In this document: positions 1 through 64,000 of the stretch, piece after piece
Layout: the number at the start of each line of letters is the position of its first letter
Position numbering within the stretch: the stretch's first letter is position 1
DNA from: an uncultured Oscillospiraceae bacterium
GTDB lineage: Bacteria; Bacillota; Clostridia; Oscillospirales; Oscillospiraceae
NCBI GenBank assembly: GCA_947626905.1
Contig: CANQUE010000002.1
Location: 1 to 64,000, forward strand
Length of the DNA: 64,000 bases
Direction of reading: 5' to 3'
Position numbers and translations under genes: made by a program
The notes under the pieces: model-generated
Seen by the model: only the letters and a program-made list of their open reading frames with translations
Database searches by the model: none
What the model was told of the DNA's origin: nothing

Positions 1-567
1 AACGGCAGCTCCATCTGCGCCATCGACGGCGGCAAGAGCGTGGACACCTCCATGGGCTTCACCCCCATCGCCGGCCTTCCCATGGGCACCCGCTGCGGCG
101 ATATCGACGTGTCCATCCTGGACTACCTGTGCCAGAACACCGGCAAGGACGTGAAGACCATCACCAATGAACTCAACAAGAAGTCCGGCGTGCTGGGCGT
201 GTCCGGCGTCAGCTCCGACTTCCGGGATCTGAGCAAGGCCGCCGGGGAGGGCAACGACCGGGCCGCTCTGGCTCTGGAGATGTTCCAGTACGCCGTGGCC
301 AAGACCATTGGCGCCTATGCCGCGGCCATGAATGGCGTGGACGGCATCATCTTCACCGCCGGCGTGGGCGAGAACGACGCCGCCACCCGGGCGGGCATCG
401 GCAAATACCTGGGCTGGATGGGCGTGGAGATCTGCCCGGGCTGCAACGCCAAGCGGGGCGGCGACCGGTTCATCAACACCGCCGACAGCAAGGTAAAGGT
501 CATGGTCATCCCCACCAACGAAGAGCTGGTCATCGCGAGAGATACCAAGGCGCTGGTGGAGAAATAA
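1..567 (+). CDS. ackA: Acetate kinase, C-terminal part (5' truncated by window edge)
   Basis: Frame open from base 1; NGSSICAIDGGKSVDTSMGFTPIAGLPMGTRCGDIDVSI... and FTAGVGEN motifs typical of AckA. Confidence 0.96.
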   Translation, partial: NGSSICAIDGGKSVDTSMGFTPIAGLPMGTRCGDIDVSILDYLCQNTGKDVKTITNELNKKSGVLGVSGVSSDFRDLSKAAGEGNDRAALALEMFQYAVAKTIGAYAAAMNGVDGIIFTAGVGENDAATRAGIGKYLGWMGVEICPGCNAKRGGDRFINTADSKVKVMVIPTNEELVIARDTKALVEK

Positions 568-635
568 GCGCAAGACATGCTGCGCCCGGAGCCTTGGCCC
601 CGGGCGCGTTTCGTTCAAAAGCGAGAGGAGAAGAT

Positions 636-1700
636 ATGGAACACAAGGGCACCGTGACGTTGGAGACCGGCCGGCTCGTTCTCCGGCGGTTCACCCTGGC
701 CGACGCCGAAGCCATGTATGAAAACTGGGCGTCGGAGGAAACCGTGACCGAGTACCTCACCTGGCCCGCCCACGGGAGCGTGGACGCGACCCGGGCGGTG
801 CTGGCCGACTGGGTCAAGGGATACGAGAGCGCCGACTTCTACCAGTGGGCCATCGAGCTGAAGCAGCTGGGCCAGGTCATCGGCAGCATCAGCGTCACCG
901 CCCAGCAACCGGCGGTGTCCGGCTGCGAGCTGGGCTGGTGCATAGGCTCCCGCTGGTGGGGCCAGGGCATCATGCCGGAGGCCGGGCGGGCGGTACTGCG
1001 CTATCTCTTTGCGGAGGTGGGCTTTGAGCGCGTCGCCGCCGTCCATGCCGTGGGCAATCCCAAGTCCGGCCGGGTCATGCAAAAGCTGGGCATGCGCTAT
1101 GAGGGCACGCTCCGCCGGGCCGGCCGCTGCAACCGGGGCGTGATCGACGAGGCGCGGTACGCCATTTTGAAGGACGAATTCCCCTCAGATGAGCGGGAAG
1201 CGTTCCGCCCCATGCGCCGGTCCCGGCAGCAGCTGAGCCGGGAGGAAACGGAGGCCATCCTGAAAAACGGGACCACCGCCGTGCTGGCCATGAACGGGGA
1301 CGGCGGATATCCCTACGCCGTGCCGGTCAATTACGTCTATAAGGACGGAAAGATCTACTTCCACGGCGCCAAAGCCGGATACAAATTCGACGCCATGCGC
1401 CGGGACGGCCGTGTGAGCATGTGCGTCATCTCCCAAGACCAAGTGGCGCCGGAGAAGCTGACGGACCTTTACCGCAGCGCCATCGTCTTTGGCCGGGTGC
1501 GGCTGTTGGAGGGCCAGGAAATGACAGACGCGGCCTATGCCCTGGGCATGCGGTTTTTGCCCGATCCGGATCGGGTACGGCAGGAGGTCGCAGGGGATGC
1601 GGCGCGGCTGGCCTGCTTTGAGCTGACGCCGGAGCATATCACCGGCAAAGAGGCCATCGAACTGATAAGACAACGGAGCCAAAGCCATGGATCTGACTGA
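636..1700 (+). CDS. Fusion: RimJ/RimL-type GNAT acetyltransferase + pyridoxamine 5'-phosphate oxidase-like (NimA-like) flavoprotein domain
   Basis: Start ATG 636 after gagaggag SD; N-half RLVLRRFTLADAEAMYENW..WGQGIMPEAGRAVLRYLF (GNAT); C-half RRSRQQLSREETEAILKNGTTAVLAMNGDGGYPYAVPVNYVYKDGKIYFHGAKAGYKFDAM (PNPOx/Nim-like). Confidence 0.88.
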   Translation: MEHKGTVTLETGRLVLRRFTLADAEAMYENWASEETVTEYLTWPAHGSVDATRAVLADWVKGYESADFYQWAIELKQLGQVIGSISVTAQQPAVSGCELGWCIGSRWWGQGIMPEAGRAVLRYLFAEVGFERVAAVHAVGNPKSGRVMQKLGMRYEGTLRRAGRCNRGVIDEARYAILKDEFPSDEREAFRPMRRSRQQLSREETEAILKNGTTAVLAMNGDGGYPYAVPVNYVYKDGKIYFHGAKAGYKFDAMRRDGRVSMCVISQDQVAPEKLTDLYRSAIVFGRVRLLEGQEMTDAAYALGMRFLPDPDRVRQEVAGDAARLACFELTPEHITGKEAIELIRQRSQSHGSD

Positions 1701-2376
1701 ACAGCTCAAGACCCTTCTGTACGGCCAGGGCGCGGACCTGGCGGGCGTGGGAAACATGACCGGCGTGGACGGGTGCGCCTATCCCGTGGGCGTATCCGTG
1801 GCGGTCGCTCTGCCCCGCCATGTGGTGGCCGATCTGCGCACAGCGCCCACGAAAGAATACTATTCGCTCTACCACGCCCTGAACGAGAAGCTCAACGCCA
1901 TCGTCCGGGCGGGCGAGGCCTTCCTGCAGGAACAGGGCTACCGGGCCTGGGCCCAGACCACGGACCGGGTGCACTATGGCGAGGACAAGCGGTCCGCCCT
2001 GCCCCACAAGACGGTGGCCACCCGGGCGGGCCTGGGCTGGATCGGAAAAAACTGCCTGCTGGTCACGGAGCGGTTCGGCCCGGCCGTCCGCCTGTCCAGC
2101 CTGCTGACCGACGCGCCTCTGACCTGCGCCGCCCCCATAGACCGCTCCCGCTGCGGCTCCTGCCGCGCCTGTGTGGACGCCTGCCCGGCCCACGCCCTGA
2201 CCGGGGCCCTGTGGGAAGCGGGCATGGACCGGGACGCGCTGGTGGACGCGGGCCGGTGCTATGATACCCAGGTGCGGATCATGCTGGCCAGCACAGGCAT
2301 CGAGGCGGACCTGTGCGGAAAATGCTTCGCCGTATGCCCCCGCGCACAAAAAACTGTTGACAACCAGGGTATTTGA
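1687..2376 (+). CDS. Epoxyqueuosine reductase (QueG)-like double 4Fe-4S cluster protein, short form
   Basis: CGSCRACVDACPAHALTG and CGKCFAVCP ferredoxin-type motifs; GYRAWAQTTDRVHYGEDKRSALPHKTVATRAGLGWIGKN typical of QueG-like family. Confidence 0.8.
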   Translation: MDLTEQLKTLLYGQGADLAGVGNMTGVDGCAYPVGVSVAVALPRHVVADLRTAPTKEYYSLYHALNEKLNAIVRAGEAFLQEQGYRAWAQTTDRVHYGEDKRSALPHKTVATRAGLGWIGKNCLLVTERFGPAVRLSSLLTDAPLTCAAPIDRSRCGSCRACVDACPAHALTGALWEAGMDRDALVDAGRCYDTQVRIMLASTGIEADLCGKCFAVCPRAQKTVDNQGI

Positions 2377-2385
2377 TGGTAACAT
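2357..2385 (+). promoter_or_regulatory. Predicted sigma-A promoter for rplU operon
   Basis: TTGACA (2357-2362) - 17 nt - TAACAT (2380-2385), overlapping the 3' end of the upstream CDS. Confidence 0.6.
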
Positions 2386-2389
2386 ACTC

Positions 2390-2469
2390 TAGCCGCTTTG
2401 AAAGGGTCTTACAAGCCGGACAAGTCCGCACCCGGGAGAGCGAGCCCGAAAGGAAGGAATTTGAACCAC
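2390..2469 (+). promoter_or_regulatory. rplU 5' leader with two small hairpins, possible L21 leader
   Basis: CGGAC-AA-GTCCG and CGGG..CCCG hairpins between predicted TSS and rplU ATG; assignment to the L21-leader family is inference. Confidence 0.4.
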
Positions 2470-2781
2470 ATGAAGTACGCCATCATCGAGACCGGCGGCA
2501 AGCAGTACCGCGTGACGGCCGGCGACGTGATCTTCGTGGAGAAGCTGGAGGCCGAGGCTGGCGCCACCGTGACCTTTGACAAGGTCCTGGCCGTCACCGG
2601 CGAAGGCGAGAGCGTCTTCGGCGCCCCCTATATCGACGGCAAGACCGTGACCGGCACCGTCGTAAAGCAGGGCAAAGCCAAGAAGATCCGCGTCTACCAC
2701 ATGAAGCCCAAGAAGGGCTACCGCAAGACCCAGGGCCATCGCCAGCCCTATACCAAGGTCGAGATCGGCACCATCGGCTGA
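2470..2781 (+). CDS. rplU: 50S ribosomal protein L21
   Basis: [26 protein letters not shown]..., next to rpmA. Confidence 0.97.
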
Positions 2782-2799
2782 GCAAGGAGGGAAACACAA

Positions 2800-3060
2800 A
2801 TGGCACACAAAAAAGGCGGCGGCTCCACCAAAAACGGTCGCGACAGCAATTCCAAGCGCCTGGGCGCCAAGCGGGCCGACGGTCAGTTCGTCCTGGCCGG
2901 CAACATCCTCGTCCGCCAGCGCGGCACCAAGATCCACCCCGGCACCAACGTGGGCATCGGCGGCGACGACACCCTGTACGCCAAGGCGGACGGCGTCGTG
3001 AAGTTCGAGCGCTACGGCGCCGACCGGAAAAAGGTTTCCGTGTACGAGGTCCAGCAGTAA
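2800..3060 (+). CDS. rpmA: 50S ribosomal protein L27
   Basis: [29 protein letters not shown]...[21 protein letters not shown]. Confidence 0.98.
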
Positions 3061-3069
3061 GCCAACATA

Positions 3070-3098
3070 AAAAGGGGCGGTTTTGACCGCCCTTTTTT
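3070..3098 (+). terminator. Rho-independent terminator downstream of rpmA
   Basis: GGGCGGT-TTTG-ACCGCCC followed by T-run. Confidence 0.8.
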
Positions 3099-3134
3099 CC
3101 TGCCTATGGGCATACTCTTATCAGGTGATAACGC

Positions 3135-4415
3135 ATGACGAATTTTGTTGACAAGGTGACCGTCAAGGTCAAGGCCGGCGACGGCGGCCAGGGAGCCATC
3201 GCCTTCCACCGGGAAAAATATGTGGCGGCCGGCGGCCCGGACGGCGGCGACGGCGGCCGGGGCGGGGATGTGATCGTGCAGGTAGATCCGTCCATGTCCA
3301 CCCTGCTGGATTTCCGCTACAAGCGGAAGTTCATCGCCACCGACGGCCTTCCCGGCCAGGGCAAGCGCTGCTCCGGGAAAGACGGCCAGGACGTGATCCT
3401 CCGGGTCCCTAAAGGCACCCTCATCCGGGACCCGCAGACCGGCGCCATCATCCAGGATATGTCCGCCGTGGACCGCTTCGTGCTGGCAAAGGGCGGCCGG
3501 GGCGGCTGGGGCAACAAGCATTTCGCCACACCCACCCGCCAGACCCCCCATTTCGCCAAACCCGGTCTGCCCGGCGAGGCCCGGGAGGTGGTGCTGGAGC
3601 TGAAGCTGCTGGCCGACGTGGGGCTGGTGGGATTTCCCAACGTGGGCAAGTCCACCCTTCTCTCCGTGGTCAGCCGGGCCCATCCCAAGATCGCCGGCTA
3701 CCCGTTCACCACCCTCTTCCCCAACCTGGGCGTTGTGTACGCCGGGCCCCACGAGTCCTTCGTGCTGGCAGATATCCCTGGCATCATCGAGGGGGCCAGC
3801 GAGGGAGCGGGCCTGGGCCATGACTTTTTGCGGCACATCGACCGGTGCCGGCTGCTCATCCACGTGGTGGACGTGTCCGGTTCTGAGGGCCGGGACCCCA
3901 TCGCGGATTTTGACGCCATCAACGCGGAGCTGGCCCAATACGACCCGGAGCTGGCCTCCCGGCCCCAGATCGTAGCCGCCAACAAGTGCGATCTTCTCCC
4001 CCCCGACAGCACCGCCCTGGCGGATTTCACGGCCTATGTGCAGAAGAAGGGCTTTCCGGTATACGAGATATCCGCCGCCGCCCACCAGGGCCTGCAGGAG
4101 CTGATCTATGCCGCCGCGGCCCGGCTGCGGGAGCTGCCCCCGGTGACGGTGTACGAGCCGGACTATGTGGCCCCGGAGGTGAAGCTGGGCACGGCAGAGG
4201 ACCTGACCATTCGCCGGGAGGACGGCGTGTGGCTCATCCAGGGCGACTGGCTGGACCGGCTGGTGAGCCGGGTGAACTTCGCCGATTACGAGTCCAGGAT
4301 GTACCTGGACCGGAAGCTGCGGGAGGCCGGGGTCTACGACCGGATGGAGTCCATGGGCTTGGCCGACGGGGACACCATCTCCATCGCCGAGCTGGAATTT
4401 GAGTATTATAACTGA
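3135..4415 (+). CDS. obgE: GTPase Obg
   Basis: FVDKVTVKVKAGDGGQGAIAFHREKYVAAGGPDGGDGGRGG N-terminal Obg domain; GFPNVGKSTLL G1 motif; C-terminal OCT domain. Confidence 0.97.
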   Translation: MTNFVDKVTVKVKAGDGGQGAIAFHREKYVAAGGPDGGDGGRGGDVIVQVDPSMSTLLDFRYKRKFIATDGLPGQGKRCSGKDGQDVILRVPKGTLIRDPQTGAIIQDMSAVDRFVLAKGGRGGWGNKHFATPTRQTPHFAKPGLPGEAREVVLELKLLADVGLVGFPNVGKSTLLSVVSRAHPKIAGYPFTTLFPNLGVVYAGPHESFVLADIPGIIEGASEGAGLGHDFLRHIDRCRLLIHVVDVSGSEGRDPIADFDAINAELAQYDPELASRPQIVAANKCDLLPPDSTALADFTAYVQKKGFPVYEISAAAHQGLQELIYAAAARLRELPPVTVYEPDYVAPEVKLGTAEDLTIRREDGVWLIQGDWLDRLVSRVNFADYESRMYLDRKLREAGVYDRMESMGLADGDTISIAELEFEYYN

Positions 4416-4434
4416 ATCCCCTCACGATCCATAA

Positions 4435-4475
4435 AGGACGGTATGGCCCCTCGCCATACCGTCCTTGTTTTTACA
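4435..4475. terminator. Strong bidirectional-looking terminator downstream of obgE
   Basis: GGACGGTATGG-CCCCTCG-CCATACCGTCC followed by TTGTTTTT. Confidence 0.8.
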
Positions 4476-4477
4476 GC

Positions 4478-4567
4478 TCCCGGCACCCGCCCCAGGGCGT
4501 TTTTTGCCTCCAGGACCATGAAGATCATGTCGTCCCGGTAGCCGTCCTCATAGGGGATGATCTTCAT
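4478..4567 (-). pseudogene. 5' stump of a GNAT acetyltransferase gene (about 30 codons)
   Basis: MKIIPYEDGYRDDMIFMVLEAKNALGRVPG resembles the N-terminus of GNAT proteins; similarity stops where the 4435-4475 hairpin begins. Confidence 0.55.
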
Positions 4568-5060
4568 TTCTCTTCCTCTCGTCCGTGACGATATGTTCAA
4601 TGCCCGTATGCTCCCGGCTGAGGTAGTCCTTTACGAACGACGGATACACCGCGTACCGGTCCAGCTCCGCGATGGGCAGCCAGTGCATGGTCTCCCGGTC
4701 GTGGAAATGGGTATAGCTTTCGCTGTGCAGTTCTCTCGTGCCCCGGGGCTTCATCAGAAAATAGAGCGCCACCTCATGGCACCGCAGGCCCGCGTCATAG
4801 GCGCCGTGTCCGTCCCAGAAGCTCTCGTGGATGACGGCCAGCCGGTCGATGGCGTAATCCACGCCGGTCTCCTCCCGGACCTCCCGGACCACCGCGTCCT
4901 CCGCCCGCTCGCCCATATGGACCCCGCCGCCCACGGAATAATAATAGTCCTCCTTCTCGTTGGTGGCGAACAGCACGCAGCCATCCTCCACGATGATGGC
5001 CCCCGCCCGATAGCGGAATATCTCGTCCCCTCTCGTAAAGCCGCAGTCTGTCCGGCTCAT
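4548..5060 (-). CDS. NUDIX hydrolase
   Basis: Nudix box GGGVHMGERAEDAVVREVREETGV; start at 5060 after gaggaggg SD (the longer ORF call runs antisense into asnB). Confidence 0.9.
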   Translation of the reverse strand: MSRTDCGFTRGDEIFRYRAGAIIVEDGCVLFATNEKEDYYYSVGGGVHMGERAEDAVVREVREETGVDYAIDRLAVIHESFWDGHGAYDAGLRCHEVALYFLMKPRGTRELHSESYTHFHDRETMHWLPIAELDRYAVYPSFVKDYLSREHTGIEHIVTDERKRNEDHPL

Positions 5061-5204
5061 CGTCATCCCTCCTCTGAAAAAAGTGGTGGTCAGTATAGCA
5101 CATCTCTCCCGCCGCGTCAACGAACGCCCTCCCGCGCGGCGGCACCCTTTTTCTCCCCGGGCATATACTGAGATGCGTGAAATTTGGCATAACGGGGTGA
5201 TACT

Positions 5205-7037
5205 ATGTGCTCCATCGCGGGAGTGATCGACTTCAAAAACGACCTGCGGGGCCAGGGCCCGGTGTTCGCCGCCATGCAGCGGACCATGATCCGCCGGGGC
5301 CCGGACCAGCACGGTTCCTATGTGACGGAAAACGCGGCGCTGCTGCACAACAGGCTGTGCGTCATCGACATCGACAACGGCCGCCAGCCCATGACCGTGG
5401 GCCAGGGCCCCCGGACCTATACCATCGTCTACAACGGGGAGATCTACAACACCGACGAGCTCCGGGGTCAGCTCATCGCCCTGGGCCACACCTTTTCCGG
5501 CCACTCGGACACAGAGGTGGTCTTGAAAAGCTTCATCCAGTGGGGCGGCGGCTGCGTGGACCGGCTCAACGGCATCTTCGCCTTCGCCGTGTGGGACAGC
5601 CGGGAAAAGCGGCTGTTCATGGCCAGGGACCGGATGGGGGTCAAGCCCTTTTTCTATGCCCTGCGCCGGGGGGCGCTGATCTTCGCCTCGGAGCTGAAGG
5701 GATTGCTGGCCCACCCCCTGGTGGAACCGGTGATGGACCGGGAGGGGGCGCTGGAGATCGTACTCACCGGCCCGGGCCGCACACCGGGCTGCGGGGTGTT
5801 CAAGGATGTGGAGGAGCTGCGCCCCGGCTGGCGGGGCTGGTTCGACGCGGACGGCCTTCGCACCGAGCGGTATTGGCGGCTCACCGCCCGGGAGCACCGG
5901 GACAGTCTGGAGACCACGATCGATACCGTCCGGTATTTGGTCACCGACGCCATCCGCCGGCAGCTGGTGAGCGACGTGCCCATCGGCACGTTCCTCTCCG
6001 GCGGCCTGGACTCCGGGATCATCTGCGCGGTGGCGAACCTGTACATGAAAGAGCGGGGCCAGAGCCTTCACACCTTCTCCGTGGACTACAAAGACCACCT
6101 GAAATATTTCCACGAGACCAAATTCCAGCCCACCAGCGACACGGTGTTCATCCCTAAGCTCCGGGACTGGCTGGGCTGCGAAAACCACCTGACCGTGCTG
6201 GACACCCTGGAGCTGGCGGACGGCCTATATGAGGCGGCGGAGGCCCGGGACCTGCCGGGGATGGCGGATGTGGACTCCTCCCTGCTGCAATTCTGCAAGC
6301 GCATCAAAGAGCATGTCACCGTGGCTCTGTCCGGGGAGTGTGCCGACGAGATCTTCGGCGGCTATCCCTGGTTCCGGGACGAGAAGATCCGGGCCGCGGA
6401 GGGTTTCCCCTGGGCCCAGTCCATCCAGTACCGGGCCGGCTTCCTCCTGCCGGAACACGCCCAGGGGCTGGACCCCCAAGAGTACCTCATGGAGAAATAC
6501 CGCCTGACCCTGGCGGATACGGACGAACTGGACTCCGACAACCCCACCGACCGGCGGATGCGCCAGATGATGCGCCTGAACACCGACTGGTTCATGCAGA
6601 CCCTGCTGGACCGGAAGGACCGGATGAGCATGTACAGCGCCCTGGAGGTGCGGGTGCCCTTCTGTGACCATCGGATCGCGGAATATCTTTACAACGTCCC
6701 CTGGGAGATGAAGGACTACCGCCACTATGAAAAGGGACTTCTGCGCCAGGCCATGAGGGATCACCTACCCCAGGAGGTGCTCTGGCGGAAAAAGAGCCCC
6801 TATCCCAAGACCCACAACCCGGCCTATATGCAGGAGGTCTCCCGCCGGCTCCGGCAGATATTGGCGGACAGCCGCTCTCCCCTTCTGTCCCTGGTCCGGC
6901 GCGAGGCCCTGGAGGCACTGTTGGACGACGACCGGTCCCAGCCCTGGTACGGCCAGCTGATGACCACGCCCCAGACCATCGCCTATATGCTCCAGACCGA
7001 CCACTGGATGCGCCAGTACAAGGTCCGATTGTTATAA
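5205..7037 (+). CDS. asnB: Asparagine synthase (glutamine-hydrolyzing)
   Basis: MCSIAGVIDF (Cys1 class II GATase), MIRRGPDQHG, FLSGGLDSGIIC PP-loop. Confidence 0.96.
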   Translation: MCSIAGVIDFKNDLRGQGPVFAAMQRTMIRRGPDQHGSYVTENAALLHNRLCVIDIDNGRQPMTVGQGPRTYTIVYNGEIYNTDELRGQLIALGHTFSGHSDTEVVLKSFIQWGGGCVDRLNGIFAFAVWDSREKRLFMARDRMGVKPFFYALRRGALIFASELKGLLAHPLVEPVMDREGALEIVLTGPGRTPGCGVFKDVEELRPGWRGWFDADGLRTERYWRLTAREHRDSLETTIDTVRYLVTDAIRRQLVSDVPIGTFLSGGLDSGIICAVANLYMKERGQSLHTFSVDYKDHLKYFHETKFQPTSDTVFIPKLRDWLGCENHLTVLDTLELADGLYEAAEARDLPGMADVDSSLLQFCKRIKEHVTVALSGECADEIFGGYPWFRDEKIRAAEGFPWAQSIQYRAGFLLPEHAQGLDPQEYLMEKYRLTLADTDELDSDNPTDRRMRQMMRLNTDWFMQTLLDRKDRMSMYSALEVRVPFCDHRIAEYLYNVPWEMKDYRHYEKGLLRQAMRDHLPQEVLWRKKSPYPKTHNPAYMQEVSRRLRQILADSRSPLLSLVRREALEALLDDDRSQPWYGQLMTTPQTIAYMLQTDHWMRQYKVRLL

Positions 7038-7040
7038 AAA

Positions 7041-7070
7041 AGCGCCCCGCAGCCAGGCTGCGGGGCGCTT
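7041..7070 (+). terminator. Terminator downstream of asnB
   Basis: AGCGCCCCGCAGCC-AG-GCTGCGGGGCGCTT. Confidence 0.75.
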
Positions 7071-7101
7071 ATTCGCTTATATCGTCACAGAGGCAGACGG
7101 C

Positions 7102-7590
7102 TCACTGCTCCCGCTGGGGGGCATACCCGCCCGCGGCAGAACGGAAACGGGTCCTGGCCTTGCGGATGATATCCATGGCCTGGGTGACGGATTCCTCCGC
7201 TCCCTGAAGGGACTCGGCCACATATTCGTTGGCCGCCCGGCGCAGCTCCCGGCTCTTGGTATCGGCGGTGGCGATCATCTCCTCCGCCCGCGCCTTGGCC
7301 GCCCGGACCACTTCCTGGTCCTCCACCAGCTTCCTGGCCCGTTCCTCCGCCATCTTGCGAACGGACTCGGCCTCCTTTTTGGCGTTGCGGATGAACTCGT
7401 CCCGGGCGGTGACCAGCCGCTTGGCTTCGGCCATCTCCGCGGGAAGCTGGGCCTTGATCTCCTCGATCAGGTCCAGGGACCGCTCCCGGTCCACGATGCA
7501 CTTGCCGTTGCTCATGGGCACGCCCATGGCATCGCTGATCATGGTATACAGCATCTCGATCAGCTCAAGAGTCCCCTGATTCTCGTTCAT
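7102..7590 (-). CDS. Conserved coiled-coil protein, ATP synthase subunit b-like/DivIVA-like helical
   Basis: Long Ala/Glu/Arg-rich helix; 4-nt overlap with coaD, co-directional with coaD-rsmD-uvrC. Confidence 0.6.
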   Translation of the reverse strand: MNENQGTLELIEMLYTMISDAMGVPMSNGKCIVDRERSLDLIEEIKAQLPAEMAEAKRLVTARDEFIRNAKKEAESVRKMAEERARKLVEDQEVVRAAKARAEEMIATADTKSRELRRAANEYVAESLQGAEESVTQAMDIIRKARTRFRSAAGGYAPQREQ

Positions 7591-8084
7591 TTCTCTGTCT
7601 GCCTCCTAAGTTTTGTTTTCTCTATGACGTCATGGATGATCTCCCGGGGCACGAAATCCGAAAGGTCTGCCCCGTAAGCGGCCATTTCCTTCACCACAGT
7701 GGAGCTCAGGAAGGTGTATTTCTCGCTGGAAGTGAGGAAAAGCGTGTCCAGATTGGGGTTCATCTTCTTGTTCACCAGAGCGATCTGGAACTCATAATCG
7801 AAGTCCGACACCGCCCGCAGTCCCTTCACCACCACCGCGCAGTCCAGGCTCTTGGCGTATTCCGCCAGCAGCAGATCCGTGGTGGCCACCTCCACGTTCC
7901 CCAGCCGCTCGGTGGACCGGCGGACCATGTCCATCCGTTCTTCGATGGTGAACATAGGGGTCTTTTCCCTGTTTTTCATCACACATACGATCACCCGGTC
8001 AAAAATGCGGGCGGCCCGGCGGATGATGTTCAGATGGCCCAGTGTGATGGGGTCGAAGCTGCCGGGATAGATGGCTGTGGTCAT
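7587..8084 (-). CDS. coaD: Phosphopantetheine adenylyltransferase
   Basis: AIYPGSFDPITLGHLNIIRRAARIFD; SSTVVKEMAAYGADLSDFVP. Confidence 0.97.
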   Translation of the reverse strand: MTTAIYPGSFDPITLGHLNIIRRAARIFDRVIVCVMKNREKTPMFTIEERMDMVRRSTERLGNVEVATTDLLLAEYAKSLDCAVVVKGLRAVSDFDYEFQIALVNKKMNPNLDTLFLTSSEKYTFLSSTVVKEMAAYGADLSDFVPREIIHDVIEKTKLRRQTEK

Positions 8085-8620
8085 GCTCGCTCTCTCCTGT
8101 ATGTGGTCAGGGAAATCTTGCCGTAGTGGTAGGCTCTGCCAGGCACATAGGGCGGCGCGGCCTCCGGCAGAGGCTCGCCGCGCATACTTTCGACAAGTAT
8201 TATACCACCATCGTTTAAGATGTCAAATTGAAATGCGCGTTGGAGGATCTTGTCATACAGCCCGGCGTGATAGGGCGGGTCCATGAATACCAGGTCGAAT
8301 TTCTCGCAGCCGGCCAGATATTCCGCCGCGTCGGCCCGGATCACCGGGGCCTGCATCCGGCAGATCTCCAGATTTTTCCGCACCAGAGCCAACGACGCCG
8401 GCGCGTTGTCCACGAAAACGCACTCCCTGGCCCCCCGGCTCAGCGCCTCGATCCCCAGTTGGCCGGTGCCGGCGAACAGATCCAGCACCCGCCGGCCGGG
8501 CACGTCAAACTGCACGATGCTGAAAATGGCCTCCTTCACCATGTCGGTGGTAGGACGGACGGCCATATCCTTCGGCTCCGCCAGCTTCCGGCCCCGGGCC
8601 GTTCCGGTGATGACTCTCAT
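8081..8620 (-). CDS. rsmD: 16S rRNA (guanine(966)-N(2))-methyltransferase RsmD
   Basis: MRVITGTARGRKLAEP, RPTTDMVKEAIFSI, DLFAGTGQLGIEALSRGA, FMDPPY. Confidence 0.95.
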   Translation of the reverse strand: MRVITGTARGRKLAEPKDMAVRPTTDMVKEAIFSIVQFDVPGRRVLDLFAGTGQLGIEALSRGARECVFVDNAPASLALVRKNLEICRMQAPVIRADAAEYLAGCEKFDLVFMDPPYHAGLYDKILQRAFQFDILNDGGIILVESMRGEPLPEAAPPYVPGRAYHYGKISLTTYRRERA

Positions 8621-10440
8621 AGCCCCTCTCCCTTTCCGTGGAAGTGCTCATATACCGCCCGGGCCGTGCCCTTCGGCACCGCCGCGGCCAGCGCCTCCTC
8701 CGAGGCGGCGGCAATGGCCTTCACGCTTTTGAACCGCTTCAACAGCTCCGCCCGGCGTTTGGGGCCCACTCCTGGGATCTCCTCCAGCGCGGAGCCGATG
8801 GTCTTTTTCCGCAGCGTCTTGTGATAGCCCACGGCCGTCCGGTGGGTCTCCTCCTGGATGTTCCCCACCAGAGCGAATACCGACGGATAACCGCCCAGGC
8901 CGATCTCCCGCCCCGCCGTGTCGGTGAGGGCCCGGGTGCGGTGGCGTTCGTCCTTTACCATGCCGAAAATCGGGATCTCCGGATGGCCCTGCTGGGCCGC
9001 GGCCCGCACCGCCGCCGCCACCTGGCCCACGCCGCCGTCGATCAGCAGCAGATCCGGCAGGGGCGCGAATTTCTCGTCCCCCTCCCCGTATCGGGCCAGC
9101 CGCCGGCTCACCGCCTCATACATGCTGGCAAAGTCGTCCTGGTGGGCGACGGTCTTCATCTTGAATTTTCTGTACCGGCTCCGGGCGGGCTTGCCGTCCT
9201 GGAACACCACCATAGACGCCACGATGCCGAAATCCCCGGTGTTGGAGATATCGAACGACTCGATCCGGTGGATGGGGCTGTCCAGACCCAGCATTTTTTG
9301 CAGCCACTCCAAGGTCTTGATCCGCCGCTCCGTTTCGCTCTCGGCCCGGGCGCTCTCCTCCCGGGCGTTCCGCGCGGCGGCCTCCAGAAGCTCCCGCTTC
9401 ACCCCCCGCTGGGGCGCCACCAGCTCCACCTTGTGGCCGGCGGACTGGCTCAAAAGCTCCGCCAGCGGTCCCGCGTCCTCGATCTCCACCGGCAGCAGCA
9501 CCGTCCGGGGCCAGGCGCCCCGCCGGGCATAGTACTGCCGCACCAGGGCGGACACCGCCGCGGCGTCGTCCTCCAGAGGCTCCGCCAGCAGCTCCAGGTC
9601 TTTTCCCGCCAAGTCCCCCTCGGCGTAGTGGAGCACCACGAAGGCGCATCGCGCGCCACGGCAGAATCCTACCGCGTCCACATCCGCCCGGGCGGCCTTC
9701 AGGACGGTCTGACGGTTGTTGAGCTCCCGCACCGCCATCAGCCGGTCCCGGAGCGCGGCCGCCTTCTCGAACCGGAGCTGCTCCGCCGCCTGGGTCATCT
9801 CCGCCTCCAGGGAGCTCATCAGCTCCTTGGCCCCGCCGGAGAGCAGCTGCACCGCCTGGGCGAGGCGGCGGCGGTATTCCTCTCCGTCCGGTTCTCCCCG
9901 GCACCAGCCCTCGCAGGCGCCGATGTGGTGGTTCAGGCAGGGCCTCTCCCGCCCGATATCCCGGGGGAATTGCCGGCCGCAGGTGGGCAGGCGCAGGGCC
10001 TTGGCCAGGGCGTTCAGTATGCCGTGGCTCACGCCCCGCCCGCCATAGGGGCCAAAGTATTTTGCCCCGTCGGAGGCCACCCGGTTCACGATGGTGAACC
10101 GGGGATACTCCTGCCGCATATCCAGGCGGAGATAGGGATAGGTCTTATCGTCCCGCAGGAGGATGTTGTAGTGGGGCTTGTGGCGTTTGATGAGGCTGTT
10201 TTCCAGCATCAGCGCCTCAAACTCCGACGCCGCCACGATCACGGAAAAGTCCTCCACATGGCTGACCATAGCCGCCACCTTGGGCAGGTGTTCCCCCCGG
10301 AAATAGCTGGTGACCCGGTTTTTCAGGGCCTTGGCCTTGCCCACATAGATGACCTCCCCGGCGGCGTCGAGCATGATGTAAACGCCGGGGAGCAGCGGGA
10401 GCTTATTGGCTTTTTCGCGCAGGGCCGCTATTTTGTCCAT
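8617..10440 (-). CDS. uvrC: Excinuclease ABC subunit C
   Basis: GIY-YIG domain LPLLPGVYIMLDAAGEVIYVGKAKALKNRVTSYF; UvrC endonuclease domain; C-terminal HhH. Confidence 0.97.
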   Translation of the reverse strand: MDKIAALREKANKLPLLPGVYIMLDAAGEVIYVGKAKALKNRVTSYFRGEHLPKVAAMVSHVEDFSVIVAASEFEALMLENSLIKRHKPHYNILLRDDKTYPYLRLDMRQEYPRFTIVNRVASDGAKYFGPYGGRGVSHGILNALAKALRLPTCGRQFPRDIGRERPCLNHHIGACEGWCRGEPDGEEYRRRLAQAVQLLSGGAKELMSSLEAEMTQAAEQLRFEKAAALRDRLMAVRELNNRQTVLKAARADVDAVGFCRGARCAFVVLHYAEGDLAGKDLELLAEPLEDDAAAVSALVRQYYARRGAWPRTVLLPVEIEDAGPLAELLSQSAGHKVELVAPQRGVKRELLEAAARNAREESARAESETERRIKTLEWLQKMLGLDSPIHRIESFDISNTGDFGIVASMVVFQDGKPARSRYRKFKMKTVAHQDDFASMYEAVSRRLARYGEGDEKFAPLPDLLLIDGGVGQVAAAVRAAAQQGHPEIPIFGMVKDERHRTRALTDTAGREIGLGGYPSVFALVGNIQEETHRTAVGYHKTLRKKTIGSALEEIPGVGPKRRAELLKRFKSVKAIAAASEEALAAAVPKGTARAVYEHFHGKGEGL

Positions 10441-10464
10441 GACCGCTCACTTTCACAGACAGCA

Positions 10465-10497
10465 AGAAAGGGTGTGCTCGTCACACACCCTTTTTCT
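10465..10497 (-). terminator. Terminator between ptsH and uvrC
   Basis: AAAGGGTGTG-CTCGT-CACACACCCTTTTT inverted repeat. Confidence 0.55.
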
Positions 10498-10510
10498 TGC
10501 AGATACAAAC

Positions 10511-10774
10511 TCACTCAGCAAACTCTTTGTCAATGAGATCCGTCAGCGTTTCCACCGCTTCGTTCTCATCGGGTCCGTCGGCAATGATGTTGACGGTCGT
10601 GCCCTTGACGATCCCAAGAGACAGGACGCCAAGCAGGCTCTTCGCGTTCACGCGGCGATCCTCTTTCTCAATCCAGATGACACTTTTGAATTCATTGGCC
10701 TTCTGGATGAAGAAAGTAGCGGGCCGGGCATGCAGGCCTACCTGATTGTTGATGGTAACTTCATGATTGATCAT
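10511..10774 (-). CDS. ptsH: HPr family phosphocarrier protein
   Basis: VGLHARPATFFIQKANEF (catalytic His) and NAKSLLGVLSLGI (Ser46 region). Confidence 0.93.
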   Translation of the reverse strand: MINHEVTINNQVGLHARPATFFIQKANEFKSVIWIEKEDRRVNAKSLLGVLSLGIVKGTTVNIIADGPDENEAVETLTDLIDKEFAE

Positions 10775-10906
10775 GGGTACACCGATCCTTTACACTGAAA
10801 AGTTTACTATACTTTATCAAAAAAATCGCCAGTTCGCAAATGTTTTACAGCATTTTTCCAATGATTTGTAGGAATGCACAGTCAACATAGAATTCCATGA
10901 AATCTT

Positions 10907-13282
10907 TTATTTCAGTTCCACAACGGTAACGCCGGTTTCCCCCTCGCCGTAACGGCCAAGGCGGTAGCTTTTCACCATGCGGCTGCGCTTGAGCAGCTGC
11001 TGCACCGCCGTTCGGAGGGCTCCTGTCCCCTTCCCGTGGATAATGGTGACCGTCTGTAAGCGGGCGGCGGACGCAGCGTCCAAATACCGCTCCACCGCCA
11101 ATGTGGCCTCATCGGCCATCATCCCCCGCACATCCAGCTCCCGCGCCACGGACGCGGACCGCAGCGACGCGCCGGAATGGGCGGAAAGGGAGATTTTTTT
11201 CTTTCCCGGCTTCTCCACCAGGTTCACCTCGTCCGCTTTCACGGTGAGCTTCATGATCCCCGCCTGCAGGGAGAGCGTGCCGTTGGCGTTGACGGCGATG
11301 ACCTCCGCCTGCGAGCCGGTGGAGAGCAGCTCCACCGTGTCCCCGGCGGCGATGGGACGGCTGGGCGTCTTTTTCTGGGGCGCGGCGGCGATCTCCTCCC
11401 GGCTGCGGACGGCCTCCTCCGCCAGATTCAGCTTCCGGCGCAATTCCGCCCGGGCCTCGTTCACCCGCTGGTGGTCGGCCTCCTCCAGGCTCATGGCGCG
11501 CTCCCGGTCGATCTGGCGATACGCCTCGTCGGCGGCGGCCCGAGCCTCTTTGATGATGCGCTCCGCATCCCGGCGGGCCTTGATCTCCGCCTTCTCCAGG
11601 CGCACCTCCAGCTCCCGCCGCATCCGCTCGGCCTTGGCCGCGTCCTCCTGGGCGGCCCGGCTGGCCCGCTCCCGGGCCTCGGTCTCCCGCTCCATGGCGA
11701 CCCGCTGGGCCTCCAGGCGTTCAATGGTCTTTTCAAAATCCGTGCTGCCCGCGTCGATGCGCCGTCCGGCGTCGGCGATGATGCTCTCCGGCAGGCCCAG
11801 ACGCCGGCTGATGGCAAAGGCGTTGGATTTGCCAGGGATGCCCACCAGCAGCCGGTAAGTGGGCCGAAGCGTCTGCACGTCGAACTCGCAGGAGGCGTTG
11901 GCCACACCCTGGGTGTTGGTGGCGTATACCTTCAGCTCCGCGTAGTGGGTGGTGGCCGCCAGCAGCGCCCCCGCCTTGCGGGCATACTCCAGGATAGAGA
12001 TGGCCAGGGCCGCCCCCTCCGTGGGATCGGTGCCCGCGCCCACCTCGTCCAGCAGCACCAGCGTTCCCGGCCCGCATTCGTTCAGGATGGCCACGATGTT
12101 CACCATGTGGCTGGAGAAGGTGGACAGGGACTGTTCGATGGATTGCTCGTCGCCTATGTCCGCCAGGATCTTCTCCACCACCGGCACGGCGCTGCCGTCC
12201 CCCGCCGGGATATGCAGCCCGCACCCGGCCATGGCGCACATCAGACCCAGGGTCTTCAACGTCACCGTCTTTCCGCCGGTATTGGGACCGGTGATGACCA
12301 GCGTGTCGAACGCGCCGCCCAGCGTCACGTCGATGGGCACCGCCGTGCCCTTGGGCAGCAGGGGGTGCCGGGCCTTTTTCAGGATCAGCTCTCCCCCGGT
12401 CAATAGGGGCTCTCCGCAGTTCAGATCATAGCTCAGCTCCGCCTTGGCGAAGATCATATCCAGCTCCGTCAGCACCGTGTAGTTCAGGTCGATGCCGCCC
12501 CGGGCGGCGGCGCAGTCGGCGCTCAGCTCCATAAGGATGCGCTCGATCTCCGCCTTCTCCCGGCCGCCCAGCTCTCTAAGCTCGTTGTTGGCCTTCACCA
12601 CCCCCATGGGCTCCACGAACAGGGTGGCGCCGCTGCCGCTCACATCGTGGACCAGGCCCGGCAGCTCGCCCCGTTTTTCCGCCCGCACCGGCACGACGAA
12701 CCGGCCGCCCCGCTGGGTGATGATGGGCTCCTGGAGCACCTTGGCGTAGCTGGGCGCGGTGATGATCTTCTGCAGGGCGTCCCGGGCCCGGGCGGAGGCG
12801 GCCCGCATCTTCCGGCGGATATCCGCCAGCTCCGGGCTGGCCCCGTCGGCGATCTCGTCCTCCCCGGTGATGGCGGTGGTGATCTTCTCCTCCAGGAACC
12901 GGTTGGGACTGACGGCGGTGAACAGCCGTTTCAGGCTGCCGCAGTCCCCCCGGCCGGAGGCATAGGAGCTCACCGCCCGGGCGCAGAAAAGCACCCCCGC
13001 GATATCCAGCAGCTCCCGGGTGTTCAGCATGCCTCCCCTGTCCGCCCGGGCCAGGGCCGGGCGCACGTCCTTCAGCCCCGAAAAGGAGGGGCTGCCCTTG
13101 GTCTCCACCAGGGTCTTGGCGGCGGTGGTGTCCGCCAGCCGCTCCCGGACGCGGTTCATGTCCGCCGTGGGCCGCAGCGCCCGGGCCAGGGCCTTGGCCC
13201 CGTCGGAAGCCGCCTTGGCCGCCAGCAGCTCCAGCACCGCCGGCAGTTCGATGGTCTGTAAGGATTTTTCGTAAAGGCTCAT
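10907..13282 (-). CDS. mutS2: Endonuclease MutS2
   Basis: ITGPNTGGKTVTLKTLGL Walker A, LLDEVGAGTDPTEGAALA, C-terminal Smr domain LDVRGMMADEA...IIHGKGTGALR. Confidence 0.96.
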   Translation of the reverse strand: MSLYEKSLQTIELPAVLELLAAKAASDGAKALARALRPTADMNRVRERLADTTAAKTLVETKGSPSFSGLKDVRPALARADRGGMLNTRELLDIAGVLFCARAVSSYASGRGDCGSLKRLFTAVSPNRFLEEKITTAITGEDEIADGASPELADIRRKMRAASARARDALQKIITAPSYAKVLQEPIITQRGGRFVVPVRAEKRGELPGLVHDVSGSGATLFVEPMGVVKANNELRELGGREKAEIERILMELSADCAAARGGIDLNYTVLTELDMIFAKAELSYDLNCGEPLLTGGELILKKARHPLLPKGTAVPIDVTLGGAFDTLVITGPNTGGKTVTLKTLGLMCAMAGCGLHIPAGDGSAVPVVEKILADIGDEQSIEQSLSTFSSHMVNIVAILNECGPGTLVLLDEVGAGTDPTEGAALAISILEYARKAGALLAATTHYAELKVYATNTQGVANASCEFDVQTLRPTYRLLVGIPGKSNAFAISRRLGLPESIIADAGRRIDAGSTDFEKTIERLEAQRVAMERETEARERASRAAQEDAAKAERMRRELEVRLEKAEIKARRDAERIIKEARAAADEAYRQIDRERAMSLEEADHQRVNEARAELRRKLNLAEEAVRSREEIAAAPQKKTPSRPIAAGDTVELLSTGSQAEVIAVNANGTLSLQAGIMKLTVKADEVNLVEKPGKKKISLSAHSGASLRSASVARELDVRGMMADEATLAVERYLDAASAARLQTVTIIHGKGTGALRTAVQQLLKRSRMVKSYRLGRYGEGETGVTVVELK

Positions 13283-13283
13283 A

Positions 13284-14027
13284 TCATTTCACACTCTTCC
13301 AATAATCCAGCGAGGAAAAGCCCCTGTCCAGCTGGTAGCGCACGAAAAGCTCCGCCGCCCGGCCCAGCCGCTCCAGCGAGGGCTCTGCCAGCGCGAAGGA
13401 AAACTCCTTTTTCGCCGGAGCGTTCACGATGTACCGCATAGCGGCCAGCGCCTCGGCGTCCAGGGCCACGGACGCCCCCTCGGTCCCCGGCGCGCATCCC
13501 GCGCAGTGGACCATGCCGGAGGCCGGGGAGAACATGGGCCCGTCCGGATCGGCCCGGCCGCATACGCCGCACCGGTCCACCTCCGGCTGGAACCCCTCCA
13601 GGCACATGAGCCGCAGCTCGAACACCGCCTTCACATGCTCCGGTCCGTATATCCCCCGGCTCAGAGCGTACAGGGCGTTCAGCCCCAGCTGCAGGGCCGG
13701 TCCGGCGCTCTGCTCCTCGGGACAGACCGTGTCCAGCAGCTCGGCGAAATAATTGCCCAAAGCCAGCTGGGCGATGTCCTCCCGCAGGCCCAAAAACTGC
13801 TCGATGGTGCTCCCCTCGTCGGCGGTCCACTTTCCCCGGTTGCCGAACAGCGTGAACTCCGACCAGCACAGCGCCTGGCTGGCCGCGCCCATGCGGCTTC
13901 CCTTGCGCAGCGCTCCCCTGGCCTTCACCGTCAGCTTTCCCTCCGGCCCTGTCAGCAGGGTGAGGATGCGGTCGGCCTCCTTATAGCGGACCTGACGCAG
14001 TACCAGGCCTCTGACCGTCTGAAACAT
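13284..14027 (-). CDS. recO: DNA repair protein RecO
   Basis: VRGLVLRQVRYKEADRILTLLTGPEGKLTVKARGALR; C-rich CGVCGRADPDGPMFSPASGMVHCAGC. Confidence 0.94.
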   Translation of the reverse strand: MFQTVRGLVLRQVRYKEADRILTLLTGPEGKLTVKARGALRKGSRMGAASQALCWSEFTLFGNRGKWTADEGSTIEQFLGLREDIAQLALGNYFAELLDTVCPEEQSAGPALQLGLNALYALSRGIYGPEHVKAVFELRLMCLEGFQPEVDRCGVCGRADPDGPMFSPASGMVHCAGCAPGTEGASVALDAEALAAMRYIVNAPAKKEFSFALAEPSLERLGRAAELFVRYQLDRGFSSLDYWKSVK

Positions 14028-14064
14028 TCTATGTACCGTTCCCCGTCACAGGGACCTGCTGCGC

Positions 14065-14098
14065 CGGTATATCACCCAGCACAGAGGGTCCCCCGTAT
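14065..14098. repeat. 34-bp direct repeat, copy 1
   Basis: CGGTATATCACCCAGCACAGAGGGTCCCCCGTAT, identical to 14251-14284. Confidence 0.98.
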
Positions 14099-14250
14099 TT
14101 TGATCCGATCTGCTCGGCGGAAGTGAATCCCGCCGGCATGATCCAAAAGCCTGACGTGCTGCGGCTTTTGGATCTCACGCGCGGGAACGCCGCGCGGCTC
14201 GGCCTGACCGGCCTTCGCTCCACGACGGAAGGTCCCCGTCGCTCCACGCG
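14099..14250. mobile_element. 152-bp hairpin-rich insert, MITE/REP-like candidate, between the 34-bp repeats
   Basis: Perfect 12-bp inverted repeat GATCCAAAAGCC (14140-14151)/GGCTTTTGGATC (14163-14174); CGCGCGG/CCGCGCG (14178-14184/14190-14196); internally repeated cgctccacg motif; no family-like ORF. Confidence 0.5.
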
Positions 14251-14284
14251 CGGTATATCACCCAGCACAGAGGGTCCCCCGTAT
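14251..14284. repeat. 34-bp direct repeat, copy 2
   Basis: Identical to 14065-14098. Confidence 0.98.
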
Positions 14285-14361
14285 CCAAAAACAGCTGCCA
14301 AAGCAGCTTCTGTTCCATCTCTATCACCCCGTCTTAGTCTTCCACGGCGGGGCGGCAAGTA

Positions 14362-15264
14362 TCACTCTTCGGTGAAGCCAAAATTTCGCAGCAGCGCGTC
14401 GGAATCCCGCCAGTTCTCCTTCACCTTCACCCAGGTCTGCAAAAACACCTTGGCGCCCATGAACCTTTCGATGTCCTGGCGGGCAAGCTCGCCGATGCGC
14501 TTGAGCATCGCGCCCTTTTTCCCGATGATGATGCCCTTGTGGGACTGCTTTTCGCAGTAGATGGTCACATCCATATCGATGATATCGCTGCCGTCATCCC
14601 GCCCGGCGAACTTCGTCACCACCACGGCGGTGCCATGGGGGATCTCCTTGTCCAGACACAGGAGCAGCTTTTCCCGGACGATCTCGGCGCAGATCTGCTT
14701 TTCCGGCTGGTCGCTGATCACATCGTCGGGGAACAGGGGCGGGCCGGGCAGCGCGAACTTGTCCAGCTCCTCCAGCAGCTCCTCCACCCCTTCGCCCGTC
14801 CGGGCGCTGATGGGCACCACGGCGGCGAAGTCATAGGCCTGGCTGTAAGCCGCGATCACCGGCAGAAGATCCCGCTTGTCCTCCAGCGCGTCCACCTTGT
14901 TGATGGCCAGCAGGGCGGGCACGCCGGTCTCCCGGATCCGGCCGATGAGTTTTTTCTCGATATCGCCGACGCCGGCCACCGGCTCCGCCATCAGCACCAC
15001 CGCGTCCACATCCGCCACGCTCTGGCGGACCACATTATCCATATAGCTTCCCAGCTTTGTCCGGGCCCGGTGAAAGCCGGGCGTATCGGCGAACACGAAC
15101 TGGGTCTGGCCCCGGCTGGCCACCGCCAGGATCCGGGTGCGGGTGGTCTGGGGCTTGGGCGACACGATGGCGATCTTCTCGCCCACCAGGGCGTTCGTCA
15201 GGGTGGATTTTCCCACATTGGGGCGGCCGCAGATCGTGATCATAGCCGTTTTTGTGATCATCAC
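14362..15264 (-). CDS. era: GTPase Era
   Basis: GRPNVGKSTLTNALVGEKIAIVSPKPQTTR; C-terminal KH domain IIGKKGAMLKRIGELARQDIE. Confidence 0.97.
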   Translation of the reverse strand: MMITKTAMITICGRPNVGKSTLTNALVGEKIAIVSPKPQTTRTRILAVASRGQTQFVFADTPGFHRARTKLGSYMDNVVRQSVADVDAVVLMAEPVAGVGDIEKKLIGRIRETGVPALLAINKVDALEDKRDLLPVIAAYSQAYDFAAVVPISARTGEGVEELLEELDKFALPGPPLFPDDVISDQPEKQICAEIVREKLLLCLDKEIPHGTAVVVTKFAGRDDGSDIIDMDVTIYCEKQSHKGIIIGKKGAMLKRIGELARQDIERFMGAKVFLQTWVKVKENWRDSDALLRNFGFTEE

Positions 15265-15737
15265 ATATCCTCCGTCTGGGTGCCCGGTTCCAGATCGGCC
15301 ATTATGGCCTTTTCCCGGGCGCGCATTTCCTTTTTCATCGGACCCTCGTCCACATGGTCATAGCCGAGCAGATGCAGCACGCTGTGGACGGTGAGGTAGC
15401 TGATCTCATGGTCCGGCCCGTGGCCGAACTCGATCCCCTGGGCCCTAGCCCGGTCCACGTTCAGCACCATGTCCCCCAGCAGCAGCCGGCCCGTGGCCGG
15501 GTCCGTGTCCCCCATGGGGAAGCTCAGCACATCCGTGGGCTTGTCCACGTCCCGAAATTCCCGGTTGACCGTCTGGATGCCGGGATCGTCCGTCAGCAGC
15601 ACCGACAGCTCGCAGGGCTCGTCCACCTCTTCGGCCGCCAGCACCGCCGCCGCGGCGGCTTTGATCCGTCCCCGCAGCGCGGGCGGGCATTTGACGCCGT
15701 TCTCGCACCGCAGGCTCAGCTTCAGCTTTTCCATCAC
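15261..15737 (-). CDS. ybeY: Endoribonuclease YbeY
   Basis: NREFRDVDKPTDVLSFPMGD and HSVLHLLGYDH motifs. Confidence 0.96.
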   Translation of the reverse strand: MMEKLKLSLRCENGVKCPPALRGRIKAAAAAVLAAEEVDEPCELSVLLTDDPGIQTVNREFRDVDKPTDVLSFPMGDTDPATGRLLLGDMVLNVDRARAQGIEFGHGPDHEISYLTVHSVLHLLGYDHVDEGPMKKEMRAREKAIMADLEPGTQTEDM

Positions 15738-16738
15738 CGCCGCCCTCCCGGGGCCTTGCCCTTGGGCTTATAGTGCACAGGCGGCGCGTCCTTGGCGTGC
15801 TTCTCATAGGCCTCTATGATCCGCTGCACGATCACGTGGCGCACCACGTCCGCGCCGGACAGCCTGCATATGGCGATGTCCTCCACGCCCTCCAGCACCC
15901 GCACCGCCTCTTTCAGGCCGGAGACCTTGTCGGCGGGCAGATCGATCTGGGTCACGTCCCCGGTGATCACCGCCGTAGAGCCAAAGCCCAGGCGGGTCAG
16001 GAACATTTTCATCTGCTCCCGGCTGGTGTTCTGGGCCTCGTCCAGGATGATAAAGCTGTCGTCCAGTGTCCGGCCCCGCATATAGGCCAGGGGCGCCACC
16101 TCGATATCACCCCGCTCCAGGTACTTGTTATAGGTTTCCGCTCCCAGCATATCGAACAGCGCGTCGTACAGCGGCCGCAGGTAAGGGTCAACTTTGCTCT
16201 GCAGGTCCCCGGGCAAAAAGCCCAGCCGCTCCCCCGCTTCCACCGCCGGGCGGGTGAGCACGATGCGGTTGACCCGTTTTTCCCGGAAGGCCGCCACCGC
16301 GCAGGCCACGGCCAGGTAGGTCTTGCCGGTGCCCGCCGGGCCCACGCCCAGCGTGACGGTATTGTTTTTGATGGCGTCCACATATGTCTTCTGGCCGATG
16401 GTCTTGGGCTTCACGGGGCGGCCCTTGGCGGTGACGCATATCACGCCCCGGGCCAGATCCCCGATCTTGTCCTCCTGTCCGGCCAGGACCATCTTGATGA
16501 TGTACCGCACGTTTTGGCTGTCAATGGCCTCGCCCCTGGCGGCCAGGCTCAGCAGGCCGTCGATGGCCTTTTCCGCGTGCATGACGTTCTCCGCGTCCCC
16601 GTTGATCTTCAGGTGGTCGTCCCGGTTGGTGATGGACACCCCCAGCTCTGTTTCAATGATCCGCAGGTTCTGGTCGAAGGAGCCGAAAACGCTGATCACG
16701 TTCTCCATCCGGTCCATCTGCATGGTTCTCTCTGTCAT
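15734..16738 (-). CDS. PhoH family protein
   Basis: GVGPAGTGKTYLAVACAVAAF Walker A; FIILDEAQNTSREQMKMFLTRLGFGSTAVITGD; ATGA overlap with yqfD. Confidence 0.94.
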   Translation of the reverse strand: MTERTMQMDRMENVISVFGSFDQNLRIIETELGVSITNRDDHLKINGDAENVMHAEKAIDGLLSLAARGEAIDSQNVRYIIKMVLAGQEDKIGDLARGVICVTAKGRPVKPKTIGQKTYVDAIKNNTVTLGVGPAGTGKTYLAVACAVAAFREKRVNRIVLTRPAVEAGERLGFLPGDLQSKVDPYLRPLYDALFDMLGAETYNKYLERGDIEVAPLAYMRGRTLDDSFIILDEAQNTSREQMKMFLTRLGFGSTAVITGDVTQIDLPADKVSGLKEAVRVLEGVEDIAICRLSGADVVRHVIVQRIIEAYEKHAKDAPPVHYKPKGKAPGGRR

Positions 16739-17979
16739 GGATTGTGTTCCTCTGTCTTTGGTATTCTTTCTTCGATCCGGGCCAGCTCCTCCGCCGAGAG
16801 GAGCCGCTCCGCGCCGATCTGCTCCCGGCACTCCGCCTGCAGGCGCACAGTCAGCGCCCCGTTTCTCTCCCCGGCGGTGAAGCGGGCGGAGAGCACCTCC
16901 CCCTCCGGGCCCGTCAGGTCCTCCAGATATGCCGTCAAAAGGGCTTCCATCGCCTCCCGGCTCTCCGCCGCCGGCACAGGCTCGGTCTTATAGGGCGTAT
17001 ACACCGCCCTCTCCAGAGAGATCGGCAGTGTGAAAAGCCCTTCCACCGCCAGCGGATAGCTCTCTATGATTTTATCACATCCTGCCGGGCAAATACTACT
17101 GCCTTTGAAAAAATTTATCCGCGTTTTTCCCACTACCAGCGTCCAGCGGCTCCGGCTGTGTCCGGCGGGCGTCTTTTGGGCCAGCTCTGCCGGGGCCAGG
17201 CAGGTGAGATCATACCACGTCCTGCCCATGACCGAGCCCATGGCCCGTACCGGGCCCTGTACGCCCCGGCGGCCGGTGGAATAGCCGCCGATGAGCACCT
17301 CCCCCGGCAGGACCATGTTCCCTCTCTCCGTTTCCGCCGTGCCCCGCTGGGCGGAAACGGTCTCCACCAGCGCCGCCTTCCGCGCCACGATATCCACGTA
17401 TTCCCGCTCCTGGACCGGCTGCTTCGGTATCCGGCTCTCCCGGATGATGACCTGGGCGCGGCCGCCCCGGACATTGACGGTCATCCACCGGATCCCCGGC
17501 ACCCGCCGTATCACCCCCGCGCGGACCCCGTCCTGGGAAAAGGCCGGCCAGTAAGAGCCGATATCCACGCCGCACTGGCGCAGCGCCGCCAGAATGATCC
17601 GGTCGGGGATGGTCTGGTTCCCCTCGATGTCGATCTGCCAGACAAAGGCGCTGCCCACGAACAGCACCGCCAGCACCGCCGCCGCCCATACCCACAGCAT
17701 GACCCGCCGGCGCAGCTTCCTCCACAGCTCCGGCAGCCCCCGCCGGGCCAGGATGCGCCCCTGGCATCCCAGAGCCTCCGCCAGCGGGACGATCCTCCCC
17801 GCGGCGCTGTCCGGGATGCGAACGGTCAGGGTGAAATCCGCCGGCGGCGTCGCCTGCCAAAAAGGCACGCCTCTCTCCGCCAGGGCCTGGAGCGCCCGCT
17901 CCGGTCTGTCGCCGGATATCTCCGCCAGAGCCCAGCCAGTGATATACCGCGCCCAGTTCATTCCAGCTCCACCGCCCAA
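16735..17979 (-). CDS. yqfD: Sporulation protein YqfD
   Basis: VWQIDIEGNQTIPDRIILAALRQCGVDIGSYWPAFSQ..., synteny yqfC-yqfD-phoH. Confidence 0.88.
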   Translation of the reverse strand: MGGGAGMNWARYITGWALAEISGDRPERALQALAERGVPFWQATPPADFTLTVRIPDSAAGRIVPLAEALGCQGRILARRGLPELWRKLRRRVMLWVWAAAVLAVLFVGSAFVWQIDIEGNQTIPDRIILAALRQCGVDIGSYWPAFSQDGVRAGVIRRVPGIRWMTVNVRGGRAQVIIRESRIPKQPVQEREYVDIVARKAALVETVSAQRGTAETERGNMVLPGEVLIGGYSTGRRGVQGPVRAMGSVMGRTWYDLTCLAPAELAQKTPAGHSRSRWTLVVGKTRINFFKGSSICPAGCDKIIESYPLAVEGLFTLPISLERAVYTPYKTEPVPAAESREAMEALLTAYLEDLTGPEGEVLSARFTAGERNGALTVRLQAECREQIGAERLLSAEELARIEERIPKTEEHNP

Positions 17980-18230
17980 AGTCTGCCCCGGACCACCAGC
18001 TCCCGCCGGTCCATGGCCACCAGATCCAGGTCCTCTCCCTTGATAAGGATGCGGCAGCCGGGCCCCGCCGCCGCGATCCGGTCCCGGGCATACTCCAACA
18101 ATCCCCGGTGGCCCTCCACCAGCACCCGCCCGTCCCCGGAAATGGTGATCCGGGGCGCGGCCGTTATGGCCTCCGGCGGGATATCCAGCCTGGCGAGCAT
18201 CCTCTTGGTGATGGTCGGCTTTGCCGCCAT
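17958..18230 (-). CDS. yqfC: YabP/YqfC family sporulation protein
   Basis: RITISGDGRVLVEGHRGLLEYARDRI..., about 90 aa, upstream of yqfD. Confidence 0.88.
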   Translation of the reverse strand: MAAKPTITKRMLARLDIPPEAITAAPRITISGDGRVLVEGHRGLLEYARDRIAAAGPGCRILIKGEDLDLVAMDRRELVVRGRLWAVELE

Positions 18231-18299
18231 GCGATCACCCCCCGGACAATTTATGCGCCGGCGGTTCAGAAAAGGACGGCCGGCTCATACACTGTGACC

Positions 18300-19220
18300 A
18301 TGAAAAAAGATCTTCCCTTATTCATCACGCTTGGCCTGTTCGCGGCCCTGGTGGCCTTCTCCTCTCAGGCGGCCCAGGGGGCCCGGGAGGGGCTGGCGGT
18401 CTGCGCCCGGGCGCTGGTGCCGTCGCTGCTCCCTTTCTTCGTCCTCAGCGGCCTTATGAGCGCCCTCGGCCTGCCGGATCTGCTGGGCGGGCTCTTTGGC
18501 GGGGCCATGGAGAAGCTGTTTCGCATCTCCCCCGCCGGGTCGCAGGCCTTCATCCTCGGCCTCACAGGGGGCTACCCGCTGGGGGCCGCCGCGGTGGCGG
18601 ACCTGCGCCGCCAGGGGCTGGTGGAGCGAAACGAGGCGGAGCGGCTCGTCGCGTTCTGCAACAATTCCGGCCCCGCCTTCATCCTGGGCGCCGCCGGCGG
18701 CGTCTTCCAAAGCCCCCGGGCCGGCCTGCTGCTGTACGTATCACACGTGCTGGCGGCGGTGGCGGTGGGGCTCATCCTCCGGCCCCGGAAGGCCGTTTCC
18801 CGGCCGGCGCCGCCCAGGGCCGGCGCCGCCGCGCCCATATCCTTCGGCAAAGCCCTCCCCGCCGTCATGGCAAAAGCGGTGTCCTCCACCATGACCGTGT
18901 GCGGATACGTGGTCCTGTTCTCCGCGCTGCTGGGCGTGCTCACCGCCCGGCTGGCTCTGCCCCCGGCGGCCATGGCCCTGGTCACCGGCTTTTTCGAGCT
19001 GGGCGGCGGCATAGCCGCCCTGGCCGGCACGCCGCCCTGGCCCATTTCGCTGGCGGCCGCCTCCCTGATCCTGGGCTGGGGCGGACTGAGCGTCCACTGT
19101 CAGACGATGGGCGTGCTGGCTGACACGGACATAAGCTGCGCCCGGCACCTTGCGGGCCGGGCGCTGGGCGGCGTGATCGCCGCGATATTCACTTATCTGG
19201 CGGCAGCGGCGCTGTTTTAA
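18300..19220 (+). CDS. YlbJ-like sporulation integral membrane protein (nucleoside-recognition/Gate domain)
   Basis: ARALVPSLLPFFVLSGLMSALG...LTGGYPLGAAAVADL...CNNSGPAFILGAAG. Confidence 0.82.
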   Translation: MKKDLPLFITLGLFAALVAFSSQAAQGAREGLAVCARALVPSLLPFFVLSGLMSALGLPDLLGGLFGGAMEKLFRISPAGSQAFILGLTGGYPLGAAAVADLRRQGLVERNEAERLVAFCNNSGPAFILGAAGGVFQSPRAGLLLYVSHVLAAVAVGLILRPRKAVSRPAPPRAGAAAPISFGKALPAVMAKAVSSTMTVCGYVVLFSALLGVLTARLALPPAAMALVTGFFELGGGIAALAGTPPWPISLAAASLILGWGGLSVHCQTMGVLADTDISCARHLAGRALGGVIAAIFTYLAAAALF

Positions 19221-20581
19221 TAGGGGAACTCCAGCGCCAGCCCGCCGTCCCGGGCGGCGTATTCCTCGCCCAGGATGGCGTCCAGATCCCCGATGCCGGT
19301 CTTGACGGCTTCGTATATCTCCTCCGGCACGGCGCCGTCCGCGCCGTTTTCATAGTCCTCCACCACCTGCCAGGCGTCCAGGACCCGGTATCTGTAGTTC
19401 ATTCCCTCGCCGCCGGTATAGTCGGCGGTGTCCACCATGAAAAGCGGCTTGGTGCTCACGCCGCTGATCCAGATCTCTCCCGTATCCTCATCCCGGCTGA
19501 CCTGGATATCCACTACGGCAGAGAGATTGGTATAGTTGTCGTTGAAGCAGCTCATCAGGCTGGACAGGCTGTAGCACACCACGCAGTTGGCCTTGCCGCC
19601 GTCCCGCTCCACCGTGCGCACCTCGATGGGCTGGGGCACCTTCACCCCGCCGCCGACGATCACGTCCACGCCGTGCTGGCAGAGATAATCCACCACCTGG
19701 GTCTGGCTGTTCCGGGGCTCGGTAAAGTACTGGGCGCTGTCCCACCAATACAGGAAGGATACCACCAGATCCGCCCCCGCCTCTTTCACCGCCGCCAGGT
19801 CGCCGTCGATCTTTGCGTAATCCACCGTTTCCTTGTCCGTCATATAATCCGTGGTGAGCAGATCGATGCACCAGCTGTTTTCCGCCACAGACACCGGCGT
19901 CGCGCCGGTCCCGGCGGTACCGTAGGTATAGCTCAGGAAGGCGATCTTCACCCCGTTGACCTGGGCGATGGGCAGAGAGCGGCTGGTGCTGGAGCTGTAC
20001 GCCCCCACCACCGACAGTCCCGCGCTGCGAAGATAATCCACCGTGGCGGTAAGGCCGGTGACGCCCCGGTCCAGCAGATGGTCCGTGGCGGCGTTCACCA
20101 GGTCGAACCCCGCGTCCTTCAGCGCCTGGGCCATCTGCCGGGGCATCTGATAGGCATCGTAAGGGCCGCCGTCGGACAGGGTGCTCACCAGCGTGCAGGC
20201 GGCCAGATCGGCCTGCTCCAGGCTGGCCCGTACCCCTGCCAGCTCATTGGTGAAATCGTATGTTTCGCCCCCGCCGTCCGTTTCCACCAGCGCGTCGGTG
20301 GTCAGGCCCGCCTGTCCCACCAGATCTCCGGCAAAGCAGAGCGTTATGTTTTCGGCGGTCCGCTCCGGCTCCGCCGTGGGGGCGGGGGTAGATGTGGGGG
20401 CGGGAGTGGGCGTGGCGGCCAGCGCGTCCAGGGTATCCTGGATGGTCTGCTGCTGCTCCATATTCGCCCGGTAGTTGAAATACAGGATGAACCCCAGCCC
20501 CACCACCAAAAGCACCAGCAGCACATACAGCACGCCGGTGACAAAGCCGTTTTTCTTCACAGACTTCCCTCCATTACCCAT
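19217..20581 (-). CDS. CapA family protein, membrane anchored, with TPAP linker
   Basis: ITLCFAGDLVGQAGL...NAATDHLLDRGVTGL...LVVSFLYWW..HGVDVIVGGG CapA-type metallophosphatase fold. Confidence 0.82.
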   Translation of the reverse strand: MGNGGKSVKKNGFVTGVLYVLLVLLVVGLGFILYFNYRANMEQQQTIQDTLDALAATPTPAPTSTPAPTAEPERTAENITLCFAGDLVGQAGLTTDALVETDGGGETYDFTNELAGVRASLEQADLAACTLVSTLSDGGPYDAYQMPRQMAQALKDAGFDLVNAATDHLLDRGVTGLTATVDYLRSAGLSVVGAYSSSTSRSLPIAQVNGVKIAFLSYTYGTAGTGATPVSVAENSWCIDLLTTDYMTDKETVDYAKIDGDLAAVKEAGADLVVSFLYWWDSAQYFTEPRNSQTQVVDYLCQHGVDVIVGGGVKVPQPIEVRTVERDGGKANCVVCYSLSSLMSCFNDNYTNLSAVVDIQVSRDEDTGEIWISGVSTKPLFMVDTADYTGGEGMNYRYRVLDAWQVVEDYENGADGAVPEEIYEAVKTGIGDLDAILGEEYAARDGGLALEFPY

Positions 20582-20681
20582 GAAGTTGTCATAATATCGT
20601 TATTTTACACTATTTCTCCCGAAAAATAAAGTCTTTTTCCCGGAAAAGCCGCGGGACGCCTGGCAGCGTCCCGCGATAAGT

Positions 20682-22205
20682 TCATCCCAGAGCCATATAC
20701 CGCACCAGCATGGCGCATACCTCCGCCCGCGTGGCGGTGTCGCCTGGCCGGAGCGTACCGGCTTTGTCCCCGTTGATGACGCCCTTCTGCACCGCCCAGA
20801 TCATCGCCTTTTGGGCGTAATCCTGGACCGCGCCGCCGTCGGAGAAGCGGCTGAGGTCCCCGGTGACGGCGGGGCTTCCGCTCATGCGGTACAGCATGGC
20901 CGCCAGCTGCTCCCGAAGGATGTTCCCGTTGGGGACGAACAGTTCCTCCGTCTGTCCGGTCACGATCCCCTTGGCGGCGGCCCAGTTCACCGCGTCCCGG
21001 TAATAGTCCTCCGTCAGGTCTGTGAACGGGGCCCTGCTCCCTGCGGCGGGCGTGCCGGCCATACGGTAGAGCATGGTGACCACCGCGCCGCGGCTGGCGG
21101 TCTGTTCGGGCGCAAAGCAGCCTCCGCCTACGCCGTTGACCAGCTTCCTGTTATACGCCGCCATCACTTCTTCATAATACCAGCTCTCCTTCCCCACGTC
21201 GGTGAAGGGGTCCTTCTCCGGCGCCGGGCCGGGATCTGTCCCCGGGGCGGGGCTGGGACTAGGACTCGGGCTGGGACTTGGGCTGGGACTGGGGCTGGGA
21301 CTTGGACTTGGACTGGGCGATTCGGAGGCGGGAGGCGCCTGCTTTCCGCTGGGATCGAACCAATAGTCCAGATCCACCTCGCCTTTGATCCCGTCTATGT
21401 AGCCGGCGCCGAACTGCCAGAATTCATATTGGCCGCTGTATTCCGACTCGAAGGACCAGTGGGCCAGCCACAGCCTGCCCAGCTGGCTCCGGTCCAGGTC
21501 GTTGCTGAGCATACTGGGATTGGAGTATACCATGCTCTCGTATCCGGCGTTCTCCACCTCCTGGCAGAACGCCTTGCACATATCCGTTTTCAGCTGGACG
21601 GACAACTCGTCCATCTTCAGCCGCCGCTCAGGATATACCGAGGTATCCGCCTCCTCCAGATCGAACACCAGCGGCAGGTCGATATCGTAGCCCTTCACCA
21701 GCCGGATGGTCTCCCGGGCCTCCTCTCTGGCCTCCTCCACAGTGGTGGCCTGGGAGAAGTAATACGCCCCCACCTTCAGCCCCGCCGCCTTGGCGCCCGC
21801 CAGATTCTGGGCGAAGTACAGATCATCCATCAGCGCGCCGCTGTTGATGGTCCGGTATCCCACCCGGATGATGGCGAACTCGATGCCCCCGGCGGCCAAT
21901 TTCTTCCAGTCGATGGAGCCGCCCTGGTGGGCGGACACGTCCACGCCCTTGCGCAGGGTCTCCGACTTTGCCGGCAGCCGGGGCGTTACCTCCTGAAAAG
22001 CCTGCGGGATCTTGGCCACGGTCATGACGCCGCTGTTATACCGCAGGTACAGCGGGTCCTCCGTATCCAGCGTATCCTCCTGTTCCCAATCCGGATCGGC
22101 CTGCGCTCCCTCCGCGGCAAGAGCCATGGGCGCCGCCGCCAGCAGCATCAGCCCCGCCAGCAAAACGCAGGCGCTCCGTGTGATCGTACGGGAAATAAGC
22201 TTCAT
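20682..22205 (-). CDS. Secreted GH25 lysozyme with Ser-Pro linker and SLH domains
   Basis: Signal peptide; GVDVSAHQGGSIDWKKLAAGGIEFAIIRVGYR (GH25); (SP)n linker; three SLH-like repeats. Confidence 0.92.
   Translation of the reverse strand: MKLISRTITRSACVLLAGLMLLAAAPMALAAEGAQADPDWEQEDTLDTEDPLYLRYNSGVMTVAKIPQAFQEVTPRLPAKSETLRKGVDVSAHQGGSIDWKKLAAGGIEFAIIRVGYRTINSGALMDDLYFAQNLAGAKAAGLKVGAYYFSQATTVEEAREEARETIRLVKGYDIDLPLVFDLEEADTSVYPERRLKMDELSVQLKTDMCKAFCQEVENAGYESMVYSNPSMLSNDLDRSQLGRLWLAHWSFESEYSGQYEFWQFGAGYIDGIKGEVDLDYWFDPSGKQAPPASESPSPSPSPSPSPSPSPSPSPSPSPAPGTDPGPAPEKDPFTDVGKESWYYEEVMAAYNRKLVNGVGGGCFAPEQTASRGAVVTMLYRMAGTPAAGSRAPFTDLTEDYYRDAVNWAAAKGIVTGQTEELFVPNGNILREQLAAMLYRMSGSPAVTGDLSRFSDGGAVQDYAQKAMIWAVQKGVINGDKAGTLRPGDTATRAEVCAMLVRYMALG
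21250..21315. repeat. Hexanucleotide-type repeat encoding (Ser-Pro)n linker
   Basis: gggactgggactgg-type repeats in the GH25 CDS, translated SPSPSPSP... Confidence 0.9.
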
Positions 22206-22208
22206 TTT

Positions 22209-22254
22209 GTAACCTCATAGTAAATTAAGTAACAAAAGTTACGTATATAGTAAC
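22209..22254. promoter_or_regulatory. Cluster of GTAAC/GTTAC motifs upstream of the GH25 gene, candidate operator
   Basis: GTAAC at 22209, 22229, 22250 (20/21-nt phasing) and inverted GTTAC at 22238 forming GTAAC-aaaa-GTTAC. Confidence 0.45.
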
Positions 22255-22358
22255 ATATTCTTTTCAATAAAACAACCTTTTTTTGAAGCAATGGGGAAAT
22301 TTACCGCCGGGAAAAAGAAAACATCCCCTTTTTCCCGCCTGTGTGTTACAATGGGTCC

Positions 22359-23702
22359 ATGGATACGGTCTTGGAGAAAAACGACATATATGAGGTGGCC
22401 GCGGACGGTTTCACGTCCCAGGGAGAGGGCGTGTTCCGGATCGGCGGACGGGCGGTGTTCGTGCCCCGGGCCCTGCCGGGCGAAGTCTGGCGGGTGCGGA
22501 TCGTGAAGGTGACCCGGACCGCCGTGTGGGGCCGGGGCGAGGCGCTGCTGTCCCCCTCCCCTCTGCGGCGGAGACCGGCCTGTCCCGTTTTCGGGCGGTG
22601 CGGAGGCTGTGCCACGCTGCATATGGATTACTCTCTGGAATTAAAATTCAAGCTGGACCGGGTGAACGACGCCCTGCGCCGGATCGGCGGACTGGACCTG
22701 CAGGCGGATAAGATCCTCCCCGCCCCGGTCCGGGAGGGATACCGGAACAAGGCGGTGTACAGCTTCGCCCCCGGGCCCGTCTGCGGCTTTTTCCGGCCAA
22801 GGAGCCACGATGTGGTGCAAACGCCCCGGTGCCTTTTGCAGCCGCCGGTCTTTGACGCCGCCGCGGCGGTCCTGCTGGACTGGATGAAAAGGACCGGCAC
22901 GCCCGCCTTTGACGAGCGCACCGGCCGGGGCGATATCCGCCGGCTCTTTTTGCGCAGGACCTCCCGCCATTTCGCCGCCTGCATCGAGGCAGCCGGGGAC
23001 GTGCCCGACGGGGCCGTACAGGCCCTGCGGGCGGCCTGCCCGGAGCTGACGGGCATTTTGGTGTGCCGCAACGGCAAGCCGGGCAATGTGATCCTGGATG
23101 GTCCGGTCCGGACGCTGTGGGGCCGGGACACCGTGGAGGAAACGGTGTGCGGCGCCCGGCTGGAGCTGTCGCCGCTGGCCTTTTTCCAGGTGAACACCGC
23201 CCAGACGGAAACGCTGTACCGCCTGGCGGGGGAATACGCCCAGCCCGCCGGGAAAACGGTGCTGGACCTCTATTGCGGCGCCGGAGCCATCGGCTTGGCC
23301 GTGGCCCGGAGCGCCGCCCGGCTCATCGGCAGCGACATCGTCCCCGAGGCAGTGGCCAACGCCCGGCGCAACGCCGCCGCCAACGGAGTTGATAACGCGG
23401 AGTATATCTGCGGCGACGCCGGGGACGTGGCGGCCGCCCTGGCCGCCTCCGGCCTGCACCCGGATGTGATCGTCACCGATCCGCCCCGAAAAGGCATGGA
23501 CGAGGCCGTCACGGCCGCCCTGGCTTCCATGGGTCCGGAGCGGATCGTGTATGTTTCCTGCGACCCGGCCACCCTGGCCCGGGATCTGAAGCGGCTGTCC
23601 GCCCTGGGCTATGCCCCCCGGCGCGCCACGGCGGTGGACATGTTCCCCGGCACGCATCACGTGGAAACGGTGGTTTTGCTGTGTCATGAGGCCCAAAGCT
23701 GA
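22359..23702 (+). CDS. 23S rRNA (uracil(1939)-C(5))-methyltransferase RlmD-like (TrmA family, Fe-S)
   Basis: CPVFGRCGGCATLHMDY Cys cluster; FFQVNTAQTETLY; DLYCGAGAIGLAVA; VTDPPRKGMDE; VYVSCDPATLARDL. Confidence 0.93.
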   Translation: MDTVLEKNDIYEVAADGFTSQGEGVFRIGGRAVFVPRALPGEVWRVRIVKVTRTAVWGRGEALLSPSPLRRRPACPVFGRCGGCATLHMDYSLELKFKLDRVNDALRRIGGLDLQADKILPAPVREGYRNKAVYSFAPGPVCGFFRPRSHDVVQTPRCLLQPPVFDAAAAVLLDWMKRTGTPAFDERTGRGDIRRLFLRRTSRHFAACIEAAGDVPDGAVQALRAACPELTGILVCRNGKPGNVILDGPVRTLWGRDTVEETVCGARLELSPLAFFQVNTAQTETLYRLAGEYAQPAGKTVLDLYCGAGAIGLAVARSAARLIGSDIVPEAVANARRNAAANGVDNAEYICGDAGDVAAALAASGLHPDVIVTDPPRKGMDEAVTAALASMGPERIVYVSCDPATLARDLKRLSALGYAPRRATAVDMFPGTHHVETVVLLCHEAQS

Positions 23703-23786
23703 CCGGGAAGTTTCCCCATCCCCGCAAAACAAACCGGCGTAGGTCCGTCCGTTTTGACCGGGCGCCGGATCACAAAGGAGCTGACC

Positions 23787-24335
23787 ATGAAAATGAAACG
23801 CATCCTTTCGCTGTCGCTGGTCCTGATCCTGGCGCTGGGACTGCTGGCCGGCTGCGGCCAGTCCCTGGGCGTCATCGGCGGGCCGGACGGCCCCACCGAG
23901 ATCATCGGCGGCGCCGGCCCGGCGGAGTATCTCTCGGACGAGGATGGACCGCCCATCGGTCTGTCGCTGCCGGAATACGGAGAGTATTATTACGATCTGG
24001 AAAATGTGGTGCTCTATCTCTATCTCTACGACGAGCTCCCCGATAACTATATCACCAAGTCCCAGGCCCGGGATCTGGGCTGGAGGGGCGGCAGCGTAGA
24101 GGACTACCAGTATGGCGCCGCCATCGGCGGGGACCGGTTCGGCAACCGGGAGGGCCTGCTACCGGAAGCCAGCGGCCGGAGCTATACCGAGTGCGACCTG
24201 AATACCCTGGGGCTGGGTTCCCGTGGGGCCGAACGGCTGGTATTCTCCAGCGACGGACTGTTTTTCTACACCGGCGACCACTACGAGAGCTTCTCGGAGG
24301 TGACGGTCACGGAGGATCTTGAGGTGATATGGTGA
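23787..24335 (+). CDS. Lipoprotein-anchored barnase-family (N1/T1) ribonuclease
   Basis: Lipobox LLAGC; LPDNYITKSQARDLGW, IGGDRFGNREGLLPEASGRSYTECDLNT, RLVFSSDGLFFYTGDHYESF align residue-for-residue with barnase catalytic segments. Confidence 0.93.
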   Translation: MKMKRILSLSLVLILALGLLAGCGQSLGVIGGPDGPTEIIGGAGPAEYLSDEDGPPIGLSLPEYGEYYYDLENVVLYLYLYDELPDNYITKSQARDLGWRGGSVEDYQYGAAIGGDRFGNREGLLPEASGRSYTECDLNTLGLGSRGAERLVFSSDGLFFYTGDHYESFSEVTVTEDLEVIW

Positions 24336-25141
24336 ACGCTTTCACTTTGAACTGCGCCCGCCTGGCGGAGCGGGAACTGGCCCACACCTATCTGGCCCGG
24401 AGCCTCTCCCTGCCGGACTGGTACGGCCGCAATCTGGACGGACTGTATGACTGTCTGACGGACATGGGCCCCTGCGTGATCACGCTGGAGGGCGCGGACC
24501 TGCTGCGCCAAGCGGGCGGTTACAGCCAGCGTATCCTCCAGACCATCGACGACGCCGCCAGGGACGATCCCGATCTGACGGTGGAATACCGCCCCGCCCC
24601 CATGCGCACGCTGTACAGCCTGGACCGGGCCGATTACGATCCCCGCTGGCCGGCGGTCATCCGCCCCTCCGTCCGGGCCGTCATCCTTCGGGACAGCCGG
24701 ATCTTCCTGGTCCACAGCCTGAAATACGACTACTACAAATTCCCCGGCGGCGGCGTCGAACCCGGGGAAGACCCCATTGCCGCCCTGATCCGGGAGGTCC
24801 GGGAAGAGGCGGGCCTGGCGGTCCTGCCGGAAACAGTGGAACCCTACGGACTGGTGTTGAGGACCGAGAAGGGAGATGGCTGCCAGGTCTTCATCCAGGA
24901 TAACTATTACTATCTCTGCCGGACCGGTCCGGAGCCTCTGGAGCAGGATCTGGACGGTTATGAGGCGGAAGAGCGCTTCACGCCGGAGCTGGTGACGCCG
25001 GCGCGGGCCATCGCCGCCAACCGGCGGCCGGACCACGGCCCCAAGTCCCCCATTATGATCCAGCGGGAGGCCATGGTCCTGGAAACACTGGTTTCAGAAG
25101 GCTATCTGCCCATGGGCACGGAAACGGGCCCCGGCGTCTGA
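24329..25141 (+). CDS. Barstar-family RNase inhibitor domain fused to NUDIX hydrolase domain
   Basis: N-term LARSLSLPDWYGRNLDGLYDCLTDMG (barstar [20 protein letters not shown]); C-term Nudix box GGGVEPGEDPIAALIREVREEAGL; overlaps the RNase gene by 7 nt. Confidence 0.9.
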   Translation: MVNAFTLNCARLAERELAHTYLARSLSLPDWYGRNLDGLYDCLTDMGPCVITLEGADLLRQAGGYSQRILQTIDDAARDDPDLTVEYRPAPMRTLYSLDRADYDPRWPAVIRPSVRAVILRDSRIFLVHSLKYDYYKFPGGGVEPGEDPIAALIREVREEAGLAVLPETVEPYGLVLRTEKGDGCQVFIQDNYYYLCRTGPEPLEQDLDGYEAEERFTPELVTPARAIAANRRPDHGPKSPIMIQREAMVLETLVSEGYLPMGTETGPGV

Positions 25142-25199
25142 AACGCCGGAAAAACAAAACCGGCGGGCCATGCGCCCGCCCCTTTCGGGAGAAGGATCT

Positions 25200-25769
25200 A
25201 TGAACATCCGCTTTGCCTCGGAGCAGGACGCTCCCGCCCTTTTGGCGATCTATGAAAAGTACATCCCCACCGCCGTCACCTTCGAAACCGAGCTGCCCAC
25301 GGCGGAGGATTTCGCCGGACGCATCCGATCCATCACCGCCATGTATCCCTACCTGGTGCTGGAAGAAGACCGCCGGGCCGTGGGCTACGCCTATGCCCAC
25401 CGGGCCCGGGAAAGGGCGGCCTACGACTGGTATGTGGAGCTGAGCGTGTATCTGGACCCGGCGTATACGGGCCGGGGGCTGGGGAAGACCCTCTACACGC
25501 TGTTGATGGACCTGCTGGCCATGCAGGGGATCCGCACCGTCATGGGCTGCGTCACCCTGCCCAACCCGGCCAGCGAGGCGCTCCACGCCGCGCTGGGTTT
25601 CCGCCGGGCGGGGATATCCCCCAAGGCCGGATACAAGGACGGTATGTGGCACGACGTGGCCTGGTACGAGAAGCCCCTGGGCGATTACCCCGTCCCTCCC
25701 CCGCCGGTGCTCCCTGTGCGCGCGCTGGACCCCGCCGCCGTTTCGGAGCGGATCGGCCGAGCGCTGTGA
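25200..25769 (+). CDS. GNAT N-acetyltransferase (phosphinothricin acetyltransferase-like)
   Basis: AIYEKYIPTAVTFETELPTAEDFAGRI...YDWYVELSVYLDPAYTGRGLGKTLYTLLMDLL. Confidence 0.87.
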   Translation: MNIRFASEQDAPALLAIYEKYIPTAVTFETELPTAEDFAGRIRSITAMYPYLVLEEDRRAVGYAYAHRARERAAYDWYVELSVYLDPAYTGRGLGKTLYTLLMDLLAMQGIRTVMGCVTLPNPASEALHAALGFRRAGISPKAGYKDGMWHDVAWYEKPLGDYPVPPPPVLPVRALDPAAVSERIGRAL

Positions 25770-25817
25770 CCGGTGGAAACGGCGCCTGTCCTTTGCGGAC
25801 GGGTCCCCCCTTTCCAT

Positions 25818-25848
25818 GAAAAAGACCTGCCCTCCGGCAGGTCTTTCT
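25818..25848. terminator. Terminator between convergent GNAT and DUF4097 genes
   Basis: AAAAAGACCTGCC-CTCC-GGCAGGTCTTTCTC. Confidence 0.8.
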
Positions 25849-25864
25849 CTCTTCATCGTTCCCC

Positions 25865-26749
25865 TCAGTCCACTTCTATGTGCACGCCGCCGCTGCTGGT
25901 GAAGATCTTGCACAGCCCGGCGGAGCTGTCACTCTGAGGCACGCTCACGTGTCCGGACACAGAGGACGCCTCGAACTGCTTCGGGCTGAGCAGGTTGCCC
26001 GACACATTTCCGCTGACAGAGCAGATGTCAAAGCTCCCCCCGTCGCAGTCAAGCATGTATATGCTTCCGCTTTGCGTGTAAAGCTTGACCTCTCCGCTGG
26101 CCTGCACATCGTCCAGGCTGATCTCTCCGCTGGTATTGAACGCCTGCAGGCTTTCCAGCTCCACATCGGACATCCAAATGGCCCCGCTGGACGAGTCAGC
26201 GCTCACGGCCGCCGCCTTGCTGTCGTTGAAGGATATATCGCCGCTGGCCGACTTGAATACGGCCTCGCCCCCCTGCAGGTCCCACACGGAAACATCCCCG
26301 CTCTCCGTGGTGATCGTCAGCTTTTCCGGGCTGAGCCTGTCAGACGCATACACATGCCCGCTGGTCCCCTCGATCCGGAGCGTATCACAGCTCCGGGGCA
26401 GATACACAGACAAATAGGGATTCTCATGGGAGCGGAATTTATCCGTCCAAGCGCTTCGCCGCTCCCACCGGACGATGAGGACCCCGTCCTCCACCTCCGC
26501 CCGGCAGTCGGTCCGCTCATCCTCGGACATATAGACCTCCGCCTGGTCGTCGCTGTTCCGGTACAGGAAAACATCGCACCCGTCCGCCTTCACATCCAGT
26601 TCCGTGAAAGGCTGGCTGATAGTATAGATCTCCGTATCCAGCCGGCTGGGAATGAGCCACGAAAAGCCGATGCCAAAGGCGGGAAGGATGAGCACCGCCA
26701 AAGCCATGCCCGCCAGTATGAATCCGATCGCGATCAGTGCCTTTTTCAT
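25865..26749 (-). CDS. DUF4097-family membrane-anchored beta-helix-like protein
   Basis: MKKALIAIGFILAGMALAVLIL TM; repeated SGDVSV/SGDISF/SGEISL/SGSIYM/SGNVSG/SGHVSV motifs. Confidence 0.8.
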   Translation of the reverse strand: MKKALIAIGFILAGMALAVLILPAFGIGFSWLIPSRLDTEIYTISQPFTELDVKADGCDVFLYRNSDDQAEVYMSEDERTDCRAEVEDGVLIVRWERRSAWTDKFRSHENPYLSVYLPRSCDTLRIEGTSGHVYASDRLSPEKLTITTESGDVSVWDLQGGEAVFKSASGDISFNDSKAAAVSADSSSGAIWMSDVELESLQAFNTSGEISLDDVQASGEVKLYTQSGSIYMLDCDGGSFDICSVSGNVSGNLLSPKQFEASSVSGHVSVPQSDSSAGLCKIFTSSGGVHIEVD

Positions 26750-26805
26750 TCCTCTTCCTCCAAACCGAAACCGGGAAAGCGCCGCTCTCCCGGTTCCCGG
26801 TATCA

Positions 26806-27723
26806 TTACAAAAGGTCGGAGAACAGGTCCTCCCTGTATTCTCCCGCCTCCACCATAGCCCGTATGGCGGCGGCCACCGGCTGGCGGTCCGCCTGATAGG
26901 TGATGCCGTACCACTGTCCGCCGGTGGGCAGCACCTTCACCGTGGCCTTCTTCGCCCGCACCAGCCTGCCGATGATATCCGGCAGCAGGTACTCGTCCCG
27001 CAGCGGATCGGTCATCCCGGCCCGGAAAGCGGCAAAGCCGCCGTCCAGCAGCTCTACGAACTGAGGCGTGAGTATCCACAGATTCATGGACACCAGGCTG
27101 TTTCCGTCCAGCGGCCGCAGGCTGTCGCCCTCCCGCACGGCGGCGCCCCCCGGGACCTTGACGATGTTCCGGGTCTCCTTCACGTCGGCCAGATAGCCGG
27201 TCCCGTCGGTGGCGCAGACCCCCCGGGTCACACCGCCCACTTCGGAGAGCGTGTTTTTCAGCACGAACCCCACCATGCCATAGCTGTGCTCCTCCTCCGG
27301 CCGGTGAGCAGCCAGGAAAGAATACGCCTTGACGAAGGCGTCCTTGCCATAAAAGTCGTCGGCGTTGATGACGGCGAACGGACCGGTCAGCAGGTCCTTG
27401 CACGCCAAAATGGCCTGGCCGGTACCCCAGGGTTTCACCCGCCCCGCGGGCAGGTCCTCCATGCTCTGAAACGCGTAGTCCCAGGAAACGCCCAACGCCC
27501 GGAGCTTTGCCTCCATCCGGCCGCCGATGACCTCCATGAAGTCGCCAAAGATGTCCCTCCGGACGATGAACACCACCCGGTCAAAGCCCGCCCGGATGGC
27601 ATCATGGACAGAATAATCCATAATGATCTCACCCGCCGGACCCACACGCTCCAGCTGTTTGATGCTGGCGCCGTAGCGGGCGCCGATCCCCGCTGCCAGC
27701 ACCACCAGCGTGATGTTGCCCAT
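26806..27723 (-). CDS. NTP transferase family sugar nucleotidyltransferase
   Basis: NITLVVLAAGIGARYGASIKQLERVGPAGEIIMDYSVHDA; FAVINADDFYGKDAF. Confidence 0.82.
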   Translation of the reverse strand: MGNITLVVLAAGIGARYGASIKQLERVGPAGEIIMDYSVHDAIRAGFDRVVFIVRRDIFGDFMEVIGGRMEAKLRALGVSWDYAFQSMEDLPAGRVKPWGTGQAILACKDLLTGPFAVINADDFYGKDAFVKAYSFLAAHRPEEEHSYGMVGFVLKNTLSEVGGVTRGVCATDGTGYLADVKETRNIVKVPGGAAVREGDSLRPLDGNSLVSMNLWILTPQFVELLDGGFAAFRAGMTDPLRDEYLLPDIIGRLVRAKKATVKVLPTGGQWYGITYQADRQPVAAAIRAMVEAGEYREDLFSDLL

Positions 27724-27861
27724 TTTGATGCTCTCCTACCGTAATGCGATCTCAAGGTCATTATACTACCGTTCTCAGACACTGGCAAGGAATTTTCCCC
27801 CAGCAAACATTAAAATATTATTAATTCTTCTAATGTTTTCACCGGTAAAGTCTCCCGCGCG

Positions 27862-27897
27862 AAAAACTGGACGCGCCCATCGGGACGCGTCCGGTTT
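27862..27897 (-). terminator. Terminator downstream of DUF4364 gene (27899..28426)
   Basis: Minus strand CCGGACGCG...CGCGTCCAGTTTTTC. Confidence 0.7.
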
Positions 27898-27898
27898 C

Positions 27899-28426
27899 TC
27901 ACTGCTCCAAAAGGATCTGCAGGATCTGGTTGTATATCTGCTCCGCATCGGCCCGAAAGCGTTTCTCCATGGTCTGGGCCTGGGCCTCATCCGGCGCCGC
28001 CAGGCGCAGGGAGATGACCTCCCCCATCCCGTCGGACAGCCGCAGACTCACCGTCTTTCCCTTTTTATAGCCCGGTTCCACCGCCGTTTCGATCATGCTG
28101 GCCCGGCGCATGGCCGCCGCCACAGGGGCGGTGAGCCGCTCCGCCTTGGCCCGCACGGTGTAGGGCAGGCTGGAGGAAACGGTGTTCACGTTCCGGCGGC
28201 CTTTCTCGGTGATGGCGTATTTGCCGTTTTCCTCGGTGACATGGCCCGTCTGGATCAGCTCCCCCAGACAGTCCGTATAGTCGAACCAGGTGAATCCCCC
28301 GTCAAACAGCGCCAGGTCGGACAGCGTCACCGGCTCCACCGGCTTTGGCAGCTTTTCCAATATGTAGAGGATCAGAATCTTAATGTCCAGCTTATCCCGG
28401 ATAAACCCCAAATGCTCCACGGGCAA
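27899..28426 (-). CDS. DUF4364 family protein (winged-helix-like)
   Basis: DKLDIKILILYILEKLPKPVEPVTLSDLALFDGGFTWFDYTDCLGELIQTGHV...YAITEKGRRNV. Confidence 0.82.
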   Translation of the reverse strand: MPVEHLGFIRDKLDIKILILYILEKLPKPVEPVTLSDLALFDGGFTWFDYTDCLGELIQTGHVTEENGKYAITEKGRRNVNTVSSSLPYTVRAKAERLTAPVAAAMRRASMIETAVEPGYKKGKTVSLRLSDGMGEVISLRLAAPDEAQAQTMEKRFRADAEQIYNQILQILLEQ

Positions 28427-28616
28427 AGCCCCCTTCCCGCCGCCTCGTTCCCCGCGGCCATTCCAATATGGTATCTCGGTGTATCATAGCGGTTTCGGCG
28501 CTATTGTACCACATTTTTGCCCACCCGTACAGGAAAACTTCACAATTTCCCCGCCGGGGCATAGACTGTACTGAATCCGCCGGGACGGCCCGGCGACCAT
28601 GATAGGAGGTATCAGC

Positions 28617-29426
28617 ATGGCGGACAGCCAGGAATGCACCGAAGCCGTGTGCATCCATACAAGGAAAATATACGACAGCTGCCGCGATAAGGACTGTGTG
28701 GAGGATCTGCGTGTCTACCCCACCGCCAGCTCCCAGCCGTACATAGAGAGCGCCTTCAGCGTACGGCCCACCGGGGCCGCGCTGCTGTTTGCGGATGTGG
28801 ACGTTGACGAGATCAGTTTCAACCGGGGCTATTACACCGTGGACGTGACCTATTTCTATGAGGTCAGCGGCGTCACCTTCCCGGGGGAGAACCCGGTGAA
28901 CGGCCTGGCCGTATTCAACAAGCGGGTCATGCTCTTCGGCAGCGAGGGTTCCGCCAAGGTATTCTCCTCCGACGGCGCCTTTGCCGACAGCTACACCCAG
29001 CCCATTGCCGTGGTGGAGTGCGTGGACCCCATCGCCTTGAATATGAAGGTCGTGGACGCCTGCCCCACCGGGCTGACGGCGGACGTGTCCGCCATTCCCG
29101 CGGCGATCCTGGCCCACTTCGGAGAGGATCTGGTGCTGACGGACAGCTCCCGGATGCTGCTGACCACTCTGGGGCAGTTTTCCATCATCCGCCTGGAGCG
29201 GGACAGCCAGCTGGTGGTGCCGGTCTATGACTACTGCCTGCCCGACAAGGACTGCGTATCCAGCGACCAGGACGATCCCTGCACCATGTTTGGGCGCATT
29301 CGATTCCCCGTGGAAGAATTTTTCCCGCCCGACAGCATCGACGCCGCGGAGGATTACCGCTCCGCCATCCAGAACCTGAACATCTCCCAGTCCCCCGCCG
29401 TGAATCCCGGCGGCGGCAGCAACTGA
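28617..29426 (+). CDS. Conserved clostridial hypothetical protein with N-terminal Cys motif, possibly spore-associated
   Basis: SD aggaggt; ECTEAVCIHTRKIYDSCRDKDCVEDLRVYPTASSQ...SFNRGYYTVDVTYFYEVSG. Confidence 0.7.
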   Translation: MADSQECTEAVCIHTRKIYDSCRDKDCVEDLRVYPTASSQPYIESAFSVRPTGAALLFADVDVDEISFNRGYYTVDVTYFYEVSGVTFPGENPVNGLAVFNKRVMLFGSEGSAKVFSSDGAFADSYTQPIAVVECVDPIALNMKVVDACPTGLTADVSAIPAAILAHFGEDLVLTDSSRMLLTTLGQFSIIRLERDSQLVVPVYDYCLPDKDCVSSDQDDPCTMFGRIRFPVEEFFPPDSIDAAEDYRSAIQNLNISQSPAVNPGGGSN

Positions 29427-29431
29427 ATCTG

Positions 29432-29472
29432 AAAAAACGGACTGCCGCGTGGGCGGCAGTCCGTTGTCTTTT
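29432..29472 (+). terminator. Terminator downstream of 28617..29426
   Basis: ACGGACTGCCGC-GTGG-GCGGCAGTCCGT then TGTCTTTT. Confidence 0.75.
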
Positions 29473-29473
29473 A

Positions 29474-30559
29474 TCATCCCGCGACCCGGGAGGCATGTTT
29501 TTTGTCCCACGCAACGGAGAGCTTTTGAAAGCCCCGAAAAAAAAGCTTCTCCACCGTGGCCCGGCGCAGCAGGTCTATGGCCAGGCATATGAGGAACACC
29601 GCCAGGATCTTGATCAGCGCATGGAGATAGGACGCGCTGAGATAGTCCGTGTTGGGCCAAAGCTGCCGCCAGATGAGCGGCCGCATCAGTTCGTTGTCAT
29701 GGATGAGATATATCCCCAGCACAGACCCCGCGATCCGGTCCACCGCGCCGCTGTGAAACTCGATATTGGAAAAATACAGGAACAGACTGATCGCCATCAC
29801 GACCGCCGGCAGCATATTGACTTCCCTGAAATACCTCGCATTGGCGATAAGCGCGTCATTGTGCAGCCACGCCCCGATGGCGTCCAGCGCACCGGCCGAC
29901 AGGACCAAAGCCAGCGCGGACAGCAGCGCGACCGCCAGATTCCACCGGTTGTTATATGTCGTTTTCCCATGCACGTGGAGCTTGATATAGGCGCCGGTCA
30001 AATACATCACCAGGAAAAGGTCCACGTTGCTGAACACCCACGCGTTCACAGTGAACGTCGGCGCCAGGCACCAAATGACGTACACCACCAGCAAAAGCCG
30101 CCGGTAGACCTCTTTGCTCATGGCGTGGATGAAAAGATTGACGAAGGGTATGAACGGATAAAAGACAAGATAGTATACCAGGAACCAATTGCCATGGAAA
30201 AAGGGGACAAAAGCGTTCAAAGCCTCCGTGACCGTGAAGGGACGGCCGCCCAGCAGCACGAAGCCCAGCCATATGACCACAGAATAGAAGATCATCTCCG
30301 CGGCCACCGGAACGATGCGCTTATAGTGGCCCTCCGCCGTATGTTCCGCCATGCAAAATCCGGTGATCAGGATAAAAACGGAGCAGGAAAGCCGCCCAAA
30401 CATCCCCAGGCTCTGGACGAATACAGCCCCCGGCGACAGCGTGCCGGCTGAAAAAGGCGCATATCCCCCGTGCGCACAATAATGATGGCCGATGATCAGC
30501 AGGATGCATATGATCCGAAGCAGCTCCAGGCTGGAGTTGCGCGCATGCTTTTGTTTCAC
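29474..30559 (-). CDS. Acyltransferase 3 family membrane protein
   Basis: NSSLELLRIICILLIIGHHYCAHG...; multi-TM. Confidence 0.87.
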   Translation of the reverse strand: MKQKHARNSSLELLRIICILLIIGHHYCAHGGYAPFSAGTLSPGAVFVQSLGMFGRLSCSVFILITGFCMAEHTAEGHYKRIVPVAAEMIFYSVVIWLGFVLLGGRPFTVTEALNAFVPFFHGNWFLVYYLVFYPFIPFVNLFIHAMSKEVYRRLLLVVYVIWCLAPTFTVNAWVFSNVDLFLVMYLTGAYIKLHVHGKTTYNNRWNLAVALLSALALVLSAGALDAIGAWLHNDALIANARYFREVNMLPAVVMAISLFLYFSNIEFHSGAVDRIAGSVLGIYLIHDNELMRPLIWRQLWPNTDYLSASYLHALIKILAVFLICLAIDLLRRATVEKLFFRGFQKLSVAWDKKHASRVAG

Positions 30560-30615
30560 ACTACGGTCCCTCTTTTCTCTCTGACCGATGGCTGCCGCCC
30601 CCGCCCTACATACCG

Positions 30616-31281
30616 TTACGGCAGGCTCTTGGGGACGATGTTGTTCTGTGCTTTGTAGATAGAATTGGCCGAGACCACGCCCCGGACGGAAGAGAGCGGA
30701 TAGATGTTGCTGTCCGGGCCGATGACCGTGCCCGGATTGAGCACGCTGCCGCAGCCCACCTCCACCCGGTCGCCGATCATGGCCCCCACCTTTTTCCGGC
30801 CGGTGGGGATCTCCTCTTTGCCGTTGTGGACGATCACAGGCTGCCTGTCGCTCTTCACGTTGGAGGTGATGCTCCCCGCGCCCATATGGGCCTTATAGCC
30901 CAAAATGGAATCTCCCACATAATTGTAGTGCGGGACCTGTACGTTGTCGAAGAGGATCACATTCTTCATCTCCGTGGAATTGCCCACCACGCAGTTGTCC
31001 CCTACCAAAACGCCGCCCCGGATAAAGGCGCACTGGCGCACCTCGGTGCCGTGGCCGATGATACAGGGGCCCTTGATATAGGCGGTGGGGAACACCGTGG
31101 CGTCCTTCGCGATCCATACGTCCTCCGCCGGGTGGTCATATTCCTCCGCGGACAGCCTGGCGCCCAGGGTCAGAACGAGATCGCCGATACCGTCCAGGGC
31201 CTCCCAGGGATAACGGGTGTTCTCCAAAAGAGGCCTCGCGGCGGTATGGGACAGATCAAACAGCTGGCGAGTTTCCATCAT
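30616..31281 (-). CDS. Left-handed beta-helix (hexapeptide) GlmU-like sugar acyltransferase/nucleotidyltransferase-related protein
   Basis: IAKDATVFPTAYIKGPCIIGHGTEVRQCAFIRGGVLVGDNCVVGNSTEMKNVILFDN hexapeptides; overlaps glmM. Confidence 0.82.
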   Translation of the reverse strand: MMETRQLFDLSHTAARPLLENTRYPWEALDGIGDLVLTLGARLSAEEYDHPAEDVWIAKDATVFPTAYIKGPCIIGHGTEVRQCAFIRGGVLVGDNCVVGNSTEMKNVILFDNVQVPHYNYVGDSILGYKAHMGAGSITSNVKSDRQPVIVHNGKEEIPTGRKKVGAMIGDRVEVGCGSVLNPGTVIGPDSNIYPLSSVRGVVSANSIYKAQNNIVPKSLP

Positions 31282-32633
31282 TTGCGCACCTCCACCAACA
31301 GGCCCCTCTTCTCCATGGCGGCGATGATCCGGTCCACGCTCTGCTCGCACAGGCCGGGCGTAGCGGCCTCCGCCATGACCCGCAGCACCGGTTCCGTGCC
31401 GCTTTTGCGCAGCAGCACCCGGCCGTTGGAGCCCAGCTCCTTCTCCACCGCGGCCACCTCCGCCTGCACGCTCTCATCCGCCAGGGCCGTTTCCTTGTCT
31501 GTGACCACCACGTTTTTCAGCACCTGCGGGTACATCCGCACCGGCGCGGCCAGGGCGGACAGGGGCAGATTGGTCTGGATCATCGCCCGCATGATCATGA
31601 TGGCGGTGATGAGCCCATCTCCGGAGCGGGCGTATTTGCGGAAGATGATGTGGCCGGACTGTTCGCCGCCGATCAGGTGGTTGTTGGCCTTCATGTTCTC
31701 ATATACATACCGGTCGCCCACAGCGGTCTTTTCATAGCCGATGCCGATCTCATCCAGCGCCTTATAAAGCCCCAGGTTGCTCATCACCGTGGTAACCACG
31801 GTGTTATCCGGAAGCTGTCCGTCCTCTTTCATCCGCTTGGCGCAGATGTACATGATCTTGTCGCCGTTGATCACCTCGCCCCGCTCGTCCACCGCCAGGC
31901 ACCGGTCTCCGTCTCCGTCAAAGGCGAAGCCGCAGTCCACCTGGCCCTGGCGAACCAGCGCCTGGAGCTGCTCAAGATGGGTCGAGCCGCAGCCGGCGTT
32001 GATGTTGAGCCCGTCCGGCCGGTCGTTGATGACCTTCACTTTCGCGCCCAGGGCGGTGAATACGCTCCGGGCGATCATCCACGTGCTTCCGTTGGCGCAG
32101 TCCAGCGCCACGGTGCGGTCTTCAAAGGGGCAGTCCGCCAAGCTGGCCAGGCGGCCTATGTAGCGGTTGCGCCCGGAGTAGAAGTCCACCGTGCAGCCGA
32201 TCCGGTCCTTTGTGGCGTAAGGCAGAGGGCCCGTCTTGCCGTCGATATAATCCTCGATGGCGTCCTGGAGGGCGTCGTCCATCTTCTCCCCGTCGCCGTT
32301 GAGCAGCTTGATGCCGTTGTCATAGTACGGGTTGTGGCTGGCCGAGATCATCACGCCGCAGTCAAAGCCCTCGCTGCGGGTGATGTAGGCCACGCAGGGC
32401 GTGGTCGTCACATGCAGCAGATACGCGTCCGCGCCGGAGGATACGAGCCCCGCCGCCAGAGCGTTTTCATACATGTAGCTGCTGCGGCGGGTATCCTTGC
32501 CGATGACGATCCGGGCTTTATGGGTCTTGCCGTAATACCAGCCCAGGTACCGGCCGATCTGAAATGCGTGGACGGGATCGAGGACCACATTGGCCTCTCC
32601 GCGGAATCCGTCCGTTCCGAAATACTTTCCCAC
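31278..32633 (-). CDS. glmM: Phosphoglucosamine mutase
   Basis: GKYFGTDGFRGEAN; MISASHNPYYDNGIKLLNGDGEK; FDGDGDRCLAVD. Confidence 0.96.
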   Translation of the reverse strand: MGKYFGTDGFRGEANVVLDPVHAFQIGRYLGWYYGKTHKARIVIGKDTRRSSYMYENALAAGLVSSGADAYLLHVTTTPCVAYITRSEGFDCGVMISASHNPYYDNGIKLLNGDGEKMDDALQDAIEDYIDGKTGPLPYATKDRIGCTVDFYSGRNRYIGRLASLADCPFEDRTVALDCANGSTWMIARSVFTALGAKVKVINDRPDGLNINAGCGSTHLEQLQALVRQGQVDCGFAFDGDGDRCLAVDERGEVINGDKIMYICAKRMKEDGQLPDNTVVTTVMSNLGLYKALDEIGIGYEKTAVGDRYVYENMKANNHLIGGEQSGHIIFRKYARSGDGLITAIMIMRAMIQTNLPLSALAAPVRMYPQVLKNVVVTDKETALADESVQAEVAAVEKELGSNGRVLLRKSGTEPVLRVMAEAATPGLCEQSVDRIIAAMEKRGLLVEVRK

Positions 32634-32701
32634 TGTTTCTTCTTTCTCCTTGATGCGAATTTCCTGCTCATAAGGCGGGCCGCCGGCGGCATACTAACGC
32701 C

Positions 32702-33379
32702 ATGCTATATAAGATCGTGATCCATTCGATTACTATGTATGCGCTGCTCATCCTGTTCATGCGGGTGATGGGCAAGCGGCAGCTGGGCCAGCTGGAACCG
32801 TCAGAGCTGGTGGTGACCATCCTGATCTCCGAGGTGGCCTCCACGCCCATGGCCGAGCCGGACAAGCCGCTGTATTACGGCATCGTGCCGGTATTCGTGC
32901 TGTTTCTGCTGGAACTGCTGATGAGCCTGGCCACGGCCAAGAGCGTGCGCCTGCGGACACTGCTGTCCGGCAAGCCCTCCCTGCTCATCGCCCATGGGCG
33001 CATCGACCAGACCCAGATGCGCCGCAACCGCTTCACCCCCGACGAACTGGCCGAGGCGCTGCGCAGCCAGGGCGCCCTGGATCTGAACCAGGTCCAATAC
33101 GCCATTCTGGAGACCGACGGGCAGCTCAACGTGATCATGGACCCCGCCGACCGCCCTGTCACCGCCGGCCAGATGGGCCTCGGGACGGAGGACGCCGGAT
33201 ATCCCATGATCGTGATCAACGACGGCCGGGTGCTGGGGGAAAACCTGAAGCTGCTGGGCAAAGACGAGAAGTGGCTGGAAAAACGGCTCCGGGCCCAGAA
33301 TATCCCTTCGGCAAAAGACGTATACCTGATGACCGTGGACATGGCCGGGGGCGTATTTCTCTCTCCGAAAGAGCGCTAA
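32702..33379 (+). CDS. DUF421 domain membrane protein (YetF/YcaP-like)
   Basis: [36 protein letters not shown]...[27 protein letters not shown]. Confidence 0.9.
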
Positions 33380-33843
33380 GCGTCCTTGGTCTTGTCCCCC
33401 AGGAGCTTGGTCAGCTCCTCCATAAAGGTGTTGATGTCCTTGAACTGCCGGTACACGCTGGCGAATCGGACATAGGAAACCTCGTCCACGGCCTTCAGCT
33501 GCTCCATCACCATATCCCCCACCTCGGCGGTGGAAACCTCCCGTTCCAGGGCGCTCTGAAGCTCCGCCTCGATGGAGTCGGCGATGGACTCGATCTTGTC
33601 CAGCGGCACCGTCCGCTTCTCGCAGGCCCTGACCATGGAGTTGATGAGCTTTACTTTATCAAAAGTCTGGCGGCTGCCGTCCCGCTTCACCACCACCAGG
33701 GGCATCCGCTCCACCTTCTCGTAGGTGGTGAACCGCTTGCCGCACATCAGGCACTCCCTCCGGCGGCGGATGGTGCTCCCCTCGTCCGCCGGGCGGGAGT
33801 CGATGACCTTGCTCTCGCTGTAACCGCAATAGGGACATTTCAT
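33376..33843 (-). CDS. nrdR: Transcriptional repressor NrdR
   Basis: [45 protein letters not shown]. Confidence 0.97.
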
Positions 33844-34007
33844 TTCGATCGTCCTCCCGATCCTCTTTGCCGCGGCCCTGGCCGCTGATTTACATAATTA
33901 TACCATACTCTCTGCCATATTGCCACAAAAATGTTTGTCTTTTTCGGGAAATATCTTACCTTTTTGCCGTTTGTTTCCGGTTTTTCCCTGGAAGCAGCTT
34001 GTTCTTA

Positions 34008-34036
34008 TTGAAAAAACAGCCCGGATATTATATAAT
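34008..34036 (+). promoter_or_regulatory. Predicted sigma-A promoter for the Sir2 gene
   Basis: TTGAAA - 17 nt - TATAAT. Confidence 0.75.
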
Positions 34037-34060
34037 AAATTGATTTAGGGACCCCAAATT

Positions 34061-34807
34061 ATGGGAACAGTACAGGAGGAGGCATGGGCCGTGGACACAG
34101 CTGTACAGACCTTGCGCCAGTGGGTGGCCGGGAGCAAAAACATCGTGTTTTTCGGCGGCGCCGGCGTATCTACCGAGAGCGGCATCCCGGATTTCCGCAG
34201 CGTGGACGGGCTGTATAACCAGCAGTGGGCCTATCCCCCTGAGACCATCCTGTCCCACAGCTTCTTTGAGCGGGACCCGGCGGAGTTTTACCGCTTCTAC
34301 CGGGCGAAGCTGGTGGTGAAGGACGCCAAGCCCAACGCCGCCCATCGGAAACTGGCCCAATGGGAAAAGGAGGGCCGGCTCCGGGCCGTCCTCACCCAGA
34401 ACATCGACGGCCTGCACCAGGCTGCGGGCAGCCGGGAGGTCCTGGAGCTGCACGGCTCCACCCTGCGCTGCTACTGCGCCCGGTGCCGGAAGAGCTATCC
34501 CCCCTCCTTTATCAACGACGGCGAGGGCGTGCCCCGGTGCGGATGCGGCGGGATCGTCCGGCCGGACGTGGTGCTGTATGAGGAGCCTCTGGACGAGGAT
34601 ATCCTCCAGCGAAGCGTCATGCACATCCGGGCGGCGGATATGCTCATCATCGGCGGCACGAGCCTGGCGGTGTATCCCGCGGCGGGGCTGATCAACTACT
34701 ACCGGGGCAGCCGGCTCGTGCTGGTGAACCGGGGGGCGACGCCCCGGGACGCCGAAGCGGACCTGATCGTCCGGGGCAACATCGGACAGATATTCTCTCA
34801 GCTATGA
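34061..34807 (+). CDS. cobB: NAD-dependent protein deacylase (Sir2 family)
   Basis: [46 protein letters not shown] zinc Cys. A GTG start at 34091 is an alternative. Confidence 0.93.
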
Positions 34808-35523
34808 GCATACGCGTCCTGTCCGTTTGCTTCGACCATCTGACCCTCGCCTCCGCCGCGGACCGGGCCATGGAGCTGATCCGCAGCGGGAAGAGCGCCT
34901 ATGTATGCACCCCCAACCCGGAGATCGTCTGGATGTGCCGCTCCGATCCGGCCCTGGACGCCGCCGTCGCCGGGGCGGACATGACCACCGCCGACGGGAC
35001 GGGCATCCTCTGGGCCGCCAAGCTGTTGGGACAGCCCCTTCCGGAGCGGGTGACCGGCTACGATCTGATGACGGCCGTGCTGGAAAGGCTGTCCGGGCGC
35101 GTCTATTTTCTCGGCGGAAAGCCCGGCGTGGCCCAGAGGGCGGCGCAGGCCGTTTCCGCCCGGTATCCCGCCGTGATCCCGGCCGGGTGCCGGGACGGAT
35201 ATTTCGACGACCCCGCGCCGGTGCTGGCGGACATCCTGGCGGCGGAGCCCGACCTCATTTTGGTGTGCCTGGGCTCTCCCAAGCAGGAGCTCTTTATGGC
35301 CGACGCCCGTAAAACGCTGCCCCGGGGACTGATGATGGGCCTGGGCGGGAGTCTGGACGTGCTGGCCGGGGACGTGCCCCGGGCCCCGGAGCGGTGGCAG
35401 AAAGCGGGTCTTGAATGGCTGTACCGGATCCTGCGCCAGCCGCGGCGGCTCGTCCGGCTGCCAAGGCTCGCGGCCTTCGTGCTGGCGGTGCTGGGTCAGA
35501 AAGTAAAAAACCGGGGCTCATAA
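34804..35523 (+). CDS. WecG/TagA/CpsF family glycosyltransferase
   Basis: YVCTPNPEIVWMCRSDPALDAAVAGADMTTADGTGILWAAKLLG...VCLGSPKQELFM. Confidence 0.93.
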   Translation: MSIRVLSVCFDHLTLASAADRAMELIRSGKSAYVCTPNPEIVWMCRSDPALDAAVAGADMTTADGTGILWAAKLLGQPLPERVTGYDLMTAVLERLSGRVYFLGGKPGVAQRAAQAVSARYPAVIPAGCRDGYFDDPAPVLADILAAEPDLILVCLGSPKQELFMADARKTLPRGLMMGLGGSLDVLAGDVPRAPERWQKAGLEWLYRILRQPRRLVRLPRLAAFVLAVLGQKVKNRGS

Positions 35524-35532
35524 AGAGCCCCG
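35504..35532 (-). terminator. Minus-strand terminator for the Gly-Cys microprotein, embedded in the end of the glycosyltransferase CDS
   Basis: Minus strand CGGGGCTC-TTTAT-GAGCCCCG-GTTTTTT. Confidence 0.65.
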
Positions 35533-35570
35533 AGCGCAGACTGGTCTATATCTGTTTATCCCGGCGGAGA

Positions 35571-35711
35571 TCAGTTGCAGCCGCAGCCGCACCCACAGCC
35601 GTTGTTGTTGTCGTTGCAGCCGCAGCCGCAGCCATAGCCGCCGGCCACGGAGAACAGGAGGATCAGGATGATGATGAGCCAGAGCCAGCTGTAAGAATTG
35701 TTGTAGAACAT
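35571..35711 (-). CDS. 46-aa membrane microprotein with Gly-Cys repeats (YjcZ-like architecture)
   Basis: MFYNNSYSWLWLIIILILLFSVAGGYGCGCGCNDNNNGCGCGCGCN*; SD aaaggg upstream; own terminator. Confidence 0.7.
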   Translation of the reverse strand: MFYNNSYSWLWLIIILILLFSVAGGYGCGCGCNDNNNGCGCGCGCN

Positions 35712-35840
35712 GATGTTTTCCCTTTCTGCGCGCTTTATTTGTCGCGGCCGTGCCTGCGCGGCATAGGCCCGGCGCGTTGTCATCCGAGCCATATTATGAC
35801 CGACCGCCTCCGGGCGTGACGAAGCATAAGGAGCGAATCA

Positions 35841-37373
35841 ATGTCCCAAATGACACCCAACGACGAATACGACATCTACGGCGGGCCCGGCCCCGACGGG
35901 GGACCGGACGAGGGAGAAACGTACGCCGGCGATCCGGCCGTTTCCGAGGACGGCTCCTATCTCACCCCGGACGCCCCCCGGCACGCCGCTCCCGAACCGG
36001 AGCCGGAGGAGCAGGTCATGCCCGTTCCCCGGGACAAGCGCTTCGGCCGTCTGCGCTCCGGATCGAGCGGCCGGCCCAGAGGCCGGCTGGCAAAGAGGGG
36101 GAAATCTTCCGGCACGGCGATGCCTGTGGAGCGGGAAACGCCCATCGTGGGCCGGTACCTGCGGCAGGGCCAGATGCTGGTCTACGACTCTGAGCTGGAC
36201 GATGTGGATTATACCGACAGCGAGGACCTGCCCGAGGTACGGGACTATCTGCCTGTGCGTTTTCGCCGGTATGGCCGCAGCGGCCTGGGGGGCGGACTGC
36301 TGTACGCCCTGTTCGTGATCAGCGTCAGCGTGATCCTGGCCTGCTTCGCCTGGATGTGCGCGGTGGACGTGCTGGCGCTGAACAAGGATTTGGTCTCCTC
36401 CCCGGTCACCATCCTCCCCTATGAGCCCACCGGCGACATGCCCACCACCGTCACCACCAAAAACGCCGACGGCGAAGAGGTGGAAGTGGAGATCAAGGTG
36501 GACATCGACCAGGCGGCGGAAGCGCTGAAGAACGCCGGGATCATCGAATACAAATGGCTGTTCAAACTGTTCGCCCAGTTCTCTCACGCCAACATCAAGA
36601 TGGACCCGGGCACTTATGACCTGGATACCTCCCTGGATTACCGGGCCCTGGTGACCAAGATGCAGTTCGGCTCCGGCGCCCAGGAGATCACCAAGATCAC
36701 CTTCCCCGAGGGCTTCTCTCTGGAACAGATCTTCACCCTTTTGGAACAGCAATATATCGCGAAAAAGGAAGACCTTTACGAGGCCTGCGCCAACTATGAG
36801 TACGACCTGGACTTCCTGGCGGATCTCCCCTATGGGGACCCGGAACGGCTGGAGGGTTACCTGTTCCCGGACACCTACGAATTCTATCAGAGCGAGGGCG
36901 CGTCCAACGCCATCCGGCGGTTCCTGCGCAACTTCAACAACCGGTTCACCGATGAGATGCGGGATAAGGCCGCCGCCCGGGGCCTGACCATCCGGGAGGT
37001 GCTCACCATGGCCTCCCTCATCGAAAAGGAGGCGGGCGCCACGCCGGGCGAGCGGGAAAAGATCGCCTCCGTCATATACAACCGTATCAGCGCCGGGATG
37101 CCCCTGGGTCTGGACAGCACGATAAACTATATCAAGGGCACCAGCACCTTCGATCTGACCCAGGACGACCTGAAGATCGACAGCCCGTACAACACGTATC
37201 TGTACACGGGTCTTCCTCCCGGGCCCATCTGCAACCCCGGTCTGGACTCCATCAAAGCCGTGCTCGACCCTGACAGCACCGGCTATTACTACTGGTATTC
37301 CGTGGACGGCGTCACCTACTTCTTCGCCACCAATGAAGAGCAGCTGGCCTTCGCTCACGACCACCCCGTCTGA
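35841..37373 (+). CDS. mltG: Endolytic transglycosylase MltG
   Basis: ITFPEGFSLEQIFTLLEQ; LEGYLFPDTYEFYQ; MASLIEKEAGATPGEREKIASVIYNRISAGMPLGLDST. Confidence 0.94.
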   Translation: MSQMTPNDEYDIYGGPGPDGGPDEGETYAGDPAVSEDGSYLTPDAPRHAAPEPEPEEQVMPVPRDKRFGRLRSGSSGRPRGRLAKRGKSSGTAMPVERETPIVGRYLRQGQMLVYDSELDDVDYTDSEDLPEVRDYLPVRFRRYGRSGLGGGLLYALFVISVSVILACFAWMCAVDVLALNKDLVSSPVTILPYEPTGDMPTTVTTKNADGEEVEVEIKVDIDQAAEALKNAGIIEYKWLFKLFAQFSHANIKMDPGTYDLDTSLDYRALVTKMQFGSGAQEITKITFPEGFSLEQIFTLLEQQYIAKKEDLYEACANYEYDLDFLADLPYGDPERLEGYLFPDTYEFYQSEGASNAIRRFLRNFNNRFTDEMRDKAAARGLTIREVLTMASLIEKEAGATPGEREKIASVIYNRISAGMPLGLDSTINYIKGTSTFDLTQDDLKIDSPYNTYLYTGLPPGPICNPGLDSIKAVLDPDSTGYYYWYSVDGVTYFFATNEEQLAFAHDHPV

Positions 37374-37406
37374 TCCCATCAATCCACCTAGAGAGGTAAG
37401 TCAAAT

Positions 37407-40076
37407 ATGAAAAAGAAATACGGCGTCAACGAGCTGCGGGAGATGTTTTTGTCCTTCTTTGAAACAAAAGGCCATCTGCGGCTGCCCAGCTTCTCCCTCA
37501 TCCCCCAGAATGACGCGAGCCTTCTGCTCATCAACTCCGGCATGGCCCCCATGAAGCCCTACTTCACCGGGGAGCAGGAACCGCCCCGGCACCGGGTCTG
37601 CACCTGCCAGAAGTGCATCCGCACCGGCGATATCGAGAACATCGGCAAGACCGCCCGCCACGGCACCTACTTCGAGATGCTGGGCAACTTTTCCTTCGGC
37701 GACTATTTCAAGAAAGAGGCCATCCCCTGGGCTTGGGAATTTTTGACCAGCCCGGAATGGGTGGGCCTGGACCCGGACCGGCTGTATCCCTCCGTGTTCG
37801 CGGGCAATGAGACCACCCCCGCCGACGAGGAGGCCTTCCGCATCTGGAACGAGGACATCGGCATCCCCGCCGAGCGCATCTATAGATTCGGCAAAGAGGA
37901 CAACTTCTGGGAGCACGGCTCCGGCCCCTGCGGCCCCTGCTCGGAGATCTACTATGACCGGGGGCCCCAGTACGGCTGCGGCAAGCCCACCTGCACCGTG
38001 GGCTGCGACTGCGACCGGTACATGGAGGTCTGGAACATCGTCTTCTCCCAGTTCGACAACGACGGCAACAACAACTACACCGAGCTGAAGCAGAAGAACA
38101 TCGACACCGGCATGGGCCTGGAGCGGCTGGCGGTGGTATGCCAGGACGTGGACAGCCTGTTCGACGTGGACACGGTGATGAACATCACCAACGAGGTGTC
38201 CCGGCTCACCGGCGCCACCTACGGCCGCAGCCATAAGATGGACGTGTCCCTGCGGGTGATCACCGACCACATCCGGGCCTCCACCATGATGATCTGCGAC
38301 GGCGTGCTGCCCTCCAACGAGGGCCGGGGCTATGTGCTGCGCCGGCTGCTGCGCCGGGCCGCCCGCCACGGGAAGCTGCTGGGGGTGAACGAGCCGTTCC
38401 TGTACAAGATCGTGGACATGGTCATCCATGAAAACGAGGGCCACTACCCTGACCTGCGGGAGCGGCAGGCGTACATCACCAAAGTCATCCGGGTGGAGGA
38501 GGAGAATTTCGCCCGCACCATCGACGGCGGCATGCGCATCTTCGGCGAGATGCTGGAAAACCACAAGCAGCGGGGCGAGAGCGTCTTCTCCGGCGCGGAC
38601 GCCTTCAAGCTCTATGACACCTACGGCTTCCCCCTGGATCTGACCGCCGACATGGCCGACGAACAGGGCATGACCGTGGACGAGGCCGGCTTCCAGGCCC
38701 TCATGGAGGAGCAGCGCCAGCGGGCCCGGAAGGCCCGGGAGGCCCTGGGCGACCTGGGCTGGGCCGGCGTGGAGTTCGGCAAGGACGTGCCCGAGACCGA
38801 ATTCGTCGGCTATGACCACACCACCTATGAGGGCGCCAAGGTGGTGGCCCTGGTGGTGGAGAACGAGCAGGCGGAAGAGCTGATGCCCGGCGTGGAGGGC
38901 ATCGTGGTGCTGGATAAGACCCCCTTCTATGCCGAGATGGGCGGCCAGGTGGGCGACCACGGCGTCATAACCGCCGGGGATATGACCTTCGCCGTCACCG
39001 ACGTGCAGAAAAACAAGGGCGGCAAGTACATGCACTATGGCAAGGTGACCGGCGGCGTGCTGAAGCTGGGCGATACCGTCACCGCCTCCATCGACGGGGA
39101 CCGCCGCCGGGCCATCATGCGGGCCCACTCCGCCACCCACCTGCTGGACAAAGCCCTGCGCACCGTGCTGGGCGAGCATGTCCACCAGGCCGGTTCCCTG
39201 GTGGAACCGGACCGGCTGCGGTTCGACTTCACCCACTTCTCCGCCATGACGGCCGAGGAGCTGGCCCAGGTGGAGAGCATGGTCAACGACGCGGTGCTGG
39301 CCGGGTATGACGTGCATACCGACGTGCTGCCCATCGAAGAGGCCAAAAAGCGGGGCGCCATCGCCCTGTTCAGCGAGAAATACGGCGACACCGTCCGGGT
39401 GGTGGACATGGGCGGCGGATACTCTGTGGAGTTCTGCGGCGGCACCCACCTGGACAACACCGCCAAGGTGGGCGTGTTCCGCATCACCAGCGAGTTCTCC
39501 GTGGCCAGCGGCGTGCGCCGCATCGAGGCCGTCACCGGCAAGGCGTCCCTGGAGGGGATGCGCCGGGTCCAGGAGCGGCTGAACCAGGCCGCCGCGGCGC
39601 TGAAGGTCCGTCCCACGGAGCTGGAGGCCCGGGCGGAGTCCATCATGGCGGAGCTGCGTCAGCTGCACCAGACGGTGGAAAAGCTGAAGGCCCGGGAGAC
39701 CGCCGGCGAGACCGAGCGGCTGCTGTTCTCCACCCGGGATCTGGCCGGACTGCGGGTGCTCACCGCCGCCGTGCCCGACGCGGATGCCAACCGCCTGCGC
39801 CAGATGGGCGACCTGCTGCGGGACAAGGCCCCCAACATCGTGGCGGTGCTGGCCGCTTCCACCGGCGGGAAGGTCACCTTCCTGGCCATCTGCGGCCCGG
39901 AGGCCATAAAGGCCGGCATGAAGGCCGGCGAGCTGGTGAAGGCCGTGTCCGCCGTGGCCGGCGGCAAGGGCGGCGGCAAGCCCGAGTCCGCCATGGGCGG
40001 CGGCTCCGATCTGACGAAGATGGACAACGCCCTGGCCATAGTCGACGATTTCGTCGTTGGGAAACTGGGCCTGTAA
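37407..40076 (+). CDS. alaS: Alanyl-tRNA synthetase
   Basis: NELREMFLSFFETKGHLRLPSFSLIPQNDASLLLINSGMAPMKPYF; AHSATHLLDKALRTVLGEHVHQAGSLV; C-terminal DHHA1. Confidence 0.98.
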   Translation: MKKKYGVNELREMFLSFFETKGHLRLPSFSLIPQNDASLLLINSGMAPMKPYFTGEQEPPRHRVCTCQKCIRTGDIENIGKTARHGTYFEMLGNFSFGDYFKKEAIPWAWEFLTSPEWVGLDPDRLYPSVFAGNETTPADEEAFRIWNEDIGIPAERIYRFGKEDNFWEHGSGPCGPCSEIYYDRGPQYGCGKPTCTVGCDCDRYMEVWNIVFSQFDNDGNNNYTELKQKNIDTGMGLERLAVVCQDVDSLFDVDTVMNITNEVSRLTGATYGRSHKMDVSLRVITDHIRASTMMICDGVLPSNEGRGYVLRRLLRRAARHGKLLGVNEPFLYKIVDMVIHENEGHYPDLRERQAYITKVIRVEEENFARTIDGGMRIFGEMLENHKQRGESVFSGADAFKLYDTYGFPLDLTADMADEQGMTVDEAGFQALMEEQRQRARKAREALGDLGWAGVEFGKDVPETEFVGYDHTTYEGAKVVALVVENEQAEELMPGVEGIVVLDKTPFYAEMGGQVGDHGVITAGDMTFAVTDVQKNKGGKYMHYGKVTGGVLKLGDTVTASIDGDRRRAIMRAHSATHLLDKALRTVLGEHVHQAGSLVEPDRLRFDFTHFSAMTAEELAQVESMVNDAVLAGYDVHTDVLPIEEAKKRGAIALFSEKYGDTVRVVDMGGGYSVEFCGGTHLDNTAKVGVFRITSEFSVASGVRRIEAVTGKASLEGMRRVQERLNQAAAALKVRPTELEARAESIMAELRQLHQTVEKLKARETAGETERLLFSTRDLAGLRVLTAAVPDADANRLRQMGDLLRDKAPNIVAVLAASTGGKVTFLAICGPEAIKAGMKAGELVKAVSAVAGGKGGGKPESAMGGGSDLTKMDNALAIVDDFVVGKLGL

Positions 40077-40104
40077 AAGGCCCCATCAAGAAAGGAGCTC
40101 AGCC

Positions 40105-40434
40105 ATGCTTATCTCATTTCCGAGCATGAACGAGGTGACCGTCCCCCACGCCCGGGGCGGCGAGAAGGAACTGTTCCGCAAGCATGTGGACACCGGCGAC
40201 AACCAGATCATGCTGGGCCGCCTGGAACCCGGCGCCACCATCGGCCCCCATACCCACGAGAACGACTCCGAAACCGTGTACATCCTCTCCGGCACGGGCC
40301 GGATGCTGTATGACGGCCGGTATGAGCCCTTGGCGGCCGGCGTATGCCACCACTGCCCCAAGGGACACAGCCACTCCCTGGAAAACACCGGCACGGAGGA
40401 CCTGACCTTCTTTGCCGTGATCCCCAAGCAGTGA
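40105..40434 (+). CDS. Cupin domain protein
   Basis: GRLEPGATIGPHTHENDSETVYILSGTGRMLYDGRYEPLAAGVCHHCPKGHSHSLENTG. Confidence 0.88.
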   Translation: MLISFPSMNEVTVPHARGGEKELFRKHVDTGDNQIMLGRLEPGATIGPHTHENDSETVYILSGTGRMLYDGRYEPLAAGVCHHCPKGHSHSLENTGTEDLTFFAVIPKQ

Positions 40435-40444
40435 GGTGACCGGG

Positions 40445-40786
40445 ATGAACGACTGCCTTTTCTGCAAGATCATCGCCGGGGACATCCCCTCCAGCAAGGT
40501 CTACGAGGACGATCTGTGCTATGCCTTCCGGGACATCAACCCCCAGGTGCCCACCCACATCCTGGTGGTGCCCAAGGAACATATCTCCTCCTGCGGGGAT
40601 GTGACGGCGGAAAACGCCGCCCTGGTCGGCCATATCTTCACCGTCATCGCCCGGATCGCCGAGGCGGAGGGGCTGAATAACGGCTGGCGCGTGGTGTCCA
40701 ACGTGGGCCCTGACGCTGGACAGACCGTTCCCCATCTGCACTTCCATATCCTGGGCGGCCAGCGGCTGAGCGACCGGATGGCATAA
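40445..40786 (+). CDS. HIT family protein
   Basis: CLFCKIIAGDIPSSKVYEDDLCYAFRDINPQVPTHILVVPKEH; HLHFHILGG histidine triad. Confidence 0.96.
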   Translation: MNDCLFCKIIAGDIPSSKVYEDDLCYAFRDINPQVPTHILVVPKEHISSCGDVTAENAALVGHIFTVIARIAEAEGLNNGWRVVSNVGPDAGQTVPHLHFHILGGQRLSDRMA

Positions 40787-43093
40787 ATGCGCAAGCTGGC
40801 GTGGGCGGCGCTGGGCTTTGCCGCGGCGGCGGCCCTGGCCGAGTATATCCTGCCTGTGAAGGGGCTGCCGTATGTCGCGGCAGCCCTTGCGTTATTGTCC
40901 CTGTGCTCCCTGCTGCTTCGGCGCCGGGCCCTTCGGAAGCGGGCGTTCCTCTGTCTTCTGGCGGCGGCCGCCGGTCTGACCGCCTGGCAGGCGCGGTATT
41001 CGCTGCGGCTGGCCCCGGCGGAAGAGCGGGTGCAGGCCATGGCCGGGCAGGACGTTCCCGTCTTTGCCCGGGTCACGGATTATCCGGAGCGGCACCCCAA
41101 CTACCAGCGGGTCGAGGTCCGCTTTCTCGGGGACGACGGCCCGCAGGAGCGGGCGCTGCTGTACCTTTACGAGGGCACGCTGCCCGATCTGGAGCCGGGC
41201 GACCTGATCCAAGCCCAGGTGCGTCTGACCTCCGCCGTCACCCGCCGGGGCCAGCGGAGCCACATCTACACTTCCCAGGGCATAGACCTGCTGGGTTATA
41301 TCCAGCCCCAGACCCTCTCCCTTTCCGGGCGGTGGGAGCACGCCTGGCTCTATTTTCCGCAGCAGCTGAGCCAGGGTGTGAAAGACTGCTGCGAGCGCCT
41401 CTTCCCCGCCGACGCGGCGCCCTTCCTCAAGGCCCTTCTCACCGGGGATAGCACCGACCTGGAGCAGGACGCCGCCGGATATACGGCCATGCGCGTATCC
41501 GGCGTGCTGCACATCGTGGCGGTGAGCGGGATGCACCTGTTCGTGCTGGTGGCTTTCGCCCAGCTTTTGCTTGGCAAGAGCCGCCGGACGGGTCTTATAT
41601 GTCTGCCTGTCATATGGCTGTTTGCCCTGATGGCCGGCTTCCGGGCCGGCGTGGTCCGGGCGGCGGTGATGCAATCGCTGTACCTGCTGGCCCCGGCGGC
41701 CGGCCGGGAATCGGACGGCGTCACCAGCCTGGGCGCGGCCCTTTTGCTGCTGCTGGGGATGAATCCCATGGCCGTGGGCGGCGTGGGGCTGCAGCTCAGC
41801 TTCGCCTGCATGGCAGGGCTCGTATGGATCCTGCCCGCCGTCATGGGCTGGATGGAAAAGCATCTGCCTATGCACCGCTTCCTGGTGGCCGCCGCGGCGG
41901 GGAACGTGGCCTGTTCCATCGCGGCCACCGCTTTCTCTCTCCCCCTGGCCGCGTACTATTTCGGCCTGGTCCCCCTGCTCTCCCCTGTTGCCAACCTGCT
42001 GACCCTGTTTGTGGTGGAAGTCGTCTTCGGGGCGGGATACGTGGTCTGTGCCCTGGGCGCGGCCATCCCGGCGCTGGGTCAGGCGCTGGGATGGGTATTG
42101 GCCTGGCCGGTACGCTGGTGCATGGCGGTCTACGGCACGGTCGCCTCCGTTCCTTTCGCGGGCCTTTACACGGCCGCGCCCAGCACCGTCCTTTGGCTGG
42201 CCGGCGTCTACACCCTCTTTCTCCTATGGTATCTGCTGCGAAGAAAGAGAAAGCGCCTGCCTCTGGACGTGCCGGTGTGTCTGTCGGTCATGGGGCTGTG
42301 CCTGGTGCTGCTGGCAGGCAAAGCGTCCATCCCCGCCGGCGAGGGGCGGCTCACCGTGCTGGACGTGGACCAGGGCCAGTGCGTGGTGCTGGCCGACCGG
42401 GACACGGCGGTGGTGATGGACTGCGGCGGCGCTGGCATGGACAGCGCCGGGGACCTGGCGGCCAACTGCCTGCTGAGCCAGGGGCATACCCGGGTGGACG
42501 CGCTGATCCTGACCCATCTGCACAGGGACCACGCCAACGGCGCGGAGGTGCTGCTGTACCGGATGAAGGTGGACCGGCTGATCCTGCCCGCCGGAGCGGA
42601 CGACACCGACGGGCTGCTCCCCGGCATCCTGGCCGCCGCCCAGGCCCGCGGGACCCAGGTCATATCCCTCTCCGAGGAGCGGATGGCCCAGCTGGGCGGC
42701 ATGACGCTGGATCTGCTGCTGCCCCAGGGCGGCGACGTCAACGAGCGGGGCATCGTGATCCGGGCCGGACTGGCCGGACGGAGCGTGCTCGTCATGGGGG
42801 ACGCCGGCACAGACGCGGAGCTGTCCCTTCTGCAGTCCGGCTCCGTGCCGGACGTGGATGTGCTGGTGGCCGGCCACCACGGCTCCAGGACTGCCTCCGG
42901 GGCCCTGTTTCTGGCCGCTGCCGCGCCGGAAACGGCGGTGATCTCCGTGGGTTATAACAACTACGGCCAGCCCTCGGAGGAAACGCTCTCCCGGCTGGAC
43001 CGGTTCCATGTCCGGGTGCTGAGAACGGACACAGAGGGAACGGTGACCATTCCGCTGCGATCGGAGGAAATTGCCAATGGCGGTCAAGGATAA
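40787..43093 (+). CDS. comEC: DNA internalization-related competence protein ComEC/Rec2
   Basis: LLTGDSTDLEQDAAGYTAMRVSGVLHIVAVSGMHLF; multi-TM; metallo-beta-lactamase domain LILTHLHRDHANGAEVLL. Confidence 0.94.
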   Translation: MRKLAWAALGFAAAAALAEYILPVKGLPYVAAALALLSLCSLLLRRRALRKRAFLCLLAAAAGLTAWQARYSLRLAPAEERVQAMAGQDVPVFARVTDYPERHPNYQRVEVRFLGDDGPQERALLYLYEGTLPDLEPGDLIQAQVRLTSAVTRRGQRSHIYTSQGIDLLGYIQPQTLSLSGRWEHAWLYFPQQLSQGVKDCCERLFPADAAPFLKALLTGDSTDLEQDAAGYTAMRVSGVLHIVAVSGMHLFVLVAFAQLLLGKSRRTGLICLPVIWLFALMAGFRAGVVRAAVMQSLYLLAPAAGRESDGVTSLGAALLLLLGMNPMAVGGVGLQLSFACMAGLVWILPAVMGWMEKHLPMHRFLVAAAAGNVACSIAATAFSLPLAAYYFGLVPLLSPVANLLTLFVVEVVFGAGYVVCALGAAIPALGQALGWVLAWPVRWCMAVYGTVASVPFAGLYTAAPSTVLWLAGVYTLFLLWYLLRRKRKRLPLDVPVCLSVMGLCLVLLAGKASIPAGEGRLTVLDVDQGQCVVLADRDTAVVMDCGGAGMDSAGDLAANCLLSQGHTRVDALILTHLHRDHANGAEVLLYRMKVDRLILPAGADDTDGLLPGILAAAQARGTQVISLSEERMAQLGGMTLDLLLPQGGDVNERGIVIRAGLAGRSVLVMGDAGTDAELSLLQSGSVPDVDVLVAGHHGSRTASGALFLAAAAPETAVISVGYNNYGQPSEETLSRLDRFHVRVLRTDTEGTVTIPLRSEEIANGGQG

Positions 43094-44123
43094 AAATGTT
43101 CTGGATTACGGCGCCGAGGTGAAAAAGCTGCGCCAGTCCGGCCCCAGGCCGGTATATATCCTCCGGGGCGAAGAGGATTATCTGCGGGACAGCTATCTGT
43201 CGGAGCTGAAAAAACTGTGTCTGCCGGAGGGTTCGGAAGCGTTCAACTATCACCGCCTGCAGGGGCCGGGCCTGGATATGGGCGCGCTGCGCCAGAGCGT
43301 GGAGGCCATGCCTTTCATGGGCGAGCGGACCGTTACGGAGGTCCGGGATTTTGACGTGAACCGCGTATCCGGCTATGATCCGGACGCCCTGCGCGTCTTT
43401 TTGGAGGACGTGCCGGACTGGGCCACCATCATCTTCGTCTTCTCCCCCGGCTATACGCCGGACAGCCGTCTGGCGGCGGTAAAGGCCATGAAAAAGGCCG
43501 GAGAGGACATCGCCTTTACCAGTCCCGGGGAAGCGGAGCTCCTCCGATGGGTGATCCGGCGGGTGGAGAGCCTGGGCAAAAAGATCGATCCGCCCACCGC
43601 CAATTACCTCATCTGGGTCTGCGGGGATCGGATGAACGGTCTGATCCCGGAGATCCTGAAGATCGCCGCTTACGCCCGCGGGGACGCCATCACCCGCGCC
43701 GATATCGACGCGGTGGCGAAGCGCGCTCCGGAAACCACCATTTTCCACCTGACCGACGCGCTGGGGGCCGGGGATTACGACAAAGCCGCCCGCCTGCTGG
43801 CGGATCTGCTGGCCGACAAAGACGAGCCGCCCCAAAAGCAGATCGGCATGGTCAGCGAGCAGTTCCGCCGCCTCTATATCGCCCGCCTCGCCGCTGACAC
43901 CGGGAAGGGCGAAGGCTTTATCACCGCCTGCGTGCCGGAGCTCACCGGCAAGAGCTACCCGCTGCGGCTGCTGCAGCGGGCATGCCGGAATTTCTCCTCC
44001 CAACGGCTGTCCCGGGCGGTATCGGCCTGCGCCCAGTGCGATTATGCCATGAAAGACACCGGCGGCGAGCCGGAGGCGCTGATGAAGGAGCTGGTCCTGC
44101 GCCTGGCCATGGACCGGATATGA
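43077..44123 (+). CDS. holA: DNA polymerase III subunit delta
   Basis: RPVYILRGEEDYLRDSYLSELKKLCL; follows comEC; domain III composition. Confidence 0.9.
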   Translation: MAVKDKNVLDYGAEVKKLRQSGPRPVYILRGEEDYLRDSYLSELKKLCLPEGSEAFNYHRLQGPGLDMGALRQSVEAMPFMGERTVTEVRDFDVNRVSGYDPDALRVFLEDVPDWATIIFVFSPGYTPDSRLAAVKAMKKAGEDIAFTSPGEAELLRWVIRRVESLGKKIDPPTANYLIWVCGDRMNGLIPEILKIAAYARGDAITRADIDAVAKRAPETTIFHLTDALGAGDYDKAARLLADLLADKDEPPQKQIGMVSEQFRRLYIARLAADTGKGEGFITACVPELTGKSYPLRLLQRACRNFSSQRLSRAVSACAQCDYAMKDTGGEPEALMKELVLRLAMDRI

Positions 44124-44836
44124 TCCGGGTCAGGGAGGCCATCGTGGTGGAGGGCCGGTACGACAAAGCGGCCCTGGCCAACGCGGTGGACGCGGTGATC
44201 GTGGACACCGCCGGATTCGGGATCTTCTCCGACCGGGAGAAGCTGGCCCTGCTGCGCCGTCTGGCCCGGGCCCGGGGCCTGGTGGTGCTCACAGACAGCG
44301 ACGGAGGCGGCTTTTTGATCCGCAGCTTCCTGAAAAGCGCCGTCGATCCCGCCCTGGTGAAGCACGCCTACATCCCGGAGATCTACGGCAAGGAAAGACG
44401 AAAAAGATCCCCCTCCAAGGAGGGGAAACTGGGTGTGGAGGCCATGAGCCCCCAGGTGCTGGAGGCCGCTCTGCGCCGGGCCGGCGCCACGGTAGACGGC
44501 GCGTCCGCCCCCGGCGGATGCGTCCCGCGGCTGACGAAGGCGGAGCTGTACGCTCTGGGTCTGTCCGGCCGGGAGGGCAGCGCCGCCCGGCGGGCGTCGG
44601 TGAAAAAAGCGCTGGACCTGCCCTCCGGACTCAGCGCCAACGCGCTGCTGGAGGTGCTGAACGTGCTGTGCACCCGGGAGGACCTGGCGCGCATCCTGGC
44701 AGTCCCCGGGGGACCGGTCCCCCCCCGGCGCGGACATCAGTGGGGATCTTCCACGATGATGAGCCCGATCCCCGCCAGAAGCAGCACTCCCGCCGGAGCG
44801 TCGGCCAGGGCTTTTGCCAGCCGGTACCGTCCGTAG
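44120..44836 (+). CDS. Toprim domain RNase M5-like protein (DUF4093); C-terminus possibly altered by a homopolymer frameshift
   Basis: VREAIVVEGRYDKAALANAVDAVIVDTAGFGIFSDREKLALLRRLARARGLVVLTDSDGGGFLIR; ATGA overlap with holA. Confidence 0.82.
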   Translation: MIRVREAIVVEGRYDKAALANAVDAVIVDTAGFGIFSDREKLALLRRLARARGLVVLTDSDGGGFLIRSFLKSAVDPALVKHAYIPEIYGKERRKRSPSKEGKLGVEAMSPQVLEAALRRAGATVDGASAPGGCVPRLTKAELYALGLSGREGSAARRASVKKALDLPSGLSANALLEVLNVLCTREDLARILAVPGGPVPPRRGHQWGSSTMMSPIPARSSTPAGASARAFASRYRP

Positions 44837-44976
44837 GTGGCCACCCCCGGCTCCCCGGCGAACAGACAGACCACGAACCCGGCGAAAGCCATCCCGCAGC
44901 ATAGGATCAGGATGATCCGCACCGCGGCAAGGCCGCCGGGCGATATTTTTTGCAAACTATGTATGAGCCGTTTCAT
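44737..44976 (-). CDS. Small two-TM hypothetical membrane protein
   Basis: MKRLIHSLQKISPGGLAAVRIILILCCGMAFAGFVVCLFAGEPGVATYGRYRLAKALADAPAGVLLLAGIGLIIVEDPH. Confidence 0.6.
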   Translation of the reverse strand: MKRLIHSLQKISPGGLAAVRIILILCCGMAFAGFVVCLFAGEPGVATYGRYRLAKALADAPAGVLLLAGIGLIIVEDPH

Positions 44977-45026
44977 ATGCCTATGATACCGGCTTTTCCC
45001 CGGCCATGCAAGGCACAAATCCTGGC

Positions 45027-45065
45027 AGCGAAGCGCGGCGGAGCTATGCTCCGCCGCGCTTCGCT
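45027..45065. repeat. Perfect 18-bp inverted repeat with 3-nt loop
   Basis: AGCGAAGCGCGGCGGAGC-TAT-GCTCCGCCGCGCTTCGCT. Confidence 0.97.
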
Positions 45066-45437
45066 TTCCCGCCGTTTCTGCCCTTCCCCGCCGGTCTTTC
45101 CCTATAAAAGCACTCCTTCCACGCAAATAGCGGAATGATATATGCGTCTTTTAACGCCGCCTAACCGGACCGTTTCAGACGCAAATGTTTTCATATCCTT
45201 GTTTCATTTCATGTTCTCGCATCAGCAACCATTATATATCACATCAGCCGAAATTCCGCCATTATAGAACGATCATGTTTTCAGTAGGCGGTCGTTTTTC
45301 GATTATTTTTCGTAAAATTCCGAAAACGCAAAAATGCAGCGCAAATAATTTCCGGATTTTATGCGTAAAAAATAGGCGTTTATTTTTGTCCAATAGGGAG
45401 AAAATGCAAAAAACCACCAAAAACCGGAAAGAATCGT

Positions 45438-45466
45438 TTGAAATCGCGGGTGGAAGGCTTTATTAT
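45438..45466 (+). promoter_or_regulatory. Predicted sigma-A promoter for hppA
   Basis: TTGAAA - 17 nt - TATTAT, about 43 nt upstream of the start codon. Confidence 0.65.
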
Positions 45467-45508
45467 ATTTTCACCCCCAAAATACTGACAGCAAGGAGTG
45501 AAGAGCTT

Positions 45509-47644
45509 ATGTTCGAGAATCTGTTCTGGATCGGCTTTGTGGGCGCCGCTCTTGCGCTGGTGTTCGCCTGGCTCCAGCGGAACAAGGTGATGCGGGCCTC
45601 TGAAGGCAACGAGCGGATGATAAAACTGGCCTCCGCCATCCGGTCGGGCGCCAACGCTTATCTCAAGGCGCAGTACACCACGGTCGCAAAAGTCTTTTGC
45701 GTGGTGTTCGTGATCCTACTGATCATGGCCTTCGGCACGAAAGGCAAGATGCTCCCCAAGGTCACGCCCATCGCCTATCTCACCGGCGGTATCTGGTCCG
45801 TGCTGGCTGGCTTCATCGGCATGAAGATCGCCACCTACGCCAACGCCCGTACCGCCAACGCTGCCAGCGAAAGTCTGAACAAAGGCCTGAACATCGCCTT
45901 TTCCGCCGGGTCCGTGATGGGCTTCGTGGTGGTGGGCCTGGGTCTGTTGGACATCACCATCTGGTTCTTCGTGCTGAAATACCTCCTGCATATGAACGAT
46001 CCCCACGCCATTGCCAATATCATGGTGATGAATGGCATGGGCGCCTCCTTCGTGGCCCTGTTCGCCCGTGTTGGCGGCGGCATATACACCAAGGCCGCCG
46101 ATGTGGGCGCCGATCTGGTGGGCAAAGTGGAAGCGGGCATCCCCGAGGACGATCCCCGCAACCCGGCCACCATTGCCGATAACGTGGGCGACAACGTGGG
46201 CGACGTGGCCGGCATGGGCGCGGACCTTTTTGAGAGTTATGTGGGCTCCATCGTGGCCACCTTTGCCCTGGCCGGCACCGCCAATTACGGCTGGGCGGGG
46301 ATGTTCCTTCCCCTGGCGCTGGCCGTGGTGGGCATCATCTGCTCGCTGATCGGTTCTTTCCTGATCAGGACCCGGGAGGACGCCACCCAGATGAGCCTTC
46401 TGAAGAGCCTCCGCACCGGGACGTACACCGCCGCCATATTGAGCGCCGTGCTGGCAGCCCCCCTGTGCTGGCTCGTCCTGGGCAAGGCGGATCACTGGCT
46501 GGGCGTATATATCGCCATCCTCTCCGGCCTCGTCGGCGGCTGCGCCATCGGTTACTTCACCGAGTATTACACCTCCGACAACTACCGTCCCACCCAGGAG
46601 CTGGCCGCCTCCTCTGAAACCGGCACCGCCACCATCATCATCGGCGGCGTGTCCCTGGGGATGCGGTCCACCCTGACCTCTATCCTCATCGTGGGCGCCG
46701 CCGTTCTGATCAGCTACTTTGCCTCCGGCGGCAGCAAGGTCATCCTGGATGAAACCGGCGCCTTCTCCGTGAGCTTCAACCAGGGCCTGTACGGCATCGG
46801 CATCGCCGGCGTGGGCATGCTCTCCACCCTGGGCATCACCCTGGCCACCGACGCTTACGGCCCCGTAGCCGACAACGCCGGCGGCATCGCCCAGATGAGC
46901 AACATGCCCGAGGAGGTCCGCCAGCGCACCGACGCGCTGGACTCCCTGGGCAACACCACCGCCGCCACCGGCAAGGGCTTCGCCATCGGCTCCGCCTCTC
47001 TCACCGCGCTGGCGCTGCTGGTGGACTATGTGAATATGGTCCAGAGCAAGACCGACGAGGTGCTGAATTTCACCCTTACCAGTCCCACGGTGCTGGTGGG
47101 CATGTTCCTGGGCGCCATGCTCACGTTCGTCTTCTCCGCCTCCACCATGAGCGCCGTCCAAAAAGCGGCCCAATCCATCGTGGTAGAGGTACGCCGCCAG
47201 TTCCGGGAGATCGCCGGCATCATGGAGTACAAGGCCGATCCCGACTATTCCCGGTGCGTATCCTTGTGCACCAAGGGCGCGCTGCATGAGATGGTGGTGC
47301 CCGCCCTGCTGGCCGTGGTGGTGCCCATCGCCACCGGCCTCATCCTGGGGCCCACAGGCGTGGTGGGGCTGCTGGCAGGCGTGTCCGTCAGCGGATTTGC
47401 CGTGGCGGTGTTCATGTCCAACGCCGGCGGCGCCTGGGACAATGCCAAGAAATACATCGAGTCCGGCCACCATGGCGGCAAAGGCTCTGAACAGCACAAG
47501 GCCGCCGTAGTGGGCGACACCGTGGGCGACCCCTTCAAGGATACCGCCGGCCCCAGCCTGAACATACTCATCAAGCTGTGCTCCACCGTGTCCATCATGT
47601 TCTCCGGCCTGATCGTGGCCTACAACCTGATGCAGTATCTGTAA
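45509..47644 (+). CDS. hppA: Membrane-bound K+-dependent-type pyrophosphatase (cation-pumping)
   Basis: DVGADLVGKVEAGIPEDDPRNPATIADNVGDNVGDVAGMGADLFESYV; GNTTAATGKG. Confidence 0.96.
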   Translation: MFENLFWIGFVGAALALVFAWLQRNKVMRASEGNERMIKLASAIRSGANAYLKAQYTTVAKVFCVVFVILLIMAFGTKGKMLPKVTPIAYLTGGIWSVLAGFIGMKIATYANARTANAASESLNKGLNIAFSAGSVMGFVVVGLGLLDITIWFFVLKYLLHMNDPHAIANIMVMNGMGASFVALFARVGGGIYTKAADVGADLVGKVEAGIPEDDPRNPATIADNVGDNVGDVAGMGADLFESYVGSIVATFALAGTANYGWAGMFLPLALAVVGIICSLIGSFLIRTREDATQMSLLKSLRTGTYTAAILSAVLAAPLCWLVLGKADHWLGVYIAILSGLVGGCAIGYFTEYYTSDNYRPTQELAASSETGTATIIIGGVSLGMRSTLTSILIVGAAVLISYFASGGSKVILDETGAFSVSFNQGLYGIGIAGVGMLSTLGITLATDAYGPVADNAGGIAQMSNMPEEVRQRTDALDSLGNTTAATGKGFAIGSASLTALALLVDYVNMVQSKTDEVLNFTLTSPTVLVGMFLGAMLTFVFSASTMSAVQKAAQSIVVEVRRQFREIAGIMEYKADPDYSRCVSLCTKGALHEMVVPALLAVVVPIATGLILGPTGVVGLLAGVSVSGFAVAVFMSNAGGAWDNAKKYIESGHHGGKGSEQHKAAVVGDTVGDPFKDTAGPSLNILIKLCSTVSIMFSGLIVAYNLMQYL

Positions 47645-47663
47645 GCCGTTTTCCCCGTGCCAA

Positions 47664-47692
47664 AAGCGCCGCGCCCTGCCGGGCGCGGCGCT
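47664..47692 (+). terminator. Terminator downstream of hppA
   Basis: AGCGCCGCGCCC-TGCC-GGGCGCGGCGCTT. Confidence 0.75.
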
Positions 47693-47720
47693 TATTCTGC
47701 CTGTTGGGATATACCCGCTT

Positions 47721-48602
47721 TTATAAGATCTCCGCCGAGAAGGCCAGCCGCCTCTCTTCCCCCGGCGCCAGGGCGATGTGGAAAGGCTTGTCCGCAAAAT
47801 GACCGGTCTCATTTTCCAAGGCAGCGCACCCGCACCAGGGTTCGATGCAGATATAGGGGGCGCTTTTCCCCGGCATGGTCCACAGGCCCAGCATGGGGAA
47901 CTCGTGAAAATCCACCCGCAGGCCCCGTCCCGTATTTCCGTGGACCAGCGACACGCCGCCGGAACGCAGGTTTTTGAAAATGAGGGTGTCCGCCTCGTCG
48001 AAGAGCGCATGGCGCAGGGGGATGGTGTCGGTATCCCGCAGGTACTCCTCCGTCCGGTATCCCCCCAGCAGGCCGCCGGGGCCCACGGCCACGGAGCGGG
48101 CCTCCTCCCTCCGGTCAAAGACCAGCCGGTAATCCTCGAACCGCTCCCCGGGATACAGCGGACAGCGAAAGGCGGTGTGGCCGCCGATGCAGTACATCAT
48201 GGTCCCACCGCCGGTATTCTGCACAGAATAGGCCGTTTCAAAGCCCTTCTCCGTCAGGGTATGGGTCACCCGCAGCCGGAAACGGCAGGGGTACCGCCTC
48301 AGGGTTTCTTCGCTCTCCGTCAGCTCCAGCGTCACGCTGTCCGGCCGCCGTTCCGCCAGGGTGAACTCGGAATCTCTGGCAAAGCCATGGCGGGCCATGG
48401 AGAATTCCCCCTCCGGAAAACGGACCCTCCCGTCCTTCAGCGCCCCCACGATGGGGAACAGGATGGGATTACGCCCGGCCCATATGGCCGGGTCCCCCTG
48501 CCACAGGTATTCCGTTCCGGCTTCGTCCCGGAAGGAGATCAGCTCCCCGCCATGGGTGGTCACCGCAGCGGTGGATCGCCCGTTTTGCAGCGCATATTCC
48601 AT
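47721..48602 (-). CDS. Aldose 1-epimerase family protein
   Basis: AVTTHGGELISFRDEAGTEYLWQGDPAIWAGRNPILFPIVGALKDG. Confidence 0.88.
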   Translation of the reverse strand: MEYALQNGRSTAAVTTHGGELISFRDEAGTEYLWQGDPAIWAGRNPILFPIVGALKDGRVRFPEGEFSMARHGFARDSEFTLAERRPDSVTLELTESEETLRRYPCRFRLRVTHTLTEKGFETAYSVQNTGGGTMMYCIGGHTAFRCPLYPGERFEDYRLVFDRREEARSVAVGPGGLLGGYRTEEYLRDTDTIPLRHALFDEADTLIFKNLRSGGVSLVHGNTGRGLRVDFHEFPMLGLWTMPGKSAPYICIEPWCGCAALENETGHFADKPFHIALAPGEERRLAFSAEIL

Positions 48603-48605
48603 CGC

Positions 48606-49796
48606 TCAGCTCTCTACCGCCTCATATCCCTTTTCCCAGGCCTCCACGCCGGCCTTGAGGCGCATGAGGCCGTCCTCCACCAGCGACCGGGGGCAGCCCA
48701 GATTGATGCGCAGAAAGTCCCCGCCGTGGCCGCCGTACATCTCCCCGGCGTTCAAAAACAGGCCCGTATTCTCCCGGATGAAGCGGGCCAGATCCCGCTT
48801 GTCCCCGGGCAGCGCGGAGCAGTCCAGCCACATCAAATAGGTGGCCTGGGAGGGGACCGCCTTCACCTGGGGCAGTTCCTTCTGCAAAAATGCCTGCACC
48901 GTCCGCTTGTTCTCCGCCACATAGGCCCGCATCTCGTCCAGCCAGGGGCCGCACTGGGTGAAAGCCGCCACCGTGGCGTCCACGGCGAAGGCTCCCACCT
49001 CGCTCACCCCGTCGGCGTGCAGCGCCGCCTTCACACGGTTCCGCAGGGCGGGTTCGGCCACCGCCACCGCCGCCGTCTTCAGTCCCGCCAGATTGAAGGC
49101 CTTGGTGGGGGCGATGCAGGTGACGGACATGTCCCGGCAGGCCTCCGACACGGAGGCGAATGGCACGTAATCCACGCCCGGGTCCGTCACGTCGCAGTGG
49201 ATCTCGTCGGACAAGACCGTCACCCCGTGCCGGGCGCACAGCTCGCCGATGGCCCCCAGGGTCACCCGGTCCCAGATGTTCCCCGTGGGGTTGTGGGGGT
49301 TGCACAGCAGCATCAGCGTCACCTGGGGGTCGGAAAGGGCCGCGTCCAGCCGGTGGAAGTCGATGCTGTAGGACTGGGTCCGGTCGTTATACGCCAGCGG
49401 GCAGTCCTTCACCTGCCGGCCGCTGTCGGTGACGGCGGAGAAAAAGCAGTTGTACACCGGGGACTGGATCAGCACCTTCTCCCCCGGGGCTGTCAGCCGC
49501 CGGACGATGCTGCCGATGGCCGGCACGATCCCGGTGGCGAACAGCAGCCATTCCCGTTCCATGGCCAGGCCATGGCGGTCCCGCCACCAGCTTATGTAGG
49601 CGTCATACCAGGCGTCGGGCAGGAGCGTGTAGCCCCAGATGCCGTGCCGGGCGCAGGCGTCCACCGCCTCCGTGATGGGGGGCGCGGTCATAAAATCCAT
49701 ATCCGCCACCCACATGGGCAGCTCGTTCTCCCCCACGCTCCATTTTACGGCATGGCTGCCCCGCCTGTCTGTCAGCGTGTCAAAATCATATTTCAT
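48606..49796 (-). CDS. MalY/PatB family aminotransferase / cystathionine beta-lyase
   Basis: LPMWVADMDFMTAPPITEAV; LLCNPHNPTGNIWDR; VLSDEIHCDV; PTKAFNLAGLK. Confidence 0.93.
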   Translation of the reverse strand: MKYDFDTLTDRRGSHAVKWSVGENELPMWVADMDFMTAPPITEAVDACARHGIWGYTLLPDAWYDAYISWWRDRHGLAMEREWLLFATGIVPAIGSIVRRLTAPGEKVLIQSPVYNCFFSAVTDSGRQVKDCPLAYNDRTQSYSIDFHRLDAALSDPQVTLMLLCNPHNPTGNIWDRVTLGAIGELCARHGVTVLSDEIHCDVTDPGVDYVPFASVSEACRDMSVTCIAPTKAFNLAGLKTAAVAVAEPALRNRVKAALHADGVSEVGAFAVDATVAAFTQCGPWLDEMRAYVAENKRTVQAFLQKELPQVKAVPSQATYLMWLDCSALPGDKRDLARFIRENTGLFLNAGEMYGGHGGDFLRINLGCPRSLVEDGLMRLKAGVEAWEKGYEAVES

Positions 49797-49813
49797 GGCG
49801 CTCATCCTCTTTC

Positions 49814-50329
49814 TCACTTTCCGGGGCGGTAATTCTTCGCGGCCTCAAACAGGGCCGGGCCGATGTGGCAGTATCCGCCGGGATTCTTGACGAGGTATTT
49901 CTGGTGGTATTCCTCCGCCGGATAAAAGTTCTCCAGCGGCAGGCACTCCACCGCCAGGGGCGCGTCATATCGTTTCTGGAGCGCATCCAGCGACCGGCGG
50001 ATCACGGCGTGCTGCTGCTCGGTGGTGTAATAGGCCCCCGTGCGGTACTGTATGCCGATATCCCCGCCCTGGCGGTGATAGCTGGTGGGATCGATGACCT
50101 TATAATACTGCTCCAGCAACTCCTCCAGGGGCAGCGTGTCGGCGTCAAAGGTCACCTTCACCGTTTCCGCGTGGCCGGTCCCCTCGTACTTCACCTGTTC
50201 GTAGGTGGGATCGGCGGTGCGGCCATTGGCATAGCCCACTTCCGTTTCCAGCACCCCCGGCAGGCAGTCAAAATACCGCTGTGTCCCCCAGAAGCATCCG
50301 CCCGCCAGATAGATCGTCTCCCGCCTCAC
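49814..50329 (-). CDS. msrA: Peptide-methionine (S)-S-oxide reductase MsrA
   Basis: GTG start overlapping upstream stop (GTGA); IYLAGGCFWGTQRYFDCLPGVLETEVGYANG. Confidence 0.94.
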   Translation of the reverse strand: MRRETIYLAGGCFWGTQRYFDCLPGVLETEVGYANGRTADPTYEQVKYEGTGHAETVKVTFDADTLPLEELLEQYYKVIDPTSYHRQGGDIGIQYRTGAYYTTEQQHAVIRRSLDALQKRYDAPLAVECLPLENFYPAEEYHQKYLVKNPGGYCHIGPALFEAAKNYRPGK

Positions 50330-50817
50330 GGCTCCTGCACCTCCAACACCTGGCCGATATACATGGTGTGGGGCGCCTCGGTCTTGTAATACGCCTCCAC
50401 GGCCTCCGCCGGAATGGCCGCCAGATCCAGATCCTGCCGGTAGATCTTCCGGCACACCAGCGTCCGGCTGGCCTCCCGGAAGGTCACGGCCCCGTCCAAA
50501 TATACCGGCGTGAGCCCCGCGGCGGCCACCTTGTCCCCGTCCCGGCCGGAGCGGCTGCCCAGAAGAGCCAGCGCCTTTTTGTACGATTCCGGGAAAAAGC
50601 TGACGGTGAATCTGTCATACCGGTCCAAAAAAGAATGGGTGAACCGGACGGGCTTGACGTACACCGTGGCCACCGGCAGGCCCCACAGTGTCCCCAGGCC
50701 GCCCCAGCTGACGGTCATGGTGTTGAAATCTCCCTCCTGTCCGGCGGTCACAAGGGCCCACTGGCGGTCAAAGACGGAAAAAGCGTTTACGTTCATGTCC
50801 ATGGCACAACTCTCCAT
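50326..50817 (-). CDS. Flavin reductase family protein
   Basis: WALVTAGQEGDFNTMTVSWGGLGTLWGLPVATVYVKPVRFTHSFLD. Confidence 0.85.
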   Translation of the reverse strand: MESCAMDMNVNAFSVFDRQWALVTAGQEGDFNTMTVSWGGLGTLWGLPVATVYVKPVRFTHSFLDRYDRFTVSFFPESYKKALALLGSRSGRDGDKVAAAGLTPVYLDGAVTFREASRTLVCRKIYRQDLDLAAIPAEAVEAYYKTEAPHTMYIGQVLEVQEP

Positions 50818-50831
50818 TCTTTCGTTTAATT

Positions 50832-53800
50832 TTATTCTTTCTCGTTGAACAGGTCCCGCAGCAGGGCCATCATCTTCTCCAGATCGATGGGCTTGGCCAG
50901 ATGGCCGTTCATGCCCGCCTCCAGGGCCCGCTCCCGGTCCTCTTCAAAGGCGTTGGCGGTCATGGCGATGATGGGCAGACTGGCCAAAGCCGGGTTCTCC
51001 ATGGCCCGGATGACGCGGGTGGCGGCATAACCGTCCATAATGGGCATTTGGATGTCCATCAAGACCAGGTCATAATACCCCGGCTCGGACTGACTGACCA
51101 TATCGCAGGCCTGCTGGCCGTTTTCGGCGCACTCCACCAGCAATCCGGCCTCCTGAAGGATCTCAATGGCGATCTCCCGGTTGAGCTCGTTGTCCTCCGC
51201 CAGGAGGATGCGCTTTCCGGAGAGGCTGTCCGCCTGAGGACCGTTTGCCTTGGCGGCGGCCGTTTCCTCCGCGGGCCGGCCCAGGCTGCGTTCCAGCGCG
51301 TTGTGCAGATCGGAGGCAAACAGCGGTTTGCTGATAAAGCCGGTGACGCCGGCCTGGCGGGCCTCCTGCTCGATGTCCGTCCAATCATAGGCGGACATGA
51401 GGATGATCGGCGAGTCGTCCCCCACGATCCTGCGGATCTCCCGGACGGTCTCTATGCCGCTCAGCTCGGGCATGGACCAGTCCACGACGTATACCTCGAA
51501 GGGATCGGCCAGCTCCACGGCCTCGGAGGTACGCACGATGGCCTCTCTTCCAGAGGTGGCCCATTCCGCCCGCATCCCGATCTGCCGGAGCATTTTGGAC
51601 ACGCTCTGGCAGCAGACCATATCATCGTCCACCACCAGCCCCCGGAACCCATTCAGCTCCGCGATGGGGCCCATCTGCTGGTGGGCGGCGGCAAAGCGCA
51701 GCTCCAGATCGACGGTAAAGGTGGTCCCCTTCCCCTGCTCGCTCTCTACGCGGATGGTGCCGCCCATCATATCCACGATGTTCTTCGTGATGGCCATGCC
51801 CAGGCCGGTGCCCTGGATACCGCTGACAGTGGAGGTCTGCTCCCGGGTAAAGGGGGCGAACACCGTCTTGGCAAACTCCGGGCTCATCCCGATGCCTGTG
51901 TCGCTGACCTGGAACTCATAGCAGCCCCTCTTGGGGGAACGGGAGGGCTTTTGGATGACCCGGATGGCCACCGTGCCCCCGGTGGGGGTGAATTTGATGG
52001 CGTTGGACGTCAGGTTCAGCAGGACCTGATTCAGCCGCAGCTTGTCGCAGTAGACCTCCTCGTCCGTCACGTCCACCGTATCGATGAACAGCTCCATACG
52101 CTTGGCGTGGATGTCGGATTGGATGATGTTCCGCAGCCCCTGCAGGATCTCCGCCAGATTCTCCGGCCGCTCGTTGATGGTGACCTTGCCGGATTCGATG
52201 CGGCTCATGTCCAGCACATCGTTGATCAGGCTCAGCAGGTGGTTGGACGCCTGGGCGATCTTGGCCAGATAGTCCCGGGCCCGCTCTTTGTTTTCCAAGT
52301 GAGTGGTGGTCAGCGCCGTATAGCCGATGATGGCGTTCATGGGCGTGCGGATATCATGGGACATATTGTTGAGGAAGGTGGTCTTGGCCCGGTTTGCCGC
52401 GTCGGCCGCCTGGAGGGCGCGGGTCAGCTCCTGGGTCTTCTCCTCCAGCGCGCTGGTGGCCTGGGCCACCTTTTCCTTCAGCCGCCGCTGGTTGCGGGTC
52501 CGTACCGCCAGCATGGCCAGCGCGAACAGCAGCACCAGCACCAGCACGACTCCCAGCACGCTGTAGACCGGGTTTTGGTAAAGAAACGCCACAAGGCTTA
52601 CGTTGTTTTCCAGTCCCGCGTCGATCTCCCGGGATATGATGGCGTCCAGCTCCGCCTCCGTGAAGCTGTCCGCCCCCTTATCCAGCAGCGAGAGCAGATA
52701 CCGGCCGCCGGGGACGCCGGTCCCCACCGCGAAGGACAGGGCGGTCTGCCCGAAGGCCACGGAGGCCAGCCGGTTTCGGATGTCCTGCCGGGCATATCTC
52801 TCGGCCGTATAGGAGTACAGGATGGTGGCGTCGGCCTGGCCGTCCAGCACCGCCTGGACGCACGCCTCCGTTGTGGGAAGCTGGATCAGCGTCCGCTCGG
52901 CATAGCGGTCGGCGAGCAGATCGCTGAGAACGTCGGACTGCTCCACCACCGCCAGCCGCTCCGCCGTTCCGGTGAAGCCGTCCAGCGCCAGACGGGCAAA
53001 GGTGGTCCGGAAATAGGGCGCCGTGATCTTGTAGCCCTCTTCCTCTGCCCGGTAGTAATCTCCCGCATAGTCCAGCACCACGTCCGCCGCCCCGGACGCC
53101 CGAAGCGCGTAGTACTCGCTCCGGTCCTTCACCTGGATGAACTCATAGCGCAGTCCCAGGCGCTGGGCAAGGCTGTCGAAGATCGCTGGCAGGATGCCCT
53201 TGGCCTGGCCGTCCTGAAAATAGCAATAGGGTATCCGCTCCGGGTTGAACAGCAGCCGCAAGGGCGTGTCTGAGGCGGCGCGCTCCTCCAGGAAGGCCCG
53301 CTCTCCGGCGTTCAGGATGATGGAGCCGTCGTGGTCTGTGGCATAATAGGTCTCGTGAAGGGTGTCCCGCCAGTTGGGATCGTGCAGGTCCATCTCGTTG
53401 ATAGCCGCGTTGATCCGGCTCATCAGCTCGGCGCGGTCCTTCCGGGTGCAGATATAAAAGGGGCTGGCGTCAAAACTCTCCAGCAGCCACTCGTTCTCCA
53501 GCAGCCGCAGGCTGCCGGTAACGGCGGCGTCCACCCGGCCCTCCTGGAGGGCGTCGGTGAGCTCGTCCTGCTCCGCAAAATAGACCGGCTGGAAGGTAAA
53601 ACCGTGTTCCGCGGCAAACCGCTGGAAATTGGCGTTTTTGGAATTGCCCTCCAGCATGCCCACCGTGACGCCGTCATAGGTGGAATAGTCCCCCTCCACG
53701 ATGGCCTGGTTTCCCTTTTTCACGGTGAAAATGGTGGAGTTGATGCCGATGGACTGGTCGGAAAACAGGAACTCCTCCTCCCTTTCCGGGGTCTTGGAGA

Positions 53801-54101
53801 CCGAGGTGACGATATCCACCTGGCCGTTTCGCAGCATATCCAGCGCGTCGGCATAGGACCCGTCATATCCCACGTACTCATAGGACCATCCCCCGTGGAT
53901 GGCCAGCCGCTGGAGGAATTCATATCCGTAGCCGCTGCGGCGGCCGCTGTCATCGATCGTATGATAGCCGGAGAAGGCGAAAAATCCCACCCGGAGGACC
54001 TCCGGCTGCTCCTGGTCCGGCTCCGCGGCATAAGCGGTACAGCAGGCCGAGGCCATCAGCAGCGCGGCCAGCGCCATACACAGCAGGCTTTTCCACTTCA
54101 T
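50832..54101 (-). CDS. BvgS/EvgS-like hybrid sensor kinase: two periplasmic SBP_bac_3-type domains, TM, HisKA, HATPase, two REC domains
   Basis: Signal peptide; SBP-like VLRVGFFAFSGYHTIDDSGRRSGYGYEFLQRLA and PLRLLFNPERIPYCYFQDGQAKGILPAIFDSLA; FLNNMSHDIRTPMNAIIGY H-box; VVDDD..VVDWSMPELSG and LAEDNELNREIA..LVLMDIQMPIMDGY receivers. Confidence 0.93.
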   Translation of the reverse strand: MKWKSLLCMALAALLMASACCTAYAAEPDQEQPEVLRVGFFAFSGYHTIDDSGRRSGYGYEFLQRLAIHGGWSYEYVGYDGSYADALDMLRNGQVDIVTSVSKTPEREEEFLFSDQSIGINSTIFTVKKGNQAIVEGDYSTYDGVTVGMLEGNSKNANFQRFAAEHGFTFQPVYFAEQDELTDALQEGRVDAAVTGSLRLLENEWLLESFDASPFYICTRKDRAELMSRINAAINEMDLHDPNWRDTLHETYYATDHDGSIILNAGERAFLEERAASDTPLRLLFNPERIPYCYFQDGQAKGILPAIFDSLAQRLGLRYEFIQVKDRSEYYALRASGAADVVLDYAGDYYRAEEEGYKITAPYFRTTFARLALDGFTGTAERLAVVEQSDVLSDLLADRYAERTLIQLPTTEACVQAVLDGQADATILYSYTAERYARQDIRNRLASVAFGQTALSFAVGTGVPGGRYLLSLLDKGADSFTEAELDAIISREIDAGLENNVSLVAFLYQNPVYSVLGVVLVLVLLFALAMLAVRTRNQRRLKEKVAQATSALEEKTQELTRALQAADAANRAKTTFLNNMSHDIRTPMNAIIGYTALTTTHLENKERARDYLAKIAQASNHLLSLINDVLDMSRIESGKVTINERPENLAEILQGLRNIIQSDIHAKRMELFIDTVDVTDEEVYCDKLRLNQVLLNLTSNAIKFTPTGGTVAIRVIQKPSRSPKRGCYEFQVSDTGIGMSPEFAKTVFAPFTREQTSTVSGIQGTGLGMAITKNIVDMMGGTIRVESEQGKGTTFTVDLELRFAAAHQQMGPIAELNGFRGLVVDDDMVCCQSVSKMLRQIGMRAEWATSGREAIVRTSEAVELADPFEVYVVDWSMPELSGIETVREIRRIVGDDSPIILMSAYDWTDIEQEARQAGVTGFISKPLFASDLHNALERSLGRPAEETAAAKANGPQADSLSGKRILLAEDNELNREIAIEILQEAGLLVECAENGQQACDMVSQSEPGYYDLVLMDIQMPIMDGYAATRVIRAMENPALASLPIIAMTANAFEEDRERALEAGMNGHLAKPIDLEKMMALLRDLFNEKE

Positions 54102-54349
54102 AAAACGCTTCCTCCAGTATTGTCTTTCTTCCTGCGGGCCCGTTTCCCGCCCGGCGCCCGTTATGAAGCGCTCCGCAAAAAGCCCGGCGCCCCCGCCGCT
54201 TCCGATCCTGAACGCGCCATATATCAAAGATTATATCAAAGAACTCCACAATTGCAAGATGAATCCGGCCGCGGTGAAGATTTTCACGTCCTCCGCGTGC
54301 CCGCGCCCGCTTTTTGTTCCACCTTCCGAAGGTCCGCGTAAAAACCCCT

Positions 54350-54378
54350 TTGTGTTATCCGCTCCGCCGTGATATACT
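54350..54378 (+). promoter_or_regulatory. Predicted promoter for the Lar-like gene
   Basis: TTGTGT - 17 nt - TATACT. Confidence 0.5.
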
Positions 54379-54414
54379 ACAGGCGTATACTGTGCCCTGA
54401 CAGGAGGATGGACT

Positions 54415-54636
54415 ATGGACTTTGACGGAATCGAACTGTTGGCGTGCCCCAACTGCGGCGGCGTAGGGAGCATAGAGGACGAGGGCGGCTGGTGCGTCTA
54501 CATCCAGTGTCTGGACTGCGGCGCCCATACGGCGGAGCTGCCATACAAAGACGAAGCCCAGCGGCAGGAAGCGGCCCGGCGGGCGGCGATGACCTGGAAT
54601 TTTCGAAAAGTGATCCGCCCCAACCCCGGAGAGTGA
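54415..54636 (+). CDS. Small zinc-ribbon protein resembling Lar-type restriction alleviation proteins
   Basis: LLACPNCGGVGSIEDEGGWCVYIQCLDCGAHTAE...AARRAAMTWN; SD aggagg. Confidence 0.65.
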   Translation: MDFDGIELLACPNCGGVGSIEDEGGWCVYIQCLDCGAHTAELPYKDEAQRQEAARRAAMTWNFRKVIRPNPGE

Positions 54637-54639
54637 TCA

Positions 54640-54682
54640 CCAGTGCCCGGAGGCCTTGCAGAGCAAAGCCTCCGGGCACTGG
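54640..54682. terminator. Perfect 15-bp hairpin downstream of the Lar-like and TupA genes
   Basis: CCAGTGCCCGGAGGC ... GCCTCCGGGCACTGG. Confidence 0.65.
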
Positions 54683-54726
54683 TCTGTCTGCAGTTTTCGG
54701 CCAACAAACGATCCCGCCCCACGGGG

Positions 54727-55749
54727 TCATACCTGTCCTTCCGGTCTCACGCCGTCCGGTCCCTTCCGGGGAAGGTCAAACATATTTCCCAGCCGGAGAT
54801 CCCATTCGCGCTGTGCGTAAGTCGGGGAACTGTAAAGCGTCATCTCTCCGATGTATAAGCCGTCCGTTGTATCGTAGTAATCCACGCGGATGTGCGGGAA
54901 CCCCTGGGAAAGCTTTTCCGCGATCTCGATCATCTTGTCCAGGTAGACCGGGCGTGGTATATCCCGATTTTCATGGCCAGGCGTTGTGACGGGCAGCTTG
55001 TTCCAGCGAAGGTCATAAAACGTATAGGCCAGATCGTCTGCCTCCAGCGGGAATCGATCCGCCGTAGCGAGAAAATGGTCGGCCTTTCCCCCGAAGCACA
55101 TGACCTTGTAATCATATATCTGGCCGTCTTTTCCTGTGAGCAGCTTTTCCGCGATGATGCGGGGCGTTACGCCGTAATAGGCCCGGTTGCAGCTGTTGAT
55201 CATGGTGTTCATGGGGTCCAGCCACTTTTTGACCTTTCGAAACAGGGCCTTTGTGTCCACGCTGCTTTTATCCCGCACGAAAACCACATTCTTTCCCAGG
55301 CTGGAACAGTTGGATTTCAGGCAAAAGCTGTCCGGCAGGCTGGCCCAGTCCCGCTCCAGATCCCGCACCCTCGTCCACATGCCGTAGAGGGGCGCGGTCC
55401 AGCCGGGGCCGATCTTTTCCTCAATGTAGCTTTTGAACAGGTATTTGTCATATATGCGGGTCATGTCCGGGTGCGTATAAAAGAGCTGATACCACACCCG
55501 CTTTTCCGTGAACAGCGTCGGATGCTCCAGATCGAAAGTGCGGCCCATCTGCCTGTCATAGAGGCTCATCGCTTTGGCGACCCGCTTTTCCTCCGGCCAC
55601 TGGCTGACCGGCCTCTGGCGCAAACGGCGAAGGCGGCGTCTTACCCCCCGCAGGAGCCGCTGCATCTCTGCCGGCCCCGAACTTGGCGGGGCATCCCCGG
55701 CCGAGTCCATCCGACGGCGCGGCCCCTTCCAGAACGTCTTTAGTCCCAT
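54727..55749 (-). CDS. TupA-like ATP-grasp protein (polysaccharide biosynthesis)
   Basis: FCLKSNCSSLGKNVVFVRDKSS...IIAEKLLTGKDGQIYDYKVMCFGGKADHFLATADR; IRVDYYDTTDGLYIGEMTLYSS. Confidence 0.82.
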   Translation of the reverse strand: MGLKTFWKGPRRRMDSAGDAPPSSGPAEMQRLLRGVRRRLRRLRQRPVSQWPEEKRVAKAMSLYDRQMGRTFDLEHPTLFTEKRVWYQLFYTHPDMTRIYDKYLFKSYIEEKIGPGWTAPLYGMWTRVRDLERDWASLPDSFCLKSNCSSLGKNVVFVRDKSSVDTKALFRKVKKWLDPMNTMINSCNRAYYGVTPRIIAEKLLTGKDGQIYDYKVMCFGGKADHFLATADRFPLEADDLAYTFYDLRWNKLPVTTPGHENRDIPRPVYLDKMIEIAEKLSQGFPHIRVDYYDTTDGLYIGEMTLYSSPTYAQREWDLRLGNMFDLPRKGPDGVRPEGQV

Positions 55750-55755
55750 ACAAAA

Positions 55756-56867
55756 TCACTCTTTCCGCCCCGCAGTACCAATCGTTCCCCAGCGGACCCA
55801 CCGGCACACGAAGGCCAGGGCATGATCGGCCCGCAGGACCTGTCTATAAAGAGTCTTCGGCAAGATCCGGGAGAGATGCATCAAAAGCAGCATATGGCCC
55901 TCCCCATAATTATAGTAAGCGGGCCGAAACTGTTTTGCTCTCTTCCGCATGGCCTGCCGATAGTAGGGATTCCGCCGCCAATCTGGGCAATATTTTCTTA
56001 AAAACGCCTGTGTCTGCCGCACAAAGCGCAGCCGTATATCCCAGGCCGTTCCATCGGGAGGCATGAGCAAGATGTTGTAGTTCTCAAAAAAACGCAGATA
56101 CAAAACTTCAAGCTCCCGATGGAACAGGTCTGCCAAACCATGCTCTCCCATGAACTGCCGTATCCGTTCCATAGCGAGGGTACGCGTCAGCCGCCCCGGA
56201 CCAAATCGCGACGTCATGCCATTGTGTATGTGGTAATAATGATACAGGATCCGTTTCTCCGTCCCGATATTCTCCGCCAGACAGAACAGCTGTACTACAT
56301 ACAAATGATCCTCGGCATATGAGATATCCTCCGAAAATAACACACGGAAAAACAGGTCCCTACGGACCAGCTTATTGCATGCCATCGTGCTCATCCGGGC
56401 CATCAATTCAGGGTGCTCAGCAAATCGGAAATTGTCCTCTTCCCAAAATGTAGCTGGATAGGTGATACGCTTTACCTGACCTCCGCTGTACTTGATGTGA
56501 TCCAGCCTGCACATGACCACATCGTTGTTGTCCCGGACCGCTTTTTCATACATGGCCTTGCAGTAATCTGTCTCCACCTCGTCGTCACTGTCCACGAAGG
56601 CCAAATACCCCCCCGGGACATTTTCGCGCCATAGTTCCGCGCGTGGCTCACGCCCCTGTTCTCGGTGGAAAACACATGAAACCAGTCGTATCTTGCCGCG
56701 AATTCCTCCGCGATGGCAAGGCTTCCGTCGGTGCTGCCGTCGTTCACCACGACGACCTCCATGTCGTCCAGTGTCTGGGCCGCCAGACTCTCCAGGCAGT
56801 TTCGGAGGTACTTCTCCGTGTTATAGACCGGCACGATGACGCTCACTTTACACACCTGATCCGACAC
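55756..56867 (-). pseudogene. Glycosyltransferase family 2, split by a 1-nt frameshift in a G7 tract (56608-56614)
   Basis: N-part MSDQVCKVSVIVPVYNTEKYLRNCLESLAAQTLDDMEVVVVNDGSTDGS (56867 frame); continuation ..LAFVDSDDEVETDYCKAMYEKAV in the other frame (55756..56604). Confidence 0.88.
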
Positions 56868-56969
56868 CTACGCCTTCTCCTTGTTTCTTCCTCTCCGAGG
56901 AATAAGAATGTTTTCTCCGTGTCGCGCGGCAGTACTGACAGGCCGAACCGCAATCACTTGGAAATGAAG

Positions 56970-57009
56970 GAAAAATCCCGGAAGCCTTGCAAATCAAGTC
57001 CTCCGGGAT
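56970..57009 (-). terminator. Terminator-like hairpin downstream of tRNA-Leu
   Basis: Minus strand ATCCCGGAGGACTTGATTTGCAAGGCTTCCGGGATTTTTCC. Confidence 0.6.
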
Positions 57010-57149
57010 CGGTGCGACTCCCACAAGGGACTTGACCGGGCCCCATGAAAGCCCAGCGAAGCGGGTTTCATGGGGAAAAGGAGAAAGGCTTCTGACCGAT
57101 GAGGGGGCCTGGCCTGCCAGGACCTCGAGTCTTCAGAAGCCTTTCGACG

Positions 57150-57236
57150 TGGTGCGGGGTATGGGACTTGAACCCACACGTCCTGACGAACACAGGCACC
57201 TCAAGCCTGCCTGTCTGCCAATTCCAGCAACCCCGC
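57150..57236 (-). tRNA. tRNA-Leu (anticodon GAG), CCA encoded
   Basis: GCGGGGTTGCTGGAATTGGCAGACAGGCAGGCTTGAGGTGCCTGTG...GTGTGGGTTCAAGTCCCATACCCCGCACCA; 7-bp acceptor stem, long variable arm, loop TTGAGGT. Confidence 0.95.
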
Positions 57237-57251
57237 ATTCAGCGCTTGATA

Positions 57252-57279
57252 ATTATAACAGATTCCCACTGTTTGTCAA
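57252..57279 (-). promoter_or_regulatory. Predicted sigma-A promoter for tRNA-Leu
   Basis: Minus strand TTGACA - 16 nt - TATAAT. Confidence 0.75.
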
Positions 57280-57439
57280 GGCCCCTCCCCTTGAATTTGC
57301 CTGTGTGCCTGTCATATCCGGCCGGTCCGGCGCTTATGATATCACAGAATGTGCCAAGCTCCGGCGGTCCGCCCCGCTGGGAATATTTTGCACTGCCGCC
57401 GTACACAATAACGGTACAATTCAACATGGAGGTCGTTAC

Positions 57440-58537
57440 ATGAAACGTACAATCGCGTGGGCACTGCTCTTTCTCTTTCTTCTGGGCGCCACCCCTGCCC
57501 TGGCGTCCGCTCCTATGCGGGACGTGACCGACTGGGACCGGGGCGGCGCGACCCAGGCCGCTTCCGACGCCGTCACGGTCCAGTCAGACAGCGACCAGCC
57601 GGAGGACGACGGCAGCACTGGCGCCGCATATGCCCCCAGCCAGTCCATCGTGTCCGTCAGCGGCCGCACCGCCGCCGCTCCCGCCTCCGGGAACAACAAC
57701 GCTCCCGTCGCGGAAAACCAGCAGATCGAAACGTACCGGGGCGTGTCCGTGGGCGGCCAGCTCACCGCCCATGACCCGGACGGGGACACGCTGACCTTTG
57801 AGATCGTCACCGATCCCATGAAGGGCACGGTGCGCCTGTCCCCGGACGGCCACTTTGTCTATACCCCCGAAGAGGGCAAGCGGGGCAAGGACTACTTCGG
57901 CTTCCGGGCCGTCGACGCCGCCGGCAACACCTCTCAGGAGGGGACCGTGATCATCAAGCTCATCAAACAAAAGTCCAAGGTGACCTACTCCGACCTGACG
58001 GAAAACGGCTGCGAGTACGCCGCGGTGGTCCTGACGGAAAACGGCGTGTTCACCGGTGAATATGTGGGTGACGACTATGTGTTCAACCCGGACACGGAGG
58101 TGACCCGGGGCGAGTTCCTCTCCATGTGCATGACGGCCGCCGGATGCGACCTGCTCAAAGGCGTCAGCTCCACCGGCTTCAAAGACGACGGAACCATCGG
58201 CGAGTGGCTGAAGCCCTATGTGGCCACCGCGCTGATGAACGGTTATATCCAGGGCCAGCCCTCCCCTACCGGCGCCACCTTTGACCCGGCGGAGAAGATC
58301 ACGCTCCGGGAGGCCTGCGTCACCCTCAACTCCGTCCTGGGCGTCACGGATGTGGTGAGCGCCGCGGCCTATGTGGGCGAAGAGAACAGCGGCGAGAGCT
58401 GGGCCCAGGCGGTGGCGAATCTGACCGCCTGCGGGGTGATGGCGCGGGATTGGGAAGACGTGGAAGCCGTCCTGACCCGCTCAGGCGCCGCGGAGCTTTT
58501 GGCCAACGCCATCGGCCTGCTCACCACGCAGAAATAA
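57440..58537 (+). CDS. Secreted protein with cadherin/Ig-like tandem domain and SLH-like C-terminal repeats
   Basis: MKRTIAWALLFLFLLGATPALA signal; NAPVAENQQIETYRGVSVGGQLTAHDPDGDTLTFEIVTDPMKGTVRLSPDGHFVYTPEEGKRGKDYFGFRAVDAAGN. Confidence 0.82.
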   Translation: MKRTIAWALLFLFLLGATPALASAPMRDVTDWDRGGATQAASDAVTVQSDSDQPEDDGSTGAAYAPSQSIVSVSGRTAAAPASGNNNAPVAENQQIETYRGVSVGGQLTAHDPDGDTLTFEIVTDPMKGTVRLSPDGHFVYTPEEGKRGKDYFGFRAVDAAGNTSQEGTVIIKLIKQKSKVTYSDLTENGCEYAAVVLTENGVFTGEYVGDDYVFNPDTEVTRGEFLSMCMTAAGCDLLKGVSSTGFKDDGTIGEWLKPYVATALMNGYIQGQPSPTGATFDPAEKITLREACVTLNSVLGVTDVVSAAAYVGEENSGESWAQAVANLTACGVMARDWEDVEAVLTRSGAAELLANAIGLLTTQK

Positions 58538-58572
58538 GCGCTCCGCCGCCGGAAAGATCGACATCGGACAGC

Positions 58573-58606
58573 GCAGGCCCGTACCCGGAAAAGGGTACGG
58601 GCCTGC
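58573..58606. terminator. Hairpin between convergent genes 57440.. and rqcH
   Basis: GCAGGCCCGTACCC-GGAAAA-GGGTACGGGCCTGC. Confidence 0.65.
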
Positions 58607-58664
58607 GAGCGTAGATTTGTTCTGCCGGAGAGGGAATACCCCTCTCCGGTCGCCGGAAAGGGCG

Positions 58665-60254
58665 CTACAGCTCTTTTCTCGGCTCCGCCATGACCGTTCT
58701 CTGGTCCGTATAGAGCACCATCCCCGGCCGGGCGCCCTTCTGTTTTTTCACGAACCGGGCCTGGGTCACGTCCACCGCCACCCGTCCGGCCTGGCCGCCC
58801 TCGGAATAAAAGGCCGCCAGGGAGGCCGCCTGGTATACGCTCTTTTCATCCGGGTCCGTGCCCTCGCACCGGAGGATCACATGGGCCCCGTGGAGCTTTT
58901 GCGCGTGCAGCCACAGGTCCGTCCGCCGGGCCGTATGGAAGGTGAGCTCGTCGTTTTGCAGGTTGTTCCGTCCCACCAGGACCTCCAGCCCCCCGTCTGT
59001 GACGAAGCGCATGGGCTGAGATGGCTTTTCCCGCCGCTTGCCCTTGCCGCTCTTTGCCTCCCGCAGATACCCCATCCGGGTCAGCTCCTGCCGGATGCTG
59101 TCCAGATCCGCCTGGGACTGGGCCCGGTCCAGCTCTTCCGCCACGCTGGCCAGATATTCGCTCTCCGTCCGGTTTTCCCGGATCAGGCCGGTCAGATGCT
59201 CATAGGCGGTCTTCTTCTTGGTATAGCGCTTATAATAGGCCGCCGCGTTCTGCTGGGGGGACCGGCGGCTGTCCAGCGGGATGGTCACCGGCGGTTCCCC
59301 CGGTTCATAGAAATCCTCCACCGTCACCGACGACATGCCGGGCTTCATCCGCCAGATGTTGGCGGTGATCAGATCGCCCCGGCGTCTGTCGGTTTCCCGA
59401 TCCTCCGCCGCGGCCAGCTCCTGCACGCGCAGGGCCAGCTTCCGTTCCGCCCGGGTCTTGGCACCCCGGACCAGCTTCGTCAGGGATCTGGCCCGGCTTT
59501 TCAGGTGCTCGATCCGGTCCTTTTCGGCATAAAAGGCGTCCAGCAGCTCCGACCAGCCAGGATATGTCACGCTCTCCACCGACGGACCGTACTGCAAGAT
59601 CGGCAGATAGGTGAAATCCTTGGGCTGTCCCGCCTCCACCAGCATGGTGGGCACACGCTCCAGCCCCTCCAGTCCCTCCAGGCTCTGGGGAAGACCGCGC
59701 CACTGCATCTCCCTGCGCACCAGAGGCGAAAGGCCGGAAAACTTCCCCTCCTCCGGCTTGGGCGGCAGCCGGTAGATCAGTCCCGGCAGCAGCTGCCGCA
59801 GCGGGCTCATCTCCCCGTCCACCCGCCGGGCGGCGTCCAGTATCCGCCCCTCCCCGTCCACCAGGATCAGGTTGGCATTGCGGCCCAGCATCTCCACGGC
59901 CAGGGTCTTGGTGACGCTCTGGCCCAGCTCGTCAAAGGCGGCCAGGGAGAACAGGAGCATCCGCTCCCGCTCCGGCTGGGTAACGGAGAGGATGCGGGCG
60001 CCCTGGATATGCTTGCGCAAAAGCATGCAGAACATAGGCGGCTGGGCGGGGTTTTCATACTCCGCCCGTGTCAGGCACACCCTGGCGGACCCGGAGCCAA
60101 AGCACAGCGCCAGCTTCTCTCCGCCGCTGCCGCCCCGCAGGGCGAGCACGACCGTGTCCTTTTCCGGTTGATGGACACGGTCGATCTTCATACCGGACAG
60201 GCGGCCGTCAAGCTCTCTGCCCAGCTCCCCGATAAATACGCTGTCAAGAGGCAT
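58665..60254 (-). CDS. rqcH: NFACT family protein RqcH (Rqc2 homolog)
   Basis: MPLDSVFIGELGRELDGRLSGMKIDRVHQPEKDTVVLAL; VLVGRNNLQNDELTFHTARRTDLWLHAQKLHGAHVIL. Confidence 0.94.
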   Translation of the reverse strand: MPLDSVFIGELGRELDGRLSGMKIDRVHQPEKDTVVLALRGGSGGEKLALCFGSGSARVCLTRAEYENPAQPPMFCMLLRKHIQGARILSVTQPERERMLLFSLAAFDELGQSVTKTLAVEMLGRNANLILVDGEGRILDAARRVDGEMSPLRQLLPGLIYRLPPKPEEGKFSGLSPLVRREMQWRGLPQSLEGLEGLERVPTMLVEAGQPKDFTYLPILQYGPSVESVTYPGWSELLDAFYAEKDRIEHLKSRARSLTKLVRGAKTRAERKLALRVQELAAAEDRETDRRRGDLITANIWRMKPGMSSVTVEDFYEPGEPPVTIPLDSRRSPQQNAAAYYKRYTKKKTAYEHLTGLIRENRTESEYLASVAEELDRAQSQADLDSIRQELTRMGYLREAKSGKGKRREKPSQPMRFVTDGGLEVLVGRNNLQNDELTFHTARRTDLWLHAQKLHGAHVILRCEGTDPDEKSVYQAASLAAFYSEGGQAGRVAVDVTQARFVKKQKGARPGMVLYTDQRTVMAEPRKEL

Positions 60255-60648
60255 GGCACACCTCCAGCATTTTTTCAAACAGCTCCGCCGCCCGGTCCTT
60301 CCGTCCGGCGAGCCACAGATACCCGAACAGCGCCTCCAGGGCCGTGGCGGCGTGGTACTGGGCGACGGTACATCCGGCAGGGCAGCTGTGGACATGGGCG
60401 TTGCGCCCGCGGTGGACCACCTGCTGCTCCTCCTCGGTCATAAAGGGCGTCAGGGCCGTCAGGGCCTCCGCCTGGGCCGGGGCGGACACGTAGGCTACCG
60501 CCGCCCGGTGCATCTGTCCCACCCGGCCTCCGCCCTGGCCGGCCAGATGGGTCCGCACCAGCAGTTCATACACCCCGTCCCCCACATAGGCCAGTTCCAG
60601 CGGCCCCATCGACCGCAGCGCTTCCGGGGCCAGCACTTTATCCGTCAC
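60244..60648 (-). CDS. mrnC: Mini-ribonuclease III
   Basis: GTG start overlapping ftsK stop; LAYVGDGVYELLVRTHL; RGRNAHVHSCPAGCTVAQYHAATALEALFGYL. Confidence 0.9.
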   Translation of the reverse strand: MTDKVLAPEALRSMGPLELAYVGDGVYELLVRTHLAGQGGGRVGQMHRAAVAYVSAPAQAEALTALTPFMTEEEQQVVHRGRNAHVHSCPAGCTVAQYHAATALEALFGYLWLAGRKDRAAELFEKMLEVCHAS

Positions 60649-63545
60649 AGCAGCCGGTCCTCCTCTTCCTCCGGGACAGGCGGCTGTTCCGGCGCGTCCG
60701 CATTTTCCGCCAATTCCTCGCCGGTAGGCGCGAACTGGTCGCTCTCGGACACCTGGGCGAACTCCTGGGCGATGGTATCCACCGGAGCCGTGCCGTGGGC
60801 GTACTGCATCTCCTGCCACTGCTGCTTGGTGATGACGATCTGGCGGGGCTTGGACCCCTCATAGGGCCCCACCACGCCCACTTCCTCCAGCTGGTCGATG
60901 AGCCGGGCGGCCCGGGAATAGCCCAGCTTCAGCCGCCGCTGGAGCATGGACACGGAGGCCTGCTTCGTTTCAAAGATCACATCCACCGCCTGGGGCAACA
61001 GCTCGTCGTAATCGCTCTTGCCCTCGGGCTCCTCCTCCGGAGCGCCCTTGTCGTTCTTGTCCACGGCGGCCTTTTCGATCTCCGCCAGGATCTCGTCGGA
61101 GTATTCCGCCTCCGCCTCTTTCTTCACGAAGTTGATGATCTCCTCCCGCTCCTCGTCGGTGACGAAAGCGCCCTGGAGCCGGACCGGCTTGCTGCCGATG
61201 GGCGAATAGAGCATATCGCCGTTGCCCAGCAGCTTTTCCGCCCCCTGCTGGTCCAGAATGATGCGGCTCTCCAGCGGTCCGGACACGGACAGGGCGATGC
61301 GGCTGGGGATATTGGCCTTCATCAGGCCGGTGATCACGTCGGCCCGGGGGCTCTGGGTGGCGATCACCAGGTGCATGCCGGCGGCGCGGCCCATCTGGGC
61401 CACCCGGCACACGGACTCCTCCACCTCCTTGGAGGCCACCATCATCAGGTCGGCCAGCTCGTCGATGAAGATGACCACCTGGGGCAGGGTCTGCTCCCCC
61501 TGGTTCTTTTGGATGGTGTTGTAGGCGGACAGCTCCCGGACCCCGGTCTCGGAAAACAGCCGGTAGCGCTTGAGCATCTCCACCACCGCCCACTGCAGGG
61601 CCCCCGCCGCCTTCTTGGCGTCGGTGACCACGGGCACGTAGAGGTGGGGCATGCCGTTGTAGACCACGAATTCCACCATCTTGGGGTCGATCATGATCAT
61701 GCGGACCTCGTCCGGGGTGGATTTATAAAGCAGGCTCAGGATCATGGAGTTGACGCACACGCTCTTGCCGGAGCCGGTGGTGCCGGCGATGAGCAGGTGG
61801 GGCATCTTGGCCAGGTTGCTGACCACCACGTTGCCGCCGATGTCCTTGCCCAGGGCCACGCAGAGCTTGTACTTGGAGTTTTTGAACTCGTCGGACCCCA
61901 CCAGGTCTCCCAGCCACACGGTGCGCACGTTCTTGTTGGGCACCTCCACGCCCACGGTGGAGATCTTATCGGGCACCGGGGCGATGCGCACGCTCTTCAC
62001 CCCCAGGCTCAGGGCGATGTCCCCGGCCAGGTTGGTGATCTTGTTCAGCTTCACGCCCTGCTCCAGCTTCAGCTCGTAGCGGGTGATGGTGGGGCCATGG
62101 ACCGCGCCCGTCACGGTGGCTCCCACGCCGAAGCTGCGCACGGCGTTCTCCAGCTGGGCCTCGGTCTCGTCGGCGTCGTCCTCGCCGCCATAGCCGCCAA
62201 TGTCGGCGCTGCTGTTGAGCAGCTCCACCGGCGGGAAGATATACGCGGGCTTCTCTTCTGCCGCGCCGGCTTCGATCTGCTTCGCCACAGCCGCTGCCTC
62301 GGCGTCCTTGTCGATCCTGATCCTCTCCGGGGCGGCGGGGGCCGCCGCGCCCTCGTCCATGTCGGCGGAGTTCAGCTCCACCCCGGCGATATGGGCCGCC
62401 TGCTCCATGTCCAGAGGCTGCACGTCTGTCGTGGGCTTTTTCGTTTCCCCGGCAGGTCTCTTCTCCCCGCCCGGGCTCTTCGCCGCAGCCGGAGCGGGCT
62501 TTTTCTCTGTCCGGGACGCCTGTTTGGCGTCCAGGGCCGCCGTCACCCGGGCCATGGCCTCCGGGTCCACATCGAACTGGGCGAACAGCTCGTCCTTTGC
62601 CTCTTCCCGGCTCTGGTCATAAAAGCTGCGCCGGGGCGGCGTTTTCGGCGCCGGGGCGGCAGGCTTTTTCTCTGCCGCAGGCTGCTGCTTTTTTGCCGCC
62701 GGGACAGCCGGTCCCGGCGTTTCTGTGCGGGGAATGGGGGCCCCGCCGCCCAAGGGGAAGAAATAATCCTCGTCGGTGATGATATCTCCCTCGTCCGGCT
62801 CCTCCTCCGGCTGCAGCTCGTAGGTCAGCCGGGGCCGGGACTTATACCGCTCCAGAAGCCCGCTCACCGAGATGCTGGCCCCCTCCACGATCAGCAGCAC
62901 GAACGACGCCGTCAGCAGCAAAAAGCTGCCCACCACGCCCACGGAGGTGCGCAGGAGCATCCCCAGCGATCCGGCCAGCACGCCGCCGCAGTGCTCTGTG
63001 GTATCCCGGCCCAAGGTCCAGAGCGTCTTTATGCCGTCGGCAAGGCCTCCGCCGAAGACGCCGTCCCGGTTGAACAGCAACGCATGGATGAACGCCCCGA
63101 ACACCAGCGGCATCAAAAGCACGCATGTCAGCCGGGCCGCCACGGGCCGGCCCCGGTGGAACCCCAGGATCAGCGAGCCCCACAATAGGCACACCGGCGC
63201 CAGGTAAAAGCCCCAGCCCAGCGTTCCGTACCACAGCTGGCGCAGCGCGTCCACCAGCCACCCGTCCACCGGAAAATACCCGATGGCGGAGATGAGCCCC
63301 GCGAACAGCAGCACCACGCATCCCACCTGCCGGCGGATGGGCTGGCGGGCCGGGGGCGGGGTCCTGCGGACGGATGCGCTCCGGGAGGAGGCCGCCGTGC
63401 TCCGGGACGGCGCTTTCTTTCCTGTCCCGCCGCGGCTGGTACCGCTCCGGGACCCGGACGCGCTCTTTTTTGTACCGCTCCCGCTCCGGGACGCGGGCTT
63501 TTTCGTCCCGCTGCCCGTCCGGGAGGCCGTCTTCTTCTGTGCCAT
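60645..63545 (-). CDS. FtsK/SpoIIIE DNA translocase
   Basis: PHLLIAGTTGSGKSVCVNSMILSLLYKSTPDEVRMIMIDPKMVEF; C-terminal gamma domain; N-terminal TMs. Confidence 0.96.
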   Translation of the reverse strand: MAQKKTASRTGSGTKKPASRSGSGTKKSASGSRSGTSRGGTGKKAPSRSTAASSRSASVRRTPPPARQPIRRQVGCVVLLFAGLISAIGYFPVDGWLVDALRQLWYGTLGWGFYLAPVCLLWGSLILGFHRGRPVAARLTCVLLMPLVFGAFIHALLFNRDGVFGGGLADGIKTLWTLGRDTTEHCGGVLAGSLGMLLRTSVGVVGSFLLLTASFVLLIVEGASISVSGLLERYKSRPRLTYELQPEEEPDEGDIITDEDYFFPLGGGAPIPRTETPGPAVPAAKKQQPAAEKKPAAPAPKTPPRRSFYDQSREEAKDELFAQFDVDPEAMARVTAALDAKQASRTEKKPAPAAAKSPGGEKRPAGETKKPTTDVQPLDMEQAAHIAGVELNSADMDEGAAAPAAPERIRIDKDAEAAAVAKQIEAGAAEEKPAYIFPPVELLNSSADIGGYGGEDDADETEAQLENAVRSFGVGATVTGAVHGPTITRYELKLEQGVKLNKITNLAGDIALSLGVKSVRIAPVPDKISTVGVEVPNKNVRTVWLGDLVGSDEFKNSKYKLCVALGKDIGGNVVVSNLAKMPHLLIAGTTGSGKSVCVNSMILSLLYKSTPDEVRMIMIDPKMVEFVVYNGMPHLYVPVVTDAKKAAGALQWAVVEMLKRYRLFSETGVRELSAYNTIQKNQGEQTLPQVVIFIDELADLMMVASKEVEESVCRVAQMGRAAGMHLVIATQSPRADVITGLMKANIPSRIALSVSGPLESRIILDQQGAEKLLGNGDMLYSPIGSKPVRLQGAFVTDEEREEIINFVKKEAEAEYSDEILAEIEKAAVDKNDKGAPEEEPEGKSDYDELLPQAVDVIFETKQASVSMLQRRLKLGYSRAARLIDQLEEVGVVGPYEGSKPRQIVITKQQWQEMQYAHGTAPVDTIAQEFAQVSESDQFAPTGEELAENADAPEQPPVPEEEEDRLL

Positions 63546-63555
63546 AGATCCTCCG

Positions 63556-64000
63556 TTATCCGTTCATCCTGAACCAGACGACGATGCTCACCACGCCGAC
63601 GATCCAGCAGTAATAGGCAAAGCCTCCGAATTTCCCCTTGCGCACGATCCGCTGCAAGAGCCGGATCGAGAAATACCCGGTGACGCCGGCCACCAGCATC
63701 CCCACCCCATAGGCGGGGAGCATAGCCGTGTCGATCCCCTCCTCGATCACGTCCAGCACCTGCAGCACCACCGCGCCCGCCACAGACAACAGGCTGATGA
63801 GGAAGGAGAACCGCACCGCGAAGGAGCGCTTCAGTCCCCGGCCCATGCCGGCGGCAATGGTGGTCCCGGACCGGGACAGGCCCGGGATGGTGGCCAGCCC
63901 CTGGGCCACGCCGATCACCAGCGCGTCCACGACGGTCATGGACTCGGCGGTCTTCTTTCCCCGGGGCAGCCGGTCGGATATGTACAGCAGCGTGCCCGTG
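63556..64000 (-). CDS. uppP: Undecaprenyl-diphosphatase (UppP/BacA), C-terminal part; gene continues past window
   Basis: ALVIGVAQGLATIPGLSRSGTTIAAGMGRGLKRSFAVRFSFLISL. Confidence 0.95.
   Translation of the reverse strand, partial: TGTLLYISDRLPRGKKTAESMTVVDALVIGVAQGLATIPGLSRSGTTIAAGMGRGLKRSFAVRFSFLISLLSVAGAVVLQVLDVIEEGIDTAMLPAYGVGMLVAGVTGYFSIRLLQRIVRKGKFGGFAYYCWIVGVVSIVVWFRMNG

Follow-up and report, generated by a model that had tools for sequence, protein, structure and literature searches.

Between era and recO, in a contig from an uncultured Oscillospiraceae bacterium, the reading frame expected to encode the small protein YqzL runs into a hairpin-rich segment of 152 bp that is flanked by long direct repeats, and this locus raises the question of what the segment is, how it came to lie between such repeats and what it has done to the gene. 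Our analysis started from the window, i.e., the whole stretch of 64,000 nucleotides to which all coordinates refer (Table 1). The initial annotation, made from the letters alone, had described perfect 34-bp repeats around the 152-bp middle, and recomputation reproduced both the coordinates and the 100% identity (14065–14098 and 14251–14284; spacing 186), so that the arrangement of two repeats plus an insert at yqzL is confirmed. The 12-bp stem and the internal repeat that had been reported inside the middle were both located (14140–14174 and 14212–14248, respectively), the latter as a 13-nt repeat of 92% identity (14212–14224/14236–14248), and the middle also holds a four-hairpin core that we defined from aligned copies. 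The span from 14065 to 14284, which takes in both repeats, folds with z = -3.2 relative to shuffles.

Table 1. Features of the interval from recO to era in the window
Feature	Position	Strand	Remarks
era, upstream neighbor	14362..15264	-	Pfam MMR_HSR1 and KH_2
yqzL-like ORF, 47 aa (23 native codons and an element-coded tail)	14175..14318	-	in G020 and G021 the frame is likewise open as far as this stop
Direct repeat copy 1 (very probable target duplication)	14251..14284	-	codes for part of YqzL; single copy at the empty site of 7 relatives
Inserted element, 152 bp, form B	14099..14250	-	no IS1182-like terminal repeats; same place in G020 and G021 at 93–97% identity
Local repetition, 24 nt, of the 5′ edge of the core (CGTGGAGCGACGG / CGTGGAGCGAAGG)	14212..14248	-	also in G020 and G021
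Folded core common to dispersed copies	14107..14221	-	BLAST matches to query 98–212 in many genomes
Hairpin 1	14197..14218	-	GC..GC closing pair and GGCC/GGCC stem, loop GGTCA
Hairpin 2	14178..14196	-	CGCGCGG/CCGCGCG; some other copies have an extra domain of about 110 nt here
Hairpin 3	14140..14174	-	12-bp stem GATCCAAAAGCC/GGCTTTTGGATC (14140–14151/14163–14174); six pairs changed on both sides
Hairpin 4	14111..14138	-	TGCCGGCGGGATTCACTTCCGCCGAGCA; recognizable in other genera of the order
Direct repeat copy 2	14065..14098	-	native yqzL end comes next
recO, downstream neighbor	13284..14027	-	Pfam RecO_N and RecO_C

The insert is almost certainly a member of a dispersed mobile family. Sequence searches revealed one further copy of the element in the window genome (contig C57) and matches to the window region in 30 of 60 relatives, some of which matched yqzL alone; all of these matches fell within the window genus, save for one marginal match of 31 bases. 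In many genomes there are at least a dozen copies, and one of these genomes, G009, gave 26 matches, whole and partial. The initial annotation had tied its reading to the existence of other copies of the 152-bp segment, and such dispersed copies do exist. With a covariance model built from 20 copies, hits were obtained in 20 genomes out of 297 from the order, belonging to 11 of 149 genera, and related cores reach other genera as well as other families of the order; the window copy itself scored 148.6 bits over 14093–14241, although it was part of the training set. In the window region, no Rfam 15 family reached even E 5, an Rfam search of 20 loci returned only a tRNA, and phage and plasmid records held no match to the element. 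Literature searches, mainly of openly accessible papers, yielded no description of this family, which is apparently undescribed.

What the copies have in common is a core of about 115 nt composed of four hairpins, the 3′ part of which is conserved more widely than the 5′ part. In 20 aligned copies, standard pairs fill 99.9% of the pair cells and 10 of the 36 core pairs have changed on both sides; neither value was matched by any of 500 shuffles, and the covariation signal was lost when the pairing partners were slid. The paired percentage benefits from the fact that the structure was derived from this very alignment, and the double changes constitute the stronger evidence for folding. As judged from the alignment, folding of the core is maintained through compensatory changes, and the core would act as RNA or as single-stranded DNA.

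Flanking direct repeats are not peculiar to the window locus. Among 117 non-redundant copies read from the window genus, 47 possess flanking repeats with a score of at least 18, as compared with 0.17% of 600 mismatched flank pairs, while in 64 no flanking repeat scores above 12 points, which indicates that many copies have decayed or moved otherwise. Across the family, the target duplications measure 20–106 bp; flanking duplications of more than 30 bp, proposed at the outset as the feature to look for at other copies, were found. The direct repeats around the core are target duplications, single-copy at empty sites. For the uvrC-like copy L170, eight other species have the 64-bp repeat in a single copy, and in five of them no gap interrupts the full 300 bp compared. 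The L023 site is also empty in relatives, with a single repeat copy, and the same holds for two sites of form A (see below; L149 and L012), whose alignments are diverged, and for four sites in related genera (L080, the glmS-like L086, the dtd-like L087 and L107). The gene names at the uvrC-like, glmS-like and dtd-like sites are our reading of translated ends rather than profile matches. The 34-bp repeats in the window are very probably a target duplication too, and the idea of a long target duplication made by an inserted element, put forward in the initial annotation, is supported by single-copy empty sites at yqzL and elsewhere. The same annotation had offered slippage or recombination in place, with no mobile element involved, as another origin. 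Hairpins and direct repeats are classic substrates of slippage, and both are present here; nevertheless, the middle is common to many unrelated loci, and clean single-copy empty states are found elsewhere, which contradicts this origin and leaves it a negligible chance.

The copies can be divided into two forms. Form A copies have an entire terminator-like hairpin as their repeat. Its aligned length is 24–46 bp, and the longest examples take in some element sequence; it is located about 25 nt before the core and 38–40 nt after it, and its folding is pronounced (median z -7.9, with 97% below -2). The 5′ end of form A, CAGACTGTCAAAGAA, is one base off CAGTCTGTCAAAGAA, the perfect inverted repeat of 15 bp carried by an intact insertion sequence (IS) in G033, and the 3′ end resembles that repeat more weakly. 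Both IS1182-like ends are present in 28 of 34 form A copies, and at least one in all 34. The transposase of the IS in G033 gives a curated IS1182-family match of 404 bits (cut-off 270), and this IS itself sits between duplicated hairpin copies. We place form A, but not the window copy, among the MITEs of the IS1182 family. The window genome (G000) exhibits 13 termini of the IS1182-family IS at contig ends (L290–L302, at which contigs C7, C19, C21, C23, C25, C26, C31, C46, C57, C73 and C85 break). All 20 sampled IS termini, including these 13, abut strong hairpins, and the contig-end pairs L291/L301 and L298/L299 resemble, from a reading of their loops, two sides of one hairpin-duplicating insertion. 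Although the IS1182 family search of the window genome assembly returned no transposase gene, the IS is probably multi-copy in this genome; its termini at contig ends illustrate how multi-copy genes are collapsed in draft assemblies. Given that this search was empty in a genome that has the termini, little weight attaches to a failure to find an enzyme in these draft assemblies.

Form B, to which the window copy belongs, is different in its ends and targets. Among the form B copies with repeats, 13 of 14 have neither of the IS1182-like ends; their ends are consistent among copies and lie near the core. The repeats, 20–64 bp in the window genus, are positioned near the core on either side and are as a group not hairpins, and the targets are mostly gene 3′ ends (last codons) or start/ribosome-binding regions. 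Form B-like copies in other genera of the family have repeats of 44–106 bp. In being short, non-coding and multi-copy and in having direct repeats at its flanks, the window element resembles a MITE; it has no IS1182-family terminal inverted repeats, and its 34-bp repeat, with a folding z of 0.4, is not a hairpin target. Its longer 5′ gap is due to the 24-nt local repetition.

In related genera (g27, g29 and g38), eight copies with repeats show the best inverted match of the element 5′ end at an offset between -5 and +1 relative to where the first repeat starts, with scores of 8–14 in seven cases and 7 in one (null distribution: 90% point 8, 99% point 9). At L085, L086, L087, L088, L092, L104 and L107, the element 5′ end carries about 8–21 nt that are an inverted copy of the first repeat's outer edge. 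This feature was not seen in the window genus; fold-back copying during insertion, or later correction of imperfect palindromes, is a conceivable source.

The explanation to which we give somewhat better than even odds treats the element as non-autonomous, with its identity residing in the folded core of about 115 nt. The core would be moved in trans by a putative enzyme that recognizes its folded state and would be joined across a widely staggered break, the filling of which would duplicate 20–106 bp (34 bp at the window locus), and the insertions retained by selection would be those after which a gene end, start region or terminator is still usable because of the duplication. Within the window genus, some cores would have gained IS1182-family inverted repeats and become form A, moved by the IS1182 transposase into terminator hairpins with duplication of the hairpin. 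That form B depends on a separate enzyme, and not on the IS1182 enzyme, likewise seems to us marginally the better bet. A more specific version, in which the element's own putative enzyme or an RNA-dependent process produces both the 20–106-bp duplications and, in related genera, the inverted 5′ copies (about 7–21 nt), with IS1182 ends captured later in one genus, is put forward tentatively, as the balance tips against it. A slightly lower chance, and hence an unlikely one, is given to a single mover, the IS1182 transposase, with form B having lost its ends later or needing only the core hairpins, and with a long stagger sometimes made at non-hairpin DNA. Form A clearly fits this transposase, the IS1182-family IS is probably multi-copy in the window genome, and the poorly resolved core tree intermingles forms A and B, a pattern also compatible with a single mover and subsequent loss of ends; moreover, at one site the 3′ hairpin is present in one species and missing in another (L185, L186). 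However, form B repeats are near the core on either side even though 13 of 14 copies have neither end, so that end loss would have stopped at the repeats every time; in addition, form B targets are not hairpins as a group, and no IS1182 match was found in G091, G177, G042 or G085, all of which hold core copies.

The separate form B enzyme favored above has no match among the families searched: no mover was found, with RVT_1, IS1634 and Y1 each missing from several copy-rich genomes, which are draft assemblies, and no autonomous composite, with the core beside a reverse transcriptase, Y1 or IS gene, was detected. Insertion sequences of the IS1549/IS1634 type generate long, variable target duplications, a trait that they have in common with the element, but an IS1634-family match over the cut-off occurred in none of 21 genomes (draft assemblies), and the idea of an IS1634-driven element was dropped. 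The Y1 transposase was rejected as a general mover, being present in only 10 of 27 copy-bearing genomes and missing from many copy-rich ones, and so was reverse transcriptase, with RVT_1 in only 9 of 21 copy-bearing genomes. The latter result bears on a bacterial-SINE-like process, namely an RNA copy followed by target-primed reverse transcription that would give long, variable duplications. A folded core with covariation, a wider conservation of its 3′ part and duplications varying between 20 and 106 bp would all suit such a process; yet the 12 of 21 genomes without RVT_1 include the copy-rich G002 and G042 (97–98% complete), no core adjoins a reverse transcriptase gene, and we regard this route as very improbable.

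Compared with known systems, the element combines familiar and unfamiliar traits. In staphylococci, IS1272/TnSha1 of the IS1182 family target stem-loops, which they delete or replace, leaving no duplication (PMC4923244; PMC5678879). Form A and the IS described here also target stem-loops, largely terminator-like and with no sequence consensus, but they duplicate the whole hairpin, an apparent variant of the IS1272/TnSha1 behavior; the window copy differs from those elements in having neither IS1182 ends nor a hairpin target. Prokaryotic MITEs have terminal inverted repeats of about 4–30 bp as their shared architecture (PMC10969869); like them, the element is shorter than 500 bp, dispersed, foldable, devoid of a transposase and flanked by direct repeats, whereas the window copy has no terminal inverted repeats and the duplications of the family (20–106 bp) are much longer than usual. 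With REP/REPIN-RAYT (Y1) systems the element has in common dispersed extragenic palindromes, but its core is longer, with several hairpins, its duplications are long, and Y1 is missing from many copy-rich genomes. Hence, the initial designation as "MITE/REP-like" holds in its first half, the window element being a MITE-like non-autonomous element, and not in its second, as the element is longer than a REP, has several hairpins and is accompanied by no consistent Y1 transposase. BOX, RUP and SPRITE of Streptococcus pneumoniae are mentioned as repeats in the same review (PMC10969869); as small, folded, interspersed repeats of a Gram-positive lineage they are like the element in general character, and Rfam has no match to the element. 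Duplications of 20–106 bp are far beyond what most bacterial transposases leave; they explain how elements can lie at gene ends without destroying genes, and how genes can come to have a new C-terminus or a second ribosome-binding site or terminator. Two insertion modes of one folded core, along with a hairpin-duplicating IS1182-type element, make the mechanism testable.

The window insertion is old and most likely predates the split of three species. G000, G020 and G021 have a common insertion point, with exact ends and the 24-nt repetition, and their yqzL elements are mutual nearest neighbors. The two repeats differ at 0, 2 and 0 of 34 positions within G000, G020 and G021, respectively, whereas between the three genomes they show 2–5 differences in 34, with flanks that are 84–92% identical. 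As three species have the same insertion, perfect repeats do not signify a recent event; gene conversion between the 34-bp repeats has probably kept them alike within each genome. Independent, repeated insertion at the same point of yqzL would account for repeats that are identical within G000 and within G021 yet differ at 5 of 34 positions between them, and for an element 97% alike between flanks of 85%, and at some other common sites the elements are not mutual nearest relatives. Nonetheless, the mutual nearest-neighbor relation of the three elements and their common 24-nt 5′ repetition and exact ends make independent events improbable. We also considered that synonymous-only differences between repeat copies might point to the import of gene ends; conversion together with selection on the functional copy would fit these differences better.

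For the gene, this old insertion is an alteration of the C-terminus more than an interruption. The frame runs from the ATG at 14318 through the insert to the stop at 14175, and the native end, ...YRRSRSL*, is readable from the second repeat copy. Uninterrupted yqzL, which the initial annotation had proposed to look for in relatives, was found in seven of the same genus, with a YqzL-like ORF of 28–31 aa in the era–recO spacer, so that the arrangement seen in the window is not carried by all relatives. The claim that yqzL is interrupted therefore stands insofar as the insertion lies inside the gene, but only the C-terminus is changed: with 23 of about 28 codons upstream of the insert, the gene is altered at its end and not halved. 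The extended 47-aa frame, open to the same stop in G000, G020 and G021, is the predicted product, and since 23 native codons are retained and the element codes for an added tail, the gene may not be inactive. The name YqzL rests mostly on position, the ORF lying between era and recO where YqzL is expected; a single uninterrupted relative matches Pfam PF14006 (YqzL), at E 0.009 and below the cut-off, and a PF14006 profile search of the window ORF gave no match.

Several further observations concern individual copies. At L088, past the second repeat, a further hairpin segment is followed by a third partial copy of an infB-like gene end, which suggests repeated insertions at one gene end. In the gap between ybeY-like and era-like genes of three species (L156, L175 and L177), form B-like copies occupy the same spot; the duplicated stretch includes the ribosome-binding-like GGAGGAA before era, and the elements are not mutual nearest relatives. 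An orientation bias derived from the longest open stretch was dropped, given that in GC-rich DNA the antisense frames are open as well. The extra folded domain of about 110 nt in the hairpin 2 loop (L032, L033, L034, L035, L036 and L037) is alike among several genomes of the genus. Many related cores occur in genus g9, which belongs to another family of the order (G066, G085, G131 and G042; L079, L081, L084 and L099), and some of them are apparently tandem or have hairpins in common. Finally, a decayed copy (L072, G009:C8:5302-5355) lies just upstream of a small serine-recombinase-like ORF.
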